From the NCBI GenBank assembly GCA_023548195.1, contig JAJHZJ010000041.1, positions 186,001 through 250,000 of the forward strand: a stretch of DNA of 64,000 nt. Direction: 5' to 3'. This stretch comes from Bettongia penicillata ogilbyi. Its lineage: Eukaryota; Chordata; Mammalia; Diprotodontia; Potoroidae. This document shows positions 1-64,000 of the stretch, piece by piece. A model generated the notes under the pieces. It ran no database searches, was not told the origin of the DNA, and was given only the letters and a program-made list of their open reading frames with translations. The position numbers were made by a program, and so were the translations under genes. Within the stretch, counting starts at the first letter, position 1, and each line of letters begins with the position of its first letter.

Positions 1-150
1 AATATGATTGTACATGTATATGCATGTATATAATATTACATACTATCTTGGAAAGAAAGGAGTGGAGGGAGGGGGAGAAAACTTAGAACTCAAAATCTTA
101 TAGAAGTGAATGCTGAAAAGTTAAAAACTAATAAATGATTTTTTGTAAAA
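1..150 (+). mobile_element. L1 3' terminal fragment
   Basis: The G-rich stretch GGAGGGAGGGGGAGAAAAC followed by an 'AACTCAAAATCTTATAGAAG' segment and the ending GAATGCTGAAAAGTTAAAAACTAATAAA matches the last part of the L1 3' UTR seen at 25600-25700 and 26400-26550. The 5' part lies outside the window. It is an old 5'-truncated copy and carries no coding sequence. Confidence 0.7.
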
Positions 151-154
151 AATA

Positions 155-338
155 TAAAAGAATCATTGGACTACCTGAAAACCATGACCAAAAAATGGCT
201 TATATATTATATTTTAAGAAATTAAAAAAGAATCATAAGGGACTTACTAAAGTTGAACTGTTTACATTCCTACAGGGAAAGACAATATTTGTAACTCTTG
301 AAACTTTTCAGTATCTGGGTAGTTGGTAGGATTACACA

Positions 339-371
<33 letters not shown>

Positions 372-1220
372 GTGCATGCACACACAGAGACAGAGAGCAC
401 AGAGTGAATTGAATAAGATAGATCACATCTTAAAAAAATGAAGTTAAGCAGTGAGAGAGAAATATATTGGGAGGAGAGAGGGAGAAATGGAATGGGGCAA
501 ATCATCTCTCATAGAAGGGGCAGGCAGGAGACTTTTTAGTGGAGGGAAAAAGAGGAGAGCTGAGAAAAAACATGAAGTTTACTCTCATCACATTCAACTA
601 AAGGAAGGAATAAAATGCACACTCATTTTGGTATGAAAACCTATCTTACAATACAGGAAAGTGGGGGAGAAGGGGATAAGCAGGGTGGGGGGGATGATGG
701 AAGGGAGGGCAATGGGAGGAGGGAGCAATTTGAAATCAACACCCTTGGGGAGGGACAGGATCAAAAGAGAGAATAGAAGCAATAGGGGGCAGGATAGGAT
801 GGAGGGAAGTAACATGACTATTATCGAAGTCATTTGCAAAACTACACAGATATGGCCTATATTGAATTGCCTGCCTTCCCAAACGGAATGGGTGGGGAGG
901 GAGGGATGGGGAGAAGTTGAAACGCAAAGTTTTAGGAATGACTGTCGAGTACTGTTCTTGCTACTAGGAAATAAGAAATACAGGCAATGGGGAATAGAAA
1001 GTTATCTGGCCCTACAGGACAAAAGAGAAGATGGGGACAAAAGAAGGGAAAGATGATAGAAGAGAAGGCAGATTGGTGATAGGGGCAATTAGAATACTTG
1101 GTGTATTGGGGTGGGGGAGGGGACAAATGGGGAGAAAATTTGGAACCCAAAATTTTGTGAAAATGAATGTAAAAAGTTAAATAAATTTTTTAAAAAATTA
1201 AAAAAGAAGAAGAAATTAAA
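155..1220 (+). mobile_element. HAL1-like (ORF1-only L1) copy, internally deleted
   Basis: A remnant of ORF1 of about 40 bp (160-197, reading I-x-G-L-P-E-x-H-D-Q-K) is followed at about 228 by the full HAL1-type 3' UTR (landmarks CTTACTAAAGTTGAACTG, a CA array, TATGGCCTATATTGAATTG, TTTGGAACCCAAAATTTTG) and an A-rich tail at 1171-1225. Compared with 8146-11130, everything 5' of the RRM is missing and roughly 500 bp between the RRM and the 3' UTR is deleted. There is no ORF2. The open frames predicted across the purine-rich 3' UTR on both strands are by-products of low complexity. Confidence 0.8.
333..388. repeat. (CA)n microsatellite inside HAL1-like 3' UTR
   Basis: A run of CA dinucleotides with a few interruptions (CATACA, GTGCATG). 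It sits at the same 3' UTR position as CA arrays in the related copies at 10237-10290, 50875-50910 and 57505-57560. Confidence 0.9.
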
Positions 1221-1225
1221 AAAGA

Positions 1226-2147
1226 AAATCACCAAGGTATTATAGAACCAAAAGGCCAATTGGATTTTTTTAAACAAAAAAGAATCCAATGACAGTTTTC
1301 TGAAAGAAACCCTGAAGTGAAAACTTCTAGGATTATTATATTCAAAACACAGAGCTAACGGCTCAAAAAAAAACTGCAATCTGCCAGAAAGAATATAAGT
1401 ACTGAGGACCTACAGTCAGGATCACACGAGTTTTAAAGTCATCACTATAAAGAAATAAATAAGAAATAACCAAACAAAAAAATTAAGCTTAGGATATGGT
1501 AGTCTCTAGAAGGCAAACATGGGCTTGTAATCAAAAATAACACAAGTAAAGCTGAGTATAATCCTACAAGAGAACAAGTAGATCTTTAATAAAACAGAGA
1601 AGAGAGAGAAGCATTCTTGACTGAAATAACAAAGTTACATGAAGATTTGAAAAGACAGGGGCTAAGAGAAATAGTAAAAAACAAGGGCAATCATAAGAGA
1701 CTAAAAAGGACAAACTTTATATTCTAATATGAATAAATGATACATGTATCTCCTTATAAATCTATTATCATCAAGGAATATAGAGGGAATCTATTTAGAC
1801 GAGGGATCTGGGAGTGTATCAGTCAAATTTAATACTCTTAAAACGAAAATGAAGAGGAAGGGATGGAAGCGCAAGGAGGGAGAAGAATGGGGAAAATTAT
1901 CTCACATAATCAAGGTGTTCAAGGCGAAGTCTATACAAACCAGAAGTGTTAGATATAGTAAGTGACACTTGAACTGACCTTTTATCTGAGACTGATCAAA
2001 AGAGAGAAGGATATACATCCAATAGTTGGGGACAGATAATTTTTTTTCAACAGGCATATATGAGGAAAAGGAGAGAAGACAAGGAGAAGAAGAGGGAGGG
2101 TAGATTAAGGGAGGCACTAGACAACCAAAATAAAAGTATGACTAACG
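1226..2147 (+). mobile_element. Old L1/HAL1-like ORF1 C-terminus plus 3' UTR fragment
   Basis: From 1226 the sequence follows the ORF1 C-terminal region of the better copies, with many changes: TTATAGAACCAAAAGGC near 1238, CTGCAATCTGCCAGAAAGAA near 1374 and GCTGAGTATAATCCTAC near 1551. From about 1620 it passes into 3' UTR-like purine-rich sequence (AAATTATCTCACATAAT near 1893) with no ORF2 between. It is frame-broken throughout. The boundary with the preceding copy is placed at the A-rich tail. It could be a separate older insertion or an old relative of the half-L1 family. Confidence 0.5.
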
Positions 2148-2285
2148 ATATACAAAATATATTTGTAGCATCTTTTATGGTAGTGAAGAATGGGAACTGA
2201 AGAGATGTTCATTAATTGAGGAGTGGTTGAACAAGTTACATTATATAAATGCGATAGAACACTAATATTCTATAAGAAATTATAT
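2148..2285 (+). mobile_element. L1 ORF2 3' end fragment
   Basis: The stretch containing ATATTTGTAGCATC, TAGTGAAGAATGGGAACTGA, GAGGAGTGGTTGAACAAG and TATAAGAAAT parallels the ORF2 C-terminal coding segment of the L1 at 4180-4310, with several indels. No open frame remains. Confidence 0.65.
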
Positions 2286-2400
2286 ATGTGCACACATATG
2301 TAAGTATATATACATAGTGCTATATATGTATATAGATAAACACACATGTGTGAGAGAGAGAAAAAGGGAAAGAGAAGAAGAGAGAGAAAGGGGCGGATGA
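2286..2400. repeat. AT/GA-rich low-complexity tract
   Basis: Mixed TATATG, CACACATG and GAGAGAGAAAAAGGGAAAGAG runs directly after the L1 fragment. No gene signal is visible. Confidence 0.7.
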
Positions 2401-3197
2401 AGGAAAGAGTGAGATACTTATGCTAATTGAATAATTCAGTGGATCCAGATCATAAGAAATGTTTGGTTTTTTTACACATTTAAATTTTGAGAATAGAAAA
2501 ATTTACCTCTTTCAAAATCTTATGGACCTCACTGAGCAGGCTTTTTAGTATTCCAGAGCTGACTGCACTGAATACAAATGACACCTTTAGAGGACAATTT
2601 TTGAATCAATAATTTATTTGAGAAAACCTGTCTTCCTCTCCTTTTTTATACTTTATGCTGAATTGTCTCCATGATTCTAGGAAGTAGCTTAGGAAAGCAG
2701 ATGTTTTACTGTTTTAAGGCTGATCATTGACAAAGCATTTGATGTGGTTATATCTTTCTTAGAGTATATAATCATAGAATTTTAATGTATATAAGGGAGA
2801 AACTTCTTTATTCTCTGACCACTTTAAAGGATATTTTATCAAGTCTTGTGCTGAGTATTTAGATGATTTTTTTTAAATTGATTAAGAAATAATTGACAAA
2901 GCAGGATGTAGCATTTTATACAACTCTTAGTTGAGTGACTATGAAGATGTGAGTGCATAAAAAACCTTTTGTGGAAAACTTCCTATTTTCTTTTCATTTG
3001 ATTTCATCAAGGATAAGCAAAGTGTATGTGTGTGTGTGTGTGTGTGAGTGTGTGTGTGTGTGTGAACCATTCTTGCGAAATGATAATAATAATGAGAAAA
3101 CAGACATATAATTTAGTATATGATGACTTCCTTCACTGGGAAGAGAGGGTAAGGATAAGTGTAGCATCTTTAACATGTTTCCTCTTGTGTTGAAACT
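2401..3197. other. Unclassified AT-rich sequence
   Basis: No coding, RNA or recognisable repeat structure was seen, apart from a (TG)n microsatellite at 3023-3064. Confidence 0.5.
3023..3064. repeat. (TG)n microsatellite
   Basis: About twenty TG units with one GA interruption near the middle. Confidence 0.95.
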
Positions 3198-4815
3198 GTC
3201 TTCGCTACCAGACCTCAAATTGTATTATAAAACAGCAATTATCAAAACCACTTGGTATTGGCTAAGAAACAGAGGGGTAGACAAATGGAATAGACTTGGC
3301 ACTCAAGACACAGTAGGCAAGGAATATAGCAACCTCTTGTTTGATAAACCCAAAGATCCCAGCTTCTGGGACAAGAACTCTGTTCGACAAAAATTGCTGG
3401 GAAAACTGGTTAACTGTGTGGCTGAAATTAGGCATAGACCCATGCCTGACACCGTACACAAGAATAAAGTCCAAATGGGTACATGATTTAGGTATAAAGA
3501 CTGATACCATGAATAAACTGGAGAAGCAAGGGATAGTGTATTTATCAGATTTATGGAGAGGGGAAGAATTTTTTTCTAAAGAAACTATAGAAAGCATTAT
3601 GAAATGCAAGATGGATAATTTTGATTACTTTAAACTGAAAAGTTTTTGCACAACCAAACCCAATGCAACCAAAATTCAGAAGGATGTAGTAAATTGGGAA
3701 AAAAATTTTACAGCTAAGCTCGGGGATAAAGACCTCATTTCTAGAATATATAGAGAACTGAATCAAATATATAACCATCCAAGTCATTCCCCAATTGATA
3801 AATGGTCAAAGGACATGAACAATCAATTTTCAGGGAAAGAAATCAAAGGTATCTATAATCATATGAAAAAGTGCTCTAAATCACTATTGATTAGAGAGAT
3901 GCAAATCAAAACAACTCTGAGGTACCACATCACACCTGTAAGATTGGCAAACATTACAGAACAAGAAAATGATAAATGCTGGAGAGGATGTGGCAGAGTT
4001 GGGACACTAATTCATTGTTGGTGGAGCTGTGAGATCATCCAACCCTTCTGGAGAACGGTTTGGAACTATGCCCAAAGGGCTACAAAAATGTGCATACCCT
4101 TTGACCCAGATATATCGCTACTAGGACTGTATCCCCAAGAGATTATAAAAATGGGAAAGGGTCCCACGTGTACAAAAATATTTATAGCAGCACTCTTTGT
4201 GGTAGCCAAAAACTGGAAGTCAAGGGGATGCCCATCAATTGGGGAATGGCTGAATAAATTATGGTATATGAATGTAATGGAGTACTATTGTGCCATAAGA
4301 AATGATGAACAAGAAGACTTCAGGGAGGCCTGGAAGGACTTATATGACCTGATGCTGAGCGAAAGGAGCAGAACCAGGAGAACTTTGTGCACAGCAACGA
4401 CCACAGTGTGTGAGAGTTTTTTCTGGTAAACTTGGAACTTGGTAAAAACGCAAGAACTTACTGAGAAAAAAAAAAAATCCTGATGTCGGTCTTCTAAGGC
4501 AAAATGCCTTCCACACTCAGAGAAAGAAATATGGAAGTCATTCGCAGAATGTAGCAGATCATGTTTGTGTGTGGGTGGGTTTCAGTGTATTATGTTTTGA
4601 TTTGTTATATGATTTCTTCCATTTATTTTAGTTCGACTACATAGCATGAATATAGTGAAAATGTGCTCAATAGGAAAGTATATGTAGAACCTATACAAAA
4701 TTGTATACGGGGAGGGAGGGGAATATTGGGGGAAGGGTGGGGGAGATAAAATCTTAACTTTAAGGAAATGATTGTAAAACATTAAAAAAAATTTAAATTT
4801 AAATTTTAAAAAAAA
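3198..4815 (+). mobile_element. 5'-truncated L1 (ORF2 C-terminus, 3' UTR, poly-A)
   Basis: The element begins inside ORF2 near 3205, runs through the ORF2 stop at 4427-4429, and continues with a 3' UTR (GGCAAAATGCCTTCCACAC near 4500; GGGAGGGAGGGGAATATTGG near 4711) to an A-rich tail ending about 4819. This 3' UTR differs from the HAL1-like 3' UTRs elsewhere in the window. No clean target-site duplication was identified. 5' truncation is the usual outcome of target-primed reverse transcription. Confidence 0.85.
3205..4429 (+). pseudogene. L1 ORF2 C-terminal part (post-RT region and Cys-rich motif)
   Basis: L1 ORF2 encodes the endonuclease and reverse transcriptase that drive retrotransposition. 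Only the last third is present. The first frame (3205 to about 3390) reads LPDLKLYYKTAIIKTTWYW and passes by a small frameshift near 3390 into the second frame, which stays open to 4429, giving about 345 recognisable residues. Landmarks include LTPYTRIKSKW, SFCTTKP, LISRIYRELNQIY, REMQIKTTLRYHITPVR, and the Cys-rich motif CWRGCGRVGTLIHCWWSC near 3978-4031, typical of the L1 ORF2 C-terminus. The catalytic domains are absent, so it cannot act. The long second frame suggests a fairly young insertion. There is no genuine start codon. Confidence 0.88.
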
Positions 4816-4819
4816 AAAA

Positions 4820-5336
4820 GAAACTCTTGTTCTGATCCCCACTCTCTTCTCCCTTAGTCAACCTAGTAAGTTTAAAAGTAGCCAGTATAAAGTAACACTA
4901 GCAGGAAGGCAAATCTAGAAATGAAGTAAAGACCAAACCAGAGGTCAAAGGAACATATTTGCTAAGTGCATCATATTTTAACCAAAATTCACATTCTTAG
5001 ACTGCATTCTAAATCAAGAGAAGCCAGCTAGGCCTTAGTATCAGAGCCTTTTGATTCTATGATATGTAAATTTCAGATACATTCTAGACAGTAAGACCAG
5101 CTAAACACCAAATGTTACTGGCAACTTGGGGATGACACATATATGTTAACTTTAAAATTTTACTGATAACTGAGATGATTTTGGATATGTTAATGAACTA
5201 TCCTCAAGGTTGCACAAATAAGAGTAAGTCTGCCCCACCCCAAGAAAAAACCTATAAAAATGAGACCTCAAACTCTGGCCCTCCCAAACCTTTTATTTCC
5301 TAAGCATCCAATGCTTCTCAAGTCTTCCCAGATACT
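4820..5336. other. Unclassified sequence
   Basis: No repeat or coding signal was recognised between the L1 tail and the CT/CA microsatellite. Confidence 0.45.
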
Positions 5337-5432
5337 CCCTCTCTGTCTCCCTCTCTCTTTCCCTCTCTCTCTCTCTTTCTCTCTCTCTCTCTGTGTGTGT
5401 GTCTCTCACACACACATACACACACACACACA
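5337..5432. repeat. Compound (CT)n(GT)n(CA)n microsatellite
   Basis: A CTCTCT run interspersed with TTTC, then GTGTGTGTGT, then CACACACA. A long frame crossing it is a low-complexity artefact. Confidence 0.95.
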
Positions 5433-5554
5433 TCACTTTCTTTACTCTTCCTATCTGCATCACACTATCTACTTTTGTATCCTTCTTTATTTTTGTGCCA
5501 TTTGTCTTTATACTTTCTGTGACATTTGCCCTTGCATCCTATGTACCTGTAAGG

Positions 5555-6155
5555 TCAAGCAAAGTCGGATCTTTAGCTGTTTTTTTGTTTTGTTTTACTA
5601 AAAGTATCTCTGACTGAATAAGGTGATTGAAGAGGATCTTTCCCACCCATTACTGGGCCTGGGAAGATTTGTAAGAAGCCCACACTTTTTTATTGATAAG
5701 GCTCTGGTTTTCAAGAGATATGATGCCCTCTAGCTCTAGAAAATGTATAGAGACTGAGGTGCAGTTTTACTTTGAGGTTCAGTTTTTGGAAGAAGCTTTG
5801 GGTGCCAGATGAGACTCTGGGAAGCCACTAAGGTGCCCTCAGCTTTGAAAATCCAGATGTTGGTGCTTCCCCCTCTGGTAACTATCGTCAGACAGTTGGA
5901 CCTGTCTGTTGATTTGTGATATATGCACTGACTATGGTCAGAGAGAGGAAGCCATGTCTGTTGATCTTTGATTTCTCTGTATTTTCTCTAAAGTTTAGTT
6001 TTCACCCTGAATTAGGTGAATGATATATGTGCTTGATTAAAGGAATGATACTTGTGCTTAATTAAAGTGGTTGCTAACCCCTCAAAAGTTGCCTTTCCTT
6101 TTAGAGAAGCAGATCATAGCAGGCCTACCTGTGCATGTTGGGGTGATACTTTTAC
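5555..6155 (+). mobile_element. Dispersed LTR-like repeat R1, first copy
   Basis: This stretch of roughly 600 bp is matched, in reverse complement, by 33800-34385. Shared landmarks in order are a T-rich TTTGTTTTGTTTTA stretch, GAGGATCTTTCCCACCCATT, GGCCTGGGAAGATTTG, CTGGGAA, AAAACCCAGATGT (one change here), CAGACAGTTGG, GAGGAAGCCATG, TTTCTCTGTATTTTCT and CCCCTCAAAAGTT. A TATA-like word lies inside. The length and dispersion fit a solo LTR, but the termini were not fixed, so the class is uncertain. Confidence 0.5.
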
Positions 6156-6249
6156 AGTACCTTATTAAAATGTGAACACAGTCATACTCCCCACTGCTAT
6201 CATGGTTTTTCCCAATGAATACCCAAAGAACTGGAAGTGCCTGCCCCAT

Positions 6250-6450
6250 TTCGTAATTTTTTCATAAATTAATTTGTTTTTAGTTTTCAACATTCACTTC
6301 CATAAATTTTAAATTTTCTCTAACTCCCTCTCCTTTTCCCTCTTCAAGATGGTATGCCATCTCATTTATATGTACATTATTATTAATCATATTTTTGCAC
6401 TAGTCATGTTGAATAGAAGAATTAAAATGAATGGGAGGAACTATGATGAG
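6250..6450 (-). mobile_element. L1 3' end fragment, antisense
   Basis: On the minus strand it reads as the L1 terminus: ATGGGAGAAGTCAT-like sequence, then GGAGAAAATTTAAAATTT, AATGTTGAAAACTAAAAAC. It follows the same order as the plus-strand copies at 4600-4800 and 15630-15800. Confidence 0.65.
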
Positions 6451-6458
6451 TTTCATAA

Positions 6459-6680
6459 GTTGTTGTTCAGGAGTTTCAGTTACATTCAACTCTTTGTGAC
6501 TCATGTGAGGTTTTCTTGGCAAAGATATTGGAGTGGTTTGGTATTTCCTTCTCCAGTTTATTTTGTAGATGAGGAAATTGAGGCAAACAGTATTAAGTGG
6601 CTTGCTCAGGGTCAGACAACTACTAAATATCTGAGTCCAGATTTGAACCCAAGTCTCTCTGATGCAATTATAGCATAATT
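6459..6680 (-). mobile_element. RTE-tailed tRNA-like SINE (SINE A), antisense
   Basis: The plus strand begins with the reversed tail GTTGTTGTTCAG, then CAACTCTTTGTGACTC (the RTE-type GAGTCACAAAGAGTTG), GGAAATTGAGGCAAACAG, GGTCAGACAAC and GATTTGAACCC. This is the standard order of the marsupial SINE with an A/B-box-like head and BovB/RTE-like 3' end. Nearly full length. Confidence 0.85.
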
Positions 6681-7456
6681 CTATTATTCCATACTAGTAC
6701 TTGACAAATGAATAATTTTCATTGGGTCAAAGGTCAATAAAGAATAGTAGAAAAATAGCTGATCTATGACTTCTTACCTGGTTGGAAAAGTGTTAGACAT
6801 TAGAATTCTGAACCTGAAATGTATTCTGAATTATCCAGTGATTCAGTATTACATTTTGTTCATGAGCAAATCACTACCTATTATTGCTCCTTGGCATACA
6901 TTGATGAATATTATCATTTCATTCTTATGCTGGCTTACTCCTGGTTGTTCCTTTACTTTCCAGTGATAGCAAAGTCAATCAACCGGTGTCCCTGTCACCC
7001 CCTAACCACTGAGAGAAATCATCCCATCAATGGTCTACACAACACAATTCCAAGCACAAATCCTAGCCCTCATGACCATACTATGACATATATTCCAGTC
7101 CAACTATGTTGCTATCATCAGTAGAGTAAAGAAAAAAAAATATAAAATGTTAGAGTCCAGCTGTCTTGGCTAGAAGATTCTCAGACTGCAGAATATAGTT
7201 AGGACCAGGACTCCAGGTCAGGGAAGGGAGTCACCAAAGTAAGGTAAATTGAGAGAAATTCCAGGTACCACATCTTGCCAAATAATCCTCTTCCTGATCT
7301 TTCATAGTCCTGTTTCTTTTCCCTCCTGGCTGGTCAAAAGTTCTCACTAATAGAACAGGCATAGCAACAATTCATACTTATATAAATTCCATTACATGAC
7401 TGCAGAGTACTTTTATATATGTCATCTCATTGTAAGGATACCTAATAAAATGGAAG
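6681..7456. other. Unclassified sequence
   Basis: No gene. Two overlapping short frames at 6766-7124 have no recognisable domain and are not supported by splice or start signals. A trace of MIR-like sequence may lie at 7400-7450. Confidence 0.4.
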
Positions 7457-7676
7457 GACGAGATAGGGAGAAGAAGAAGAAGAGCAGGAAAAGGAGGAAA
7501 AGAGAAGGAGGAAGAAGAGAAGAAGAAGAGAAGGAAGAGCAGCAAAAGAAGAAGAAAAAAGAGAACAGGAGGAGAAGAAGAAAATGTGGAGGAGGAGAAG
7601 AAGAGGAGGAGAAGAATGAGAAGAAGAGGAGGAGGAGAAGAAGAAGAGGAGGAGGAGGAAAGTATAAGGAAAGGGT
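7457..7676. repeat. Long GAA/GGA polypurine tract
   Basis: About 220 bp of almost pure purine (GAA, GGA and AAG units) on the plus strand with only scattered pyrimidines. All frames through it are open because purine triplets rarely make stops, so the predicted Lys/Arg/Glu-rich and Ser/Leu-rich proteins are artefacts. Confidence 0.95.
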
Positions 7677-7679
7677 AAA

Positions 7680-8065
7680 CCATTTCAAAAAGTCAAAGTA
7701 GGCAATAGTGAGGAGGTATGGAAAAGTCTACACAAAATTATCCACACCAAAAACAAACAAAAAAAAACAGAAATAAAAAGGAAGGAAATATAAATTGTGA
7801 AGACTGAGGGATAAAGGAGACTAAACTATACTCTGTTTCTGCCATGTGCAGTTATTATCCATGGCAAAAGATATGAGCATTAAGCTCTATAAAGCTTCAC
7901 TTACACTATGATTATATTCTTCCACTAATGAACCAGAATCAAAATATATTTAAAGTGATATTGTTATTGCTGTGGTAAGTTTTCAGTATTCTCTTAAATT
8001 GATATAAATAGCAAGTGGGAATTAGATCCATGTGTCATCATTTCTGGTAAAGTCCAACTTCTCCA
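7680..8065. other. Unclassified sequence
   Basis: AT-rich; nothing recognised. Confidence 0.4.
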
Positions 8066-8145
8066 GGGGCAGTTAAGATGGAACAGTGACTGGAACCCAA
8101 GATCTGGAGTCAGAAAGACCAAAGACTAAGTATAAGACTGGATTT
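8066..8145 (+). mobile_element. RTE-tailed SINE (SINE A), left part, split by HAL1-like insertion
   Basis: GGGGCAGTTAAGATGGAAC...CTGGAGTCAGAAAGACC is the head of SINE A. It stops at 8145, at the end of AAGACTGGATTT (8134-8145), which is repeated at 11129-11140 after the inserted element. The SINE continues at 11141. Confidence 0.8.
8134..8145. repeat. Target-site duplication, left copy (HAL1-like copy 1)
   Basis: AAGACTGGATTT is identical to 11129-11140; the first two As of the right copy overlap the poly-A tail. The bottom strand at the junction reads TCTT/AT, close to the L1 endonuclease preference TTTT/AA. Confidence 0.9.
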
Positions 8146-8999
8146 GGGCGGAGCCAAGATGGCGGAGTAGAAGGACGCACGTTTACGAGCTCCGAAACCA
8201 AAGCCCATAGAATTAATGTAAAAAGAGTCCCCCATAACTTCTGGGTCAATACAAGGTGTGCAGAAATGGAGTGGAAGAGATTTCCGTTCCAGGGAGCCCT
8301 GGAGATCCATCCCCAGGGTCCGTTGCAACCCAGAAAGTGGACCCCACCCCCAGCGCTGCCCTGGCCGCGACCCCAGAGAAGCTGATCCGAGCAGGCTTCA
8401 GAGACAGAAGCTCCGGCAGCCAGGAAAGTCCCTCCGCCCACAGAAGCTACAGGTCAGTGAGAGAGAAGGCCAGGCTGGAGGAGAGGGGGAGCAGGGCGTC
8501 TCTGTGACTCAGGCCCCCTTGGGAGGAAGCAGTGGCAGCAGACACGGGGGCAGGAAGCAGCGGAGGCAGAGATGTGGGTGGAGGCTGAGGCGGCAGGCAG
8601 CAGACCGGGACTCAGGAATCCCCCAGCAGCAGGCAGGATCGTCATTACGGAAGATTCCCTGCATAAAACCTGAGGGAGCTGAGCCTGGGAGACGGACCTG
8701 CCCCCACCCCGCTCTATTACTGAAGGCTTCTGCTTAAAGTCCCTGAGGGAACTGAGTGTGGGAGGCGGGCCCCCCACCCCGCCCCCACTCGCTCCATTCC
8801 TGAAAGTCTCTACATAAAACCCCTGAGGGAAACGAGCCTGGGAGGCGGCCCTGCCCCCACCCCAGCACCTGAACTAAAGCTCACTGATTGACAGCCAGCA
8901 GGAGGAAAGCCCATTTAAATCTCAGAGGCCAAGAACTAGCTGGGCAGATCCAGGCAGGGGTGGAAAGGAATCTCAGAAGTCAAGTAACTGGCTGGGAAA
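8146..8999 (+). promoter_or_regulatory. HAL1-like 5' UTR / internal promoter with YY1-type site
   Basis: The GC-rich leader contains CAAGATGGCGG at 8155-8165, ten bases from the element start, which matches the YY1 site that positions initiation in L1 5' UTRs. CpGs are concentrated here compared with the CpG-poor surroundings. Long frames cross it on both strands but begin at GTG codons and are not called as genes. Promoter activity is inferred from L1 biology. Confidence 0.65.
8661..8872 (+). repeat. 5' UTR tandem monomers (three units)
   Basis: Three diverged units of 60-80 bp start near 8661, 8731 and 8811. Each has CATAAA(A/G)CC-type sequence, CTGAGGGA, GAGCCTGGGAG, a CCCCCACCCC tract and, in the first two, CTGAAGGCTTCT or CTGAAAGTCTCT. 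The copy at 60991 also has three units; the copy at 56641 has two. Confidence 0.8.
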
Positions 9000-10099
9000 A
9001 TGCCTAGAAAAGGGAAGAAAAATAAGACTTTAGAGAGTTTTTTCCAACAAATGCAAATGATCCCGACCTTTGGATCTGATGATGAGGACGTATCCTTGCC
9101 ATCAGGGAAAGACGTGGAGGGTGGGGCCTCAGTACCCCAGACACCCCAGGGGGTGGCAGGTGGGCTCAGGCCCTGGAAGAGCTCAAAAAGGATTTTGAAA
9201 AGCAAGTTAGACAGGTGGGGGAAAAACTGGGAAGAGAAATGTCAGAGATGCAAGAAAAGTATGAAAAACGGGTCAATACCTTGGTAAAGGAGACCCAAAA
9301 AAATGCTGAGGAAATTAACACCTTGAAAAATAGGCTCACTCAATTGGCAAAAGAGGTTCAAAAAGCCAATGAGGAGAAGAATGCTTTCAAAAGCAGAATG
9401 AGCCAAATGGAAAACGAGGCTCAAAAGCTCACTGAAGAGAATAGTTCTCTCAAAATTAGAATGGAACAGATGGAGTCTAATGACTTTCTGAGAAACCAAG
9501 AAATCACAAAACAAAACCAAAAGAATGAAAAAATGGAAGAGAATGTGAAATATCTCATGGGAAAAACAACTGACCTGGAAAATAGATCCAGGAGAGACAA
9601 TTTAAAAATTATGGGACTACCTGAAAGTCATGATCAAAAAAAGAGCCTAGACATCATCTTCCATGAAATTATCAAGGAAAACTGCCCTGACATTCTAGAA
9701 CCAGAGGGCAAAATAAGTATTGAAAGAATCCATCGATCACCACCTGAAAGAGATCCAAAAAGAGAAACTCCTAAGAATATTGTGGCCAAATTCCAGAACT
9801 CCCAGTTCAAGGAGAAAATCTTGCAAGCAGCTAGAAAGAAACAATTCCAGTACTGTGGAAATACAATCAGGATAACTCAAGATCTAGCAGCTTCTGCATT
9901 AAGGGATCGAAGGGCGTGGAATAGGATATTCCAGAAGTCAAAGGAACTAGGACTCAAACCAAGAATCACCTACCCAGCTAAATTGAGTATAATACTTCAA
10001 GGGAAAATATGGTCTTTCAATGAAACAGAGGACTTTCAATCATTCTTAATGAAAAAACCAGAGCTGAAAAGAAAATTTGACTTTCAAACACAAGAATGA
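9000..10099 (+). pseudogene. L1-type ORF1 protein (coiled coil, RRM, C-terminal domain), one frameshift
   Basis: ORF1p is the trimeric RNA-binding chaperone that packages L1-type RNA. The ATG at 9000 follows GGCTGGGAAA, as in the other copies. Reading MPRKGKKNKTLESFFQQMQM, the frame continues to about residue 50. A G is then missing from the G-run at 9149-9153 relative to 61999-62004, shifting into the frame that continues to the stop at 10099. The second frame has a long heptad coiled coil (repeats of NEEKNAFKSRMSQMENEAQKL type, about 9290-9500), the RRM core (DNLKIMGLPESHDQKKSLDI, about 9597-9656), and the C-terminal domain with RIHRSPPERDP, GNTIRITQDL and YPAKLSIILQG. Total length of about 366 residues is normal for mammalian ORF1p. 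Apart from the single deletion it is intact, so the insertion is young. Confidence 0.9.
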
Positions 10100-11081
10100 G
10101 AAGAAGCATGAAAAAGGAAACAGCAAAGAGAAGTCTTAAGGGACTTACCAGAAGTGAACTGTTTACATTCATATAGGGAAAGACAATATTTGTAACTCTT
10201 AAAACTTTTCAGTATCTGGGTAGTTGGTGGGACCACACATACACATGTACACGCATGCACACACATACACACATGCACACACATACAGAGATAGAGAGCA
10301 CAGATTGAACTGAATAGGATGGGACCATACCTTAAAAGAAACTAAGGTAAATGGTGAGAGAGAAATGTAGGGGGAGGGAAAGGGAAGGGAGTAACTATAT
10401 GTCATTTAAGAGGCAGGTAGGAGTTTTTCTTAGTGGAGGGAAAAAGAGGAGAGCTGAGAAAAAAAAAAAAAGAAGTTTACCCTCATCACATTTGACTAAA
10501 CAAAGGAGTGAAGTGCACACTCATTTTGGTATGAAAACCTATCTTACAGTATAAGAAAGTGGGGGAGAAGGAGATATTGCAAGGGAGGGGATGATGGAGG
10601 GGAGGGCAAAGGGAGGAGGGAGCAATTTGAAGTCAACACTTGGGGAGGGACAGGATCAAGAGACAGAAGAGAAACAATGAGGGGCAGGTTAGGAGGGATG
10701 GTAATCTAGTTAGTCTTACACAACACGACTATCAGGGAGGTCATTTGCAAAACTACACAGATATGGCCTATATTGAATTGCCTGCCGTCCCAAAGGGAAT
10801 GAGTGGGGAGGGAGGGATGGGGAGAATTTGGAATTCAAAGTTTTAGGAACAACTGTTTAATATTGTTGTAACTAGGATAGAAGACATACAGTTAATGAGG
10901 AATAGAAAGTCATCTGGCCCTACAGGAGAAAAGAGAAGATGGAGACAAGAGAAGGGAGGGATGACAGAAGAGAGGACAGATTGGAGATAGGGAAAATTAG
11001 ATTGCTTGGGGTATTGGGGTGGGGGGAGGGGATAAAAGGGGAGAAAATTTGGAACCCAAAAATTTGTGAAAATGAATGTAA
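10100..11081 (+). other. HAL1-like 3' UTR (purine-rich, duplicated terminus)
   Basis: It contains, in order, GGACTTACCAGAAGTGAACTG, a CA array, G/A-rich blocks, TATTGAATTGCCTGCC, the first terminus-like block TTTGGAATTCAAAGTTTTAG (about 10828), a second G-rich block, and the final terminus TTTGGAACCCAAAAATTTG (about 11049). The strong purine bias makes spurious frames on both strands. Confidence 0.75.
10237..10290. repeat. (CA)n-rich array in HAL1-like 3' UTR
   Basis: Interrupted CACACA/CATACA/CATGCA repeats, placed between GGTAGTTGGTGGGA and GAGATAGAGAGCACAG, the same flanks as in sister copies. Confidence 0.85.
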
Positions 11082-11128
11082 AAATTAAATAAATAAAATA
11101 AAATAAATAAAAAAATAAAAAAAAAAAA

Positions 11129-11202
11129 AAGACTGGATTTGAAGATGAGTCTCCAGGGTCATGTAAAGTTGGGCATGATTGAAACTGAACAACAACAAAC
11201 AA
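11129..11202 (+). mobile_element. RTE-tailed SINE (SINE A), right part, with right target-site duplication
   Basis: AAGACTGGATTT at 11129-11140 is the right duplication. The SINE then continues with GGGTCATGTAAAGTTGGGC and the tail GAAACTGAACAACAACAA, the BovB/RTE-like 3' end. Joined with 8066-8145 it makes one SINE with an internal deletion. Confidence 0.82.
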
Positions 11203-11458
11203 CTTCGACAAACACAGCTGAGCTACAGCCATCAAAATTTTCAGACATATCCTCCTTCAGATGTTCTCCAACAATCATACTAAAGAATATACAACACATA
11301 GTTGTTTTGGGGTCTTGATGTAGCTGTAGCTGCTGTATAATGTCTATCCTCCTTACAAGGGGTCTATCCTCCTTACAAGGAGTCTATGAGAGCAAACATA
11401 CTTTAGAATACACTTCTACCATTTAGAGAAAGAGAGCTGGAGAGCTGGCATATTGCAT

Positions 11459-12007
11459 TGTTAATGTATTTTTAATGGAAATAATTCATTTTTAAAGGAA
11501 TAGGAATATCTTTCTCATCCATTAATAGGCCTATGTGACCAGCTCAGATCACATGGAAGCCTAGGTCACATGAGCCTGAGTCACATGAAGCCTGTGGTGG
11601 GAGGAGCTTGTTGAGTCAGTGGAACAGAAAGGGGTGTATCCACAAGGGTGAAACAGGAAGAGGCAGAGCTAGAGCAGAACTGAGAGGAAGTTGGTCAAAC
11701 TATCCAGAGCTGGGAAGGACAGAGAAAGCAGGCAGCTGGGACAGCAACTAGAGCTTGTTTGTGACTTTGTTTAAGGGAGCTGCTTTGTGGGAAGCCTAAC
11801 AGAGGGAAGGCTTGGGGTTGGTGGTGCCCCCTCTATTGTGATTGTGTATGGATCTCTCTGTTGCAGTGATGGTTTTCTGAGGTTGGAATATCCTGGAACA
11901 ATTCTGAATTGCAAAATACAACAGACCCTTCACATGGAAGACAGAATCAAAATATATATTCAAACACCAGAAAGCCAAATCTCAGTACCAGAAAACCAAA
12001 TCCATCA
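11459..12007 (+). mobile_element. LTR-like repeat R2, copy 1, with inverted 3' segment
   Basis: From TGTTAATGTATTTTTAATGG (11459) to about 11880 it matches the reverse complement of 25930-26350 and overlaps 22830-23110: ATATCTTTCTC, GGTGGGAGGAGCTTGTTGA, AGCAGAACTGAGAGGAAGTTGG, GGCTTGGGG. From about 11882 to 12007 the match flips: this part is in the same orientation as 25780-25920 on the plus strand (TTCTGAATTGCAAAATA, CACATGGAAGACAGAA, CCAGAAAACCAAATCCATCAT). The R2 family has an AATAAA in the 3' part of its other copies and TG...CA-type ends in copy 3, which suggests an LTR. Confidence 0.6.
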
Positions 12008-13695
12008 TTGCCCAGATAGCTGGAACCCCCTGTATCTTTAAATCTACCTAAGAAGACTTTCTTTCTTGTCTAGGGGCTAAGTAATTGCATTCACATGTAG
12101 GGATAGTATACGCATTCACTAACAACAGGACAGAATATGGGTGGGGGGGAATGGGGTGGAACAGACCTAATATCTTCTCCCTACCCACCAGACCATGTGA
12201 CTCTGAAAAACAGACTTAGGCTTTATTTATCATTTTCAGTTCTAGTAACAAGGAGTAGAATTCTCAGCCAAGGAGTTTGAGCCAAGGGGATCTAGGAGCC
12301 CAGGATTCTGGACCAGATGAAAGGCTAACAGGGAATCTTTGAGGATCAACAGTTTAGGACATGATGTCACTTAAGTTTGGGCTTTAACTTAGTGAGACTA
12401 ATGCTATGTAGGAAATAAATTAAGCTAAAAAGCTAATCTTTTTCTCCCCTGACACCAAAGTTCTATAGCAAATGAGAGAGTAGAGAGACACCCTCCACCC
12501 CAATCTTCTAAGGTACTGGGAAATCTTGGGGAGGAGGAGGGAATGTAATAAACCTCATAATCAGAATGGGGTAGAAAAACTCAAGTTACATTACTCTCAG
12601 ACACAAATTGAGAAAAGAGAGTATGAAGACAGTTTCAACTACCCAGTCAATGGAAAAAAGTTGCTTCCCATCCCATTCTACCAATGCAGAATACCAACAC
12701 TCCTATTCTCCTGTTTCCTGGGAGCAGGTACCAAATGTTTCCCCTATGGGTGAAGCGATTTTAGCTAGTCTGGTTATAGGTCAAAGTCTGTTACAAATAC
12801 ACAGAAATATATTAGCTTATTTGATCTACAACTAATAGATGTCAGAAATATTAAGGAAAGGTGACTCATTATTTACAACATCTAAATCGAAACTAACTTT
12901 TATTTGAAAATAAGTTGATATTCCATTATGCACACACTACTGAAGTTAATTGTCATTTACATAGGTTACTCAATCTCAAATGCTAAGATTTTCTGTTCAA
13001 CTATTTATCTTAATATAAAGGAATTTTTTTTCACTAGGCATAATTAGAAATTATGTAAACTACCCTCAATGGATATGGAATAAATTCAGAGGAATATATT
13101 TTTAAAAAGACTGGCATTTTCCTTGTCAATTTTCTCCCAAAAGAATACATCCCCTATCCACAGCTTTAAATCTGTAAAATGCCTATCTTGAGGGGAACTT
13201 CCATTCCCATCATTCAGTTCATTAGAAGAAGAATCATTACTTTGGAAATTATCCTAAGATTGAATTCTACTACTGTTCTTTAATTATTATTTCATTGAAA
13301 AGAAAATTTAACTCTTCTGTCCTACCAGTGCTCCATACCAGGAATGAGATTCAGAATTCCTCAGTTTACATTTCACAATAGCTACCTTGTTTTTGTACCA
13401 GTCCTGGAACACAATACCAGGAATATTTAACACTTAAGAAAAAAACAGATCAGGAATAAATTTCATGTATATAATGCTTTAAAAACTATTTTTGTCTGAT
13501 TTTGTGATTTCATTAATGTTGGAAACCCCAGCGTAAAGTTCCTTCCACTGATACTGATTGGCAACATGCTTGTAATTTATAGATTTAGGGAGTTGCCTAA
13601 GAAACCAAAAGCTTAAATGACTTATTCATCTTCACACAGTCAGTATGAGGTGTTAAAGGCCAGATGTGGCCTGTTTCAGGTGTGTGTGTGTTTAT
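12008..13695. other. Unclassified, mostly non-repetitive sequence
   Basis: No repeat family recognised. Short overlapping frames at 12526-12835 show no domain and no splice context. May be single-copy intergenic DNA. Confidence 0.4.
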
Positions 13696-13868
13696 CCTTC
13701 ATTACCGGAGAAGACCATACTCTCAGAGAAATAATGACATGACTTGCACTTGACTTTTGCTTTGAGTGAAGGAGAGCTGGGCCAGTCACCAGTCTCACTT
13801 CTCAGTCTCACTTCTCCTCCAGAGCCATCTGAAACCAGTGACCAGGATGACTGGAGATGACCCAGGAT
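13696..13868 (-). mobile_element. SINE B fragment, antisense
   Basis: GGAGAAGACCATACTCTCAG, ATAATGACATGACTTGCA, TCTCCTCCAGAGCCATC and AGGATGACTGGAGATG match the SINE B copy at 28955-29235 in order. The 5' part is missing. A short internal duplication of GTCTCACTTCTC is present. Confidence 0.75.
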
Positions 13869-14003
13869 GAGGCAATTGGGGTTAAGTAACTTGTCCAAGG
13901 TCACACAGCTAGTGAGTGTCAAGTGTCTGAGATGAAATTTGAACTCAGGACCTCCTGATTCCTGCACTGGTGCTCTATCCACTGCACCACTAGCTGTCCC
14001 CCT
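13869..14003 (-). mobile_element. SINE A head fragment, antisense
   Basis: GGGGTTAAGTAACTTG, AAGGTCACACAGCTAGTGAG, TTTGAACTCAGGACCTCC, TGCTCTATCCACTGCACCAC and TAGCTGTCCCCC are the reversed tRNA-like head of SINE A. The B-box region GGTTCGAATCC is represented by the TTTGAACT segment. Confidence 0.8.
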
Positions 14004-14164
14004 GTCTCAGGTATTCCTGAGTCAAAGGCTGGCTTGCCCTCCACTATGTCACTGTATTTCCCAATACTTACCTATGCATATATCTGTATCCATACAGATT
14101 ACACAAACACACAGACACAGACACATACAGAGCACTTCATATGAATTCATATTTTAATCTCCCA

Positions 14165-14515
14165 ACCACAAACCTACACAAGTATTCTCTCCCTTTTACT
14201 GGAAACTGAGAATCAGAGAGGTTAAATTACTTTTCCAGTGCCATCATCCTGGAAGAGTTTAGTCTTGAACTTCTGCCTTCTGATTAAAAGAGACTTTTTA
14301 ATATTGCTTCACTTGTAAATAATCAATCCCTTCTTCCTACTTCTTTGAATTACATTCTATTGCTTAAGTCATTCTTGAGTATTGCTTGTCCCACATGCTT
14401 TATAGGGATATGGAGATGACCTTGGGTTCTCAAAGACTCTATAATGACTAGCATTTGCATAGTTCTTTTAAGGTTTGAAAAGTGGTTTTTAAATATTATC
14501 TCTTCTAGTCCTATA
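14165..14515 (-). mobile_element. MIR/CORE-SINE-like fragments
   Basis: CTTTTACTGGAAACTGAGAATCAGAGAGGTTAAATTACTT (split over the 14190-14230 stretch) and, separately, TAGCATTTGCATAG, AAGGTTTGAAAAGTGG, ATTATCTCTTCTAG near 14450-14500 resemble the reversed MIR body and 3' part. Very diverged; two pieces may be one element with an insertion. Confidence 0.4.
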
Positions 14516-15157
14516 TTGCATATATTGAAGTCCTATATTGAAGAAATCTCCTTGTCTTTCTAGAGGACTCAGTCCTCAAACTCTTAAAGTTGGAAGTTCT
14601 TGAATACATCTGGGAATTCCTATGAAACAAATCTTGAAACTGGTGTTACCCAAGAAATCTCATTCCTTGGACTCTAAAGCTAGAGTCTAGATGCATGCTG
14701 CCTGGGAAATTCAAATCTCTCTTCTTCCATGAGAAGCTAGGGATCCTGAGAACTGTCCATGACCTACCCTTTAAGCAAAGTGATAGTACATATGCCTGCC
14801 TCTACTATGTGCTTCTGCAAGAAATCTTTCATGGCTCCAGTTGGCACCATGTCTTCGAATGGGGAAGTCCCCTATCAGGTATCCATTCTCTAATTTGTAC
14901 TTGGGGGAAAAAAGCATAAATGCAGAAACCAGACAGGAACTTGGGGTCTAAGAGCAATTGTCTTAGGCTACCTCAACAAGCACATTCACCTTGCCTTGTC
15001 TCTAGGGAAAATGGAAGACTACTCCTTCTCTCTGGCTATACTCCAGAAACATATATAAGGGAAAAAGGTGAAAACAGCATACTGAAGTTTGAGAGAGAAA
15101 GAGATCTAGTCTGACAGTTTGCTTTTATAGGTTTCAAAATAGGGCAGTTTTGACAAA
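14516..15157. other. Unclassified sequence
   Basis: Nothing recognised. Short open frames at 14695-15114 have no domain. Confidence 0.35.
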
Positions 15158-15171
15158 AATCTATCCCCTGA
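15158..15171. repeat. Target-site duplication, left copy (L1 at 15172)
   Basis: AATCTATCCCCTGA here is repeated exactly at 15824-15837, bracketing the L1. Confidence 0.85.
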
Positions 15172-15823
15172 CTCTATCCCAAAGAGATCATAGAAATGGG
15201 AAAGGGTCTCACATGTACAAAAATATTTATATCAGCTCTCTTTGTGATGGCCAAAAACTGGAAATCAAAGAGATACTGATCAACTGGGGAAGGGATGAAC
15301 AAGTTGTGGTATACGAATATAATGGAATACTATTGTGCTATGAGAAACAATTAACAGGAAGACTTTAGAGAAGCCTGGAAAGACCTGTATGAACTGATGC
15401 TGAGTGAAAGGAGCAGAACCAGGAACACTTTGTACACAGCAACAACCACAGTGCGTGAGGGATTTTCCTGGTAGACTTAGTTCTTTATTGCAATGCAAGG
15501 ACTTAAAAAATTCCCAATGGACTCTTGAGGCAAAATGTCTTCCACATTCAGAGAAAGAGCTATGAAACTGGATCACAGATAGAAACAGACCATTTTCTTT
15601 TGTATTGTTTTGTTTTGTTTTATGACTTCTCCCATTCATTCTAATTCTTCCATGCAACGTGTATTCAATAGGAATGCACATGTAGAATCTGCATAACATT
15701 GTACGCCATTTCAGGGAAAGAGTGGAGAGAGAGGGGGAATGTGGAGGGGGCAGAAATCTAAGATATATGGAAGTAAGAGAAAACAAATAAAATAATTTAA
15801 TTTAAAAAAAGGGGAAAAAAAAG
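15172..15823 (+). mobile_element. 5'-truncated L1 (ORF2 end, 3' UTR, A-rich tail)
   Basis: Starts at the ORF2 segment CAAAGAGATCATAGAAATGGG, continues ATATTTATATCAGCTCTC, GAACAAGTTGTGGTATACG, GCTGAGTGAAAGGAGCAGAACC, and then the L1 3' UTR (GCAAAATGTCTTCCACATTC) to an A-rich tail at 15780-15823. The 14-bp exact duplication fixes both ends. Coding remnant of about 100 residues is interrupted by stops. Confidence 0.9.
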
Positions 15824-15837
15824 AATCTATCCCCTGA

Positions 15838-17319
15838 AACTCAGCTAATCATCTAGGACATAGCTGCAGTCATAGTTGCCATTGTCCTCCAAGCATGCGC
15901 TAATGGTTATTTATTAATCTTATCAAATTGATTAGAGAATTCATAAAATTGATCATTTATACCCCTGATCACTACTCTGATGTCTCTCTTAAGAGAGAAT
16001 TTCTAAAGGTAATATAATATAATATAATATTAGCCACTCAGGCCCATGGTTTCCTAGAAAAGTATACAATATGCCCACTCAGTTTGGATTTTCACAGAGT
16101 CTATGACTATTCCTTGATGGCACAAGACTGGTAAAAGAAAGAGAAATAAACAGGCAGGGAGACAGTTTGTGGATTTTGAGAAATCATAATACATTCACAG
16201 TACATGTGTCATGATTTAGTACTTGCCATGTATTTTTATAATTATCTATGATCTTTCTTTCCTTTGGTGTGCAGTGAGATTTTCCTGTCCCCTGGTCAAT
16301 TTTTCCAATGATGCTTTGGTTGCCCCTGAAGATGAGCTTCTGGCTGATCAACAAGCCTGTGCTTGGACTAATAATACATTTAACAAACTGTATACTCTCA
16401 ATGAATATGGACATTTCTTCAGACACAGCACTTCAGGGATTCTGAGGGGTGGGAGAATTACTTTCTACTTGAAGATGAAGTGATAAAAATACATGCATCT
16501 GGTTATTGCCAATTAAACAACACTCCTTAGGTTAGGCTCCTGAGCCAGCAGTATTAAGGTTTGTTTTCCCCTGAGCTGTTATGATGTTCATTAGTTCAAA
16601 TAAAAATCTCCAAGCAAGCTGCAAAGAGAGACCAAGAATTTACTTCTCTACAAACCTGATTGTTGAACATTTTGGACTTATTATCTTATATAATCATCTA
16701 AGTCAGCTAATTGTTTTGGCTCATTTGTGAAAATTTATAACAATTGAATCATTCTCTGTATTTGGAGATCAGGGCTAGAGCATTTTGACATTGAAAAATG
16801 CAGTATAAATGCATTTTCGCCAATGAGATGTAGCCCTCTAAATAAATACATTTACTTTAGTGGAAATTTAACTTCTTGAGAAGCTCATTAGTTTATATTA
16901 GAATATACTTATGAGTCAGAATCAATAAAATAGTCAGTCAGAAGGCGCATAATCAGAGTAGGGTCATGTAGTATGATTGGCAGGGTACCAACTTTAAAGA
17001 GCTATTTAAATCCGAGTTATTTATATGGTGCCTGAATTTCCTACCATTACCATCCTTCAAATTGAGTTATTTTCTCCAGAACACATCTATTAAAACTCAC
17101 AAATGTTAACCCATTAGCATTTGGGATAATCATTCTTCTAAGTATTTTATTGATAATATATTATTCAATACTTTACAGTTTACTATGACATGCTTATTTC
17201 CTGATCTAAGAGAATTTGTAGTTTTAACAGACCAACATTTCAAACCCATAGTCACAATGGAAATTTTTACAAATGTCTTCAATTATATGTACATTAAATG
17301 AAATTCAAATTTCCATTTC
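15838..17319. other. Unclassified AT-rich sequence
   Basis: No repeat recognised except a short (AATAT)n run at 16012-16030. A frame at 16223-16483 is preceded by a pyrimidine-rich TTTCTTTCCTTTGG..GTGTGCAG acceptor-like signal near 16275, but no downstream donor or known domain was found. Confidence 0.4.
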
Positions 17320-17750
17320 AACTCAATTGAACAAATATTTGCTGATTGTATAATATGTAAGTAAATTCTTGTTGTATATACATGCTTGAATGATTGATAA
17401 ATATCTATAGGGTACTGTGCTGAAACCTGAGTAGGATATGAAGATAAGGAATGTTCTCTGCCCATGAGAAGTTTTCAGTCTTCTAGAGGAGATGACAAGT
17501 ATATAAATGACTCTAATACAAGGTGCAATATGATAAATTCTGTAAGATAAGGGCAGAGGATGAGACTCATTGATGAACTCAGAGAATGAGATTCATTCTG
17601 AAGAGAAATTGTCAAGAAAGGCAAAGTTTGGGGATGGGGAGTGGTTAGAGCATTCTGGGTAGAAGGAAAAGTAAAGAAAAGGCCTACAAGAAAGGAGAAA
17701 AGTATGTTCTAAGAACAGCAAGTAGAACATTTTGCTTGGAATGTAAGGTA
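17320..17750 (+). mobile_element. Ancient interspersed repeat R3 fragment
   Basis: TGGGGATATAAAGA-type sequence, then GGAATGTTCTCTGCCC, CTCAGAGAATGAGATTCATTC, AAAGGCAAAG and AGCATTCTGGGTAG follow the order of the purine-rich non-coding repeat better seen at 35136-35990. Class not assigned. Confidence 0.4.
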
Positions 17751-17751
17751 C

Positions 17752-17773
17752 GTGTGTGTGTGTCTGTGTGTGT

Positions 17774-17804
<31 letters not shown>

Positions 17805-17832
17805 AGAAAGTGAAAGAGAGAGAAAGAGAGTA
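17752..17832. repeat. (TG)n(GA)n microsatellite
   Basis: TG array with two TCTG interruptions (17752-17805) followed by GAGAAAG-type repeats. Confidence 0.95.
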
Positions 17833-18204
17833 CATATCCTCTCATCTTTAGGGTTACAGACCTGAGCTGGGGTTAAATTACACTGATTGGTGGGCACATG
17901 AGTGAAAACTGACCCAATATATTATATTTAGCCAACTCTGGACCACATTTCACATCTAACCCAGTTCACCAAGTGACTAGGATCTACCCAGCATTGATAT
18001 CTTGCTGTATGTCCTGTTGCCATACACATCCTTCTCCCACTTCTCTTTTTCACCTCATGCTCTTAATCTAGGAACAATTATCAAATTGAGAAATATTTGT
18101 TAGTGGTAAGATCTCTTTCATAACCCTTCAATTTGTTCCCTTCACAACCTTTTCACTTCTTCAGCCTGGCAATTTACTAATTCTCCAGACACTGTGACCT
18201 CCTT

Positions 18205-18280
18205 TTAGATTATAAGATAGCTGAAGCATGAGTCTGCCTCAGTTTTATATTGTACCTCCAGAACCTTGCACAGAGCTTCC
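18205..18280 (+). mobile_element. L2 3' end, left part, split by SINE C
   Basis: TTTTAGATTATAAGATAGCTGAAG...TGTACCTCCAGAACCTTGCACAG is the typical L2 3' UTR. It continues at 18867 with TGCTTGGCACAGTATAGG and TTCATAAATACTTGTTAATTA. Confidence 0.7.
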
Positions 18281-18866
18281 CTGTTATTGTTCATGTTTCA
18301 TTTTCAAAGATGACAAACAAATGACATCACAGATGACATCTTGACTGGCTCATAAATTTGATTTGTGAGGAAGAGTTGCAGCAAGTTGTCAGTTTCCCTC
18401 TTTCTTCCAGAGTCATCAAAGTCCAATAGCAAGACAAAAGTCAAGATGACTGGTCATGGCCTGGGATGCAGTGAATGACCTTGGTGCCTTCGGTGTCTGA
18501 CTAAGCTCTAAGCTCCCCAGCACCTGCTTCAGTCACCTTTGTGGTCTTTGGAAGAAGTCATACTCTTTTGCCCATTTCACCATGGGGAAGTCTTCGCATG
18601 CTTGGAGCAGATATTCTCCTAACTCACCAATGAGTTTGAGGTCTATCAATTACCATCAATCTGGTTTAGCTTGTCTGTCCAGATGGTTTTACTGGGGATT
18701 GGCAGGGGGAGTGTTGGCCAATGAATATATTACAGCTTCTTGGAGTCACAGGAGAGAGTTGGGTGACAGGTGGACACCAAAGGTGAATGAATATCTCTGC
18801 AAAGGGTTTGGCAAGTCCTCACACCAGAAGTGGTAGTCCTCCCTGACCATCACCTGCTGGAACCCA
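18281..18866 (-). mobile_element. SINE C (long form), antisense
   Basis: Plus-strand landmarks are ATGACATCTTGACTGG, TTCTTCCAGAGTCATC, AGATGACTGGTCATGGCC, CACCTGCTTCAG, GGGAAGTCTTCGCATGCTTGG, CTAACTCACCAATG, CTGGTTTAGC, CTTCTTGGAGTCACAGG and CCCTCCCTGACC. The same order occurs at 23425-23965 and 44695-45235. The first 200 bp is homologous to SINE B. It is flanked by a near-identical 10-bp duplication, CACAGAGCTT (18269-18278) and CACAGTGCTT (18865-18874), so the full unit is about 590 bp. Confidence 0.75.
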
Positions 18867-18930
18867 CAGTGCTTGGCACAGTATAGGTGATTCATAAATA
18901 CTTGTTAATTACTTGATGGATATAATAAGG
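18867..18930 (+). mobile_element. L2 3' end, right part
   Basis: TGCTTGGCACAGTATAGGTG and CATAAATACTTGTTAATTAC complete the L2 terminus begun at 18205. Confidence 0.7.
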
Positions 18931-18954
18931 GAGTGAGAATTAACATTAAAAAAT

Positions 18955-19110
18955 ATTTTAGGGTGACAGCATGATGAACCTTGAATGCCAAATTGAAGGG
19001 AGGAACTTAATATAATGGACAATTAGGAGTTATTGAATATTTGGAAGCAGAGGTGAAATATGGTCAAATTTATTCTTTCAAGAAAATACATCTGGAACCA
19101 TGGGTACATG
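18955..19110 (+). mobile_element. R3 repeat fragment
   Basis: CCTTGAATGCCAAATTGAAGG, CAATTAGGAGTTATTG and AGCAGAGGTGAAATATGGTC follow the middle of R3 (compare 35540-35900). Weak. Confidence 0.35.
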
Positions 19111-19208
19111 ATCTGCCTCTTATTATCCTGATAAGAGTTTTTAAGTCTTTCAAAGTTGTTGGTCTTTGCAGTGTTATTACAGAATGAGGCAAGTGAGAGG
19201 GAAACTAG

Positions 19209-19290
19209 ATTTTTCTTCATTAAACTAGAAATTTCTTCATTTTTCTTCATTAAATTTCTTCATTTTCTTGATTTTTCTTCATTAAATAAA
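19209..19290. repeat. Imperfect TTTTTCTTCATTAAA tandem repeat
   Basis: Four to five imperfect copies of a TTTCTTCATTAAA-type unit. Confidence 0.8.
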
Positions 19291-19459
19291 ACAAAATTTT
19301 ATTTAAAGAAATAAAATACATCTAGGTGACAAACAAATGGTCAAACATTTGCTTTCTACATAACTCTTCAACCCCAAAAATCTTTTATTTAAAGAGGAAC
19401 TATGTGCCAGATAGTTTTTTTTTTTCCTAGAAGAATTCACAAGAAGGCATAGCAAATGT

Positions 19460-22400
19460 GCAATGATGGTTGATTTCTGTCCTTTATTCTTGAAGAGGAA
19501 CAAAAGGGCATCTTACGTTAAAGTTGCAGTGTGTCTGACTGTGGCTGATCAGACCAATATAAGCACAGAATGCATGACCACAGGTCAGGCATAAATAGTC
19601 CACGTGGACATTTGGGGTGGATTCTCTAAATTTGCCCAGCTCATGCTTTTTCTCAGCTACTTCAATTCTGATTTTTCCATAGAGCACAGTACCTTCTCTG
19701 ATGAGGGCATGCCATGCTGGGCAGCCCTGTAACAGTATCTACCATGTCACACAACAGATTCCAAGTTCTAATCTCTTAAGACCTTGAGAGTGTCCTTGTA
19801 TCACTTCTTCTGACCAAAATGTGAGTGTTTGATATGTTTGAGTTCTCCATAAAATCATCTTTTTAGCAAGTATATGTTTGGTATTTGAACATGGGCAACC
19901 CACTAGACTCTACAGTAGAGTTTGAATACTTGGCAGTTTAGTTTGAGAAAGGACTTTAATGTCTGGTGTTTTTTCTTACCAGGTCTTCCTAAGACAATTC
20001 AAATGGAAGCAATTCAGTTTCCAGGCAAGGTACTGGTGTACTGTCCAGGTTTCACAGGCATCCAACAATGAGATCAATACAACAGCTCTGTAGACTTTCA
20101 GTATGATAATCAGTCTAATTCTTCTCTCCCACACTTTCCTTCAGAGCTTCTTAAACACTCATCTAGCTTTGGCAGTGTGTGTCAACCTCATTATCAATGT
20201 GTACATCCCTGGAAAGTATACTAGCAAAATGAATTCATCCACAGTTTTCAAAACTTCTCTACTTGCTGTAATTGATGGTTCCACACATAATGGAGCACCT
20301 GTGCTTCCTTGGTGAAAGCACAAGCAGCAAAAAATTGATCCATATTTTGTGCATCTAAGCTTCAGAGGTTGCACTTAGTGGACAATCATCTGCAAGCAAA
20401 AAATCATTCACCACACTCCCTTCACTTTAGTCTTGGCTGTCAGCCTTTTCAAATAATTTACCATCAGTGTGGTAACTGACCTTGATGCTATGATCCTCCT
20501 CATTGAAGGCATTTGACTACATGGCTGCAAACATCATACTAAAAAGCACAGAGGCAAGCACACAACCATGTTTCACTCCATTGGTGACTGGGAAATTGTG
20601 AGAGTATTTTCCATTATCCAAAACCTGGGCAAGCATGGCATTGTGAAATTGATGTACAATGCTTATAAACTTCTCCAGGCAACCAAATTTTGACATAATC
20701 TTACATAAGCCCTCAAGACATATGAAAGGCGTTGGTCAGATCTACAAATATATACAGACTTCTGTGCTGCTCCTGACATTTCTCCTGGAGTTGTTAGGCA
20801 GCCAAAACCACATCGACCATTCCTCAGACCTTTCTGAAACCACACTGGCTCTCAGATAGATAGATGACCATCTTTGAGGTGAAGGATCAGTCTATTAAGT
20901 AGGACTTTGGCCAGAATCTTCCTAGAAATGACTATGAGAGAAACCTTCCTCTCTGATTGTCACATGACAATTTGATTCCTTTACTTTTATAGAGATGGAC
21001 AGTGAAGGTATCCTTGAACTCCTGGGAGATAACCTTCTCTTTCCCTATAAACTAGAAAATTTTAGTCAGATTTTATATGAACAATAGACCCCCCTTATTC
21101 CTGCCTTATAAATCTCAGCTAGAATAGAATCAGCACCAGGGACTTTGCCACACAAAATAAGTCTTCTTCAGTTGGAACTTTAGCTAGGGAGGGATTGACT
21201 TCAACCTAAGGTCAGTGACTTCAGCACTGACTGATGATGGTCTGTTGAGAACACTATGGAAGTGTTCAGCCCATCTCTGTAGGATCATATCCTTATCACA
21301 TATCAATGTGGCTCCATCAGAATGAATAATTGAGATGGACCATAGGTTTTTGGCCCATAAATAGTCTTCACAACATCATAAAAGCCCTTTCGATTGCTAC
21401 TATTAGCATAAACCTGAATTTCATTTGCCTTCTTACTGAGCCAAGAATCCTGCATCCCTCTAAACTTCACTTGCATTTCACTTCTGTTGGAATTAAATGC
21501 CTCTGTCTTAAAGATGGATGAGTTATCCTGCTGATAAACTCTGGAGTTCTCAATTTTCATTTAGCAGTTTCTGAATTTTCCCATCATTTTTGTCAAAACA
21601 TTCTTAATTTTTGCAAGTGTCTGATCCAGATGAGCAAATGCAATGCTCCACACCAAATCTTTGAAAGCTGCCCACTCATTTTCTGCTCCACTGTTGCCAA
21701 TTTTCCCTCCAAATTAGCAACAAACTATTCCCAACCAGAGAAGTGCTCTAATCTGTTGACATTAATTCTTCTGGTAGTCACTTTTGCATTGGGGCTGCCA
21801 CTTTTGTTGAATGCAAATATTTAGCTAAGTCATAGATAAATCTATGATAAGTCCAGCACTCTAGGCCACACATTGCCTTTATCACTCTCACATCTGGTCT
21901 ATTTCTTCTCCTTACAATTGCATAGTCTATTAAATGTCAATATGTACTAAAAGGGTACATGCATGAAGTTTTATTGCATTTAGGTAGACTGGGTTGGTGA
22001 GGAGATGGTCATGACATGCATGTCTTCAGCAGTAAGTGACCATTGCTGTTGCTATTTCCAATTCCATTCCTTCCAAGGACTCCTTGCAATGTCTGGTAGA
22101 TTGAGCCTCCTCCAGCTTTAAAGTCATGCAGAATTATAAGCTTGTCCTCTTTTGGCACATTGATGATAAGGTTCTCAATGTATCCATAAAATTTTTCTTT
22201 GACCTCATCAGGATTTGCCATGGTGGGAGCATAAGTACTGATGATGGTAGCATGATGTCTTCCTGCAAGTGGCAATTGCATTGTCATGAACTGGTCATTC
22301 ACTCCTTTTGGTAATCATACAAGCTTTTTGACTAGATTAGTTCTGATCACAAAACCTACACCAGCTTCATCATGCTCCTGTTCACTGTGGCCACTCCAGA

Positions 22401-22740
22401 ACAATGTGTACCTAGCTCCAATTTCAGTTAGCTGACCTTATTTCACTTAGGGCCACTATTTGCATATAATATTTGCTGATTTCTCTTGCAACAAGAGCTG
22501 CTCCTCTTTCAGGTTTACTGGACTTTATGTTGTCTATAATTATGTACATATTCCATGTACTGATGGTGAGTGGAATCATCTTTGCAGTAGTTTTGTATAT
22601 TTTTTTGTGTTTCAGCTGCAGGATGGGATCCCCACTTACCCCAGCAAAGGAACTAGGGTTGGGTAAGAAGACAATTTTTAGGGCACCTTTTCTAGCCCTT
22701 CCTCACATCAGGAAGTAAGCAGTGTGATTCTTAAAAGGCT
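19460..22740 (-). mobile_element. APE-type non-LTR retrotransposon (LINE) with C-terminal C2H2-like finger, near full length
   Basis: Minus-strand reading gives, from high to low coordinates, an endonuclease, a reverse transcriptase and a Cys/His finger, then a short 3' UTR ending near 19460. Its 3' end (TCTTCAAGAATAAAGGACAG on the minus strand) is nearly the same as the SINE B 3' end. The 5' limit is set where recognisable coding ends plus a leader. The clade was not assigned: the finger and the VTNGVKHGCVLA-type RT motif resemble a widespread animal LINE often labelled RTE-like in databases, but it is clearly not L1 and not BovB. Confidence 0.75.
19484..22500 (-). pseudogene. LINE ORF: endonuclease, reverse transcriptase, C2H2-like finger (decayed)
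   Basis: The protein would nick DNA and copy element RNA at the target. Endonuclease traces: ALSEIR (catalytic Glu motif) near 22430, and NDQFMTMQLPLAGRHHATII with STYAPTMANPDEVKEKFYG and LIILHDF (expected GDFN, so the catalytic Asp/Asn motif is altered) at 22009-22302. Linker: MQDSWLSKKANEIQ and KTIYGPK at 21303-21560. RT: FPVTNGVKHGCVLASVLFS near 20590-20540, and the catalytic box as NDFLLADDCP near 20379-20408 (LADD, related to the FADD/YADD class). C-terminus: YLCLTCGHAFCAYIGLISHSQTHC (finger Cys-x2-Cys ... His-x3/4-His) at 19520-19600. Many stops and frameshifts; not functional. Full length would be roughly 900-1000 residues. Confidence 0.78.
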
Positions 22741-22814
22741 ATGTTGACACCCAATGGGCAGTTGTATCTCACTGCTATTTCCACTGAGAAGTCAGCCTGG
22801 CGTAACGGTAATTT

Positions 22815-23300
22815 AAATAGATAAGAGGATCTTTCTCATTCATTAATAGGTCCACATGACCTGCTTAAATCAATTGGAAGCCTCAGTTACATGTAGTGGG
22901 AGTAGTTTGCAGAATGGGCAGAACAGGAAGGGTAGAGCAGAACTAGGAGGAAGTTGGTAAGAGCAGTTAGGGCAGAAGAGAGAGGATGCAGGCAAGCAGG
23001 CAGAGCTAGTCTTCTGAGTGTTTGATTGTTGGAAGACCCCAGCGTTTGGGGGAGTGGGGTGGGGTTTGAAGGTTTGGAAATGCTTTTGTGCCCTACAGTG
23101 CTAATGTACATTGACTTCATGGTTATTTATGTTGGATTTGGCTTTCTGGTTTTGGGATTTGGCATTCTGTGTCTGAATAAATGCTTTTCTTCTACCTTCT
23201 ATATGCAGAGTCTGTTATACATTGCAGTTCAGAACTGCACCAGCATATGCACAGTCAGCCTCAGGGCTCTGAATATTGCCTTGGTGATACACCTGAACAG
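22815..23300 (+). mobile_element. LTR-like repeat R2, copy 2
   Basis: ATCTTTCTCATTCATTAATAGG, AGAGCAGAACTAGGAGG, GGATTTGGCTTTCTGGTTTTG, AATAAATGCTTTTCTTC (polyadenylation-like AATAAA near 23178), and GAGTCTGTTATACATTGC run in the same order as the reverse complement of copy 3. Here the 3' part is in normal orientation, in contrast to copy 1. Confidence 0.6.
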
Positions 23301-23424
23301 CCAATGTACAGGGTTGTGACTACAGCTTCCAGTGTATCTGCACCTGCTACTTTGTTACTTGCCTCTCACCACAGGATTTTGAGATAGGTTAAAATGGTAC
23401 CATTTAAAACAGTATAATGGGATG

Positions 23425-23965
23425 GGTAATATCTTTTGATTCATGTGTAAATTAGATTTAAGTGAGGCAGAGTTGCATAAAGTTCTCAGCCTCACTCTCT
23501 CTTCCAGAGTCATCACAGTCCAGTAACAAGACAGAGCCAAAATGACTGGTGATAGCTCAAGATGCAATGGATGACCTTGGAATTTTTGATGTGTAGCCAA
23601 GGTCTAAACACTGCACAATTCCTGCTTCAGCTGCTTCATGGCCTTTGGAAGAATTGTTCTCATCCCCCTAATCCACCAGGGGAGTCCTCACATGCTTGAG
23701 GTATACACCCCTCCACCTCACTGATGGGTTTGAGAGCCATCAGTTACCTTCAACCTGGTTTAGCCTATCTGCTGAAATGGTTTATTGGGATGTGGCTATT
23801 GTACAAGCAACAATTTCTTGGAGACACAGGTGAGAGTTTGGATCAGATAGACAACACAGGTGGGAAGCACCCCTGAAAAGTGCTCAGTAGCCCTCAAACC
23901 AGAGGTACAAGTCTTCACTGAACACACCCTATACACCACATATACAATGTAAAAATCTCATGAAT
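23425..23965 (-). mobile_element. SINE C, antisense
   Basis: TAGATTTAAGTGAGGCAGAG, TCTTCCAGAGTCATCACAG, AAAATGACTGGTGATAGC, GGGGAGTCCTCACATGCTTG, CACCTCACTGATGGGTTTGA and TTCTTGGAGACACAGGTGAG follow the order of the copies at 18281 and 44695. Confidence 0.75.
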
Positions 23966-24442
23966 TACACAGGAGAACTTTAGTATTCCAAGGTCTTATT
24001 CAGTGTCCCTACCCCCAGTCTAACCTCACATACCTCTTGCTTTAAACATAAACAAACTTGAAAACTTGTTACTCAGTATATAAATGTAGGAACCCCCTAT
24101 GAGCAGTGGCTTCCCACATCTTCCTGAATCCTCCATATGGGGTAGTTACTGAGCCAGCCAGCTACTTGAAGGAAAGAAAGGAGAAATGAGAAATCAGACA
24201 GGAAGGAAGATATTCTGTTTGTGGTGATCAGAGACAGGGACTACAGGGAACAGGGCATCTGGTTTAAGAGAAAAGGGCTTGGAAAAGCTGGGACCAGTTC
24301 TTGCCTGGCAAAGATTTCTCAAGAAACAGATACAAGCCCAACTTATTCCTTCTGTTCCAAATGTAAAGAAACTGAGACTACCCAATAGTCCCTACTTGGA
24401 AATCTGTGTAATGTTGGAAGGAAGATAAATGAAAGAATGAAG
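23966..24442. other. Unclassified sequence
   Basis: Nothing recognised. The minus-strand open frame at 24194-24385 has no domain. Confidence 0.35.
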
Positions 24443-24735
24443 ATTACCTGGCTGAACAAGTTGTGGTACATGAATATAATGAAATATTATTGTACTGTGA
24501 GAAATGATGAACGGGAAAATTTCAGAAAAAATCTCGAGTTTTATATGAAATGATGAAAAGTGAAGTGAGGAAACATTGTACACAGTACCAGCAACATTTT
24601 GTGATCATCAGCTATGAAATAATTAGCTCTTCTCAATAATACAGTGATCCATGACAATTCCAAAGGCTCATGATGAAAAAGGGTATCCACATCCAGAGCA
24701 AGAATTAATAGAGTTTGAATACAGATCAAAATATA
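24443..24735 (+). mobile_element. L1 fragment (ORF2 end plus start of 3' UTR)
   Basis: CTGGCTGAACAAGTTGTGG, TATTATTGTACTGTGAGAAA, AAGTGAAGTGAGGAAACATTG, and the 3' UTR words GCTCTTCTCAATAATAC and TATCCACATCCAGAGCAAG. It breaks off near 24735 without a tail and passes directly into an upstream ORF2 segment of another copy. Confidence 0.75.
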
Positions 24736-25720
24736 CAATTTTCTGGTCAAAGGATATAAACAGGCAATATTCAGAAGAAGAAATTAAAGCTATCTATAGT
24801 CATATGAAAAAACATGCTCTAAATCACTATTGGTTAGAGAAACAATTCTAAGGTACCACATCACACCTATCAAACTGACTAATATGACAAAGCAGGAAGA
24901 TGATAAATGGTAGAGAAGATGTGGGAAAATTGGAACACCAATTCATTGCTAGTGAAGTTGTGAACTGATCCAACCATTCCAAAGAGCAATTTAGAACAAT
25001 GCCCAAAGAGTTATAAAAACTGTAGTCACAACCCTGCACATAGGTCAAAACCCAGCAATACCACTTCTAGGGCTGCATTCCAAAGAGATCATAAAAATGG
25101 GGAAAGACCCACATGTACCAAAATATTTATAGCAGCGTTTTTTATGATTGCCAAGAACTGGAAATTAAGGTGACGCCCATCATTTGGGCAATGACTGAAC
25201 AAGTTGTGGTATATGAATGTAATGGGATATTATTGTGCTATAGGAAATGATGAAAATGCAGATTTCAGAAAAATCTGGACTTATATGAACTGATGCTGAG
25301 TGAAGTGAATAGAACCAGGAGAAAAATTGTACATATTACGAGCTATAGCGTGTGATGACTGACTTTGATGGACTTAGCCCTTCTCATCAATGCAAGTACC
25401 TAAACCAGTTGCAAAGGACTCATGACAGAAAATGCGATCCATATCCAGAGAAAGAATTATGGAGTCTGAATGCAAAGTGAAGCAGATTATTTTCTTTTGT
25501 TCTGTTTCATTCTCATGGTTTTTCTCTTTTGCTCTAATTCTTCTATATAATATGACTAATGTGAAAATATGTTTAATGGGAATGTATATGTAGAGCCTAT
25601 ATCAAATTGCATGCTGTCTTGGGGACGAGGAGTAGAAGGAAGTTGGACAAAATGTAAAAGTTATGGAGGTGAATGTCGAAAACTAAAAATAAATAAGTTA
25701 ACTTAAAAATATTATTTTAA
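24736..25720 (+). mobile_element. L1 fragment (ORF2 C-terminus, 3' UTR, tail)
   Basis: TTTCTGGTCAAAGGATATAAA begins an ORF2 segment that lies upstream of the preceding fragment in a complete L1. It continues AAGGTACCACATCACACC, GTAGAGAAGATGTGGG, AAATATTTATAGCAGCG, and a 3' UTR with AATGGGAATGTATATGTAGAGCC, ending GTGAATGTCGAAAACTAAAAA. Frames are broken; the CWRGCG-type motif is degraded. Confidence 0.8.
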
Positions 25721-25759
25721 CATTCTTTACTTTTGAGTGTATTTTTTTTCTTTTGGTCT

Positions 25760-26375
25760 GTGTAGCACCAATGTGATATACACAGTGTCAATGGCATCTA
25801 TGAATATGCCAGCGCAGTTCTGAATCACAAAATATAACAGACTTTCCACATGGAAGATAGAACCAAAATATTTATTCAGAAAGTTGAATCCTAATACCAG
25901 AAAACCAAATCCATCATAGTAACAAAGAAATTTATACACAATAACAATACAGGGGGCACTGCCATCCCCAAGCCTTTCCACTGTTAGTCTTCTCACAAAC
26001 CAGCTCTCTTAAACAAATCACAAAACTGAGTCCCTTAAACAAAATCACAGACAAGCCCTCCCATTTATGCTAGTTGCTGCCTGCTCTTTCCCAGCTCTGA
26101 CTGGTCTGACCAATTTCCTCCCAGCTCTGCTCCATCTCTGCGTCTTCTTGTTCTACCCTTCCTGCTCCACTCATTCTTATTCCACTCATTCAACAAGCTC
26201 CTCCCACCATAGGTTTCATGTGACTTAAACTCATGTAACTTAGGCTTCCATGTGGCTTGAGCAGGTCACATAAGCTTGTTAATAAACAAGAAAGATATTC
26301 CCATTCCATTAAAAATACATTCATACCATTAAAATACATTAAAAATACTGTCTATTGGTTCTTTCCCAACATGAC
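25760..26375 (-). mobile_element. LTR-like repeat R2, copy 3 (most complete)
   Basis: On the minus strand this starts TGTTGGGAAAGAACC (26375) and ends near TGCTACACA (25760), so terminal TG...CA is present. It contains AATAAATATTTTGG (polyadenylation-like) near 25880, GGTGGGAGGAGCTTGTTGA near 26210, and a TATTTTTAATG repeat near its start. At about 616 bp it fits a solo LTR. No flanking internal retroviral sequence was seen. Confidence 0.55.
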
Positions 26376-26560
26376 TAATATGGAATATATTTTACATGAT
26401 TGAACATATACAACCTATACCAAATTGCTTGCCATCTTAGTGAGGGGGGAAGTAAGGAAGGGAGGGAGAAAATTTGGAACTCAATTTTTTTTAAATGATT
26501 ATTAAAATTTGTCTTTACATATAATTGAGGGAAAAAATTGTTTTTTAAATGTGAAAATTT
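26376..26560 (+). mobile_element. L1 3' terminal fragment
   Basis: TGACTAATATGGAATATATTTT, CTATACCAAATTGCTTGCC, GGGAGGGAGAAAATTTGGAAC and the ending TTGTCTTTACATATAATTGAGG match L1 3' termini. Confidence 0.8.
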
Positions 26561-26965
26561 CCAAAGACAAATGACAGGGATTACAAGAGAAAAGCCAAAA
26601 CACTATAACACTAAGAAAAAAACATAAACATCATGCACAAGCGTATAAACTAACCGATAGGATCATAAAACATAAGGCATCATTAATAAACCATCAAAAA
26701 GAAGCTAAATCATTTTGAAAAAAATTATGTGGGGGACAGCATGAGGACAGAAATTAACAGTATTGTCTGCTTCAATAGAATACTGTGGAATTCCCACAAT
26801 TACAAGCCAATAGCAGAAACTAAAGAAAAAAAAAAGAAATTCAAAAGAGAACTAAAAATGTTTTGGAAAGGAAATTAGTAATGAATTAGAAATTTAGAAT
26901 TTATAAAATAAATCAGAGCTCTCAATGCAGAATTAAATTCATCTGATGTAGTATATAGAATTGCC
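26561..26965. other. Unclassified A-rich sequence
   Basis: Possibly very old L1-like material (A-rich plus strand), but no diagnostic motif. Confidence 0.35.
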
Positions 26966-27725
26966 AATAATCAAGAAGACTAGTTAGGAACCTATTGCAG
27001 TAGTCCAGATGTCCAGTAAAAGAATGGCAGTAGAAACGGAGGATACCACAGATGTGAAAAATATTATTTGGATAAAATCATCAGGACTTGGAGGCTGATT
27101 GTCTCTAATGGAGACAAAGATTTCAAAGATGATTAAGGATGATTAATTAAGGAGAAGAATTCTGTTTGGGAGACACATAATGAGATTAGTAGTGTAGTTG
27201 CTTGGGACGAGGTTCCAAAAATGCATCCAAGTAGAAATATTCATCAAGCAGGTAAAAAGATGGGAGTGGTGCTCCATAAAAAGGTGGGGGGGAGGGACAA
27301 TAAGTTAGACTTGGAAATCTTTCACCTAAAAGTAATCGTTGAAGTAATGGGAGTAAATGAGATAACTAAGATAAAGGAAATAAAAGAAGATTGGCAAGGT
27401 CATGCATTGGGTAATAGCTATTATGAGAAGATAAAAGAATAAAAAAGAGCATGAGAAGGAGGGATTGGAGAGGTAACAGGAGAATCATGAAGGTATAACA
27501 TCATGGAAGACAAGGAAGAAATGCCAAGGAAGGAGTGGTCAGCAGTGTCAAATGCTTCATAAAGGTCAAGGAAGAAAACTTAGAAAAACTATCAAGAAAT
27601 TAATGCATCATTGTTGACTTTTGAGAGGGTAATTACATTAGACTAGTGAAAATAGCCATTTTACAAGAGCTTAAGCAATGGGGAAGGAATAAGAAAATGG
27701 AGGCAGCAAATCTTTTAAGAAATGT
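26966..27725 (+). mobile_element. R3 ancient repeat
   Basis: CTATTGCAGTAGTCCAGATG, GACTTGGAGGCTGATTG, GGACAATAAGTTAGACTTGG, GGAGTGGTCAGCAGTGTCAA and AATGCTTCATAAAGGTCAAGG follow the middle and 3' parts of a mammal-wide non-coding repeat. Apparent frames here are artefacts. Confidence 0.5.
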
Positions 27726-28337
27726 GCTGCTAACATCTGGAAGAGCTCCTCAACGTGTATGTGGGGTTCCCAAAGAAGGTTACCCAGGTTCAAGGTACTT
27801 TATGGGTCTACCCTCAATCAGAAACATAACTCTTAAATTCCCATAGATAGTTGGCTTTCAATAGTCTTTTAGAGAACAAAATTGATTCAAAGCAACTCAA
27901 TAAAGTAACATGGCAAGAAAACCCTCACAAATATACAAACCGTTAGGGGAAAAGTTGACACATATAGGGAATATTAGCAAAAATATATATCTAGAGGAAA
28001 ATGTGCGTGGTGTGCCACAACATGGGCAATGTGTATGAACTGGCACATAAATAAGGACCATGTGTAACCATGGTACAGATGCGGTTGGGTACACACATGG
28101 AGATACAACACAGGATTATGTTGTTGTAGGCCGACCCATTTCTTCTGTTGATCTTTGTCTGCCCCTCATCCCACCACCATACACATTAGTTATATGCAAC
28201 AAGTTTGTGTTAAACACATAATCTTTGCAAAATTTTACAAAATATTACAAAATTTTACAAAATATTACAAAGATATACCATTCTCATGACTGCTGCCAGA
28301 TACTATTCTACAGGACTTAGCATAAAATTTAGGAGGT
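27726..28337. other. Unclassified sequence
   Basis: Contains a short ACAAAATTTT/ATTACAAA tandem motif near 28228-28270. Nothing else recognised. Confidence 0.4.
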
Positions 28338-28474
28338 GGGGTCTGGTCCTGTGATATCATCTGTGTATGAAACTCGCTTTGCCAAGGCATAAAGTCTTAG
28401 AGTTGCCTGGAGACACTGAGAAATTGTGACTTCTCTGGGGTCACACATACCAGAAGCAGGATTCAAACCCAAGA
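28338..28474 (-). mobile_element. MIR/CORE-SINE-like fragment, antisense
   Basis: TGCCAAGGCATAAAG, GAGTTGCCTGGAGACACTGAG, GGGGTCACACATACCAG, and GATTCAAACCCAAGAC follow the reversed SINE body. Confidence 0.55.
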
Positions 28475-28935
28475 CTTCACAGAATCACAGCATTTGAGAA
28501 CTGAACGTGACCCTTAGGTCTTGCAGTCCAACTCATGCATGAAATGGTTGCTGAGCTTCTGTTTGAAGATTTTTTAAGGAGGATGACCATGACACCTCTT
28601 AAGTTAGTGCATTCCACTTTCAGAGGGCTCCAATGTCTAGGACAACTAGGTGGTGCAGGGCTCCAAATGGAGAAACAAACAGTCAGACAGGACTGAAAAC
28701 AACTAAACAACAATGGTTTGGAAGGTTTTTCTGAGATAAAGACTTAATCTGTTTCTTTGCAATTACTCCCCATTGCTTCTGATTTGGCCCACTGGAGGCA
28801 AATGTAATTTTAATTCTTTTTCCATATGAGAAATACTTAAAGACAATTACCATGCTCCCCCCTCATTCTTCTCTTTTCCAGGTAAAATATTTCAGGTTCC
28901 AACTGATCCTCATATGCAAGGACAAAGGAAACTTT
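28475..28935 (-). mobile_element. CR1/L3 3' end, antisense, split by a SINE
   Basis: ACAGAATCACAGCATTTGAG, TTCTGTTTGAAGA, GCATTCCACTTTCAGAGG, and after the SINE, AGGTTTTTCTGAGATAAAG, CTCCCCATTGCTTCTGATTT, AAATACTTAAAGACAATTACC and TTCAGGTTCCAACTGATCC. This is the reversed 3' part of a CR1-clade LINE (L3). Two pieces (28475-28637 and 28715-28935) are separated by SINE A. Confidence 0.75.
28638..28714 (+). mobile_element. SINE A, internally deleted
   Basis: GGACAACTAGGTGGTGCAGG is the head and AGTCAGACAGGACTGAAAAC with AACTAAACAACAA is the tail; the middle is missing. Inserted in the CR1/L3 fragment. Confidence 0.7.
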
Positions 28936-28954
28936 TAACAACCAGCTCTCCTGG

Positions 28955-29235
28955 AATGGGGAGGGTTGTGTCTGTCCTTTGTTCTCAAAGAGGACCATGA
29001 TATCAGGGAGATGATGACATGACTTGCAGTTGATTTCGACTTGAGTGAGGGAGGACTGTGCAAGGTCATTAGTCTCACTTTCTCCTCCAGAGCTATCAAC
29101 ATCCTGTGGCCAGATATTCATCAGGATGACTGGAGATGGCAACGAGAGACCCTGGCCCTTTTAGGCTAAGGTCTTTTCAGGTTCTAACTTGGAGTGAGAT
29201 AATATCCATTCAGTGAATAAGCCTCTTTAAGCAGT
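28955..29235 (-). mobile_element. SINE B, antisense
   Basis: The plus strand begins with the reversed 3' end GTCCTTTGTTCTCAAAGAGG, then GACATGACTTGCAGTTGATT, TCTCCTCCAGAGCTATC, CAGGATGACTGGAGATGG and TTTTAGGCTAAGGTC, ending near GAGATAATATCCATTCAGTG. About 280 bp. It forms an inverted pair with 29795-30085. Confidence 0.8.
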
Positions 29236-29440
29236 TGGAAATGTTTCTTTCTTTTATCTGTCATTTCAGAGGTGTGTTGAAACTAGCTGCTATTGGCTAG
29301 AGAGCCAACTGTTAAATTTTCATTGTGAAATTGGCAAATGCTACAAAAGAGGGCTTAATTTTTTTTTCTGTTGATTTGAAGAAGTGATGGAAAAAATATT
29401 AACAATGCAGATTAAATTTAAAAGTACATAGTGTGTATGT

Positions 29441-29546
29441 TGGAGAAGAAAATGGCAAAGCACTCCAGTATCTTTGTTAAGAAATGCCAAATAGAGTCAC
29501 AAAGAGTTGGAAACAAGTGAAAAAAGGACTCAATAATTACAACAAA
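29441..29546 (+). mobile_element. SINE A 3' fragment
   Basis: GAGAAGAAAATGGCAAAGCA, CTCCAGTATCTTTG, AGAGTCACAAAGAGTTGG, and AACAAGTG..ACAACAAAACC tail: the RTE-like 3' half only. Confidence 0.75.
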
Positions 29547-29794
29547 ACCAAGTATGTAAATACATATTTTTCCAGTGAAACAGTTGTTAAATATTTATTA
29601 GTGTATGCCTGCCTGATTCCCAATTCTAGCACATCAACCTCTGAGGTATCTCTAAAGTCATTCATTCCCCAACCACCTAGCAGAGTGTATGTTATAGCTT
29701 AATAGTAATTGTTTCTATTTTACCCAAGAGTCCTGAGGGTCTTCTCCTCCCAGTTTGATTTTTTTTTAATTAAAGGGGCCATCTCTTGAGTAAC

Positions 29795-30085
29795 TTAAAA
29801 GAACCCTATTCATTGAATGGGTGTATCTCACTCAGAGTAAGACTGTGATAAGACCTTAGCATGAAAGGGCCAGGGTCTCACATTGCATCCTAGGCCATCT
29901 CCAGTCATCCTGAAGAATATCAGGCCACTGGACCCAGGTGACTCAGGAGAAGAAAGTGAGGCTGGTGACCTTGCACAGCCCTCCCTCCCTCAAATCAAAG
30001 TCAACTGCAAGTCATTGTATCATCTTAATGTCACGGTCTTCTTCAAGAACAAAGGACAAAAACAGCAACAACAAAAGCCATTCAT
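29795..30085 (+). mobile_element. SINE B, sense
   Basis: TATTCATTGAATGGGTGTATC, TAAGACCTTAGCATG, CTCCAGTCATCCTGAAGAAT, CAGGAGAAGAAAGTGAGGC, CAACTGCAAGTCATTGTATC and the 3' end TCTTCAAGAACAAAGGAC followed by an AACAGCAACAACAAAA tail. The 3' end is shared with the LINE at 19460. Confidence 0.82.
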
Positions 30086-30779
30086 TACAAAGCATCATAA
30101 AGGAAACATATTAACATGAAAAGGCCTCAGTTTCTCAGTTTTTGTTAGCTATCTCTTCCATCTTACCTAAGCTGCTTCTGCTTATTCTGGTACTTGATAG
30201 TAATTTCATTCTTTCTCTCTTGCCTCAGATTTGATTAGCCAAGAAGTTATATTTCAGTCCTCTGGAATTTGCTTCCCTCATTTTCAGTTAGCAGAATACT
30301 CATTGATACCCAGGGTAGACGTCTCTCTCTTAAAGTTCCCTGAAATGTGACCTTTCCATAACAGTCCTCATGCACAGAACTTAGTCTGGTGATCTGGGGG
30401 TGATATTCTTCTGTGTTTCTTCTACTCAACCATCATGAAGTCTCACTCTGACTTCTCATCATATTATGAAGAAAACTTTAACAAGTGTTCTCTAAAGCTA
30501 TGCCATTGGAGGATAAGTCCTAGCAGCTTCTGTCAAATTTTGGCTATGGTCCCAGAAGAGGTGGGGTGGGGAGCTGACAAAATTACCAATGTAGCTAAAT
30601 ATTGCCAAGCTCATCACCAATGAATTGGCCACTAGATACCTATTTAACTATGACAACCCATGAACCAAATTAAAATTAAAAATATCCTTTAGTTCCTAAT
30701 AGGGGGGAAGGGAACAAGCATTTATAAAATGCCAACTATGAAGCAGACACTCTTTTAAGTTCTTTATAAATACTTATTG
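30086..30779. other. Unclassified sequence
   Basis: No repeat or gene recognised. Confidence 0.35.
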
Positions 30780-31020
30780 CTGTTCAGTAATATCTCTCAT
30801 ATCAGTCTCTTCATGACCCTATTTTGAGTTTTCTTGACAAAAAGCTAGAGCAATTTGTCATTTTCTTCTGCAATTCATTTTACAGATGAGGAAATTGACA
30901 CAAACAGGTTTGTCTTTTGCCTAGAGTCACACAGTAAATATCTGTAGCCAGATTTGAACTCAGGAAGATGAATCTTTTTTACTGCAGGCCTGATAATCTA
31001 TCCACTGTGCCACCTTACTG
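30780..31020 (-). mobile_element. SINE A, antisense, near full length
   Basis: GCTGTTCAG tail, TCATGACCCTATTTTGAG, TTTTACAGATGAGGAAATTG, AGAGTCACACAGTAAATATC, GATTTGAACTCAGGAAGATG and ATCTATCCACTGTGCCACC. Confidence 0.8.
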
Positions 31021-31235
31021 CTTCCTTATAAATATTATCTCATTTGATTCTCACAATAATTCTAAAAGGTAGGTGCTATTTATATCCCCATTTTACAATT
31101 AAGAAATCTGAGGTAGACAGAGGTTAAGTGACTTGCCCATGGTTACCCAATTAGTAAATGTCTATGACTGAATTTCAACTCAGGGTTCCCTGATTTTAGG
31201 CCTGGAACTCTACCCACTTTGCCACCTAGCCTTCC
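31021..31235 (-). mobile_element. MIR/CORE-SINE, antisense
   Basis: ATTATCTCATTTGATTCTC, CATTTTACAATTAAGAAA, GAGGTTAAGTGACTTGCCC, GGTTACCCAATTAGTAAATG and CACTTTGCCACCTAGCC are the reversed order of a MIR-like SINE. Confidence 0.7.
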
Positions 31236-31399
31236 ATTTTCATTGCAATAGTTGTTGAGTAGCAGAAAAGCGGGCAAAAGATGGAAGGGAATACATAGTT
31301 TTTAGATCATCTATGAATACAAACAATGATGTTTTAAATGAGACATTAATTCAAGAGTGAATAACTTGACATATCATTAGAAAAAAAGGATTTTCAAAA

Positions 31400-32292
31400 T
31401 CAAGTAAGAGTAGAGGAAAAATTGGGAAGATAAATGTGAGTGATGCAGGAAAATCATGAAAAATGAGTCAACAGCTTGCTAAAGGAAACCCAAAATTAGT
31501 GACAAAAATAACACCTTAAAAACAGACTAACCCAAATGGCAAAAGAGGTCTCAAAAGCCAATGAGGAGAAGAATGCCTTAAATAGCAGAATTGGCCAAAT
31601 GGAAAAGAAGGTCCAAAAATTCACCAAAGAAAATAATTCTTAAAAATTGGCATGGAACAAATGGAAGCTAATGACTCTTTGAAAAATCAGGAAATTATGA
31701 AACAAAACAAAAAGAATGAAAAAGTACAAGATAATGTAAAATATCTCATTGGAAAAACAACTGACCTGAAAAATAGATCCAAGAGAAATAATTTAGAAAT
31801 TATTGAACTACCTGAAAGCCATGATCAACAAAAGAGTCTAGACATTATTTTTCAAGGAATTATCAAGAAAAACTGCCCTGGTTTTCTAGAACCAGAGGGG
31901 AAAATAGAAATTGAAAGAATCCACTAGTCACAACCTGGAAGAGATTCCAAAAGCAAAACTCCTAGGAATATTGTAGCCAAATTCCAAAGTTCTCAGGGCA
32001 AGGGGAAAATATTGCAAGCAGCCAGAAAGAAACAATTCAAGTATTGTGAAAGCACAATCAGGATAGTACAGGGTTTAATAGCTTCAATACTAAGGTATTG
32101 GAGGGATTGGAACAATATATTCTGGAGGTCAAAGGAGCCAGGATTAAAATCAAGAATCCCTACCAAGCAAAATTGAGTGCAATCCATAAGAGGAAAAAAT
32201 TGAGATTCAATGAAATAAAGGACATTTAAGTATTCTTGATGAATATATCAGAGTTGAATAGAAAATTTATCTTTCAAATACAAGAATCAAGA
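31400..32292 (+). pseudogene. HAL1-like ORF1 (coiled coil to C-terminus), degraded
   Basis: The only sizeable open part (31652-31927) reads MEQMEANDSLKNQEIMKQN, the RRM segment NNLEIIELPESHDQQKSLDI and KIEIERIH, ending at a TAG where other copies have the conserved Arg/Ser-rich continuation. Earlier coiled-coil sequence and the later C-terminal domain (CCAAATTCCAAAGTTC, AGCACAATCAGGATAG) are present but frameshifted. Non-functional. Confidence 0.82.
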
Positions 32293-32420
32293 GAAGCATG
32301 AAAAGGTAAACAGGAAAAAAAAATCATAAGGTACTTACTAAGTTGAATTGTTTACATTCCTACATGGAAAATGACATTTGTAATTTATGAGATGTTTCTC
32401 AGTATTAGAGTAGTTGGAGG

Positions 32421-32500
32421 GAATATGTGTGTGTGTGAATACATGTGTGTGTTTGTGTGGAGACAGAGATAGACACAGACATATCTGTACATAAATATAC
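32421..32500. repeat. TG-rich array in HAL1-like 3' UTR
   Basis: GTGTGTGTGTG with GTGTTTGTGTG, then GACAGAGATAGACACAGAC; placed where the other copies carry CA arrays, but with the strand composition changed to TG. Confidence 0.7.
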
Positions 32501-33100
32501 ATACATACAAACAGAGGGCACAGGATGAATATGAAGGGATGATATCTAAAAACCAATATTAAGGGGTAAAAGAGAGAAGGGAGAAGGAGAAAGGGAGAGT
32601 AGAATGGTGTAAATTATCTCACATAAAAGAGGCTAGAAAAAGTTTTTATAATGGAGGAGAAGAGGAGGGACATGAGAAAGAATGAGTGATCTTACTCTCA
32701 TCAGATTTGGCTTATGGAGGGAATAACATATACACTCAATTGAGTATGGAAATCTATTGTACCCTACAGGAAAGTAGAGGAGAGAGAATGAGAAAAGAGG
32801 AAATTACAGAAGGAAGGGTAAATGGGAGGAAGTGGTAATCAGAAGTAAACACTTCTGAGGAGGGACAGGGTCAAAGGAGAGAATAGAATAAATGGGGGGA
32901 TGGAATAGAATGAAGGAAAAAATATTTACTCGTTCACAACATGACTGTTATGGAAGTGGTTTGCATAACTACAAATGTGTAACCGATTTCAAATTGCTTG
33001 CCTTCTCAATGAGGGTAATTGGGGAAGAAGGAAGGGAGAGAATGTCAAACTCAAAATTTTAAAAGAAGAATGTTAAAAATTGTTTTTACATGCAACTGAG

Positions 33101-33121
33101 AAATACGACAGACAGACAGAC

Positions 33122-33178
<57 letters not shown>
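33101..33178. repeat. Compound (GACA)n(GATA)n microsatellite
   Basis: About four GACA units followed by about fourteen GATA units, inside the last part of the half-L1 3' UTR. Confidence 0.95.
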
Positions 33179-33385
33179 TGATACTAGGATATAGAAATCT
33201 ATCTTGCCTGGCAGGAAAATGAAAGGGAAGGGTGTAAGAAAAGGTGGAAGTGATAGAAGGGAAGGCAGATTGGAGGAAGGGGTAAACAGAATGCATGCCA
33301 TCTTTGACTGGGGCAAGGGGAGAGATGGGGAGAAAATGTGTAATTCAGAGTGAATGTTGAAAACTAAAAATAAATTAATTAATAG

Positions 33386-33799
33386 AAAAAGAAAATTAAG
33401 GATGGACAACAGCAACAACAAACAATAAGTTATAAAATATCCAAGTAAATTAGGAACCCATAGTTCACTTGTAACTTCAGAGAACTTAGGTTTTTATGTT
33501 GTTGTAAAAAGGAATATTTACAAATAGAAATGAATTGGAAAACTTTCAGTCAATAATAATGAATCTTGATTGATTGATCAGAATACTTGGGATTTTATTA
33601 TAGCATTGTTCTTTCTTGCTTGCTTGCTCTTCATGGAATGGAGCTGATTCTGGGTTTTTGAAGGAAAATGGATTACAAACTCTCATAGGTCCCAAGAAGC
33701 TGTGAAGGCTTCAATGATAGACCTAGCAAAGTCTGCCATAGGAAGATGAGCCTAGGTTAATTCACAAAGGTTCATCACTAGATTGCTATATCAGTAAGC
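33386..33799. other. Unclassified sequence
   Basis: Nothing recognised. May include extra sequence of the following dispersed repeat. Confidence 0.35.
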
Positions 33800-34385
33800 A
33801 TCCCAACCAACATACAGAGAGGGCCTGCTATCACAGGTTCTTAGATCTACATTCATAAAAGGAAAGGTAACTTTTGAGGGGTTAACAATCACTTTAATCA
33901 AACACATGTATCATTCCCTTAATCATGGACATATATCATTCATCTAGTTCAGGGGAGTCAACACCCTAAACTTCAAAGAAAATACAGAGAAATTAAAAGT
34001 CAACAGGCATGGCTTCCTCTGCCTGAATTCAACAGACAGTTGGATCCCAACTGTCTGATGATAGGTACCAGAGAGGGAAGAACTGACATCTGGGTTTTCA
34101 AAGTGGTGGAGGCACTCCTTAAGTGGATTCCCAGAGTTCTCCTCTGGAAAATGAACACTTCTAGTCAGTAAGCCCTCAAATAAAACCTCACCCTCAGAGT
34201 CTTTATACAGTTTTTAGAGCCACATCCCTTGAGAATGAGTGCTTCGTTAACAAAAGACTTGGACCTTCCTGCAAATCTTCCCAGGCCTGACAATGGGTGG
34301 GAAAGATCCTCCTTAGTCACATTCAAATAAAGGCCTTATACTTCTTGATTATACTAAAACAAAACAAAAACAGCAAAAGATTCTA
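33800..34385 (-). mobile_element. Dispersed LTR-like repeat R1, second copy, antisense to the first
   Basis: Reverse complement of the family seen at 5555-6155: GTAACTTTTGAGGGGTTAAC, CAGAGAAATTAAAAGTC, GGCATGGCTTCCTC, CCAACTGTCTG, AATCTTCCCAGGCC, AATGGGTGGGAAAGATCCTCC and TAAAACAAAACAAAAACAGC. AATAAA words occur at 34178 and 34326 on the plus strand. Confidence 0.5.
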
Positions 34386-34749
34386 CTTTACTTGCCATTA
34401 CAATTGCCTACCAAGCACATGAATTGTTCAGCCATAGCACTAAGCTGTAGGGGAGTTGTAATCTGTATTGATGAAGGCAGTCATCTCACAGAAGAAATCA
34501 CAAGTAAATAATTGTAGTGAAATATTGTCCTTCTAAACTGAACATCGGGGAATACTGTAATGATTTAGGTATTTTTAGTTAAGTACAAAAACTGGGATTA
34601 GGACTTCAGGAGGACTGAATATAGAAGTCTCTATTACTACAGAATCTCTCCCCCTTCCTCACCATCACCACTGGTAGCAACACTCCATTCTGATTATAGA
34701 TATAAATTACCTTGTTATCAAAAAGAATATTTCCACATGAAGGTTTGTT
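34386..34749. other. Unclassified sequence
   Basis: Nothing recognised. Confidence 0.35.
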
Positions 34750-34765
34750 GAAAAGTAAGCAGTCA

Positions 34766-35119
34766 GGGCCTATATTGAATTGCCTGCCTTCCCAAAGGGA
34801 ATGGGTGGGGAGGAAGAAATGGGGAGAATTTGGAACTCAAAGTTTTAGGAACAACTGTTGAGTATTGTTCTTGCTACTAGGAAATAAGAAATACAGTTAA
34901 TGGGGAATAGAAAGTCATCTGCCCCTACAGGACCAAAAAGAAGATGGGGGCAAGAGAAGGGAGGGATGATAGAAGAGAGGGCAGCTTGTTGATAGGGAAA
35001 ATTAGAATACTCGATGTATTGGGGTGGGGGGAGGGGATAAAAGGGGAGAAAATTTGGAACCCAAAATTGTGTGAAAATGAATGTAAAAAGTTAAATAAAT
35101 AAATTTATATTAAAAAAAA
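34766..35119 (+). mobile_element. HAL1-like 3' UTR-only insertion with target-site duplication
   Basis: Starts GGGCCTATATTGAATTGCC, contains both terminus-like blocks (TTTGGAACTCAAAG near 34827 and TTTGGAACCCAAAATTG near 35052), and ends in an A-rich tail. It is flanked by GAAAAGTAAGC(A/G)... duplications at 34750-34765 and 35120-35135 (16 bp with one mismatch). A severely 5'-truncated but fairly young copy (few differences from 8146-11130). Confidence 0.9.
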
Positions 35120-35135
35120 GAAAAGTAAGCAATCA

Positions 35136-35570
35136 ATAAGCATTTATTAAACTCCCATGTGCCAAGTACAAGTGCTAGGCATAAAAAGAAGCCAAAAAAA
35201 CAAACCCTGTCCTCCAACTTACAGTCTAATGAGGGAAACAACACACAAGCAACTGTGTACAAATAGGATTAATTGAAGATAATATCAGAGGGAAGACATT
35301 AAAACTAAGGACTGGGAAAGGCTTCTTGTATTAGGCAGAACTTTGGCTGATACTTGAAAGAAGTCAGGGAAGCTAGGAGATAGAGATGAAAAGGGAGAGA
35401 CTTTCAGGCATGGGTGACAGCCAGTGAAAATGTCCCGAGTTGAGTTGAGAGAGGAAATGTGAGGAAGCCAGTGTAGCTGGATCATAGAGAACATACTGGA
35501 TAACTGGAAGACAATAAGACATTAGGCTGTGTAGGGCTTTAAAAGTCAGACAGAGGGTTTTATAATTGAT
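35136..35570 (+). mobile_element. R3 ancient repeat, 5' part
   Basis: AATAAGCATTTATTAAAC, CATGTGCCAAGTACAAGTGC, TTACAGTCTAATGAGGG, GGAAAGGCTTCTTGTATTAGG, TTTCAGGCATGGGTGACAGCC, GAAGCCAGTGTAGCTGGATC and GTAGGGCTTTAAAAGTCAGA. It is split by SINE A and resumes at 35814. Confidence 0.55.
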
Positions 35571-35813
35571 CCAGTGGGTGGCACAGTAGATAGAGCCCTG
35601 GGCTTGGAGTTAAGAAGACTCCTCTTCCTGCATTTAAATCTGATCTCAGGCCCTTATTAGATGTGTGATTTTGGACAAATCACTCAGTTTCCTCAATGGT
35701 AAAATAAGCTAGAAAAGGAAATTCCAAACCACTCTAGCATCTTTGCCAAGAAAACTCCAAATAGGGTCACAAAGGGTTGGAAAAAACTGAACGAAAAGGA
35801 CAACAACAAAAAA
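35571..35813 (+). mobile_element. SINE A, full length
   Basis: CCAGTGGGTGGCACAGTAGA head, TGGAGTTAAGAAGACTCC, GCATTTAAATCTGATCTC (B-box region), AATAAGCTAGAAAAGGAAA, AATAGGGTCACAAAGGGTTG and a GGACAACAACAAA tail. Confidence 0.85.
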
Positions 35814-35995
35814 TAGGGAAGTATCAGTGTTTATGGAATGGGGGTGGGAAAAGTGGAGAAGGAGTGCCATGATCAGGCTTGAGCTTTAGGAAGGCCAATT
35901 TGACAGGTAAGTGAAAGATGAACTAGAGTGGGGAAAGGATTTAAGGCAGTACATAAGGATTAGATAATGAAGGCCTGTACCAGGGTCATAGCGGT
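35814..35995 (+). mobile_element. R3 ancient repeat, 3' part
   Basis: GCCATGATCAGGCTTGAGC, TTTAGGAAGGCCAATTTGAC and GATAATGAAGGCCTG continue the repeat interrupted at 35571. Confidence 0.5.
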
Positions 35996-36074
35996 TTTAA
36001 TACACTTTATTTTGATTCAAATCTTCATTCTGCTCCTCCCACTTGTGTGTCCTTGGGCAAGTCACTACACTTAT

Positions 36075-36265
36075 GAAAGGCAATATGGTACAGTAGAAAG
36101 CCACAGGACCTGAGTTCAGGCACTCACTGACACTTGAACAAGTCACTTCATTTGTCTGAGCCTCAGTTTTCTTATCTATAAAAATAAAAGGGGGTGTGAA
36201 CTAAATGTCTTCTAAAAAGTCTCTTCAAGTTCTACAGTTATAATCCTATTTGGGGAAATCTGTTT
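36075..36265 (+). mobile_element. MIR-like SINE with L3-type tail
   Basis: AAAGGCAATATGGTACAGTAG head, GACCTGAGTTCAGGC, AAGTCACTTCATTTG, TGAGCCTCAGTTTTC and a terminal CTAAATGTCTTC...AAGTTCTACAGTTATAATCC resembling the CR1/L3 3' end. Confidence 0.55.
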
Positions 36266-37649
36266 CCTCCTCTGTAAAATGAATGTTTAAATCACCCGAG
36301 GGTAGACAACATACAGCCTCAAGGCATTAGACAAACTCTAAAATTTCTTTCAGATCTAAATCTCATGAACAGAGTAGAGCTAGAAGAGATGATATTTACT
36401 TTTGGCCGAGATTCGGAATTTGCTGAGTTATGAAGTGCATTCCCCTTAGACTGATGTTCTCAGGAAAGCTCAAGGAAGGTCTATTCATAAACATACCCTT
36501 AAGCACATTGCAACTTTCTTTTTTTCAGACACAGTTACAATAAAGCCCATATCATGAAATTCTGAGAGTTGAAAGCAAAGTACAACAAACTGGTGGTTCT
36601 TATCTGACATTCTTCTGCATGAAAAAGCTTCCCCAGCATTTATACTAACAAAGGATTCATATTTCTTTCAGATGATTTATTCAGTATCTTCCCTAATGTA
36701 GAACTCAACATTACCAGAATGGATACCTACCATTGCCGGAATTTGTCCCTCCATCTCCTGCCACTCTATTTTAATGCAAGTATTTCTTACACTATTAAAA
36801 TACTTCCAGTATCACCTGAGATTCCCACCAAATGAACACAGAGTCCCATTGTCACATATGCAAAACTTCAATTCAAAGAGAACGTCACAATTAAATGTGT
36901 GTGTACACACACACACACACACACACACATACAAATATGGCTGTATAAGGAGGATGAAAACTGGACAAAAATTGTTCTGAATATAATTGATTACAGTTAT
37001 TGAGACACAAATACATTTGATGTGTCAGCTCATCTGTGAAAGCTAATCAATAAATTCATTCAGATAAAAACTATATTAAACTGTGAATTATAATTAGGTT
37101 CTTTTGTAAGCACAATGGTAATAGAGACAGAGCCTAGCAATTATACCTGAACCATGGAGTTTGCTCATGGACCTGATGATGTTTACCTATCAAGTCTAAT
37201 GGATTATTCCCTTTAAAATCTGAATCATCCAGGAAAGCATATAAATGGTTAGGGCTTAGAATAAGATGAAGGTGATGGCTGGAGCTCAACAAAGTCTGAG
37301 TCTGCCTGGAAAAAAAATAATTGTTTCCCAGATACATCAGCAGCTCTTTGTGAAGCATCAAACAAATAAATCATGGACCTAATGCCACCTAGATATGCCT
37401 TCCTTTGATCCTCTCTATTTGGCCAAATCAAATAGATCTCAGTAGGTAATCACAGATGGCAAAAAGCTCAGTCATAGCCGGAACAGTCAGAGTTAGAGGA
37501 GAGAGGGAAAATAGACAGCAATATATCTTAGTGGTGAGATGGAAATAACTGGAATGAGCCAGTGAAAGCAGAAAGCCAAGAACAGAGCATAGAATTTAGA
37601 AACACAGTACTTAGTTTCACATCTCAGTTCTTCTACCGGAACTTGGTCA
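36266..37649. other. Unclassified sequence
   Basis: No gene. Contains a (CA)n array at 36897-36931. Confidence 0.35.
36897..36931. repeat. (TG)(CA)n microsatellite
   Basis: GTGTGTGTA followed by about twelve CA units. Confidence 0.95.
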
Positions 37650-37860
37650 AATGAGTTGGTATAGTCTAGTAGATAGGGTACTAGACTTGAAATTGGAAAA
37701 ACCAAAGTTTAAATCCCACTCCTACACTTACTAGCTGTGAGATGCTAGGTAAATCACTTAACTTCAATTTCCTCATTTGTAAAATGAGGAGTGTGGTGGA
37801 TTCAAAGGCTTTTTAAGGTCCCTTGTAGTACTGGATACATGATCTTATGACTTCACTCTC
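37650..37860 (+). mobile_element. MIR/CORE-SINE-like element with L3-type tail
   Basis: TGGTATAGTCTAGTAGATAG head, AAAGTTTAAATCCCAC, TTACTAGCTGTGAGATGC, TTCAATTTCCTCATTTG, TAAAATGAGGAG, and AAGGTCCCTTGTAGTAC. Confidence 0.65.
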
Positions 37861-40380
37861 ATGTGCCTTAATTTCCTAATATGCAAATCCCATGTCAGTG
37901 CAAATCCAGCCTTGGCACTCCAATTTATATAAGAAGGCTAAGAAAATATACCAATTGAGTTTGCTGATAGAACATTAAGACAGGATAGAACAATTAAGTG
38001 GTTCCTTCTGATATAGTGGGTTAAATTGTGTGGGCACTCATAAACCTATGCTATATTTGTCTAATTGAATTGAATCAGCTGTCTGGTTTATTAAAGTACA
38101 GGGCTGATTCACCTTTGTTTGGGGATTAGGAGAATAAGTTAGTAAATAGGTTTCCTTTCACGAAGGGCACTGTGGTAAGGTTTATTGGGATATAGAATAC
38201 ATTGGGAGCTCAACATACCCTAGCCAATATTCTTTCTCCCTATCTCTTTGTCCCATTGCATCTGTTCTTACATGATTCGTATCCCTGTTTGAGTTTAAAT
38301 TGATGAAAGAAGAAGCTTACCAGCTTCCTGAGAGGGAAGATAATGAATATTACCCTACAGAATTTACCAGGGTCACTTGGGATGATAGTAAAAAAAAAAT
38401 CACCAAAAAATACTTTTCAAATGTTAGTACTCAAGAATAAGACAGAAATGAGAACTGGATACGAGTTTTATCATCTTGTAAAATAGTTATGACCTAAACA
38501 CCAAGCAAGCAAAACAATGGTGATAATAAAGTCTGTCTCTTTGGAAGAGAATCTAGGTTTTCAGTATACCTGGAAAAACACACCCACAGGAAGAAAAGAT
38601 TCATCATACAAAATTTATTATACAGCATAATGGGACTCTTTTTCCCTTAAGATTTTCAAGCTTAGTCTCGAATGGGACAGAAGAGTAAAACAAGGAGAGG
38701 AGGCCTAAGCACTCTAAAACATCTAAAGCTGTAGAAAGGGCCAAGCAATGAGATGTCATTCACCAAAGACCATGAACATTTAATTGCCCATTCCACAATC
38801 ATACCCTTTGTTTGCCACCCTTGTACTCATACTCATAATTAGTTCATCTTTGTTGGTTGACTCTTAGATGTTTTTATTTAGTCTCCTCTTGTTTTCCTCC
38901 TTTTCAAAGTACATTAGTTACCATGGAAACAATGGCCCTGAATCTAGGTGGTTGAGGGGAGGAGGGGAAAGAGGTTCAGAGAAATCATGGAATTTGAGAA
39001 AAAGAATCTGATACTGAGGTTTGAGATGCAGACCATCTCAAGCCATTAATTTTCTTCAGAACAAAAGGTACAGTTTATAATACATTATTTTTAAATGCAA
39101 AGTCTTTCCTGGCCTAGGATGCTTCTTCATGTCCTTCCCAGTCCCTTGTAATCAATGTTTTCTTGGATAGTAATATGTGGTCTTCTAGTGATTAAATGGT
39201 AAGACAGGCTAGAGTTTCAAGGTGGTCTTTTACAAATACAAAGATGTTTGGATGAGAACTTCCTTGGAAACTTTTATTGTTTCCAGTGAAGAGGGTAGTA
39301 TTATTTGACCCTTTTAATTCTGAGAAAGAACGGAGATATGTAAGTGTTCCAGTTTGCCAGGAGGTTAATTGCTTTCCTTAACCACAGATACAGATTAATG
39401 GTGGCAGGGGAATAGATTTTGATGCTAACAAAGGACAGATACACACATATTGGCAAACATTGGTAAGGAAATTCAAACTAGATGTCTGAGTGAGAGGTTG
39501 CATTCTAGCTTAGCTCCCCTTAATCTTCCTCAAAACAGCAGGAAATGCCCCACATACCAAATAAAGTAAAATAATGGAAAGGAAAGCAATCCTCACAAAG
39601 AGAGCCCATAGGGTGTGGGTGGAGGGACAATAAACAGAAGAAATGAGTAAGCAAAAATAAGAAGACTCACAATAAAAGGGGGAAAAAATCTATAAGGTAA
39701 AAGAATGCAAGGAGAAATCTCCTGAAAAGAAGATAAAAATTCCACAATAAGTACAACAAGTAACACAAAAAAGAGAACGTAAAAAAACTCGAGCACACAC
39801 AGAAAAGTTGAAATACTGCTCACATGCTGAGGAGAGGAGAAAAAAAGACCAGAAATTTCCGGAAGCCTCACCTTGCTTAGGGGTCACTGAAGGAACAAAA
39901 AAGAAATAAATTGTGGGGTTAGGTGTTCAAAGAGAAGAACTCAATAAAAAAGGGGAGTGGAGGACAAGAACAGGATTTAGTACATCTTGAAACTGGGGCA
40001 ATCACAAGTAAAAGACATCTATCTCAACAAAGAGGTGGAGTATGGGATAAAAGGGGCAGTCATGAACCACACTTGTTTCTGGAATAGGCAAGGAAAAAAT
40101 GAAAAACAAAAATGACAGCAGAAATTTTTTTTATAGAAAAGAGAAGTGGGATAGTGTTATGGAGGTCTGTCTGAATTTAAGAGTACTGGATAGGAAATAA
40201 ATGAATCAAATTTAAGCTGCAGATGCTTATAAGGCAACAAAAAATGGTAGGGGGCACAAAACCTTGTGATTTAGTTCTGGATTTGAAAAATGGGATGAGA
40301 ACTGCTGAGAGGTTGGAACAATGCTGGGATAATTGGATTGTCTCAAGCAAAATTAATTGAAGATAGTTAAACCTATTAAT
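37861..40380. other. Long stretch without recognised repeats
   Basis: The longest apparently low-repeat part of the window. It holds no convincing exon. The minus-strand frames at 39593-39887 are in A-rich sequence and lack domains. An X-box motif at 38917-38930 is the only regulatory word noted. Confidence 0.45.
38917..38930. promoter_or_regulatory. RFX-type X-box motif
   Basis: GTTACCATGGAAAC fits the X-box pattern GTNRCC-(0-3N)-RGNAAC bound by RFX factors. Its 14 bp is an almost symmetrical inverted repeat. A single motif match in a long stretch can be chance; function is not shown. Confidence 0.35.
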
Positions 40381-40381
40381 G

Positions 40382-40448
<67 letters not shown>
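40381..40448. repeat. (GATA)n microsatellite
   Basis: About seventeen uninterrupted GATA units. Confidence 0.97.
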
Positions 40449-40449
<1 letters not shown>

Positions 40450-40754
40450 TAGAGATAATAGATACCATGATTTAGAAGGAAAGACAAACAATTATTACCA
40501 TTAATGTTAATAGATAGAACTTGCCCATAAATAAGACCCAACAATCTGTTACACACAAGGAATGTATTTATGATATAAAACTTCACATAGTTATATTAAG
40601 AGGATAGGTCAGACTTTATTATGTTTTCAACAACTAAAGGAAAAAAGAACAGAAGTTAAAATCATGACTTTGCAAAAGGTAATAACAAAAAAGATATTGC
40701 CACTAGAGAAAAATATGTAAAGATACCCGACACAGTGGAAAATATCCATATTAT

Positions 40755-40851
40755 GTATACATATGAGTATATATATATGTATATGAGTATATATGTGTAT
40801 ATATATGTATATGTATATGAGTATATACATATGAGTAGATATATATGAGTA

Positions 40852-40906
<55 letters not shown>

Positions 40907-40913
40907 GAGGGTA
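40755..40913. repeat. (TA)n/(TATATG)n microsatellite
   Basis: Alternating TATATG and TATGAG units leading to a long pure TA run (about 40860-40898). Open frames on the minus strand (Tyr/Ile repeats) are artefacts. Confidence 0.97.
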
Positions 40914-40934
40914 TGCATGGATTGAAATAACATC

Positions 40935-41405
40935 TAAGTTCATAAGCAAATTACAAGAACTGAATAGCAAGACAATTATTTTAGGTGATTCATTTTTTCT
41001 CTTTTGGACTTAGACAAAATCAAATGGAAAGTTAAAAAAGAAAGCAAGTTGGAGTCCAAAGAGAATGTGAGGGAAACTTAGTATGATCTGATTACCAAAT
41101 GGACATCTTAAGAAGTATATTTAGAGAACAAATTATTACTAGGCTACACAAACTTCACAAAAGTTACAAAAAGAAAGATACTTTGCTAAACATTTTCTAT
41201 GATTTAAAAAAAATTTAAAAATATAACCCATATACCCAAATTAGGGAGAGATAAAGCACATGAAGAAAACTATAGACCCATACAATTAACAAATCTAATG
41301 TAAAATTTTTTGAATATTATCAATGAAGCTATTAAATATTAAAAAATTCACTGTGATCAGGTTGAATTTATGCCAGAAATAGAATATTAATAAAACTGCT
41401 GACAT
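40935..41405 (+). mobile_element. Old L1 ORF2 fragment (RT region), left part
   Basis: AAGAAAACTATAGACCCATA, TTAACAAATCTAATG, GTGATCAGGTTGAATTTATG, CCAGAAATAGAATATTAA correspond to the RT segment of L1 ORF2 (reading N-Y-R-P-I, ... D-Q-V-E-F-M-P-E). Many stops. It resumes at 42180. Confidence 0.6.
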
Positions 41406-41701
41406 AATTATTCATAGTATCTAGCTCCAATCTCTTAAGATTGATATCAAGATATATTCTCTCTTCCAGTCAAAGAATTTTTCTTTCTGCTCACAATACA
41501 CAATATTCTATCTTCTACCTCCATGTATTTGCCCAGACTTTCCCCCATTCCTGGAATGATCTCCCTCTTCACTTCTATATTCTCTATACAATCTCTTGCT
41601 TCCATCAAAGCACACCTGACATGCCACTTCATAAAGAAGACATTATATGACCACTACTATTTTTAATGTTACCATTACTCCTTTCTCCAATAATAACTTT
41701 T

Positions 41702-41790
41702 ATCTCTCTCTCTCTCTTTCTCTCTTCCCTTCCTTCGTCCCTCTCTACACACACATGCGCACGCACACACATGTGTATGTGTGTGTGAAA
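41702..41790. repeat. (CT)n...(CA)n(TG)n microsatellite
   Basis: CTCTCTCTCT, then ACACACAC, GCGCACGCAC and TGTGTATGTGTG. Confidence 0.95.
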
Positions 41791-41864
41791 TTTTGATTAA
41801 GAATCATGATTTTTATCAATGTAGTGAGCTCCCAATGAAGAAACTTCCTCTATTAATGCCAGCT

Positions 41865-42025
41865 GGAAAATACTTTATAACATGTAATCCTGAAGAGCTC
41901 ACAGGGGATAGTGAGAGGTTGTAACTTTCACTGTGTCACATAACCAGAGCTGACACATAAGCCAAATCCTCATGACTTCAAATCTGGTTCTCTATTCACT
42001 ATGTCATTTTGCCTCTCATTTACTC
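41865..42025 (-). mobile_element. MIR-like SINE, antisense
   Basis: GAGAGGTTGTAACTTTCAC, TGTGTCACATAACCAGAG and CAAATCTGGTTCTCTATTC are the reversed SINE body. Confidence 0.5.
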
Positions 42026-42179
42026 TCTGTACATTTCCTACATATTTTGTTTTTCCATAGTAGACTGAAAACTCCTACACATCATAGTCAGTATTCAGTG
42101 ACTGACTATTTAATTGAACTGAACTATAATAACAAAAAGTCATAGAATTAAATGATTATGCTCTCTTCAACAGATAGAG

Positions 42180-43030
42180 TTTTAGCAAAATATAACACAT
42201 ATTAAAAATATTGTTAAAAAGTGTCCAAAAGTGTCCTTGTCAAAAAACATGCATGTGTACACACACACATACATACACACACACACACACATACACACAC
42301 AAAATTAACATTTAAAATGAGGGAGACCTGGAAGTATTTCTAGTAAGATCAGGGGAAAAGCAAAGATCACCACTATCCCTAATATATTTAGCAGCATGCT
42401 AAAAATGATCATTATAATAATAAAACAAGAAAACTAAATTAGAGGAATAAATATAGGCAAAGGTGAGTCAAAATTACTGGTTTGGGAAGATCATGATATG
42501 ACAGCATATGATATGCTACATAATCAACTTAAAAATCATTGCAACAATTAATTGCTTCAGTAAATTAGCAAGATAAAAAATGAATTCACAAAAATCATTA
42601 TCTTTTATGTATGTTGCTGATGTCCAGGAGGAAAAGATAAGAAAAATACATTTAAAATAACAACACACCACGTGAAAATATTTGGCATTTAACTTACCAA
42701 GACACATAGGACTAACATATAAATACAATATACAAATACAAATAATCTTTATAGAAGTAAAAGAATGCTATATTATTTGAAGGGATACCTCATTCCTGTA
42801 AAGGCTACACCAATAAAGAGAAAGTCGCAATTATCATAATTACTCTGAATACTTTATATCATACAAATCAAATTGTCAAAGGGAAATTTCATAAGATGAG
42901 GAAACATAGTAACAAAATCTATTTGGAAGAACAAATGATGAAAAATATAAAGAAATAGAACAAAATAGTGAGAGAGAAGGGAAGTTGGTGCTACCAAATC
43001 TCTAGCCACGTTACATTCCAATATTCCTTG
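42180..43030 (+). mobile_element. Old L1 ORF2 fragment (RT to C-terminal region), right part
   Basis: GATCAGGGGAAAAGCAAAG, ATATTTAGCAGCATGC, ATTTGGCATTTAACTTACC, AAATCTATTTGGAAGAAC, GTGCTACCAAATCTC. It corresponds to ORF2 sequence downstream of the part at 40935-41405, all out of frame. A short CA array lies at 42258-42302. Confidence 0.6.
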
Positions 43031-43440
43031 GAATTACAAGTTCATAGATGTGAGTATTCCCTTTAACACTGCATAGTATTCATGCCTTCTGGGCCTGTGG
43101 TAGCCCTATTCAAGTTCTCTTGTAAATTCTTCACATGAAATATAACCAAGATATTGGTAACCCTCTCCAAGTTACCATAACATCACAGTATTGCTCAAGA
43201 ACATGTAGACCATTGATTATCTCTTGTTCTTCATACATCTCCATCTTTTATTTTGATTATACATTACATTTCTTTTGACATTCTTTATAAATCTTTTCCC
43301 TTCTACAAAAGCTATTTTCATCCCTCAGCTGCTAAGTTTCTACTATCCTTCCTCCCTAAAATACTTTGGGATATGTGTGTATGAATTTTGTTGTATTCTA
43401 TACAGAAACATATATTTATAGAATTATCTTTATATACATA
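43031..43440. other. Unclassified sequence
   Basis: Nothing recognised. Confidence 0.35.
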
Positions 43441-43640
43441 TATATCTCTGTATAGAAGTATATATTCATACTGGGATGTATCCATTTATATGTATGTATG
43501 TATAGTATCTATATATACTATATATAGCATACTATATATAGTATATAGAGTATATACATATAGCATATAGTATACTATATATGGTATATAGTATACTATA
43601 TGCTATATGTATATACTCTACGTATATATACATATAAGTC
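43441..43640. repeat. Palindromic AT-rich repeat
   Basis: An extended TATA/TATG/ACTATA region whose core is an inverted repeat: arms 43546-43581 and 43585-43620 (36 bp each, fully complementary by base-by-base check) with a three-base spacer TGG. Smaller self-complementary words such as ACTATATATAGT surround it. Confidence 0.9.
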
Positions 43641-43929
43641 CATAAAAATGTGTGTGTATATAAAATGAAGTATTTCAGGAAGGAAGGACAGTAGTAGCTT
43701 AGCAGCTTCATGAAGAGGGGAAAAGAGTTGTAAAGAATGTCATCAATGAAATGTCATGCATATTACAATGTATATAATATATACTATTTGTATCTCATAC
43801 ATATAGTATTCTTTACATGCTTATCTTTTTGTATATGTGCATATATACACAAGGAAGAAGCACATGATAGGTGTGAGCAGACTTCAACTCATTATAAGCA
43901 AGAAATAGGAAAGAGAATCAATTGGTCAA
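43641..43929. other. Unclassified AT-rich sequence
   Basis: Nothing recognised. Confidence 0.35.
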
Positions 43930-44080
43930 TGAATGAATGAACAAGCATTTATTAAGCAAGCAATGACTATATGACACACAGCATGCTAAATGCTAAGAAT
44001 ATGATAACAAAGGTAAAATATTCCTTGCTGTCAGAAAACTTACATTTTAATGGGGAAAAATATCCACCTATATAAATAAG
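43930..44080 (+). mobile_element. R3 ancient repeat, 5' part
   Basis: AACAAGCATTTATTAAGC, GCATGCTAAATGCTAAG and AACTTACATTTTAATGGGG match the start of R3 at 35136. Confidence 0.55.
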
Positions 44081-44409
44081 GAATATATGTATAAAGAGAG
44101 AATGACACATGGAGGATACTATGAATATGCATATATGATATACATTTCTATATAGAAGTCAACAGAATATATTTATATATATTTATATAATTTCTATATA
44201 ATCACATAAAATTGTGCATTTCTATAATTTATGTTTATATATGATACATATAAAATCTAATATCTCTAATCTACTACATAGTTTATATATAATTACACAT
44301 TATATGAAATAAAATTTATGTACTCTAGAGAGTATTCTCCCTATATATGTAAATATTCATGTATATAAATACATATGTTTTCTTTCTTTACTTAGATAGG
44401 TACATGTTT
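44081..44409. other. AT-rich low-complexity sequence
   Basis: TATATTTATATAATTTCTATATA-type text; no features. Confidence 0.5.
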
Positions 44410-44545
44410 TTCTCCCATTAGAATGTAAGCTTCCTAAAATCAGGGGCTATTTCACCTTGGTCATCGTAGCTTTGGCACCTACTATAAGGTCTGGCATATA
44501 GAGAGTGCCCAACAAATACTTATTAATTCATTCATTAATCAATTG
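44410..44545 (+). mobile_element. L2 3' end
   Basis: CATTAGAATGTAAGCTTCC, CAGGGGCTATTTCACC, GGCACCTACTATAAGG, CCAACAAATACTTATTAATTC form the standard L2 terminus. Confidence 0.85.
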
Positions 44546-44645
44546 ATTCTCCTGTCTATTGCTTGTTCATATTATAGTTATTGTATAAATTTCTTCTTTT
44601 TTCTTATTCTTTTTTCTTCCTCCTCACCCTAGAGTATGCGTATAT

Positions 44646-44676
44646 GCATACACACACACACATACACACATATATA
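44646..44676. repeat. (CA)n short microsatellite
   Basis: CACACACACACATACACACA. Confidence 0.9.
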
Positions 44677-44694
44677 TAAAATCATTCTATACAT

Positions 44695-45235
44695 ACTTTG
44701 TCCTTCATTTTTTGACGGGGACCAGTGACATTGCAAAGTAATGTCTTGACTTGTGTGTGAATTGGATTTAAGTGAGGCATCGTTGCTCATAGCTGTCAGA
44801 CTATTTCCTCCAGAGTCATCAGAGTTCAATGACAAGACAAAAGCTAGGATTACAGACAAGGCCCTAGGGTCCAGTAGATAACGTTGGTGTCTTCAAAGTC
44901 TCAGCACTCCTCAATACCCACGTTAGCTTACCTCCATGGTTGTTGTAACAAGTTGTTTTCATCTATCCATTCCACCAGAAAGAGTCTTCATATGCTTGGG
45001 GCAGACACCCACCTAACTCACTGAAGGGTTTGTGGCCTGTCTGTTACCCTCAGCCTAGTATAGCCCATCTACTGAGACAGTTTATCAGGGTGTGGATACT
45101 GTGCATGCTACAGCTTCTTGGAGCCGCAAAAGAGAGTTAGGTGGCAGGTGAACCCTGAAGGTGGATGAGCAGCCCTGAAAAAGGCCCAGCAAGCCCTCAG
45201 ATCAGAGCTACTAGTCCTCCTTAAATACCCATTTA
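44695..45235 (-). mobile_element. SINE C, antisense
   Basis: GGATTTAAGTGAGGCATCG, TTCCTCCAGAGTCATCAGAG, AAGAGTCTTCATATGCTTGG, CTAACTCACTGAAGGG, TTCTTGGAGCCGCAAAAG and CAGCAAGCCCTCAG: third copy of the long form, in the same orientation as the other two. Confidence 0.75.
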
Positions 45236-45471
45236 CCCCAAAGGAGACATATAGATACTATGTATCTTTCCTAGAATCATAAAAACTGCTAAATGTCAGA
45301 GACAGGATTAGAATTCAAGTCTTTCTTCCTGCAAACCCAGAACTCTAAACAAAATAGTTTAGATTAAATGGGTTGACTAGATCTCTGATTTCAGTGGTAC
45401 AGGGAATTCCCTAGTGAGATGATTTTCTCTTTTAGGTCTGGTCAGCATCCATGAAGCTTAAGGTTTTAGAG
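45236..45471. other. Unclassified; possible SINE traces
   Basis: AATGTCAGAGACAGGATTAG near 45294 is MIR-like but too short to call. Confidence 0.3.
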
Positions 45472-45835
45472 CAGTAGTGTCGACTCAGACCAAAATGGGG
45501 ACAGCTAAATTGTGCATAAGAATTCCTCTGCAAGCCACATAATGGTTTAATTTTGAAAGGTAATCCTATCTATGTTAAATTGAATTTTTATTTATTTTGC
45601 TATATATTTCCAAATCACATTTTGTTTTTCTTTTAGAGGCAATCAGGGTTAAGTGACTTGTCCTGGGTAACACAGCTATCAAGTGTCTGAGGCTGAATTT
45701 GAACTCAGTTTCATTTTGACTCCCGAACTGGTGCTCTATCCACTATGCCACCTTGTTGTCCCCCAACCAATTACATTTTAATTTTGGTCCTACCATACTG
45801 AGGTTTGGGTATAGTTTACACCTCTGACCTAGAGG
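45472..45835. mobile_element. hAT-like short DNA transposon (MITE), split by SINE A
   Basis: Left end GCAGTAGTGTCGACTC and right end GTTTACACCTCTGAC look like decayed inverted termini (GTGTCAAACTC / GTTTGACACC type). The body has GCATAAGAATTCCTC, TTTTATTTATTTTGC and CCAATTACATTTTAATTTTG. Interrupted at 45634-45764. Confidence 0.45.
45634..45764 (-). mobile_element. SINE A head, antisense
   Basis: GGCAATCAGGGTTAAGTGAC, GGTAACACAGCTATCAAGTG, ATTTGAACTCAG, GTGCTCTATCCACTATGCC, and TTGTTGTCCCCC. Confidence 0.8.
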
Positions 45836-45945
45836 AATGAAAGGTTAAGTGACTTCCCTAGGACTGCGCCAAAGGCAGGAGGTCAACCTAGATTTCCTCT
45901 GCTTCAAGTCCACTTGTCTATCCACTAAGACACACTGTATCTGCA
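45836..45945 (-). mobile_element. SINE fragment, antisense
   Basis: AAAGGTTAAGTGACTTCCC, GTCAACCTAGATTTCCTC, TTGTCTATCCACTAAGACAC. Confidence 0.5.
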
Positions 45946-46614
45946 GTAGTCTAGGTGTTCAATAAATGCTGACTTGAATTCATTTATTTGTGTGGAGAGG
46001 AGAAATTTAAAAAGTCATAACTAAGCAAAGCTACCCAGTGATTGCCTTCTTTAAAAATCTCATTTTCCTCTGAGGTATATACAGCTGTCTATTTCCAGAG
46101 GTAAGTTATGTTTTGTGAACTAGTTGTCTGCTCAGCTATAGCAAATCTTATTGTCTCTTTCCCTGAAGAGTCAGTGAAATCCTGTTTCTAATTATAGGAT
46201 GATATATTCTCTCATTAAAAGAGTAGCTAGTTTTGGTGCTCATTAATTATTTATTATTATTATTATTATTATTATATGTATTGCTATTATTTATTTATTA
46301 ATGATGACAACGATAGCAAATCCAATTTATTCCCTTTGAGAAAACAAGGGCTTAAACAAGTTGAGCCCTTCCCATGACATGTGTCATAGTGGAAGTTCTG
46401 CCTGTACCCAACAGAGATGCTTATATGCAGGGAGATATAAATTGATGTCAGACTGGTGGTAGGGCATGAAGAGCAGAAAAATAAATTTTCAGTTGTAATT
46501 AGAATGAGATTTCAGACGATTAAAGTTATCCAACAATGAAATGGACTAACTTTAAAGGTAGTTTAAGCAGAAACCAGGTAACGATTTGTCAGCCATGCCA
46601 CAGAGAAGATTTCT
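45946..46614. other. Unclassified sequence
   Basis: Contains a (TTA)n array at 46249-46276 and nothing else recognised. Confidence 0.35.
46249..46276. repeat. (TTA)n microsatellite
   Basis: About nine ATT units. Confidence 0.95.
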
Positions 46615-46680
46615 ATAGTCTGTGGTTATACTAGATGATTCCTAGCATCCCTTAAAACTTTAAATTCTATCATTTTGTGC
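46615..46680 (+). mobile_element. CR1/L3-type 3' tail fragment
   Basis: TATACTAGATGATTCCTAGC, TTAAAACTTTAAATTCTATC parallels the L3-type terminus seen at 53340-53390. Confidence 0.5.
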
Positions 46681-46689
46681 CTTTATATT

Positions 46690-46878
46690 GCACAGAACTG
46701 GAAAGCACTCTCATTTCTGGAGGAGAAGAGTAAAATGATATGATCGAAACAGTAGTTTTGGAGATTAAATCTGACAAGATGGATTGTATGTGGAAGAAAC
46801 AGGAGCCAGGGAGGCTCGATAAAGAGATATATATTATAATAGTCCAGGAGATGGCAGTAAGAATAGAAAGGAGAAATA
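46690..46878 (+). mobile_element. R3 ancient repeat, interrupted by mariner end
   Basis: GTAAAATGATATGATCG, GAAACAGGAGCCAGGGAGG and ATAATAGTCCAGGAGATGG follow the middle of R3. Confidence 0.5.
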
Positions 46879-46945
46879 TACAAGGTGTCCCAAAAAGTCT
46901 TAGTGTCATTTTTAGTTTTCATAGCTTAATGAGCTGTTTTAAAAG
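46879..46945 (+). mobile_element. mariner-like transposon end
   Basis: TA target dinucleotide at 46879-46880 followed by CAAGGTGTCCCAAAAAGTCT, a typical mariner terminal inverted repeat. The opposite terminus (AGACTTTTTGGGACACC) was not found nearby, so only one end remains. No transposase sequence. Confidence 0.6.
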
Positions 46946-46974
46946 TTATATAAAAGCTTTAATGGCTTTAATTC

Positions 46975-47100
46975 AATAGACATTTATTAAGTACCTACTA
47001 TGTGCCAGGTACAGTACTAAGCACTTTGGATCCCAAAAGAAGTAAAAGACAGTCCCAGTTCTCAAGGCATTTACAGTTTAATGGTGTTTAACATCATTGC
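46975..47100 (+). mobile_element. R3 ancient repeat, 5' part
   Basis: AATAGACATTTATTAAGTACC, TACTATGTGCCAGGTAC, CTAAGCACTTTGGATCCC and ATTTACAGTTTAATGG. Confidence 0.6.
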
Positions 47101-47839
47101 CTAAAATGATCAAGAGATGGCTCAAGGAGATGCTACAGATAAAGTGAAAGGGTGCCAATAAACAATCTTTGCCTGATTCATGGTTTTTGCCGAGAACCAG
47201 ACTTACTCTACTGTTTCTGGGAAGGAAAGAAGATAACAAAAATTCCATGGAATTGAATGAATCTTTTAAACACACAAATACTTTTCTTTTTTCCATTGTA
47301 GTGCTAATACTTTCCATTATCCCCAATATACAAGTAACCACTCACCATGTTTCTGTCCACTGATAACATTCTCTGATTTTCTTCCTAGGCAAAGTGGATA
47401 GAATACCTAGCACAAACCTGCCTCTGAGGTTTAAAGAGTGAATGATCTATATTACTCATTTTAGCTCTTTAAAAGGAAGTTCTTTTAATTAACCACCAAG
47501 AGAATCTTTCTCATCAAAGATGATAAATACTTCCTCTATCTGTGGTATCGAAGCAGGGCTTCCCCCATTTAGGTGTAGATATAATTCCTTTTCAAAGAGT
47601 TTCTTCCAGGTTACATTTCTTCACTCCTTTTGGGTCATACAGAGATAACTATTAGCAAAATAGGTTTCTCCTTTCTGGTGTATGACCAGCTTTTGCAATG
47701 GAAAAAAAGTTTCTTTTGAAAGTGTTTATTGAAGAGTACTACACTTGGATTTTTTAAAAATCAATATTCCAAGTGGAAGATGGAAGAAATGGCAGGAGAC
47801 CAGTTCATACAGAAAGAACCTGAGGTTTTAATGGATGAC
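47101..47839. other. Unclassified sequence
   Basis: No repeat or gene recognised. Confidence 0.35.
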
Positions 47840-48640
47840 AAGTTCTATATGAGTCACCAATGTGGCATGGGAGCCAAAAAAAGCTAATGTGGTCTTATGC
47901 TGAGTTAGTAAAAGTGTAGTGTATTGAAAAATAGGCATGATACCCTGCCATCTTCTGCCCAATTTATATCACATTTGGAATACTGGATTCAGTTCTGGGA
48001 GCTGTATTTTAGGAAAGACATTGGTAAATTGAAGCCTGTCTAAAGGAGGGTGACTAGGAGGATACATGGACTCAAAAGCATGCCATTCTAAGATTGATGG
48101 GAGGACTTGGGCTACTTAGACTTTAAAAGAAAAGATTTCAGGGGAATCAAATATGGATTGGTTTTCAAGTGGAAGAAGTATTGGACTTATTTTGCCTCTT
48201 GATCTATGTGATATGTGAACCAAAAGAATTGGGCATTGTGGATAGAGTGCTGACTAGAGTGTTAGACTTGGTGCCAGGAAGATGTACCTTCAAATCTCAC
48301 CCCAGACCCCTACACAAATCATTTAACACCTACAAGGCTAGTTTTCTTCACCTGTCAAATAGGGAGGATAATAATAATAGGAACTTCATAGGGGCTCACT
48401 TGTGAGGATGAAATGAGATAACGGACATAAAGCATTTTGCAAACATGAAAATATTGTATGTGAAGTATGATGATGATGATGATGATGATGGTCAATGGGT
48501 AGATATAAGAGAGTCAAATTTGACTCAACACAAAGGAAGCCTTCCTAACACTTAAGCCTGCCCATGAATTCCTTGTCACTATAGGTCGAGGCTGACTGAT
48601 AACTAGATGATGCTTTAAATCGATCCTCTCCAAGTAAAGG
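47840..48640 (+). mobile_element. CR1/L3 3' end, sense, split by a SINE
   Basis: GGAATACTGGATTCAGTTCTG, GACATTGGTAAATTGAAGCC, GGAGGGTGACTAGGAGGAT, ATGGGAGGACTTGGGCTAC (47840-48215), then after the SINE CAAAGGAAGCCTTCCTAAC, AATTCCTTGTCACTATAGG and TGACTGATAACTAGATGATGC (48492-48640). Confidence 0.75.
48229..48490 (+). mobile_element. MIR/CORE-SINE inserted in CR1/L3, ending in a (GAT)n array
   Basis: GCATTGTGGATAGAGTGCTG head, TTGGTGCCAGGAAGATG, CACAAATCATTTAACAC, AATAATAGGAACTTCATAGG, GAGGATGAAATGAGATAAC, AAAGCATTTTGCAAACATG, and a GAT repeat at 48468-48490. Confidence 0.7.
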
Positions 48641-49479
48641 TTGGCACAGATAGTTTCTGAAGCCCCACCCAATTAAATTCTGTAGTTCTGCTAAAGTGGA
48701 CTAGTGAGCAAGGTACAGAAATTTATAGCAAGTGGGTGAAGCAAGATTGTTTAAGGATAATTCTTGGTTTTGTGGGGAGGAACTATTTCCTGGATGTTCC
48801 TGGATAGTTATTATCTATTGATTTTAGTTGAAATGAGTGTAGATCTGTGGGAAAAAAATAATATACGCTAAGTTTTGCTGCCACCTGCTGACAATGGTGA
48901 GTCATTACTAGTTAAGAATAGTATTTTACCAATTCTTGACTACGGAGTATCCCATGGAAAAGAAAGGCAGTGACAGGGCACTGACCTACTTCAGATAGAG
49001 GAAGAGCTCCCCCTGAAGTCTCAGAAATGGAAACACATTTCCATATTCCCTTTCTACTGGAGTTCTGACTATGGCAGAAGGGACTTTGAGTAGAGGAGGA
49101 TCCCCTTTCTTCCCTGGCCATGTTCACATAGCTGCAAAGAATATGAGCAACTAGGGTTGTGAGGAGGGGAGTGCTACGTATGCCAAGTTCCAAGTTTTCG
49201 GTCAGATAGCAATCTTAACTTTGAATACATATTAAGTTACATAGACTTCTCTGCAGTGCCTGAGGAGCCTAGCTGGCCATGGTTGCCTTGTGAAATTAAA
49301 GGAAATAAAAGCAAATAAAATTTATTGAGTTTCTATGTAAATATCCATTGAATATAATACTATGAAGTTCTGTGGTCATCCTGCTACACATTGCCCTGGT
49401 CAGACCACATTGAAAGTATTATATTTCTCTTTACTTGTCATATTTTAAGAAAACAATTTGAGAAATTTGAAAATATTCA
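48641..49479. other. Unclassified sequence
   Basis: Nothing recognised. The 93-residue antisense frame at 48912-49193 has no domain. Confidence 0.35.
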
Positions 49480-49717
49480 GGAAGGGGTAGAGCCAAAGTG
49501 TTGGAGTAGAAAGACGCATATACTCTAGCTGTTCCCCCACCGCCCTGGGTCCATTGTCCAGGCAGCTCAGCTTACAGCCTGTGGCAGTAGGGAGCAGCTG
49601 ATTTAAACCCCAGCCCTGCATGACAGCCCACCTCCTCCCAAAGCCCAGGGGAACCAAGCAGCTGAGTCTCTCTCAATCTCTTGACAAAGGATTTAGAAGT
49701 AATAACTGGCTGGGAAA

Positions 49718-50730
49718 ATGCCCCCAAAAAGGAAAAAAATAACAAAATCATAGATTACTTTCTTGGTGAACAGGTGTCTCCTTTCATCGTTTCAGAGGAG
49801 GAAAAACAAGACTTATTGTCACAGGAAGTTAAGACCCCTGCCTCCAGGGCCTCCAAAATGAATTTAAGCAGGAATCAGGTGATGGAGAAGCTTGAAAAGT
49901 GAGTTAGCAGCTTGCTAAAGGAGGACCAAAAAATGTTGAGGAAAATAACACCTTTAAAAAGAGGGTAACTCAATTGGAAAAAGAGGTTCAAAAAGCCAAT
50001 GAGGAGAAGGAGGCATTAAAAAGCAGAATTAGCCAAATGGAGGAGAAGGTTCAAAAATTCACTGAACAAAATAGTTCTCTGAAAGAGAGAATTGAGTTCA
50101 GGGAAATGAATGACTACGAGGTAATCCAAGCAGATAAAAATCAAAACCAAAACTTTTAAAAACTAGAAGATGATGTGAAACATCTCATTGGAAAAACAAC
50201 TGACCTGGAAAATAGATCCAGGAAAGACAATTTAAAAATTGTGAGACTACCTGAAAGCTATGATCAAAAAAGAACCTAGACAGTATCTTTCATGAAAATA
50301 CCAAGAAAAACTGTCCTGATATTCTTGAGCCAGAGGGCAAAATAAATATTGAAAGAATCCACCAATCACTGCCTGAAAGAGACCCAAAAAGAGAAACTCC
50401 TAGGATTATTGTGGCCAAATATCAAAGTTCTAAGGTCAAAGAGAAAATACTGCAAGCAACTAGAAAAAACAATTTGAGTATTGTGGAAATACAATCAGGA
50501 TAACACAGGATCTGGCAGCTTCAACATTAAGGGATCAAAGGGCTTGGACTAGGATACTCCAGAAGTCAAAAGAACTGGGATTAAAACCAAGAATCACCTA
50601 CCCAGCAAAACTGAGTATAATACTTCAAGGGAATAAATGGTTATTCAATGATACAGAGGATTTTCAAGCATTCATGATGGGAAAAGACCAGAACTGAAGA
50701 GAAAATTTGACCTTCAAACACAAGAATAAA
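49718..50730 (+). pseudogene. HAL1-like ORF1, degraded
   Basis: The start MPPKRKK at 49718 soon meets a frameshift; the alternative frame reads NNKIIDYFLGEQVS to 49902. A coiled-coil segment (MEKEVQKANEEKEALKSRIS at 49974-50030) and the RRM (DNLKIVRLPESYDQK near 50228-50272) are recognisable, as is the C-terminal domain (GGAAATACAATCAGGATAAC, CCAGCAAAACTGAGTATAAT). Several frameshifts and stops. A relic of the RNA-binding chaperone. Confidence 0.82.
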
Positions 50731-50874
50731 GAGAAGCCTGAAAGGCTAAACAGGAAAGAGAAATCATAAAAAAAAACTTTCTAAAACTGAACTGTTTACA
50801 TTCCTACATGGAAAGAAAATATTTACAAGTCTTGAGACATTTCTCAGTGTTTGGGGAAATGGAAGGATTGTACA

Positions 50875-50912
50875 TACACACACACATACATACACACACA
50901 CACATACATAGA
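50875..50912. repeat. (CA)n array in HAL1-like 3' UTR
   Basis: ACACACACACATACATACAC, between GGAAATGGAAGGATTG and AGAGAGTACAG. Confidence 0.85.
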
Positions 50913-51740
50913 GAGTACAGGCTGTGTTGAATCAGAAGAGATGGCATCCACATGCAAAAAATAAAATAAAATTTAAGGGGTGAGGGAGGAAAATACTGGG
51001 AGGAGAAAGGGAGAAATGGAATGGGGCAGGTTTTAACTCATAAGAGAGATAAAGAAAAATCTTATTCAATGGAGGAGAAAAGGGAGAAGGGGAGAGGGGA
51101 AAAGTGAATCTACTCTCTCCACATATGGCTTAAGGAGGGAATAACATGCTCACTAGATTTGGTATGAAAATCTATCTTATACTACAGGAAAGTAGGGGAG
51201 GAAGTGACAAGTAGGGTGAGGGGAATGATAGAAGGGAGGGCAAATGGGAGAAGGGAGTAACTAGAAAGAAACACTTTTGGGAAGGACAAGGTCAAATGAG
51301 GGAATAAAAAGATAAGGGGGGATAGAGTAGGATGGAGGGCAATACAGTTAGTATTATACAACATGATTATTATGGAAGTCTTTTGCAAAACAACACATAT
51401 TTAGTCTGTATTGAATTGTTTGCCTTCTCAATGAGGATGAATATGGAGGGAGGGAGAGAGAGAAGTTGGAATTCAAAGTATTAGAAACAAATGTTGAGAA
51501 TTATTATTGCATGTAACCAGGAAATAAGAAGCACAGGTAAAGTATAGAAATTTATCTTGCCCTACAAGAAAAGAGAGAAGATGGGGATAAGGGAAGGGTG
51601 GGGTGTGATAGAAGGGAGGGCTTATTGAGGGAAGGGGTAATCAATGCAAGGTATTAGAAGGTGAGGGGAGGGCAGGAATGGGGAGAAAAATTGGACATGT
51701 TACAAAGTGATGTAAAAACAATTAGTATTAAAATAATTGA

Positions 51741-52814
51741 GTGAATTAATTACTGAGACTAAATCAGAGACATCTTTAGTTTGAGGAAAAGAATTTTAGT
51801 CTAAGTTTCCTAGAGGCAGGTAACTTTGGGTAAAATTTGTAATTGATGGAAAAGTTAAGGTTTTAATGATAAATTTGATTTTATGATTGTTATTTAAGCA
51901 GGAACTAGAACATATGTAGAAAGGCAGGTAAGCCACTTAAGACTTGCCTTGAAAGATGTTCCTTAACCATTGTGAAATTATAGTCATATCTGAAACCTGG
52001 TTATTGGAACTTGCCATTTTAAGATGCTATGAGACTAGTAAGTGACTGTTCTTCTGAGTCTAACTCCAGGTATGGATAGCAAGAAAGGTGGTCTGAGTCT
52101 TCAATCCATGATTGCCAGTAAGCCTGCGAAATGCTGGTATGAATTGAAAAAGGTGATCTCATGGGAAGGGTGGGAGAGCAGCTGTTCAGCCTGGGCTGAG
52201 GTAGGATTCTCCTGACTCAGTTTCCCCACTGACACCTGGCAGATTTTAAGCCTCTCTGAATTCAAGTTGACAATCTAGTCTTGTCTGGAACTGACATGAA
52301 GTTGGGGAGATATTGTTTCCCTGCAATGTCCCTACTCTCAGTGGCAGTTTCCTATAGTCAAAAGGTTTGTAACCTTAATACTAGATCTATTAAATTATAG
52401 ATTGTTGGTAGGGAAACATCTGAGGTTAAGTCTAAAATTAAGTTATTAGGCTTAGGACTTTAGACTAACGACAATAAGTTAGAGGCCTTTAATTCTTAGT
52501 AATAGTTTGGAGACAATTAGGTCAAGGACTTAAAAAGTTAGCATACACAGTTATTATTTGCATCTTGGTTAATGTTAAAAAAAATTCATTTGTTGTCTAT
52601 ATTGCAAATGATTTAAAAGAAGTATCACCTGACCAAAAGTTGGAGTTGTTTCGTGTGATATGAACTATATTAAAAATGAAAAATAAAAAAAAATAAAGAG
52701 GCAGAGGAACAAGAAGAAAAAAAATAAATTCAGGAATCCTAATTCTTAAAAAAAAAAAGTATTCAGGAGAAAACAAGCATGTTGAGGAGAAGGCTAGTGA
52801 TCATTATCATTGGG
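51741..52814. other. Unclassified sequence
   Basis: No repeat recognised except an A-rich AAATAAA stretch near 52676-52725 that may be an old retroposon tail. Confidence 0.35.
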
Positions 52815-52984
52815 GATCATTTGAAAAAATGGTAATATTTAGCCTATGGAAAAGAGACTCAGTAGTTGTATGTAAGTATTTGTGGAGATATCATGTGGAA
52901 ATGGTAAATAGGAGCAGCAGCTGGAAGTTGCAAGGAGGCAAATTCAGGCTTGAAATATGGAAAAATTCCTGTCAATTAGTGTCA

Positions 52985-53215
52985 GGACAGCTGGGTAGCA
53001 CAATGGACAGAGTATTAGACTTGGAAACAGGAGGACTTTCCTTCTAATCCTGTCAGATATAATTAACTTTTGACAAGTCATTTAATTTCTCCCAGTCTCG
53101 GTTTCTTCATCTGAAAAATGAAAGTAATAACACCTATTTTACAGAGTTTTTGTGAGAATCAAATGAGACAACACAGATAAAACAACACTTACAAACTTTA
53201 AAGCACTATATGTAT
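52985..53215 (+). mobile_element. MIR/CORE-like SINE inserted in CR1/L3
   Basis: GGACAGCTGGGTAGCACAATG head, GACTTGGAAACAGGAGGAC, TTCTTCATCTGAAAAATG, AGAGTTTTTGTGAGAATC and CTTTAAAGCACTATATG. Confidence 0.75.
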
Positions 53216-53275
53216 GTATAGGTATACACATCTATGTATGTATATACATACATGTATACATATATATATATACAC
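53216..53275. repeat. (TATG)n/(TA)n microsatellite
   Basis: TATGTATAGG...ATATATATATACACA; follows the SINE end. Confidence 0.9.
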
Positions 53276-53623
53276 AATGGAAGTCTTTAGGCAAAGACTA
53301 TTGTGTATAGGGAATGAAAAAGTGTTCTATGTAGATATGGTAGAATTGTTGGGTCTTTTTCTACTCTGAAATTCCATGTCAATAGTCACTGGTCTCTGTA
53401 AGAAAATTTTTTTATATGGGATGGAAAAATAAGTTGTAAGTAATAGCTTTACAATGAATAAGTTTGGGGCATCTTAAATCTTAAAGAATGCCACAAGCTT
53501 CTCAGAACAAACCTGATTTTAACTTTGGTGTTAAAAACAGACACTTACATGTACACATGTATTTTTAACCAAGACTCAGATTTTTTGATCAAATAAATAT
53601 AAATGGAGTGTCACAACCCAGAC

Positions 53624-53750
53624 CGAGGCAACCAACATCAAGTTACTTGTCCAGGGTCACATAGCTGATAAGTACCTGAGGCTAGACTTGAACTCATGAA
53701 GATTAATTTTCTCACTCTAGGTCCAGGATTGTATCCACTGTGCCTTCTGT
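53624..53750 (-). mobile_element. SINE A head, antisense
   Basis: AGTTACTTGTCCAGGGTCAC, ATAGCTGATAAGTACCTGAG, ACTTGAACTCATGAAGA and TTGTATCCACTGTGCC. Confidence 0.75.
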
Positions 53751-53764
53751 CTATTCTGAACATA

Positions 53765-53960
53765 TGTACCAAATACTCATTGCAACCTTTTTTTAACAAA
53801 GGAAAAATTAGAAGCAAAGTGAGTACGCATAAATTGGGGAGTAGCTATATGTATTTTGAAAGATGATTGTTATGGAATATTGTTATGCTCAAAGAAATCA
53901 TGAATATGAGGAATTCAGAGTAAAAATTGAGAAAACTTGCATGAAATTATGCTTTTCCCT
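53765..53960 (+). mobile_element. Degraded L1 ORF2 3' end
   Basis: AAATTGGGGAGTAGCTATATG, TTATGGAATATTGTTATGC and AGAAATCATGAATATGAGGA resemble the ORF2 end segment (compare 4240-4320) at low identity. Confidence 0.4.
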
Positions 53961-56624
53961 TCCCCCTCCAAAAAAATAACTAAAATAAGAATAATTTATA
54001 TAATGACCAAAAATAATGTAAGGGGAAATAAAATTAGAAGACCAGAATTCGTATCAAAGTATGTCTCCTCAACAGATAGGGAGAGGACTAGAAAAATATA
54101 ATACTACATACACTGTCAGATGCTGGAAAACCTCATAGGATCATAAATTTGGTTTATCAAATTCAACCCTTCCATGTTAGAGATAAAGAAACTAAGCAGA
54201 CAGAGATTAAATGACTTATTCAGGATGGAATCTTGGAAAGAATATGTTGGGAAATGACTTGTATGTTTTAAAAGGCATCAATAAAGGTTTTTACAAACAA
54301 AATTGGATTTATTTGGTAGATCTCAAAGAACTGAAAGAATAAGAACACATCAGTGACTTTACAATCAGCCTCACTTCACTTTTAGAACTGGGGTTAATAA
54401 TATGATACTTTAACAGCAGGATTATTATTGACAAAAATGAAGACATTTTTTAAGATATGCTCCTCTTCACTTAGGCAGAAGTTATTTCTTCCATCCTATC
54501 TGCTCCGTGTTCACTAATGAAAAAAAGTGTAGTTCTTTGTGAGATCCTCTTTTTTTAGGTCCTAGACATCAGGAAGTGAGATTGTCACTTACCTATAATC
54601 AATGAGACCACCTACTTGCATGGTTTTACCCTCTGGCATGTAGGTGCTGAGAGAAATTTCTGACATTCATTTGTGCTGTATAAGAGAGATGTTGAGCTGA
54701 TTAAATTCTTTTAGGTCAAGACAAAAAAAAATTTTAGTCTGAAAGAAAAGAAGAGACATTCTCATAGGTCAAGAATATTCACTAAAAAATGTGATTGAAC
54801 AAATTAATTCATTAGTAAAAACTTTCGACCTCACAATCACATTGGAGATTCTTCCCTAAGACAAACTGATCCAAGCATCTCCACTTCCTGTATATATTGT
54901 TATTAAATGTAAAATAAGATGTCAAATAAATTCTCCCCAAACACTTCAATCTCTCTTCTCCATGACAAACTGTCTTCATTCAACAACAGAGCTAAAGCCT
55001 TCCCTTACTATAAAAAAAGGAAGGGAGGGGGAAGGGGAGAGATCACATTTTGATATTAGTAAAAGAATTATAGGTGATTTTCTTCCATTGAGGGTTTGGT
55101 ACAATTGGAAGCGCAAGCAGATTATTTTTGTTTTCTTCTTTCTATTTCTCCTAACATTTAGTTTCCCAAATTTTGAATGTTGACACCCTCCCCCATTTCA
55201 CAAAACAATTATCTTACTTTTTCTCTTTTCATAAAGCAATCTTCACAATCAATTTTCTTTCTAATATTTTATTCAAATACAAATAATGGTTTATTCTAAT
55301 TTTATAACAAGTAATTCTTAAGCATACGATGAAGATTATGTTAAATTGAAAGATCATATACACATGTATATGTACATATATATATATATATAGTTAATAC
55401 AATTATTTGTAATTTCCATGTTGGAAAATAATTGAAAAATGCTAGGTACATTAATACTGAAGTGCTTCTGTGTTTGTGTCCCTAGTATACAACCAAAGGT
55501 CTGTTATGATACGGACTTAATTTTTTTAATCATTCAGAGAGCCCAATATTCTGCCCACCTATCATTATACAACTTTGCAAAAAGCCTTCTTTTTAATCAG
55601 TTTTGTTTCCTAATATAAAGTTGGTTACTATTCTAAAAACTTGAAAAGCTACAAGTTTTTGCTCATTTGAATGACTTAACAAAACAAAATGTCAAGTATC
55701 TTTGCAATGTGCCAAAATGCAAAATGTTCTTCTTTCTTTACAAAGGATTGTAGACCTGTATTTCATCCTAATACCAATTGAGCTCCATCACAAAACCTAT
55801 ACAATTCTCTAACATCAAGATATTTTATTTAAAAACTTAGCAATTATGCTAAAAATTTTCTATTCATTGAGTTTTCTTATCTATGGTGTTTTGAAGAAGT
55901 AAATTTTAACTGACATGAATTTCAAAAACATGTAATTCTTGGGGGATTACAGGATAAGAATTGGACCAGTGATTCCACTTCTGTTGAGAACTCCCAGGTG
56001 AAAGAATTTCCTTTACAAATGCATATTGGCAGCTTACCTGCAATTTAGAGTTTTAGACAGTTTCCTAAGGCACCGAAAATTAAGAGGAACTTAGCCAGGG
56101 TCTCTTAGTATGTCATATAACTTGAATTTAAGTCTTCTTGGCTTCAAAGCCAACTCTTTTATCTGTCTCTAATGTAATATGTAACCAAATTACTACTCTT
56201 AACTACATCTGTTGTTTCATCAAGTTGCACTACAGAATAGGATATATTTTTAGTTTCTCAATGATTGTTCACAAAGGCATTCAGAAATAGGGGTAATTCT
56301 TCTTTCCAACTGTATTATGGGCAAGTGTAACTATTCAGAATTGTATTACATATAATTTAGCAAGTTTTGTTTTAACCATATCAATATTGTAGATGTCATC
56401 AAAGTTATGCTTTTTTTTTTACAATTAGTAATTTTATAAGCAACTTCATATGATGCCAGTAATACTTTTGGTTTTACATGTGGGTTGTTTTTTTTTTTTG
56501 TCAAATTCAGTTTGTTTTTTTTATTGAAGGCATTTAATTTTTTCTGGAAAAAAATACCTTGGCTTTTCAACATTTTCTGCATATTTGCATTTGAAATCAG
56601 AAGATATTACTATGAAGAAAGTGG
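53961..56624. other. Long stretch without recognised repeats
   Basis: AT-rich, with a short TATATA run at 55375-55392. No gene or repeat called. Confidence 0.4.
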
Positions 56625-56640
56625 GGTATTCATTCTTTTT
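56625..56640. repeat. Target-site duplication, left copy (minus-strand HAL1-like)
   Basis: GGTATTCATTCTTTTT is repeated exactly at 59529-59544. Confidence 0.92.
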
Positions 56641-57504
56641 TTTTTTGAAATCCAGGTATTTTATTTTTTTATTTTTGTTTATTTTTTTATTTAACTTTTT
56701 ACATTCATTTTCACAAAATTTTGGGTTCCAAATTTTCTCCTCTTTTATCCCCTCCCCCCACCCCAATACACCAAGCACTCTAATTTTCCCTATCACCAAT
56801 CTGCCCTCTCTTCCATCATCCCTCCCTTCTGTTGTCCCCATCTTCTCTTTTGTCCTGTAGGGCCAGATGACTTTCTATTCCCCATTACCTGTATTTCTTA
56901 TTTCCTAGTAGCAGCAACAATACTCAACAGTTGTTCCTAAAACTTTGAGTTCCAAATTCTCCCCACCCCTCCCTCCCCACCCATTCCCTTTGGGAAGGCA
57001 GGCAATTCAATATAGGCCATATCTGTGTAGTTTTGCAAATGACTTCAATAATAGTCATGTTGTGTAAGACTAACTGTATTTCCCTCCATCCCATCCTGCC
57101 CCTCATTGTTTCTATTCTGTCTTTTGATCCTGTCCCTCCCCGAGTGTTGACTTCAAATTGCTCCCTGCTCCCATTGTCCTCCCTCCCATCATCCCGCCCC
57201 TTGCTTATCTCCTTCTCCCCCACTTTCCTGTATTGTAAGATAGGTTTTCATACCAAAATGAGTGTGCATTTTATTCCTTCCTTTAGTTGAATGTGATGAG
57301 GGTAAACTTCTTGTTTTTTTTTCTCAGCTCTCCTCTTTTTCCCTCCACTAAAAAGTCTCCTACTTGCCTCTTAAATGACATATAATTACCCCATTCCATT
57401 TCACCCTCTTTCCTCCCACTACATTTCTCTCTCACCATTTACCTTAATTTCTTTTCAGCTATGGTCCCATCCTGTTCAATTCACTCTGTGCTCTCTGTCT
57501 CTGT

Positions 57505-57565
57505 GTGTGTGTGCATGTATGTATGTGTGTGTGCGTGCATGCGTGTACGTGTGTGTGTATAATCC
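57505..57565. repeat. (TG)n array (CA on the element strand) in HAL1-like 3' UTR
   Basis: GTGTGTGTGTGCATG and GTGTACGTGTGTGTG; same 3' UTR position as in sister copies. Confidence 0.88.
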
Positions 57566-57695
57566 CAACAACTACCCAGATACAGAAAAATTTTAAAAGT
57601 TACAAATATTGTCTTTCCATGTAGGAATGTAAACAGTTCACTTTTGGTAAGTCCCTTATGACTTCTCTTTGCTGTTTACTTTTTCATGCTTCTTC

Positions 57696-58796
57696 TCATT
57701 CTTGTGTTTGAAAGTCAAATTTTCTTTTCAGCTCTGGTCTTTTCATCAAGAATGCTTGAAAGTCCTCTGTTTCATTGAAAGACCATATTTTCCCCTGAAG
57801 TATTATACTCAGTTTAGCTGGGTAGGTGATTCTTGGTTTGAGTCCTAGTTCCTTTGACTTCTGGAATATCCTATTCCATGCCCTTTGATCCCTTAATGTA
57901 GAAGCTGCTAGATCTTGAGTTATCCTGATTGTATTTCCACAATACTGGAATTGTTTCTTTCTAGCTGCTTGCAGTATTTTCTCCTTGACCTGGAAATTCT
58001 GGAATTTGGCCACAATGTTCCTAGGAGTTTCTCTTTTTGGATCTCTTTCAGGCGGTGATCGATGGATTCTTTCAATACTTATTTTGCCCTCTGGTTGTAG
58101 AATGTCAGGGCAGTTTTCCTTGATAATTTCATGAAAGATGATGTCTAGGCTCTTTTTTTGATCATGACTTTCAGGTAGTCCCATAATTTTTGAATTGTCT
58201 CTCCTGGATCTATTTTCCAGGTCAGTTGTTTTTCCCATGGGATATTTCACATTCTCTTCCATTTTTTCATTCTTTTGGTTTTGTTTGGTGATTTCTTGGT
58301 TTCTCAGAAAGTCATTACACTCCATCTGTTCCATTCCAATTTTGAGAGAACTATTCTCTTCAGTGAGCTTTTGAACCTCTTTTTCCATTTGGCTAATTTT
58401 GCTTTTGAAAGCATTCTTCTCCTCATTGGCTTTTTGAACCTCTTTTGCCAATTGAGTGAGCCTATTTTTTCAAGGTGTTATTTTCTTCAGCATTTTTTTG
58501 GGTCTCCTTTACCAATGTATTGACCCATTTTTCATGCTTTGCTTGCATCTCTCTCATTTCTCTTCCCAGTTTTTCCTCCACCTGTCTAACTTGATTTTCA
58601 AAATCCTTTTTGAGCTCTTCCATGGCCTGAGCCCAGCGGACATCCACCTGGGATGTCTGGGATACAGAGGCCCTGCCCTCCACATCTTTCCCTGATGGTA
58701 AGAATATTTCCTCATCATCAGAATTGAAAGGCGGGAACATCTGTACCCCCTCAAATAGCTCTCTATAGTCTTATTTTTCTTCCCTTTTCTGGGCAT
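57696..58796 (-). pseudogene. HAL1-like ORF1 protein, two compensating frameshifts
   Basis: Starts MPRKGKKNKTIES at 58796. A one-base deletion between about 58775 and 58735 shifts the frame to FNSDDEEIFLPSGKD...LVKETQKNAEENNTLKK (to 58462), and a one-base insertion in the A-run near 58468 returns to the original frame, which stays open for 251 residues to 57696. That part holds the coiled coil (NEEKNAFKSKISQMEKEVQKL), the RRM (DNSKIMGLPESHDQKKSLDI) and the C-terminal domain (RIHRSPPERDP; GNTIRITQDL; YPAKLSIILQG). About 365 residues in all, the usual ORF1p size. Confidence 0.9.
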
Positions 58797-59528
58797 TTTC
58801 CGAGGCAGTTACTTGACTTCTGAGATTCCTGTCCACCCCCGCCTGGATCTGCCCAGCTAGTGCTTGGGGTCTGAGATTCAAATGGGCTTTCCGTGGCAGG
58901 CAGGGCTGCTATTCAATGTGAGTTTAAGTTCTGGTGCTTGGGTGGGGGCAGGGCCGACTCCCAGGCTCAGTTCCCTCAGGGGCTTTATGCAGAGACCTTC
59001 AGTAATGGGGTGGGTGGGGGCAGGGCTGTCTCCCAGGCTCAGTTCCCTCAGATGGTTTATGCAGAGACCTTCAGTAATGGGGCTCCTGCCTGCTCAGGGA
59101 GTCCCGGACTGCCACCACTGCCTCTGCCACTGCCTCTGCTGCTGCCTCCCGAGGGGTCCCGAGTCACGGAGGCACCCCACTTCCCTCTCGGCCAACCCAG
59201 ACGTCTCTCTCACTGACCTGGAGCGTCTGTGGGCGGAGGGACCTTCCCGGCCGCGGGAGGTTCCATCCCTCAAGCCTACTTGGATCTGCTCCTCTGGGGC
59301 CGCACTGCCAGGGCAGCACAGGGGTGGGCTCTGCTTTCCGGGGTGCAATGGACCCCTGGGGACAGCTTTCCAGGGCTCTCTGGAACGGAAATCTTTTCCA
59401 CTGTGTTTCTGCACGCCTTGCAATGCTCCAGAATTTGTGGGGAGTTCTTCTTGCAGGAAATATATGGGCTGTGGGTTCGGAGCTAGCGTACGTGAGTCTT
59501 TGTACTCCACCATCTGGGCTCCACCCCC
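58797..59528 (-). promoter_or_regulatory. HAL1-like 5' UTR (two monomers), minus strand
   Basis: GC-rich leader with two tandem monomers (about 58926-58990 and 58991-59061). The YY1-type core near 59510 is CAGATGGTGG instead of CAAGATGGCGG, so the site is probably weakened. Long frames on both strands lack ATG starts that would be shared between copies. Confidence 0.6.
58926..59061 (-). repeat. 5' UTR tandem monomers (two units)
   Basis: Each unit shows, on the minus strand, CTGCATAAA, CTGAGGGAACTGAGCCTGGG and CCCTGCCCCCACCC. Confidence 0.75.
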
Positions 59529-59544
59529 GGTATTCATTCTTTTT
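59529..59544. repeat. Target-site duplication, right copy
   Basis: GGTATTCATTCTTTTT, identical to 56625-56640. Confidence 0.92.
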
Positions 59545-60977
59545 ACCCCTCCTCCTAACAGCAAAAATTTGAGGAACTAATGACTACGTTATTCTCTTCC
59601 TACTGGACCGCCCAAAGGCATAGCCTTTCCTTTGGCATCCATTCTTGCACTTTGCCTCCTCTTCTTTATGGGCAATAGGAGACTTTTGCTAAATGTTCTG
59701 CCTAGTTTTTTCCCCTGGTTTAAGTGGACAAACCTGATCCAGCAGTTTACCTTGATTTCTATCTAACCTAGGAGCAAATGGCCCCAGTTTCACCTGGATC
59801 ACTTTTCTGCTCAGTTAGGGAGTTTGTGTAGGAAATAAAAATTATTAATAAAATCATAATAGCCTAGAGACACAAGTAAGAAAAATTCCTAATATTTAGA
59901 GAAAAATTTAGATTTCCTTATTTAAGTTTTGTGTATTTTTACTAAGCCCTGGCTTTTTCCATTCTTTGTTTGACATCTAACTTTATAATAAGTGATCAGT
60001 CATTTTCTATGAAGTAAAGATAAAGAAATAACTTTAAAAGTCATATATAAACATCTCGAAGTACATATGTATTGACATAAAGAATCTGAAGAGAATACAG
60101 TCTGTTGGAGATTTCTTTAATCCTAAAAATGGTTATTGCAATTGCTTATTGCTTAAGTCCCAGTTTCTATTCCAGTATTGGTGCAAAAAAAAAAAATCAC
60201 TAGTTTCAGTCATTCCTTCAACTACCACTGGTTCTCCTTCTCATCTCAAATTAACTCTCCTCTTTCTCTCTCCATTCCTCCATAATGTTTGATTCCTTGG
60301 TTGCCATTACAGCCCTGTCACAGATTGCCTCTCCACTTGTTTGCTTACAGAGTTTTTCAAAAACTTTTGCCTCCACAAGAATATCACCCCCTGCTCAAAA
60401 ATCATAACAATCTCAGTCTCTTCCCAGGTTAACAAGGGAATGCTGTCCCTCCAGACTACAACTACTGGAAGTCCATATTATTGTTTTAAACCCTTTCCCT
60501 TGCCTGCATGGAATATTTTTAATATAGGACTATAAATTCAAGATGCCAATTCAATTTATAAAGGATCATTCTTCTGCTAAAGAGTTTGCTCAAATAACAC
60601 ACAGTAGTCATTTTTCTCCTTGACTCATCATACTTGCATATCCCAATGATAAAAATTATGCTATATTTTTTGAATTTGAACTTTTAATGTAAAAATCTAT
60701 TTTTCTGCTGTTTTTTCTGTCTGTACTGTTGTTTCTTGTACTGGTTTCAGCTACTCCAGTGAATTTCCCTTCAAACCAGTTTTGTATGTATACATTATGA
60801 ATTGACTCTGTCTCTTTTTAAAAATTATGTATAATAAAATTATAATTAACTCCAAAATATGATGGTTGAAGATTTTAAATGACTAAATATAATCATTCTC
60901 AAATTATTCCAAATATTTTTAAGTTCTAGGTTTTTTTTGGAAATTTGCTTATTATTTTTCCCAAAATGAATGACATT
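59545..60977. other. Unclassified, mostly non-repetitive sequence
   Basis: No repeat or gene recognised between the two half-L1 insertions. Confidence 0.4.
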
Positions 60978-60990
60978 GAGAAAATTAATT
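60978..60990. repeat. Direct repeat flanking truncated HAL1-like copy, left
   Basis: GAGAAAATTAATT, repeated exactly at 62161-62173. Confidence 0.85.
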
Positions 60991-61848
60991 GAGGGGTGGA
61001 GCCAAGATGGCGGAGTAGAAGGACGCACGTTTACGAGCTCCGAAACCAAAAGCCCATAGAATTAATGTAAAAAGAGTCCCCCCATAACTTCTGGGTCAAT
61101 ACAAGGTGTGCAGAAGCAGAGTGGAAGAGATTTCCGTTCCAGGGAGCCCTGGAGACCCATCCCCAGGGTCCATCGCACCCCAGAAAGTGGACCCCACCCC
61201 CAGCGCTGCCCTGGCCGCGGCCCCAGAGAAGCTGATCCGAGCAGGCTTCAGAGATGGAAGCTCCGGCAGCCAGGAAAGTCCCTCCGCCCACAGAAGCTAC
61301 AGGTCAGTGAGAGAGAAGGCCAGGCTGGAGGAAAGGGGGAGCGAGCAGGGCATCTCCGTGACTCCGGCCCCCTCGGGAGGAAGCGGCAGCGGCTGAGACA
61401 GGGCCAGGAAGCGGCGGAGGCAGAGGAGTGGGCGGAGGGTGAGGCGGCAGCGGACCGGGACTCAGGAATCCCCCAACAGCAGGCAGGATCTTCATTACAG
61501 AAGATTCCCGCATAAAACCTGAGGGAGCTGAGCCTGGGAGACAGCCCTGCCCCCACCCCACTCTATTACTGAAGGCTTCTGCTCAAAGCCCCCAAGGGAA
61601 CTGAGATTGGGAGGCGGGCCCCCCACCCTGCCCCCACCCGCTCCATTCCTGAAAGTCTCTGCATAAAGCCCCTGAGGGATCAGAGTCTGGGAGGCGGCCC
61701 TGCCCCCACCCCAGCACCTGAACTAAAGCTCACTGATTGACAGCCGGCAGGAGGAAAGCCCATTTAAATCTCAGAGGCCAAGCACTAGCTGGGCGGATCC
61801 AGGCGGGGGTGGAAAGGAATCTCAGAAGTCAAGTAACTGGCTGGGAAA
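60991..61848 (+). promoter_or_regulatory. HAL1-like/L1 5' UTR with YY1-type site
   Basis: CAAGATGGCGG near 61003-61013, CpG-bearing GC-rich leader, and three monomers (starting near 61510, 61581 and 61661). Potentially an intact sense promoter now facing downstream unique sequence. Confidence 0.6.
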
Positions 61849-62160
61849 ATGCCTAGAAAAGGGAAGAAAAATAAGACTATAGAGAGTTTTTTCCAACAAA
61901 TGCAAATGATCCCGACCTTCGGATCTGATGACGAGGACGTATCCTTGCCATCAGGGAAAGACATGGAGGGCGGGGCCTCAGTACCCCAGACACCCCAGGG
62001 GGGTGGTGGGTGGGCTCAGGCCCTGGAAGAGCTCAAAAAGGATTTTGAAAAGCAAGTTAGACAGGTGGAGGAAAAACTGGGAAGAGAAATGAGAGAGATA
62101 CAAGAAAAGTATGAAAATCGGGTCAATACCTTGGTAAAGGAGACCCAAAAAAATGCTGAG
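60991..62160 (+). mobile_element. HAL1-like/L1 5' fragment: intact 5' end, missing 3' end
   Basis: Starts GGGGTGGAGCCAAGATGGCGG, keeps the whole 5' UTR including three monomers and the ATG of ORF1, then stops at AATGCTGAG (62160) where intact copies go on GAAATTAACACC. No poly-A or 3' UTR. Flanked by a 13-bp exact direct repeat. Very similar to 8146-9310, so young. Because the 3' part is missing, it cannot be decided whether the parent was an L1 or a half-L1. Confidence 0.88.
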
Positions 62161-62175
62161 GAGAAAATTAATTAG
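61849..62175 (+). pseudogene. ORF1 N-terminal fragment (truncated)
   Basis: Reads MPRKGKKNKTIESFFQQMQM, GSDDEDVSLPSGKDMEG, then QGGGGWAQALEELKKDFEKQ and the beginning of the coiled coil to NAEEKIN, with the stop at 62173-62175 supplied by flanking DNA. 108 codons of about 366. The N-terminal part is in frame here (G-run complete), which reveals the one-base deletion in the copy at 9000. It lacks RRM and C-terminal domain. Confidence 0.9.
62161..62173. repeat. Direct repeat flanking truncated HAL1-like copy, right
   Basis: GAGAAAATTAATT, identical to 60978-60990. Confidence 0.85.
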
Positions 62176-63342
62176 TAGTCACCCAGAGATTAATTTTGAG
62201 ATCACATATTTCACATTCAAATAGCAAATAACATGATGATATAACTCATCTGTGACATGAGTGCATGACAATTAATATTGAAAGTGGTAGATTTTACCCA
62301 TCTTTAGGAATTACACGTGCCAACTCAAAATTTTCTTCAACTGCAAATTCCATATTTTTTTAAATTGTTGTACCGTACTCACTTTCATTTAGAGCAAATT
62401 CACCATGTTAGAATTGTAATTGCTGGCTTTTATTTGAACTTTGTTTTCATTGGGAAAATGCATAATTTTGTGTGAGTTGTATTCAAGAATATCCAATAAC
62501 TTTGGTCATTGTTTTTTACTTCCAAAAATTCTTCTGTACTCCTTTCAGGAGATGAGCCCCACAGTTTGGAAAACTTTGACCTAGAGGATTTATAAGGTTC
62601 TATTTGTCTCTAAATCCTATGATCCTGTAAATCAATGTCGCTCTCTTCTAGAAGCTGACAAAAGGAATAGGAAATAATCTCAGAGCAAAGATCTTAAGAA
62701 TACTATTTTCTTACTGTGCAATTTTATTAACATTACAGTCTTAGAAGTACTTATAGAAGAAGAAAAAGTACTAAAAGATCAAAGACATGAAAAGAATATG
62801 AAATAGACCAAGTGTACATAAAGGAGATCTGTGCTATATGAGCCAAAATTGTTAGGGAATTCAGGGAATTTAGTCATGACATATCTGAAAGAGAAGGACC
62901 AGGAAGGAAAATATCAAGGTCATTAAAAAAAAAATTTGAACATATTCACACAAGAAAAAGACAACTGAAAAAAAATTAACTACTGACCAAAAAATTCTTT
63001 CCCATCTATATAATTATTTTAAATAATCTACAGATATAGAAGACTTCCTTACTGTTGTAGAATAAAAAACAAACAAAAATAATGTTTGCCATTACACAAT
63101 TAAATGAAAGTTGTAGATAATACAAAATTCCACTATGCTTATCATTTTCATCATAAAAGGTACTTGATTCAATTGAGCATAATGCTACATTAGAAACTTC
63201 CTTCCCCCCCAAATGATGTGTCTCCCATTAATGAATCAAAATCATTCAAGATTACCTGAAAGGTATAACAGGGATAACCTGGTTCCACAACATCAACACA
63301 ACAGGTGAAGCACAAAGAAAATATATGCTCATTAATGTTTTT
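62174..63342. other. Unclassified AT-rich sequence
   Basis: A CR1/L3-type tail trace (GGATTTATAAGGTTC, CTCTAAATCCTATGATCC) lies at 62585-62630. The final 90 bp before the polypurine tract may be retroviral internal sequence, but no gene remnant could be read. Confidence 0.4.
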
Positions 63343-63355
63343 TGAAAGGGGGAGT
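63343..63355 (+). other. Polypurine tract preceding LTR
   Basis: GAAAGGGGGAG directly before the LTR start. Such a tract primes plus-strand DNA in retroviruses, which marks the following LTR as a 3' LTR. Confidence 0.6.
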
Positions 63356-63501
63356 TGTTAGGGCCCAGCTCTGGACCGTGGCCTCCTGTGAGGGTAGTTG
63401 AGACGCCTGGAGGTGCTAACCTGCCCTTAGGGTACTGGGAACGCCTCGGTAACAGCGCTGGCTCCACCCACGGGGAGGAACATGGGAGGAGCTCGGGCTG
63501 G

Positions 63502-63509
63502 TAATATAA
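63502..63509 (+). promoter_or_regulatory. LTR TATA box
   Basis: TAATATAA about 60 bp upstream of the AATAAA; a plausible U3 promoter element. Confidence 0.55.
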
Positions 63510-63562
63510 CCTGGGGTAAAGGGCTTGCTCTCTCTCTTCTCTCCCTGCTTCAACATGAAAGT

Positions 63563-63568
63563 AATAAA
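63563..63568 (+). terminator. LTR polyadenylation signal
   Basis: AATAAA followed within 15 bp by GCCGTGCA and then GGGTGCTCTGTC, a GT-rich downstream element. Confidence 0.6.
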
Positions 63569-63694
63569 GGCCGTGCATCTATCACTCGGGTGCTCTGTCT
63601 AGTCATTTCCCCTCCCTCACTGGAGGGGCCGGAGACGTCCGAAGACCGGGTAAGGTAAGTATCCAGGCGAAGGTCAGGGTAGCAGACCCTGACA

Positions 63695-64000
63695 TGAAGG
63701 TCCATTTTTAATACCAATATTTTACTGAAGAATAGGAGTAAAAGGCATAGTTGAGGAAAAATATAACAGGAAAAATAATGTTAGTCAAGTGGCATGGATG
63801 CGAGAGGAAAAGTCAACAGCCAAAATGTTCTGCCGGTATTAATGAAATGCCAGGATTTTTCTGAAAATTCAACAGGTTTATTGAAGAAAGACCCAGCATG
63901 CTAGATACATCCTTATTGGTCAACTTAACGGGAAAGACATTGACAAAATTTGCACAGACTGGGCAAGCATGAATGACTTATAGTCTGCATCATGGAATGA
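63695..64000. other. Unclassified sequence downstream of LTR
   Basis: AT-rich; no primer-binding site (TGG...) directly after the LTR, which agrees with this being a 3' or solo LTR. Confidence 0.4.

Follow-up and report, generated by a model that had tools for sequence, protein, structure and literature searches.

HAL1 families of marsupials are catalogued in Repbase and Dfam. HAL1 (half-L1; Bao and Jurka 2010) elements have several independent origins in mammals according to the passages that cite them in PMC4161310, PMC5322556 and PMC5753468, and young HAL1s are named there for guinea pig, marmoset and rat. The family described here, typified by the copy at positions 8146–11130 of a 64,000-nt stretch of DNA (the window, by which we mean the whole stretch analysed), is a member of this already known kind. 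It resembles the HAL1s of those passages in having ORF1 only, poly(A), target site duplications (TSDs) and an assumed dependence on L1, and it differs from them in that here the origin of its 3′ UTR and the selection on ORF1 between families have been worked out. We consider it, with a probability of about 0.9, to represent a HAL1-type non-autonomous retrotransposon lineage of single origin that arose through loss of ORF2 and presumably uses enzymes supplied in trans.

HAL1 copies in the window

The complete young copy (8146–11130, forward strand) is about 3 kb in size and consists of a 5′ UTR, ORF1, a 3′ UTR directly after ORF1 and an A-rich tail, without ORF2; it is flanked by an exact 13-nt TSD, AAGACTGGATTTG, at 8134–8146 and 11129–11141. 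The 5′ UTR (8146–8999, +) is the stretch ahead of the ORF1 ATG. The L1-type ORF1 (9000–10099, +), whose frame is broken early in this copy and open from 9086, has the domains of L1 ORF1p (Pfam PF02994 and PF17490) and also matches solved LINE-1 ORF1p structures. Its protein has its best matches in wallaby, opossum, wombat and devil, and it is on these matches that the marsupial host proposed in the earlier note stands. Alignment places approximate borders around a first part of the 3′ UTR that is homologous to the ORF1–ORF2 spacer of autonomous L1s (10100–10715, +) and a second with homology to the 3′ ends that some older L1s carry (10716–10885, +), with the deletion breakpoint around 10700–10722; a third part (10886–11090, +) is possibly a second, shorter spacer-plus-tail unit.

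This copy is colinear with 17 other copies and differs pairwise by 3.2–4.4% from 16 of them and by 8.1% from the remaining one, L026, a mosaic whose 5′ UTR is 2.1% and whose 3′ UTR is 12.4% from the young majority. Seventeen young copies lie 0.9–2.1% from the family majority, and the 366-codon ORF1 is intact in 3 of 17 complete copies; it is solely in this sense, of low divergence and some intact ORF1s, that the family can be called recently active, as the earlier note had it.

A complete copy of a related subfamily (56641–59530, −) is 10.1–11.5% from other complete copies and has a 16-nt TSD, AAAAAGAATGAATACC (59529–59544 and 56625–56640). An older family copy with a short leader (49480–51745, +) and the oldest, which is 5′-truncated within ORF1 (31383–33390, +), have flanks that give 8-nt repeats only, too little to count as a TSD. 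In all four of these copies ORF1 or its remnant is joined to the 3′ UTR without ORF2, as had been noticed (the oldest being listed at 31400). A fifth example, listed at 155, does not hold: the HAL1 part begins at about 216 and is 3′ UTR only (profile positions 26–1014 at 224–1186), forming a 5′-truncated copy (216–1222, +) with its own 16-nt TSD, AAGAAATTAAAAAAGA (216–231 and 1210–1225). The ORF1 frame of another element, translated by eye, lies on both flanks, and the join there is therefore a nested insertion in a separate ORF1 relic; we rejected it as an instance of the arrangement.

Two pieces had been absent from the earlier list, a HAL1 3′-end fragment (34751–35124, +) and a 3′-truncated copy (60994–62171, +) with the 5′ end and the start of ORF1 (element positions 1–1173), no poly(A), and a 13-nt TSD, GAGAAAATTAATT (60978–60990 and 62161–62173). 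Like the tailless retropseudogenes in the passages on them in PMC5322556, the latter copy and L021 have a TSD and no poly(A), but their source is HAL1 RNA cut within ORF1.

Genome-wide occurrence of the ORF1–3′ UTR join

From the thousands of candidates in each DNA search only the top 40 were scored, so that rarer ORF2-bearing relatives could escape, and the counts that follow refer to these best-scoring copies. Searching with the 5′ end (8146–8600; best 40 of 7248 candidates) yielded 39 copies other than the query, 20 of them read over 8.7 kb and 19 around the join only; the join is present in 34 of the 39 and ORF2 in none. ORF1 adjoins the 3′ UTR in 39/39 of the other best-scoring 3′ UTR matches, and the 300 nt of upstream sequence read for each contained no ORF2. 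At this same depth of 300 nt, ORF1 lies upstream of the 3′ UTR in 19/20 sampled relatives of the 49480 copy and 17/20 of the 31383 copy, and none has ORF2. The join recurs in dozens of genomic copies and is therefore not a matter of chance. ORF2 is missing from a multi-copy form and not merely from single copies, and none of the sampled copies has the ORF2 with endonuclease and reverse transcriptase of an autonomous L1. TSDs of 12–19 nt are present in 15 of 17 complete copies, as counted without a chance control, and accompany the A-rich tails; three window copies and the nested one have TSDs too.

The earlier note had expected many copies with one junction, which is seen in 34 of 39 copies selected by 5′ end, and had set against its own reading the case of most copies having ORF2 between ORF1 and the 3′ UTR, which was looked for and found in 0/39 of the best-scoring 3′ UTR matches over the 300 nt read. 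Its suggestion that the ORF1-only form has outlasted subfamily turnover agrees with both older families. What had been observed is thus confirmed in part, and the reading as a half-L1 lineage is supported.

Composite origin of the 3′ UTR

Over its first ~620 nt the HAL1 3′ UTR matches the ORF1–ORF2 spacer of full-length L1s, and over the following ~180 nt it matches certain old L1s at their 3′ end. A profile of the 3′ UTR matches all nine young L1 spacers compared (36–50 bits; at most 2.8 in 300 shuffles), its end (530–621) giving about 0 bits in these young L1s, and it matches the spacers of two old L1s, before ORF2 relics, at 165 and 136 bits (E 8.9e-52 and 5e-43). The old L1 relic L022 gives no significant match to the profile (E 0.18); a further comparison gave it a score of 116, where shuffles reached 118. 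In single sequences the spacer homology is weak: when individual 3′ UTRs are scored pairwise under strict settings, only the oldest copy is clearly above shuffles (z 7.8; others 1.8–3.8), and the z of 5.2 between the young copy's first 600 nt and the young L1 3′ UTR arises because of a short A-rich run.

The L1 3′ ends downstream of ORF2 in L018, L019 and L014 match the profile from positions 609–631 onward (E 2.7e-16, 7.8e-20 and 1.7e-8, respectively). Within the window, an isolated L1-type 3′ end (26356–26534, +) matches profile positions 620–800 (E 2.5e-22), and an old autonomous L1, present as an ORF2 end and a 3′ UTR resembling the HAL1 tail (24744–25710, +), matches positions 673–775 (E 9.9e-5). 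Two of the seven L1 3′ ends tried match poorly, that of the young L1 (E 0.48) and that at 15.4 kb in the window (E 0.011). With these misses and that of L022 allowed for, the matches to L1 spacers and L1 3′ ends indicate that the element descends from an L1 that had lost ORF2. Since the 3′ UTR is spacer followed by L1 3′ tail, ORF2 plus ~150 nt would have been lost once, and the three families of different age inherited the junction from that single loss. The composite 3′ UTR would document the birth of a half-L1, in which a spacer became 3′ UTR and the L1 tail was retained, and it provides a search signature for other marsupials.

We are less certain of the putative second spacer-plus-tail unit at the end of the 3′ UTR. 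An internal repeat is significant in 4 of the 6 copies tested and was not found in L010b or the young copy (8146). In W31 and L013b, both old copies, the terminal tail has its highest scores with the L1 ends of L014 and window-25 (54–71; shuffle maxima 31–37), and for L013b the scores with L018, L019 and the young L1 are above shuffles too. The tail of the young HAL1 copy exceeds shuffles against L018 (46 to 30), barely does so against L019, and does not against L014 or window-25; that of the 49480 copy is above shuffles for none of the L1 ends tried.

Divergence and selection of ORF1

HAL1s pose the question of why an element should keep its own ORF1 while borrowing the enzymes of another. 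Among the three ORF2-less families dN/dS for ORF1 is 0.08–0.13, a comparison based on 71–94 codons and 3–8 nonsynonymous changes, with L095 and L097 (of 20) left out of the 49480 family and 4/20 out of the 31383 family. Within families the private-change ratios are 0.40 and 0.70 (Fisher p 0.014 and 0.00013 versus the between-family values). Purifying selection on ORF1 between the ORF2-less families is evident in these codon comparisons, and values near 0.1 would be predicted for an ORF1p that has to work on the RNA encoding it; the surviving ORF1 probably still aids the copying of these elements. Differing sites in ORF1 amount to 6–9% among the three families, 21–24% versus the autonomous L1 L107, and 17–21% versus the old L1 ORF1 L118. 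Among 221 sites, 9 unite the three families against both L1s, each family–L1 pairing having 0–3, and the two-family site count is 55 versus 15 and 8.

The autonomous L1 and the origin of the lineage

The autonomous L1 of this genome is exemplified by L107 and by a young copy in the window that has an ORF2 end and its own, different 3′ UTR (3150–4815, +), in which the HAL1 3′ UTR profile finds nothing significant (best E 0.48). It is like HAL1 in its ORF1 domain type, in a spacer homologous to part 1 of the HAL1 3′ UTR, and in that CGGAGCCAAGATGG starts both 5′ ends, beyond which their 5′ UTRs have no blastn match; it is unlike HAL1 in the 3′ UTR and in having ORF2, whose open frames are near 1298 codons in length. 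Of 111 scored ORF2 matches, about 40 fall within frames that stay open for some 1293–1308 codons, and a young autonomous L1 of this kind is the likely enzyme donor.

We propose that an ancestral full-length L1 would have lost ORF2 and roughly the first 140–170 nt of its 3′ UTR, fusing the ORF1–ORF2 spacer to the L1 3′ tail, and that a second spacer-plus-tail unit was seemingly added at the end. The 5′ UTR of the element presumably drives HAL1 RNA, which would be translated to ORF1p that most likely remains with its own RNA in cis; endonuclease and reverse transcriptase would be supplied in trans, as ORF2p from the autonomous L1 that shares the genome, and the resulting insertions are A-tailed and flanked by TSDs of about 12–19 nt. 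The loss itself was presumably by deletion and not by splicing or template switching. Splicing of an L1 RNA would fit the intron-like extent of the loss, from just before ORF2 to ~140–170 nt beyond it, but the age of the parents prevented any splice sites from being located at the breakpoint, and we hold it possible though doubtful. A founder made by premature polyadenylation in the ORF1–ORF2 spacer, with no internal ORF2 segment lost, would explain why the 3′ UTR opens with ~620 nt of spacer; the next ~180 nt, however, match L1 3′ ends downstream of ORF2, which a premature end would lack. With the L1 3′ end present we rejected this as the full origin and think it unlikely.

A slightly less probable course of events is that ORF1-only forms arise repeatedly from autonomous L1s, in which the selection on ORF1 would have acted. 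L1s likewise evolve under selection, and sequence exchange seems to occur, given the mosaic L026; but the fused 3′ UTR is common to all three families, whose ORF1s are mutually nearer than to L107 or L118 and share the uniting sites given above. It is barely credible that each copy arose separately from an ordinary L1 by internal deletion and that they sit together by chance. Internally deleted copies do exist, such as L019, which joins element positions 1342 and 2928, yet one arrangement, never with ORF2, prevails in three families (34/39, 39/39, 19/20 and 17/20 sampled copies) and the current autonomous L1 carries a different 3′ UTR; we rejected independent deletions because the junction is common to the copies.

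Intact ORF1 genes in decayed L1s

Two intact ORF1 genes, L118 and L119, lie inside L1s with decayed ORF2, and they look like host genes. L120 (C341), considered as a third, was rejected, because its DNA shares 90% identity with the young HAL1 across 1–1987. In placental mammals an L1 ORF1 gene has been domesticated as L1TD1, which is reported absent from marsupials in the passages on it in PMC4161310; it bears on L118 and L119 only, not on the HAL1 family. On balance we favor the view that in this marsupial L1 ORF1 survives by three routes: as part of the autonomous L1; in an ORF1-only lineage of at least three families that goes back to a single loss and is kept by a benefit in cis; and in at least two immobile genes, L118 and L119. 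If so, the latter would be independently arisen marsupial counterparts of L1TD1 that may act on particles of L1 or HAL1, and such intact genes in dead L1s, if common to marsupials, would add a case of an L1 ORF1 turned host gene. One of the two shares 93% identity with a protein of the Tasmanian devil.

A half-L1 family without ORF2

The element at 8146–11130 consists of a 5′ UTR (8146–8999), an L1 ORF1 (ATG at 9000, stop at 10099) whose frame is broken early in this copy, a 3′ UTR of about 1 kb and an A-rich tail; two exact copies of AAGACTGGATTTG, a target-site duplication (TSD), flank it. The young element's ORF1p has the L1 RRM-like and C-terminal domains, matches solved LINE-1 ORF1p structures, and finds its best matches in tammar wallaby (84%), opossum, wombat and devil proteins, on the strength of which a marsupial host is assumed. 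Retrotransposons with ORF1 only, TSDs, poly(A) and a dependence on L1 are established as HAL1 (half-L1) elements, with several separate mammalian origins described (PMC5322556, PMC5753468), and the genomes screened for L1 and HAL1 in PMC5322556 include opossum, wallaby and devil; the family of 8146–11130 is filed as HAL1. Among the window copies that the earlier note listed as sharing one ORF1–3′ UTR join, located here with blastn and a 3′ UTR profile, those at 8146, 31383, 49480 and 56641 (minus strand) do share it, whereas that at 155 is rejected as an example: only a piece of 3′ UTR (from about 216) is present, with its own TSD and nested in a separate ORF1 relic whose frame resumes on either side of the insertion (translation by eye).

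The genome searched comprises 3.39 Gb in 1116 contigs. With 8146–8600 as the query, the best 40 of 7248 candidates were scored, the window copy among them, leaving 39 others. Many full-length copies of about 3 kb with the same junction had been predicted, and 17 of the 20 copies for which 8.7 kb was read are indeed colinear, complete and about 3 kb long; 15 of these 17 have apparent TSDs of 12–19 nt, called as exact matches. There is no ORF2 inside any of the 20 elements, the nearby ORF2 matches lying outside them, and the HAL1 copies in pieces L012 and L021 stop at element positions 1055 and 1088. The other 19 were read over just 1 kb at the place expected for the join, which is present in 17; at the remaining two (L034 and L036) there is other DNA, with no ORF2 seen by eye in six frames. 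The HAL1 in L117, the piece read for L036, ends within ORF1 at element position 1336, and that in L116, read for L034, continues to 1790 at the piece edge, while a piece starting about 70 nt further on has none. In total, the join is found in 34/39 copies and ORF2 in 0/39.

The opposite arrangement, in which most copies with this 3′ UTR carry ORF2, had been weighed in the earlier note and is not what was found. When copies were selected by the 3′ UTR (query 10300–10900, best 40 of 1924 candidates scored) and 300 nt was read about 250 nt upstream, all 39 others contain ORF1 and none ORF2, although the ORF1 match in L052 covers only 134 nt. The suggestion that the ORF1-only form persisted through subfamily turnover is supported by two older families, for each of which 20 of the 39 others were read. 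In the 49480 family (best 40 of 8671 candidates; 90–92% identical to the query) ORF1 lies upstream in 19/20, 18 in register and one (L095) shifted, with other DNA in one; in the 31383 family (best 40 of 8648; 79–82%) it is present in 17/20, 16 in register and one (L140) shifted, with no recognisable element sequence in three; ORF2 was seen in neither set. As only best matches are scored, these counts apply to the close relatives of each query. The 17 young copies, the window's included, depart by 0.9–2.1% from the family majority, and the 366-codon ORF1 is intact in 3/17 complete copies.

Several variant copies were also seen. L026 is a mosaic HAL1, with a 5′ UTR 2.1% and a 3′ UTR 12.4% from the young majority, and L019 152–1534 is a 1.4 kb derivative in which an internal deletion joins element positions 1–1342 to 2928–2976, with an A-rich tail and a 16-nt TSD. 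Copies truncated at the 3′ side within ORF1 lie at window 60994–62171, L021 8577–7492 (minus strand) and L012 139–1188, and in L117 and L116. In the window 60994 and L021 copies TSDs of 13 and 18 nt lie directly at the break and there is no poly(A), as would fit internal priming of reverse transcription; the L012 copy, which adjoins an inverted copy, shows no more than a weak 9-nt repeat.

Origin of the HAL1 3′ UTR

The ORF2 fragment at 3317–4429 belongs to a young L1, the likely enzyme donor of the HAL1 copies, with 39 other DNA matches at 97–98% (best 40 of 7982 candidates), and of 111 protein matches scored among 358956 candidates about 40 lie in open frames of about 1293–1308 codons. Upstream of the open frame in L107, an autonomous copy, a 5′ UTR and ORF1 are separated from the ORF2 start by some 600 nt of purine-rich spacer; eight more copies have this spacer at 96.6–97.9%. 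We note that L107 and two old L1s, L118 and L119, all have long purine-rich ORF1–ORF2 spacers (about 540–600 nt); the human L1 spacer is about 60 nt.

A 1018-position profile built from seven HAL1 3′ UTRs matches all nine young L1 spacers at 36–50 bits, as against no more than 2.8 bits in 300 dinucleotide-preserving shuffles; profile positions 530–621 are colinear in all nine, yet score no higher than about 0 bits. The match reaches 165 bits (13–633, E 8.9e-52) in one older L1 and 136 bits (7–606, E 5e-43) in another, and ORF2 relics follow both spacers; a third old relic (L022) has no significant match (E 0.18). The young L1's own 3′ UTR (4430–4815) does not match the profile (best E 0.48). 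Among seven L1 3′ ends tried, the young one included, those after ORF2 in L019, L018 and L014 match from 609–631 to 775–802 (E ≤1.7e-8), the window L1 end at 25.2 kb matches 673–775 (E 9.9e-5) and that at 15.4 kb is marginal (E 0.011); an isolated fragment at 26356 matches 620–800. Together, the spacer matches and the old L1 3′-end matches show that the HAL1 3′ UTR combines a spacer with an old-type L1 tail; between the two, ORF2 and some 140–170 nt of 3′ UTR (a length estimated from ORF2 match ends) are missing. Profile positions from about 800 to 1013 may be a second, shorter spacer-plus-tail unit: an internal 3′ UTR repeat is significant in 4/6 copies tested, and the ends of two old copies (window 31383 and L013b) have their highest scores against the L1 ends of L014 and window 25.2 kb, a pattern that is not exclusive and from which young and 49480 copies depart.

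Selection on ORF1

Between-family changes were counted only where the copies of each family agree. On this basis 92 codons show 17 synonymous and 8 nonsynonymous changes between the young and 49480 ORF1s (dN/dS 0.098), and a looser rule gives 0.099, 0.127 and 0.079 for three family pairs over 71–94 codons. Among changes private to single copies, the ratio is 0.40 in 39 young copies (15 stop codons) and 0.70 in 18 copies (21 stop codons), and both sets differ from the between-family changes (Fisher p 0.014 and 0.00013, respectively). The three families' ORF1s are 6–9% apart and 21–24% from that of the autonomous L1, whose ORF1p groups with a tammar protein in a tree (100% support). The low between-family dN/dS and the closeness of the families argue, at the level of sequence, that ORF1p was under selection in lineages having the ORF2-less junction in common. 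On the simplest account, ORF1p would act on its own encoding RNA and ORF2p would be borrowed from L1 in trans.

Intact ORF1 genes in old L1s

Two minus-strand ORF1 frames, L118 (G000:C651:3586400-3591200; 388 codons) and L119 (G000:C711:688900-693400; 378 codons), are intact within old L1s whose ORF2 relics have stops in every frame; in simulations of 10% random substitution only 0.3% of such frames remain open. The wallaby ORF1-like protein P0009 has a single 98% match in the genome, L118, followed by L119 at 72%, the remaining matches listed being at most 71% identical (106 scored of 331856 candidates). L118 agrees with the wallaby protein at 382/388 residues (98.5%) and L119 with a Tasmanian devil protein at 352/378 (93.1%), and both cluster with the database proteins P0004, P0008 and P0009 (98% support). 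Judged by protein comparison only, both are likely L1 ORF1-derived marsupial host genes. L119 is the stronger case, because the L1s of the host suggest a wallaby-like animal and not a dasyurid; the conservation of L118 could reflect mere closeness of the host to wallaby. L1TD1 is described as the only known gene almost wholly derived from L1, and as lacking in marsupials (PMC4161310, 2014); despite this reported absence, the devil ORF1-like protein P0017 carries the L1TD1 name in the database. We also note a marsupial-type L1 ORF1p (P0014) that the protein database assigns to a Bacteroidales metagenome assembly (contig of 2.5 kb) and that is probably host contamination.
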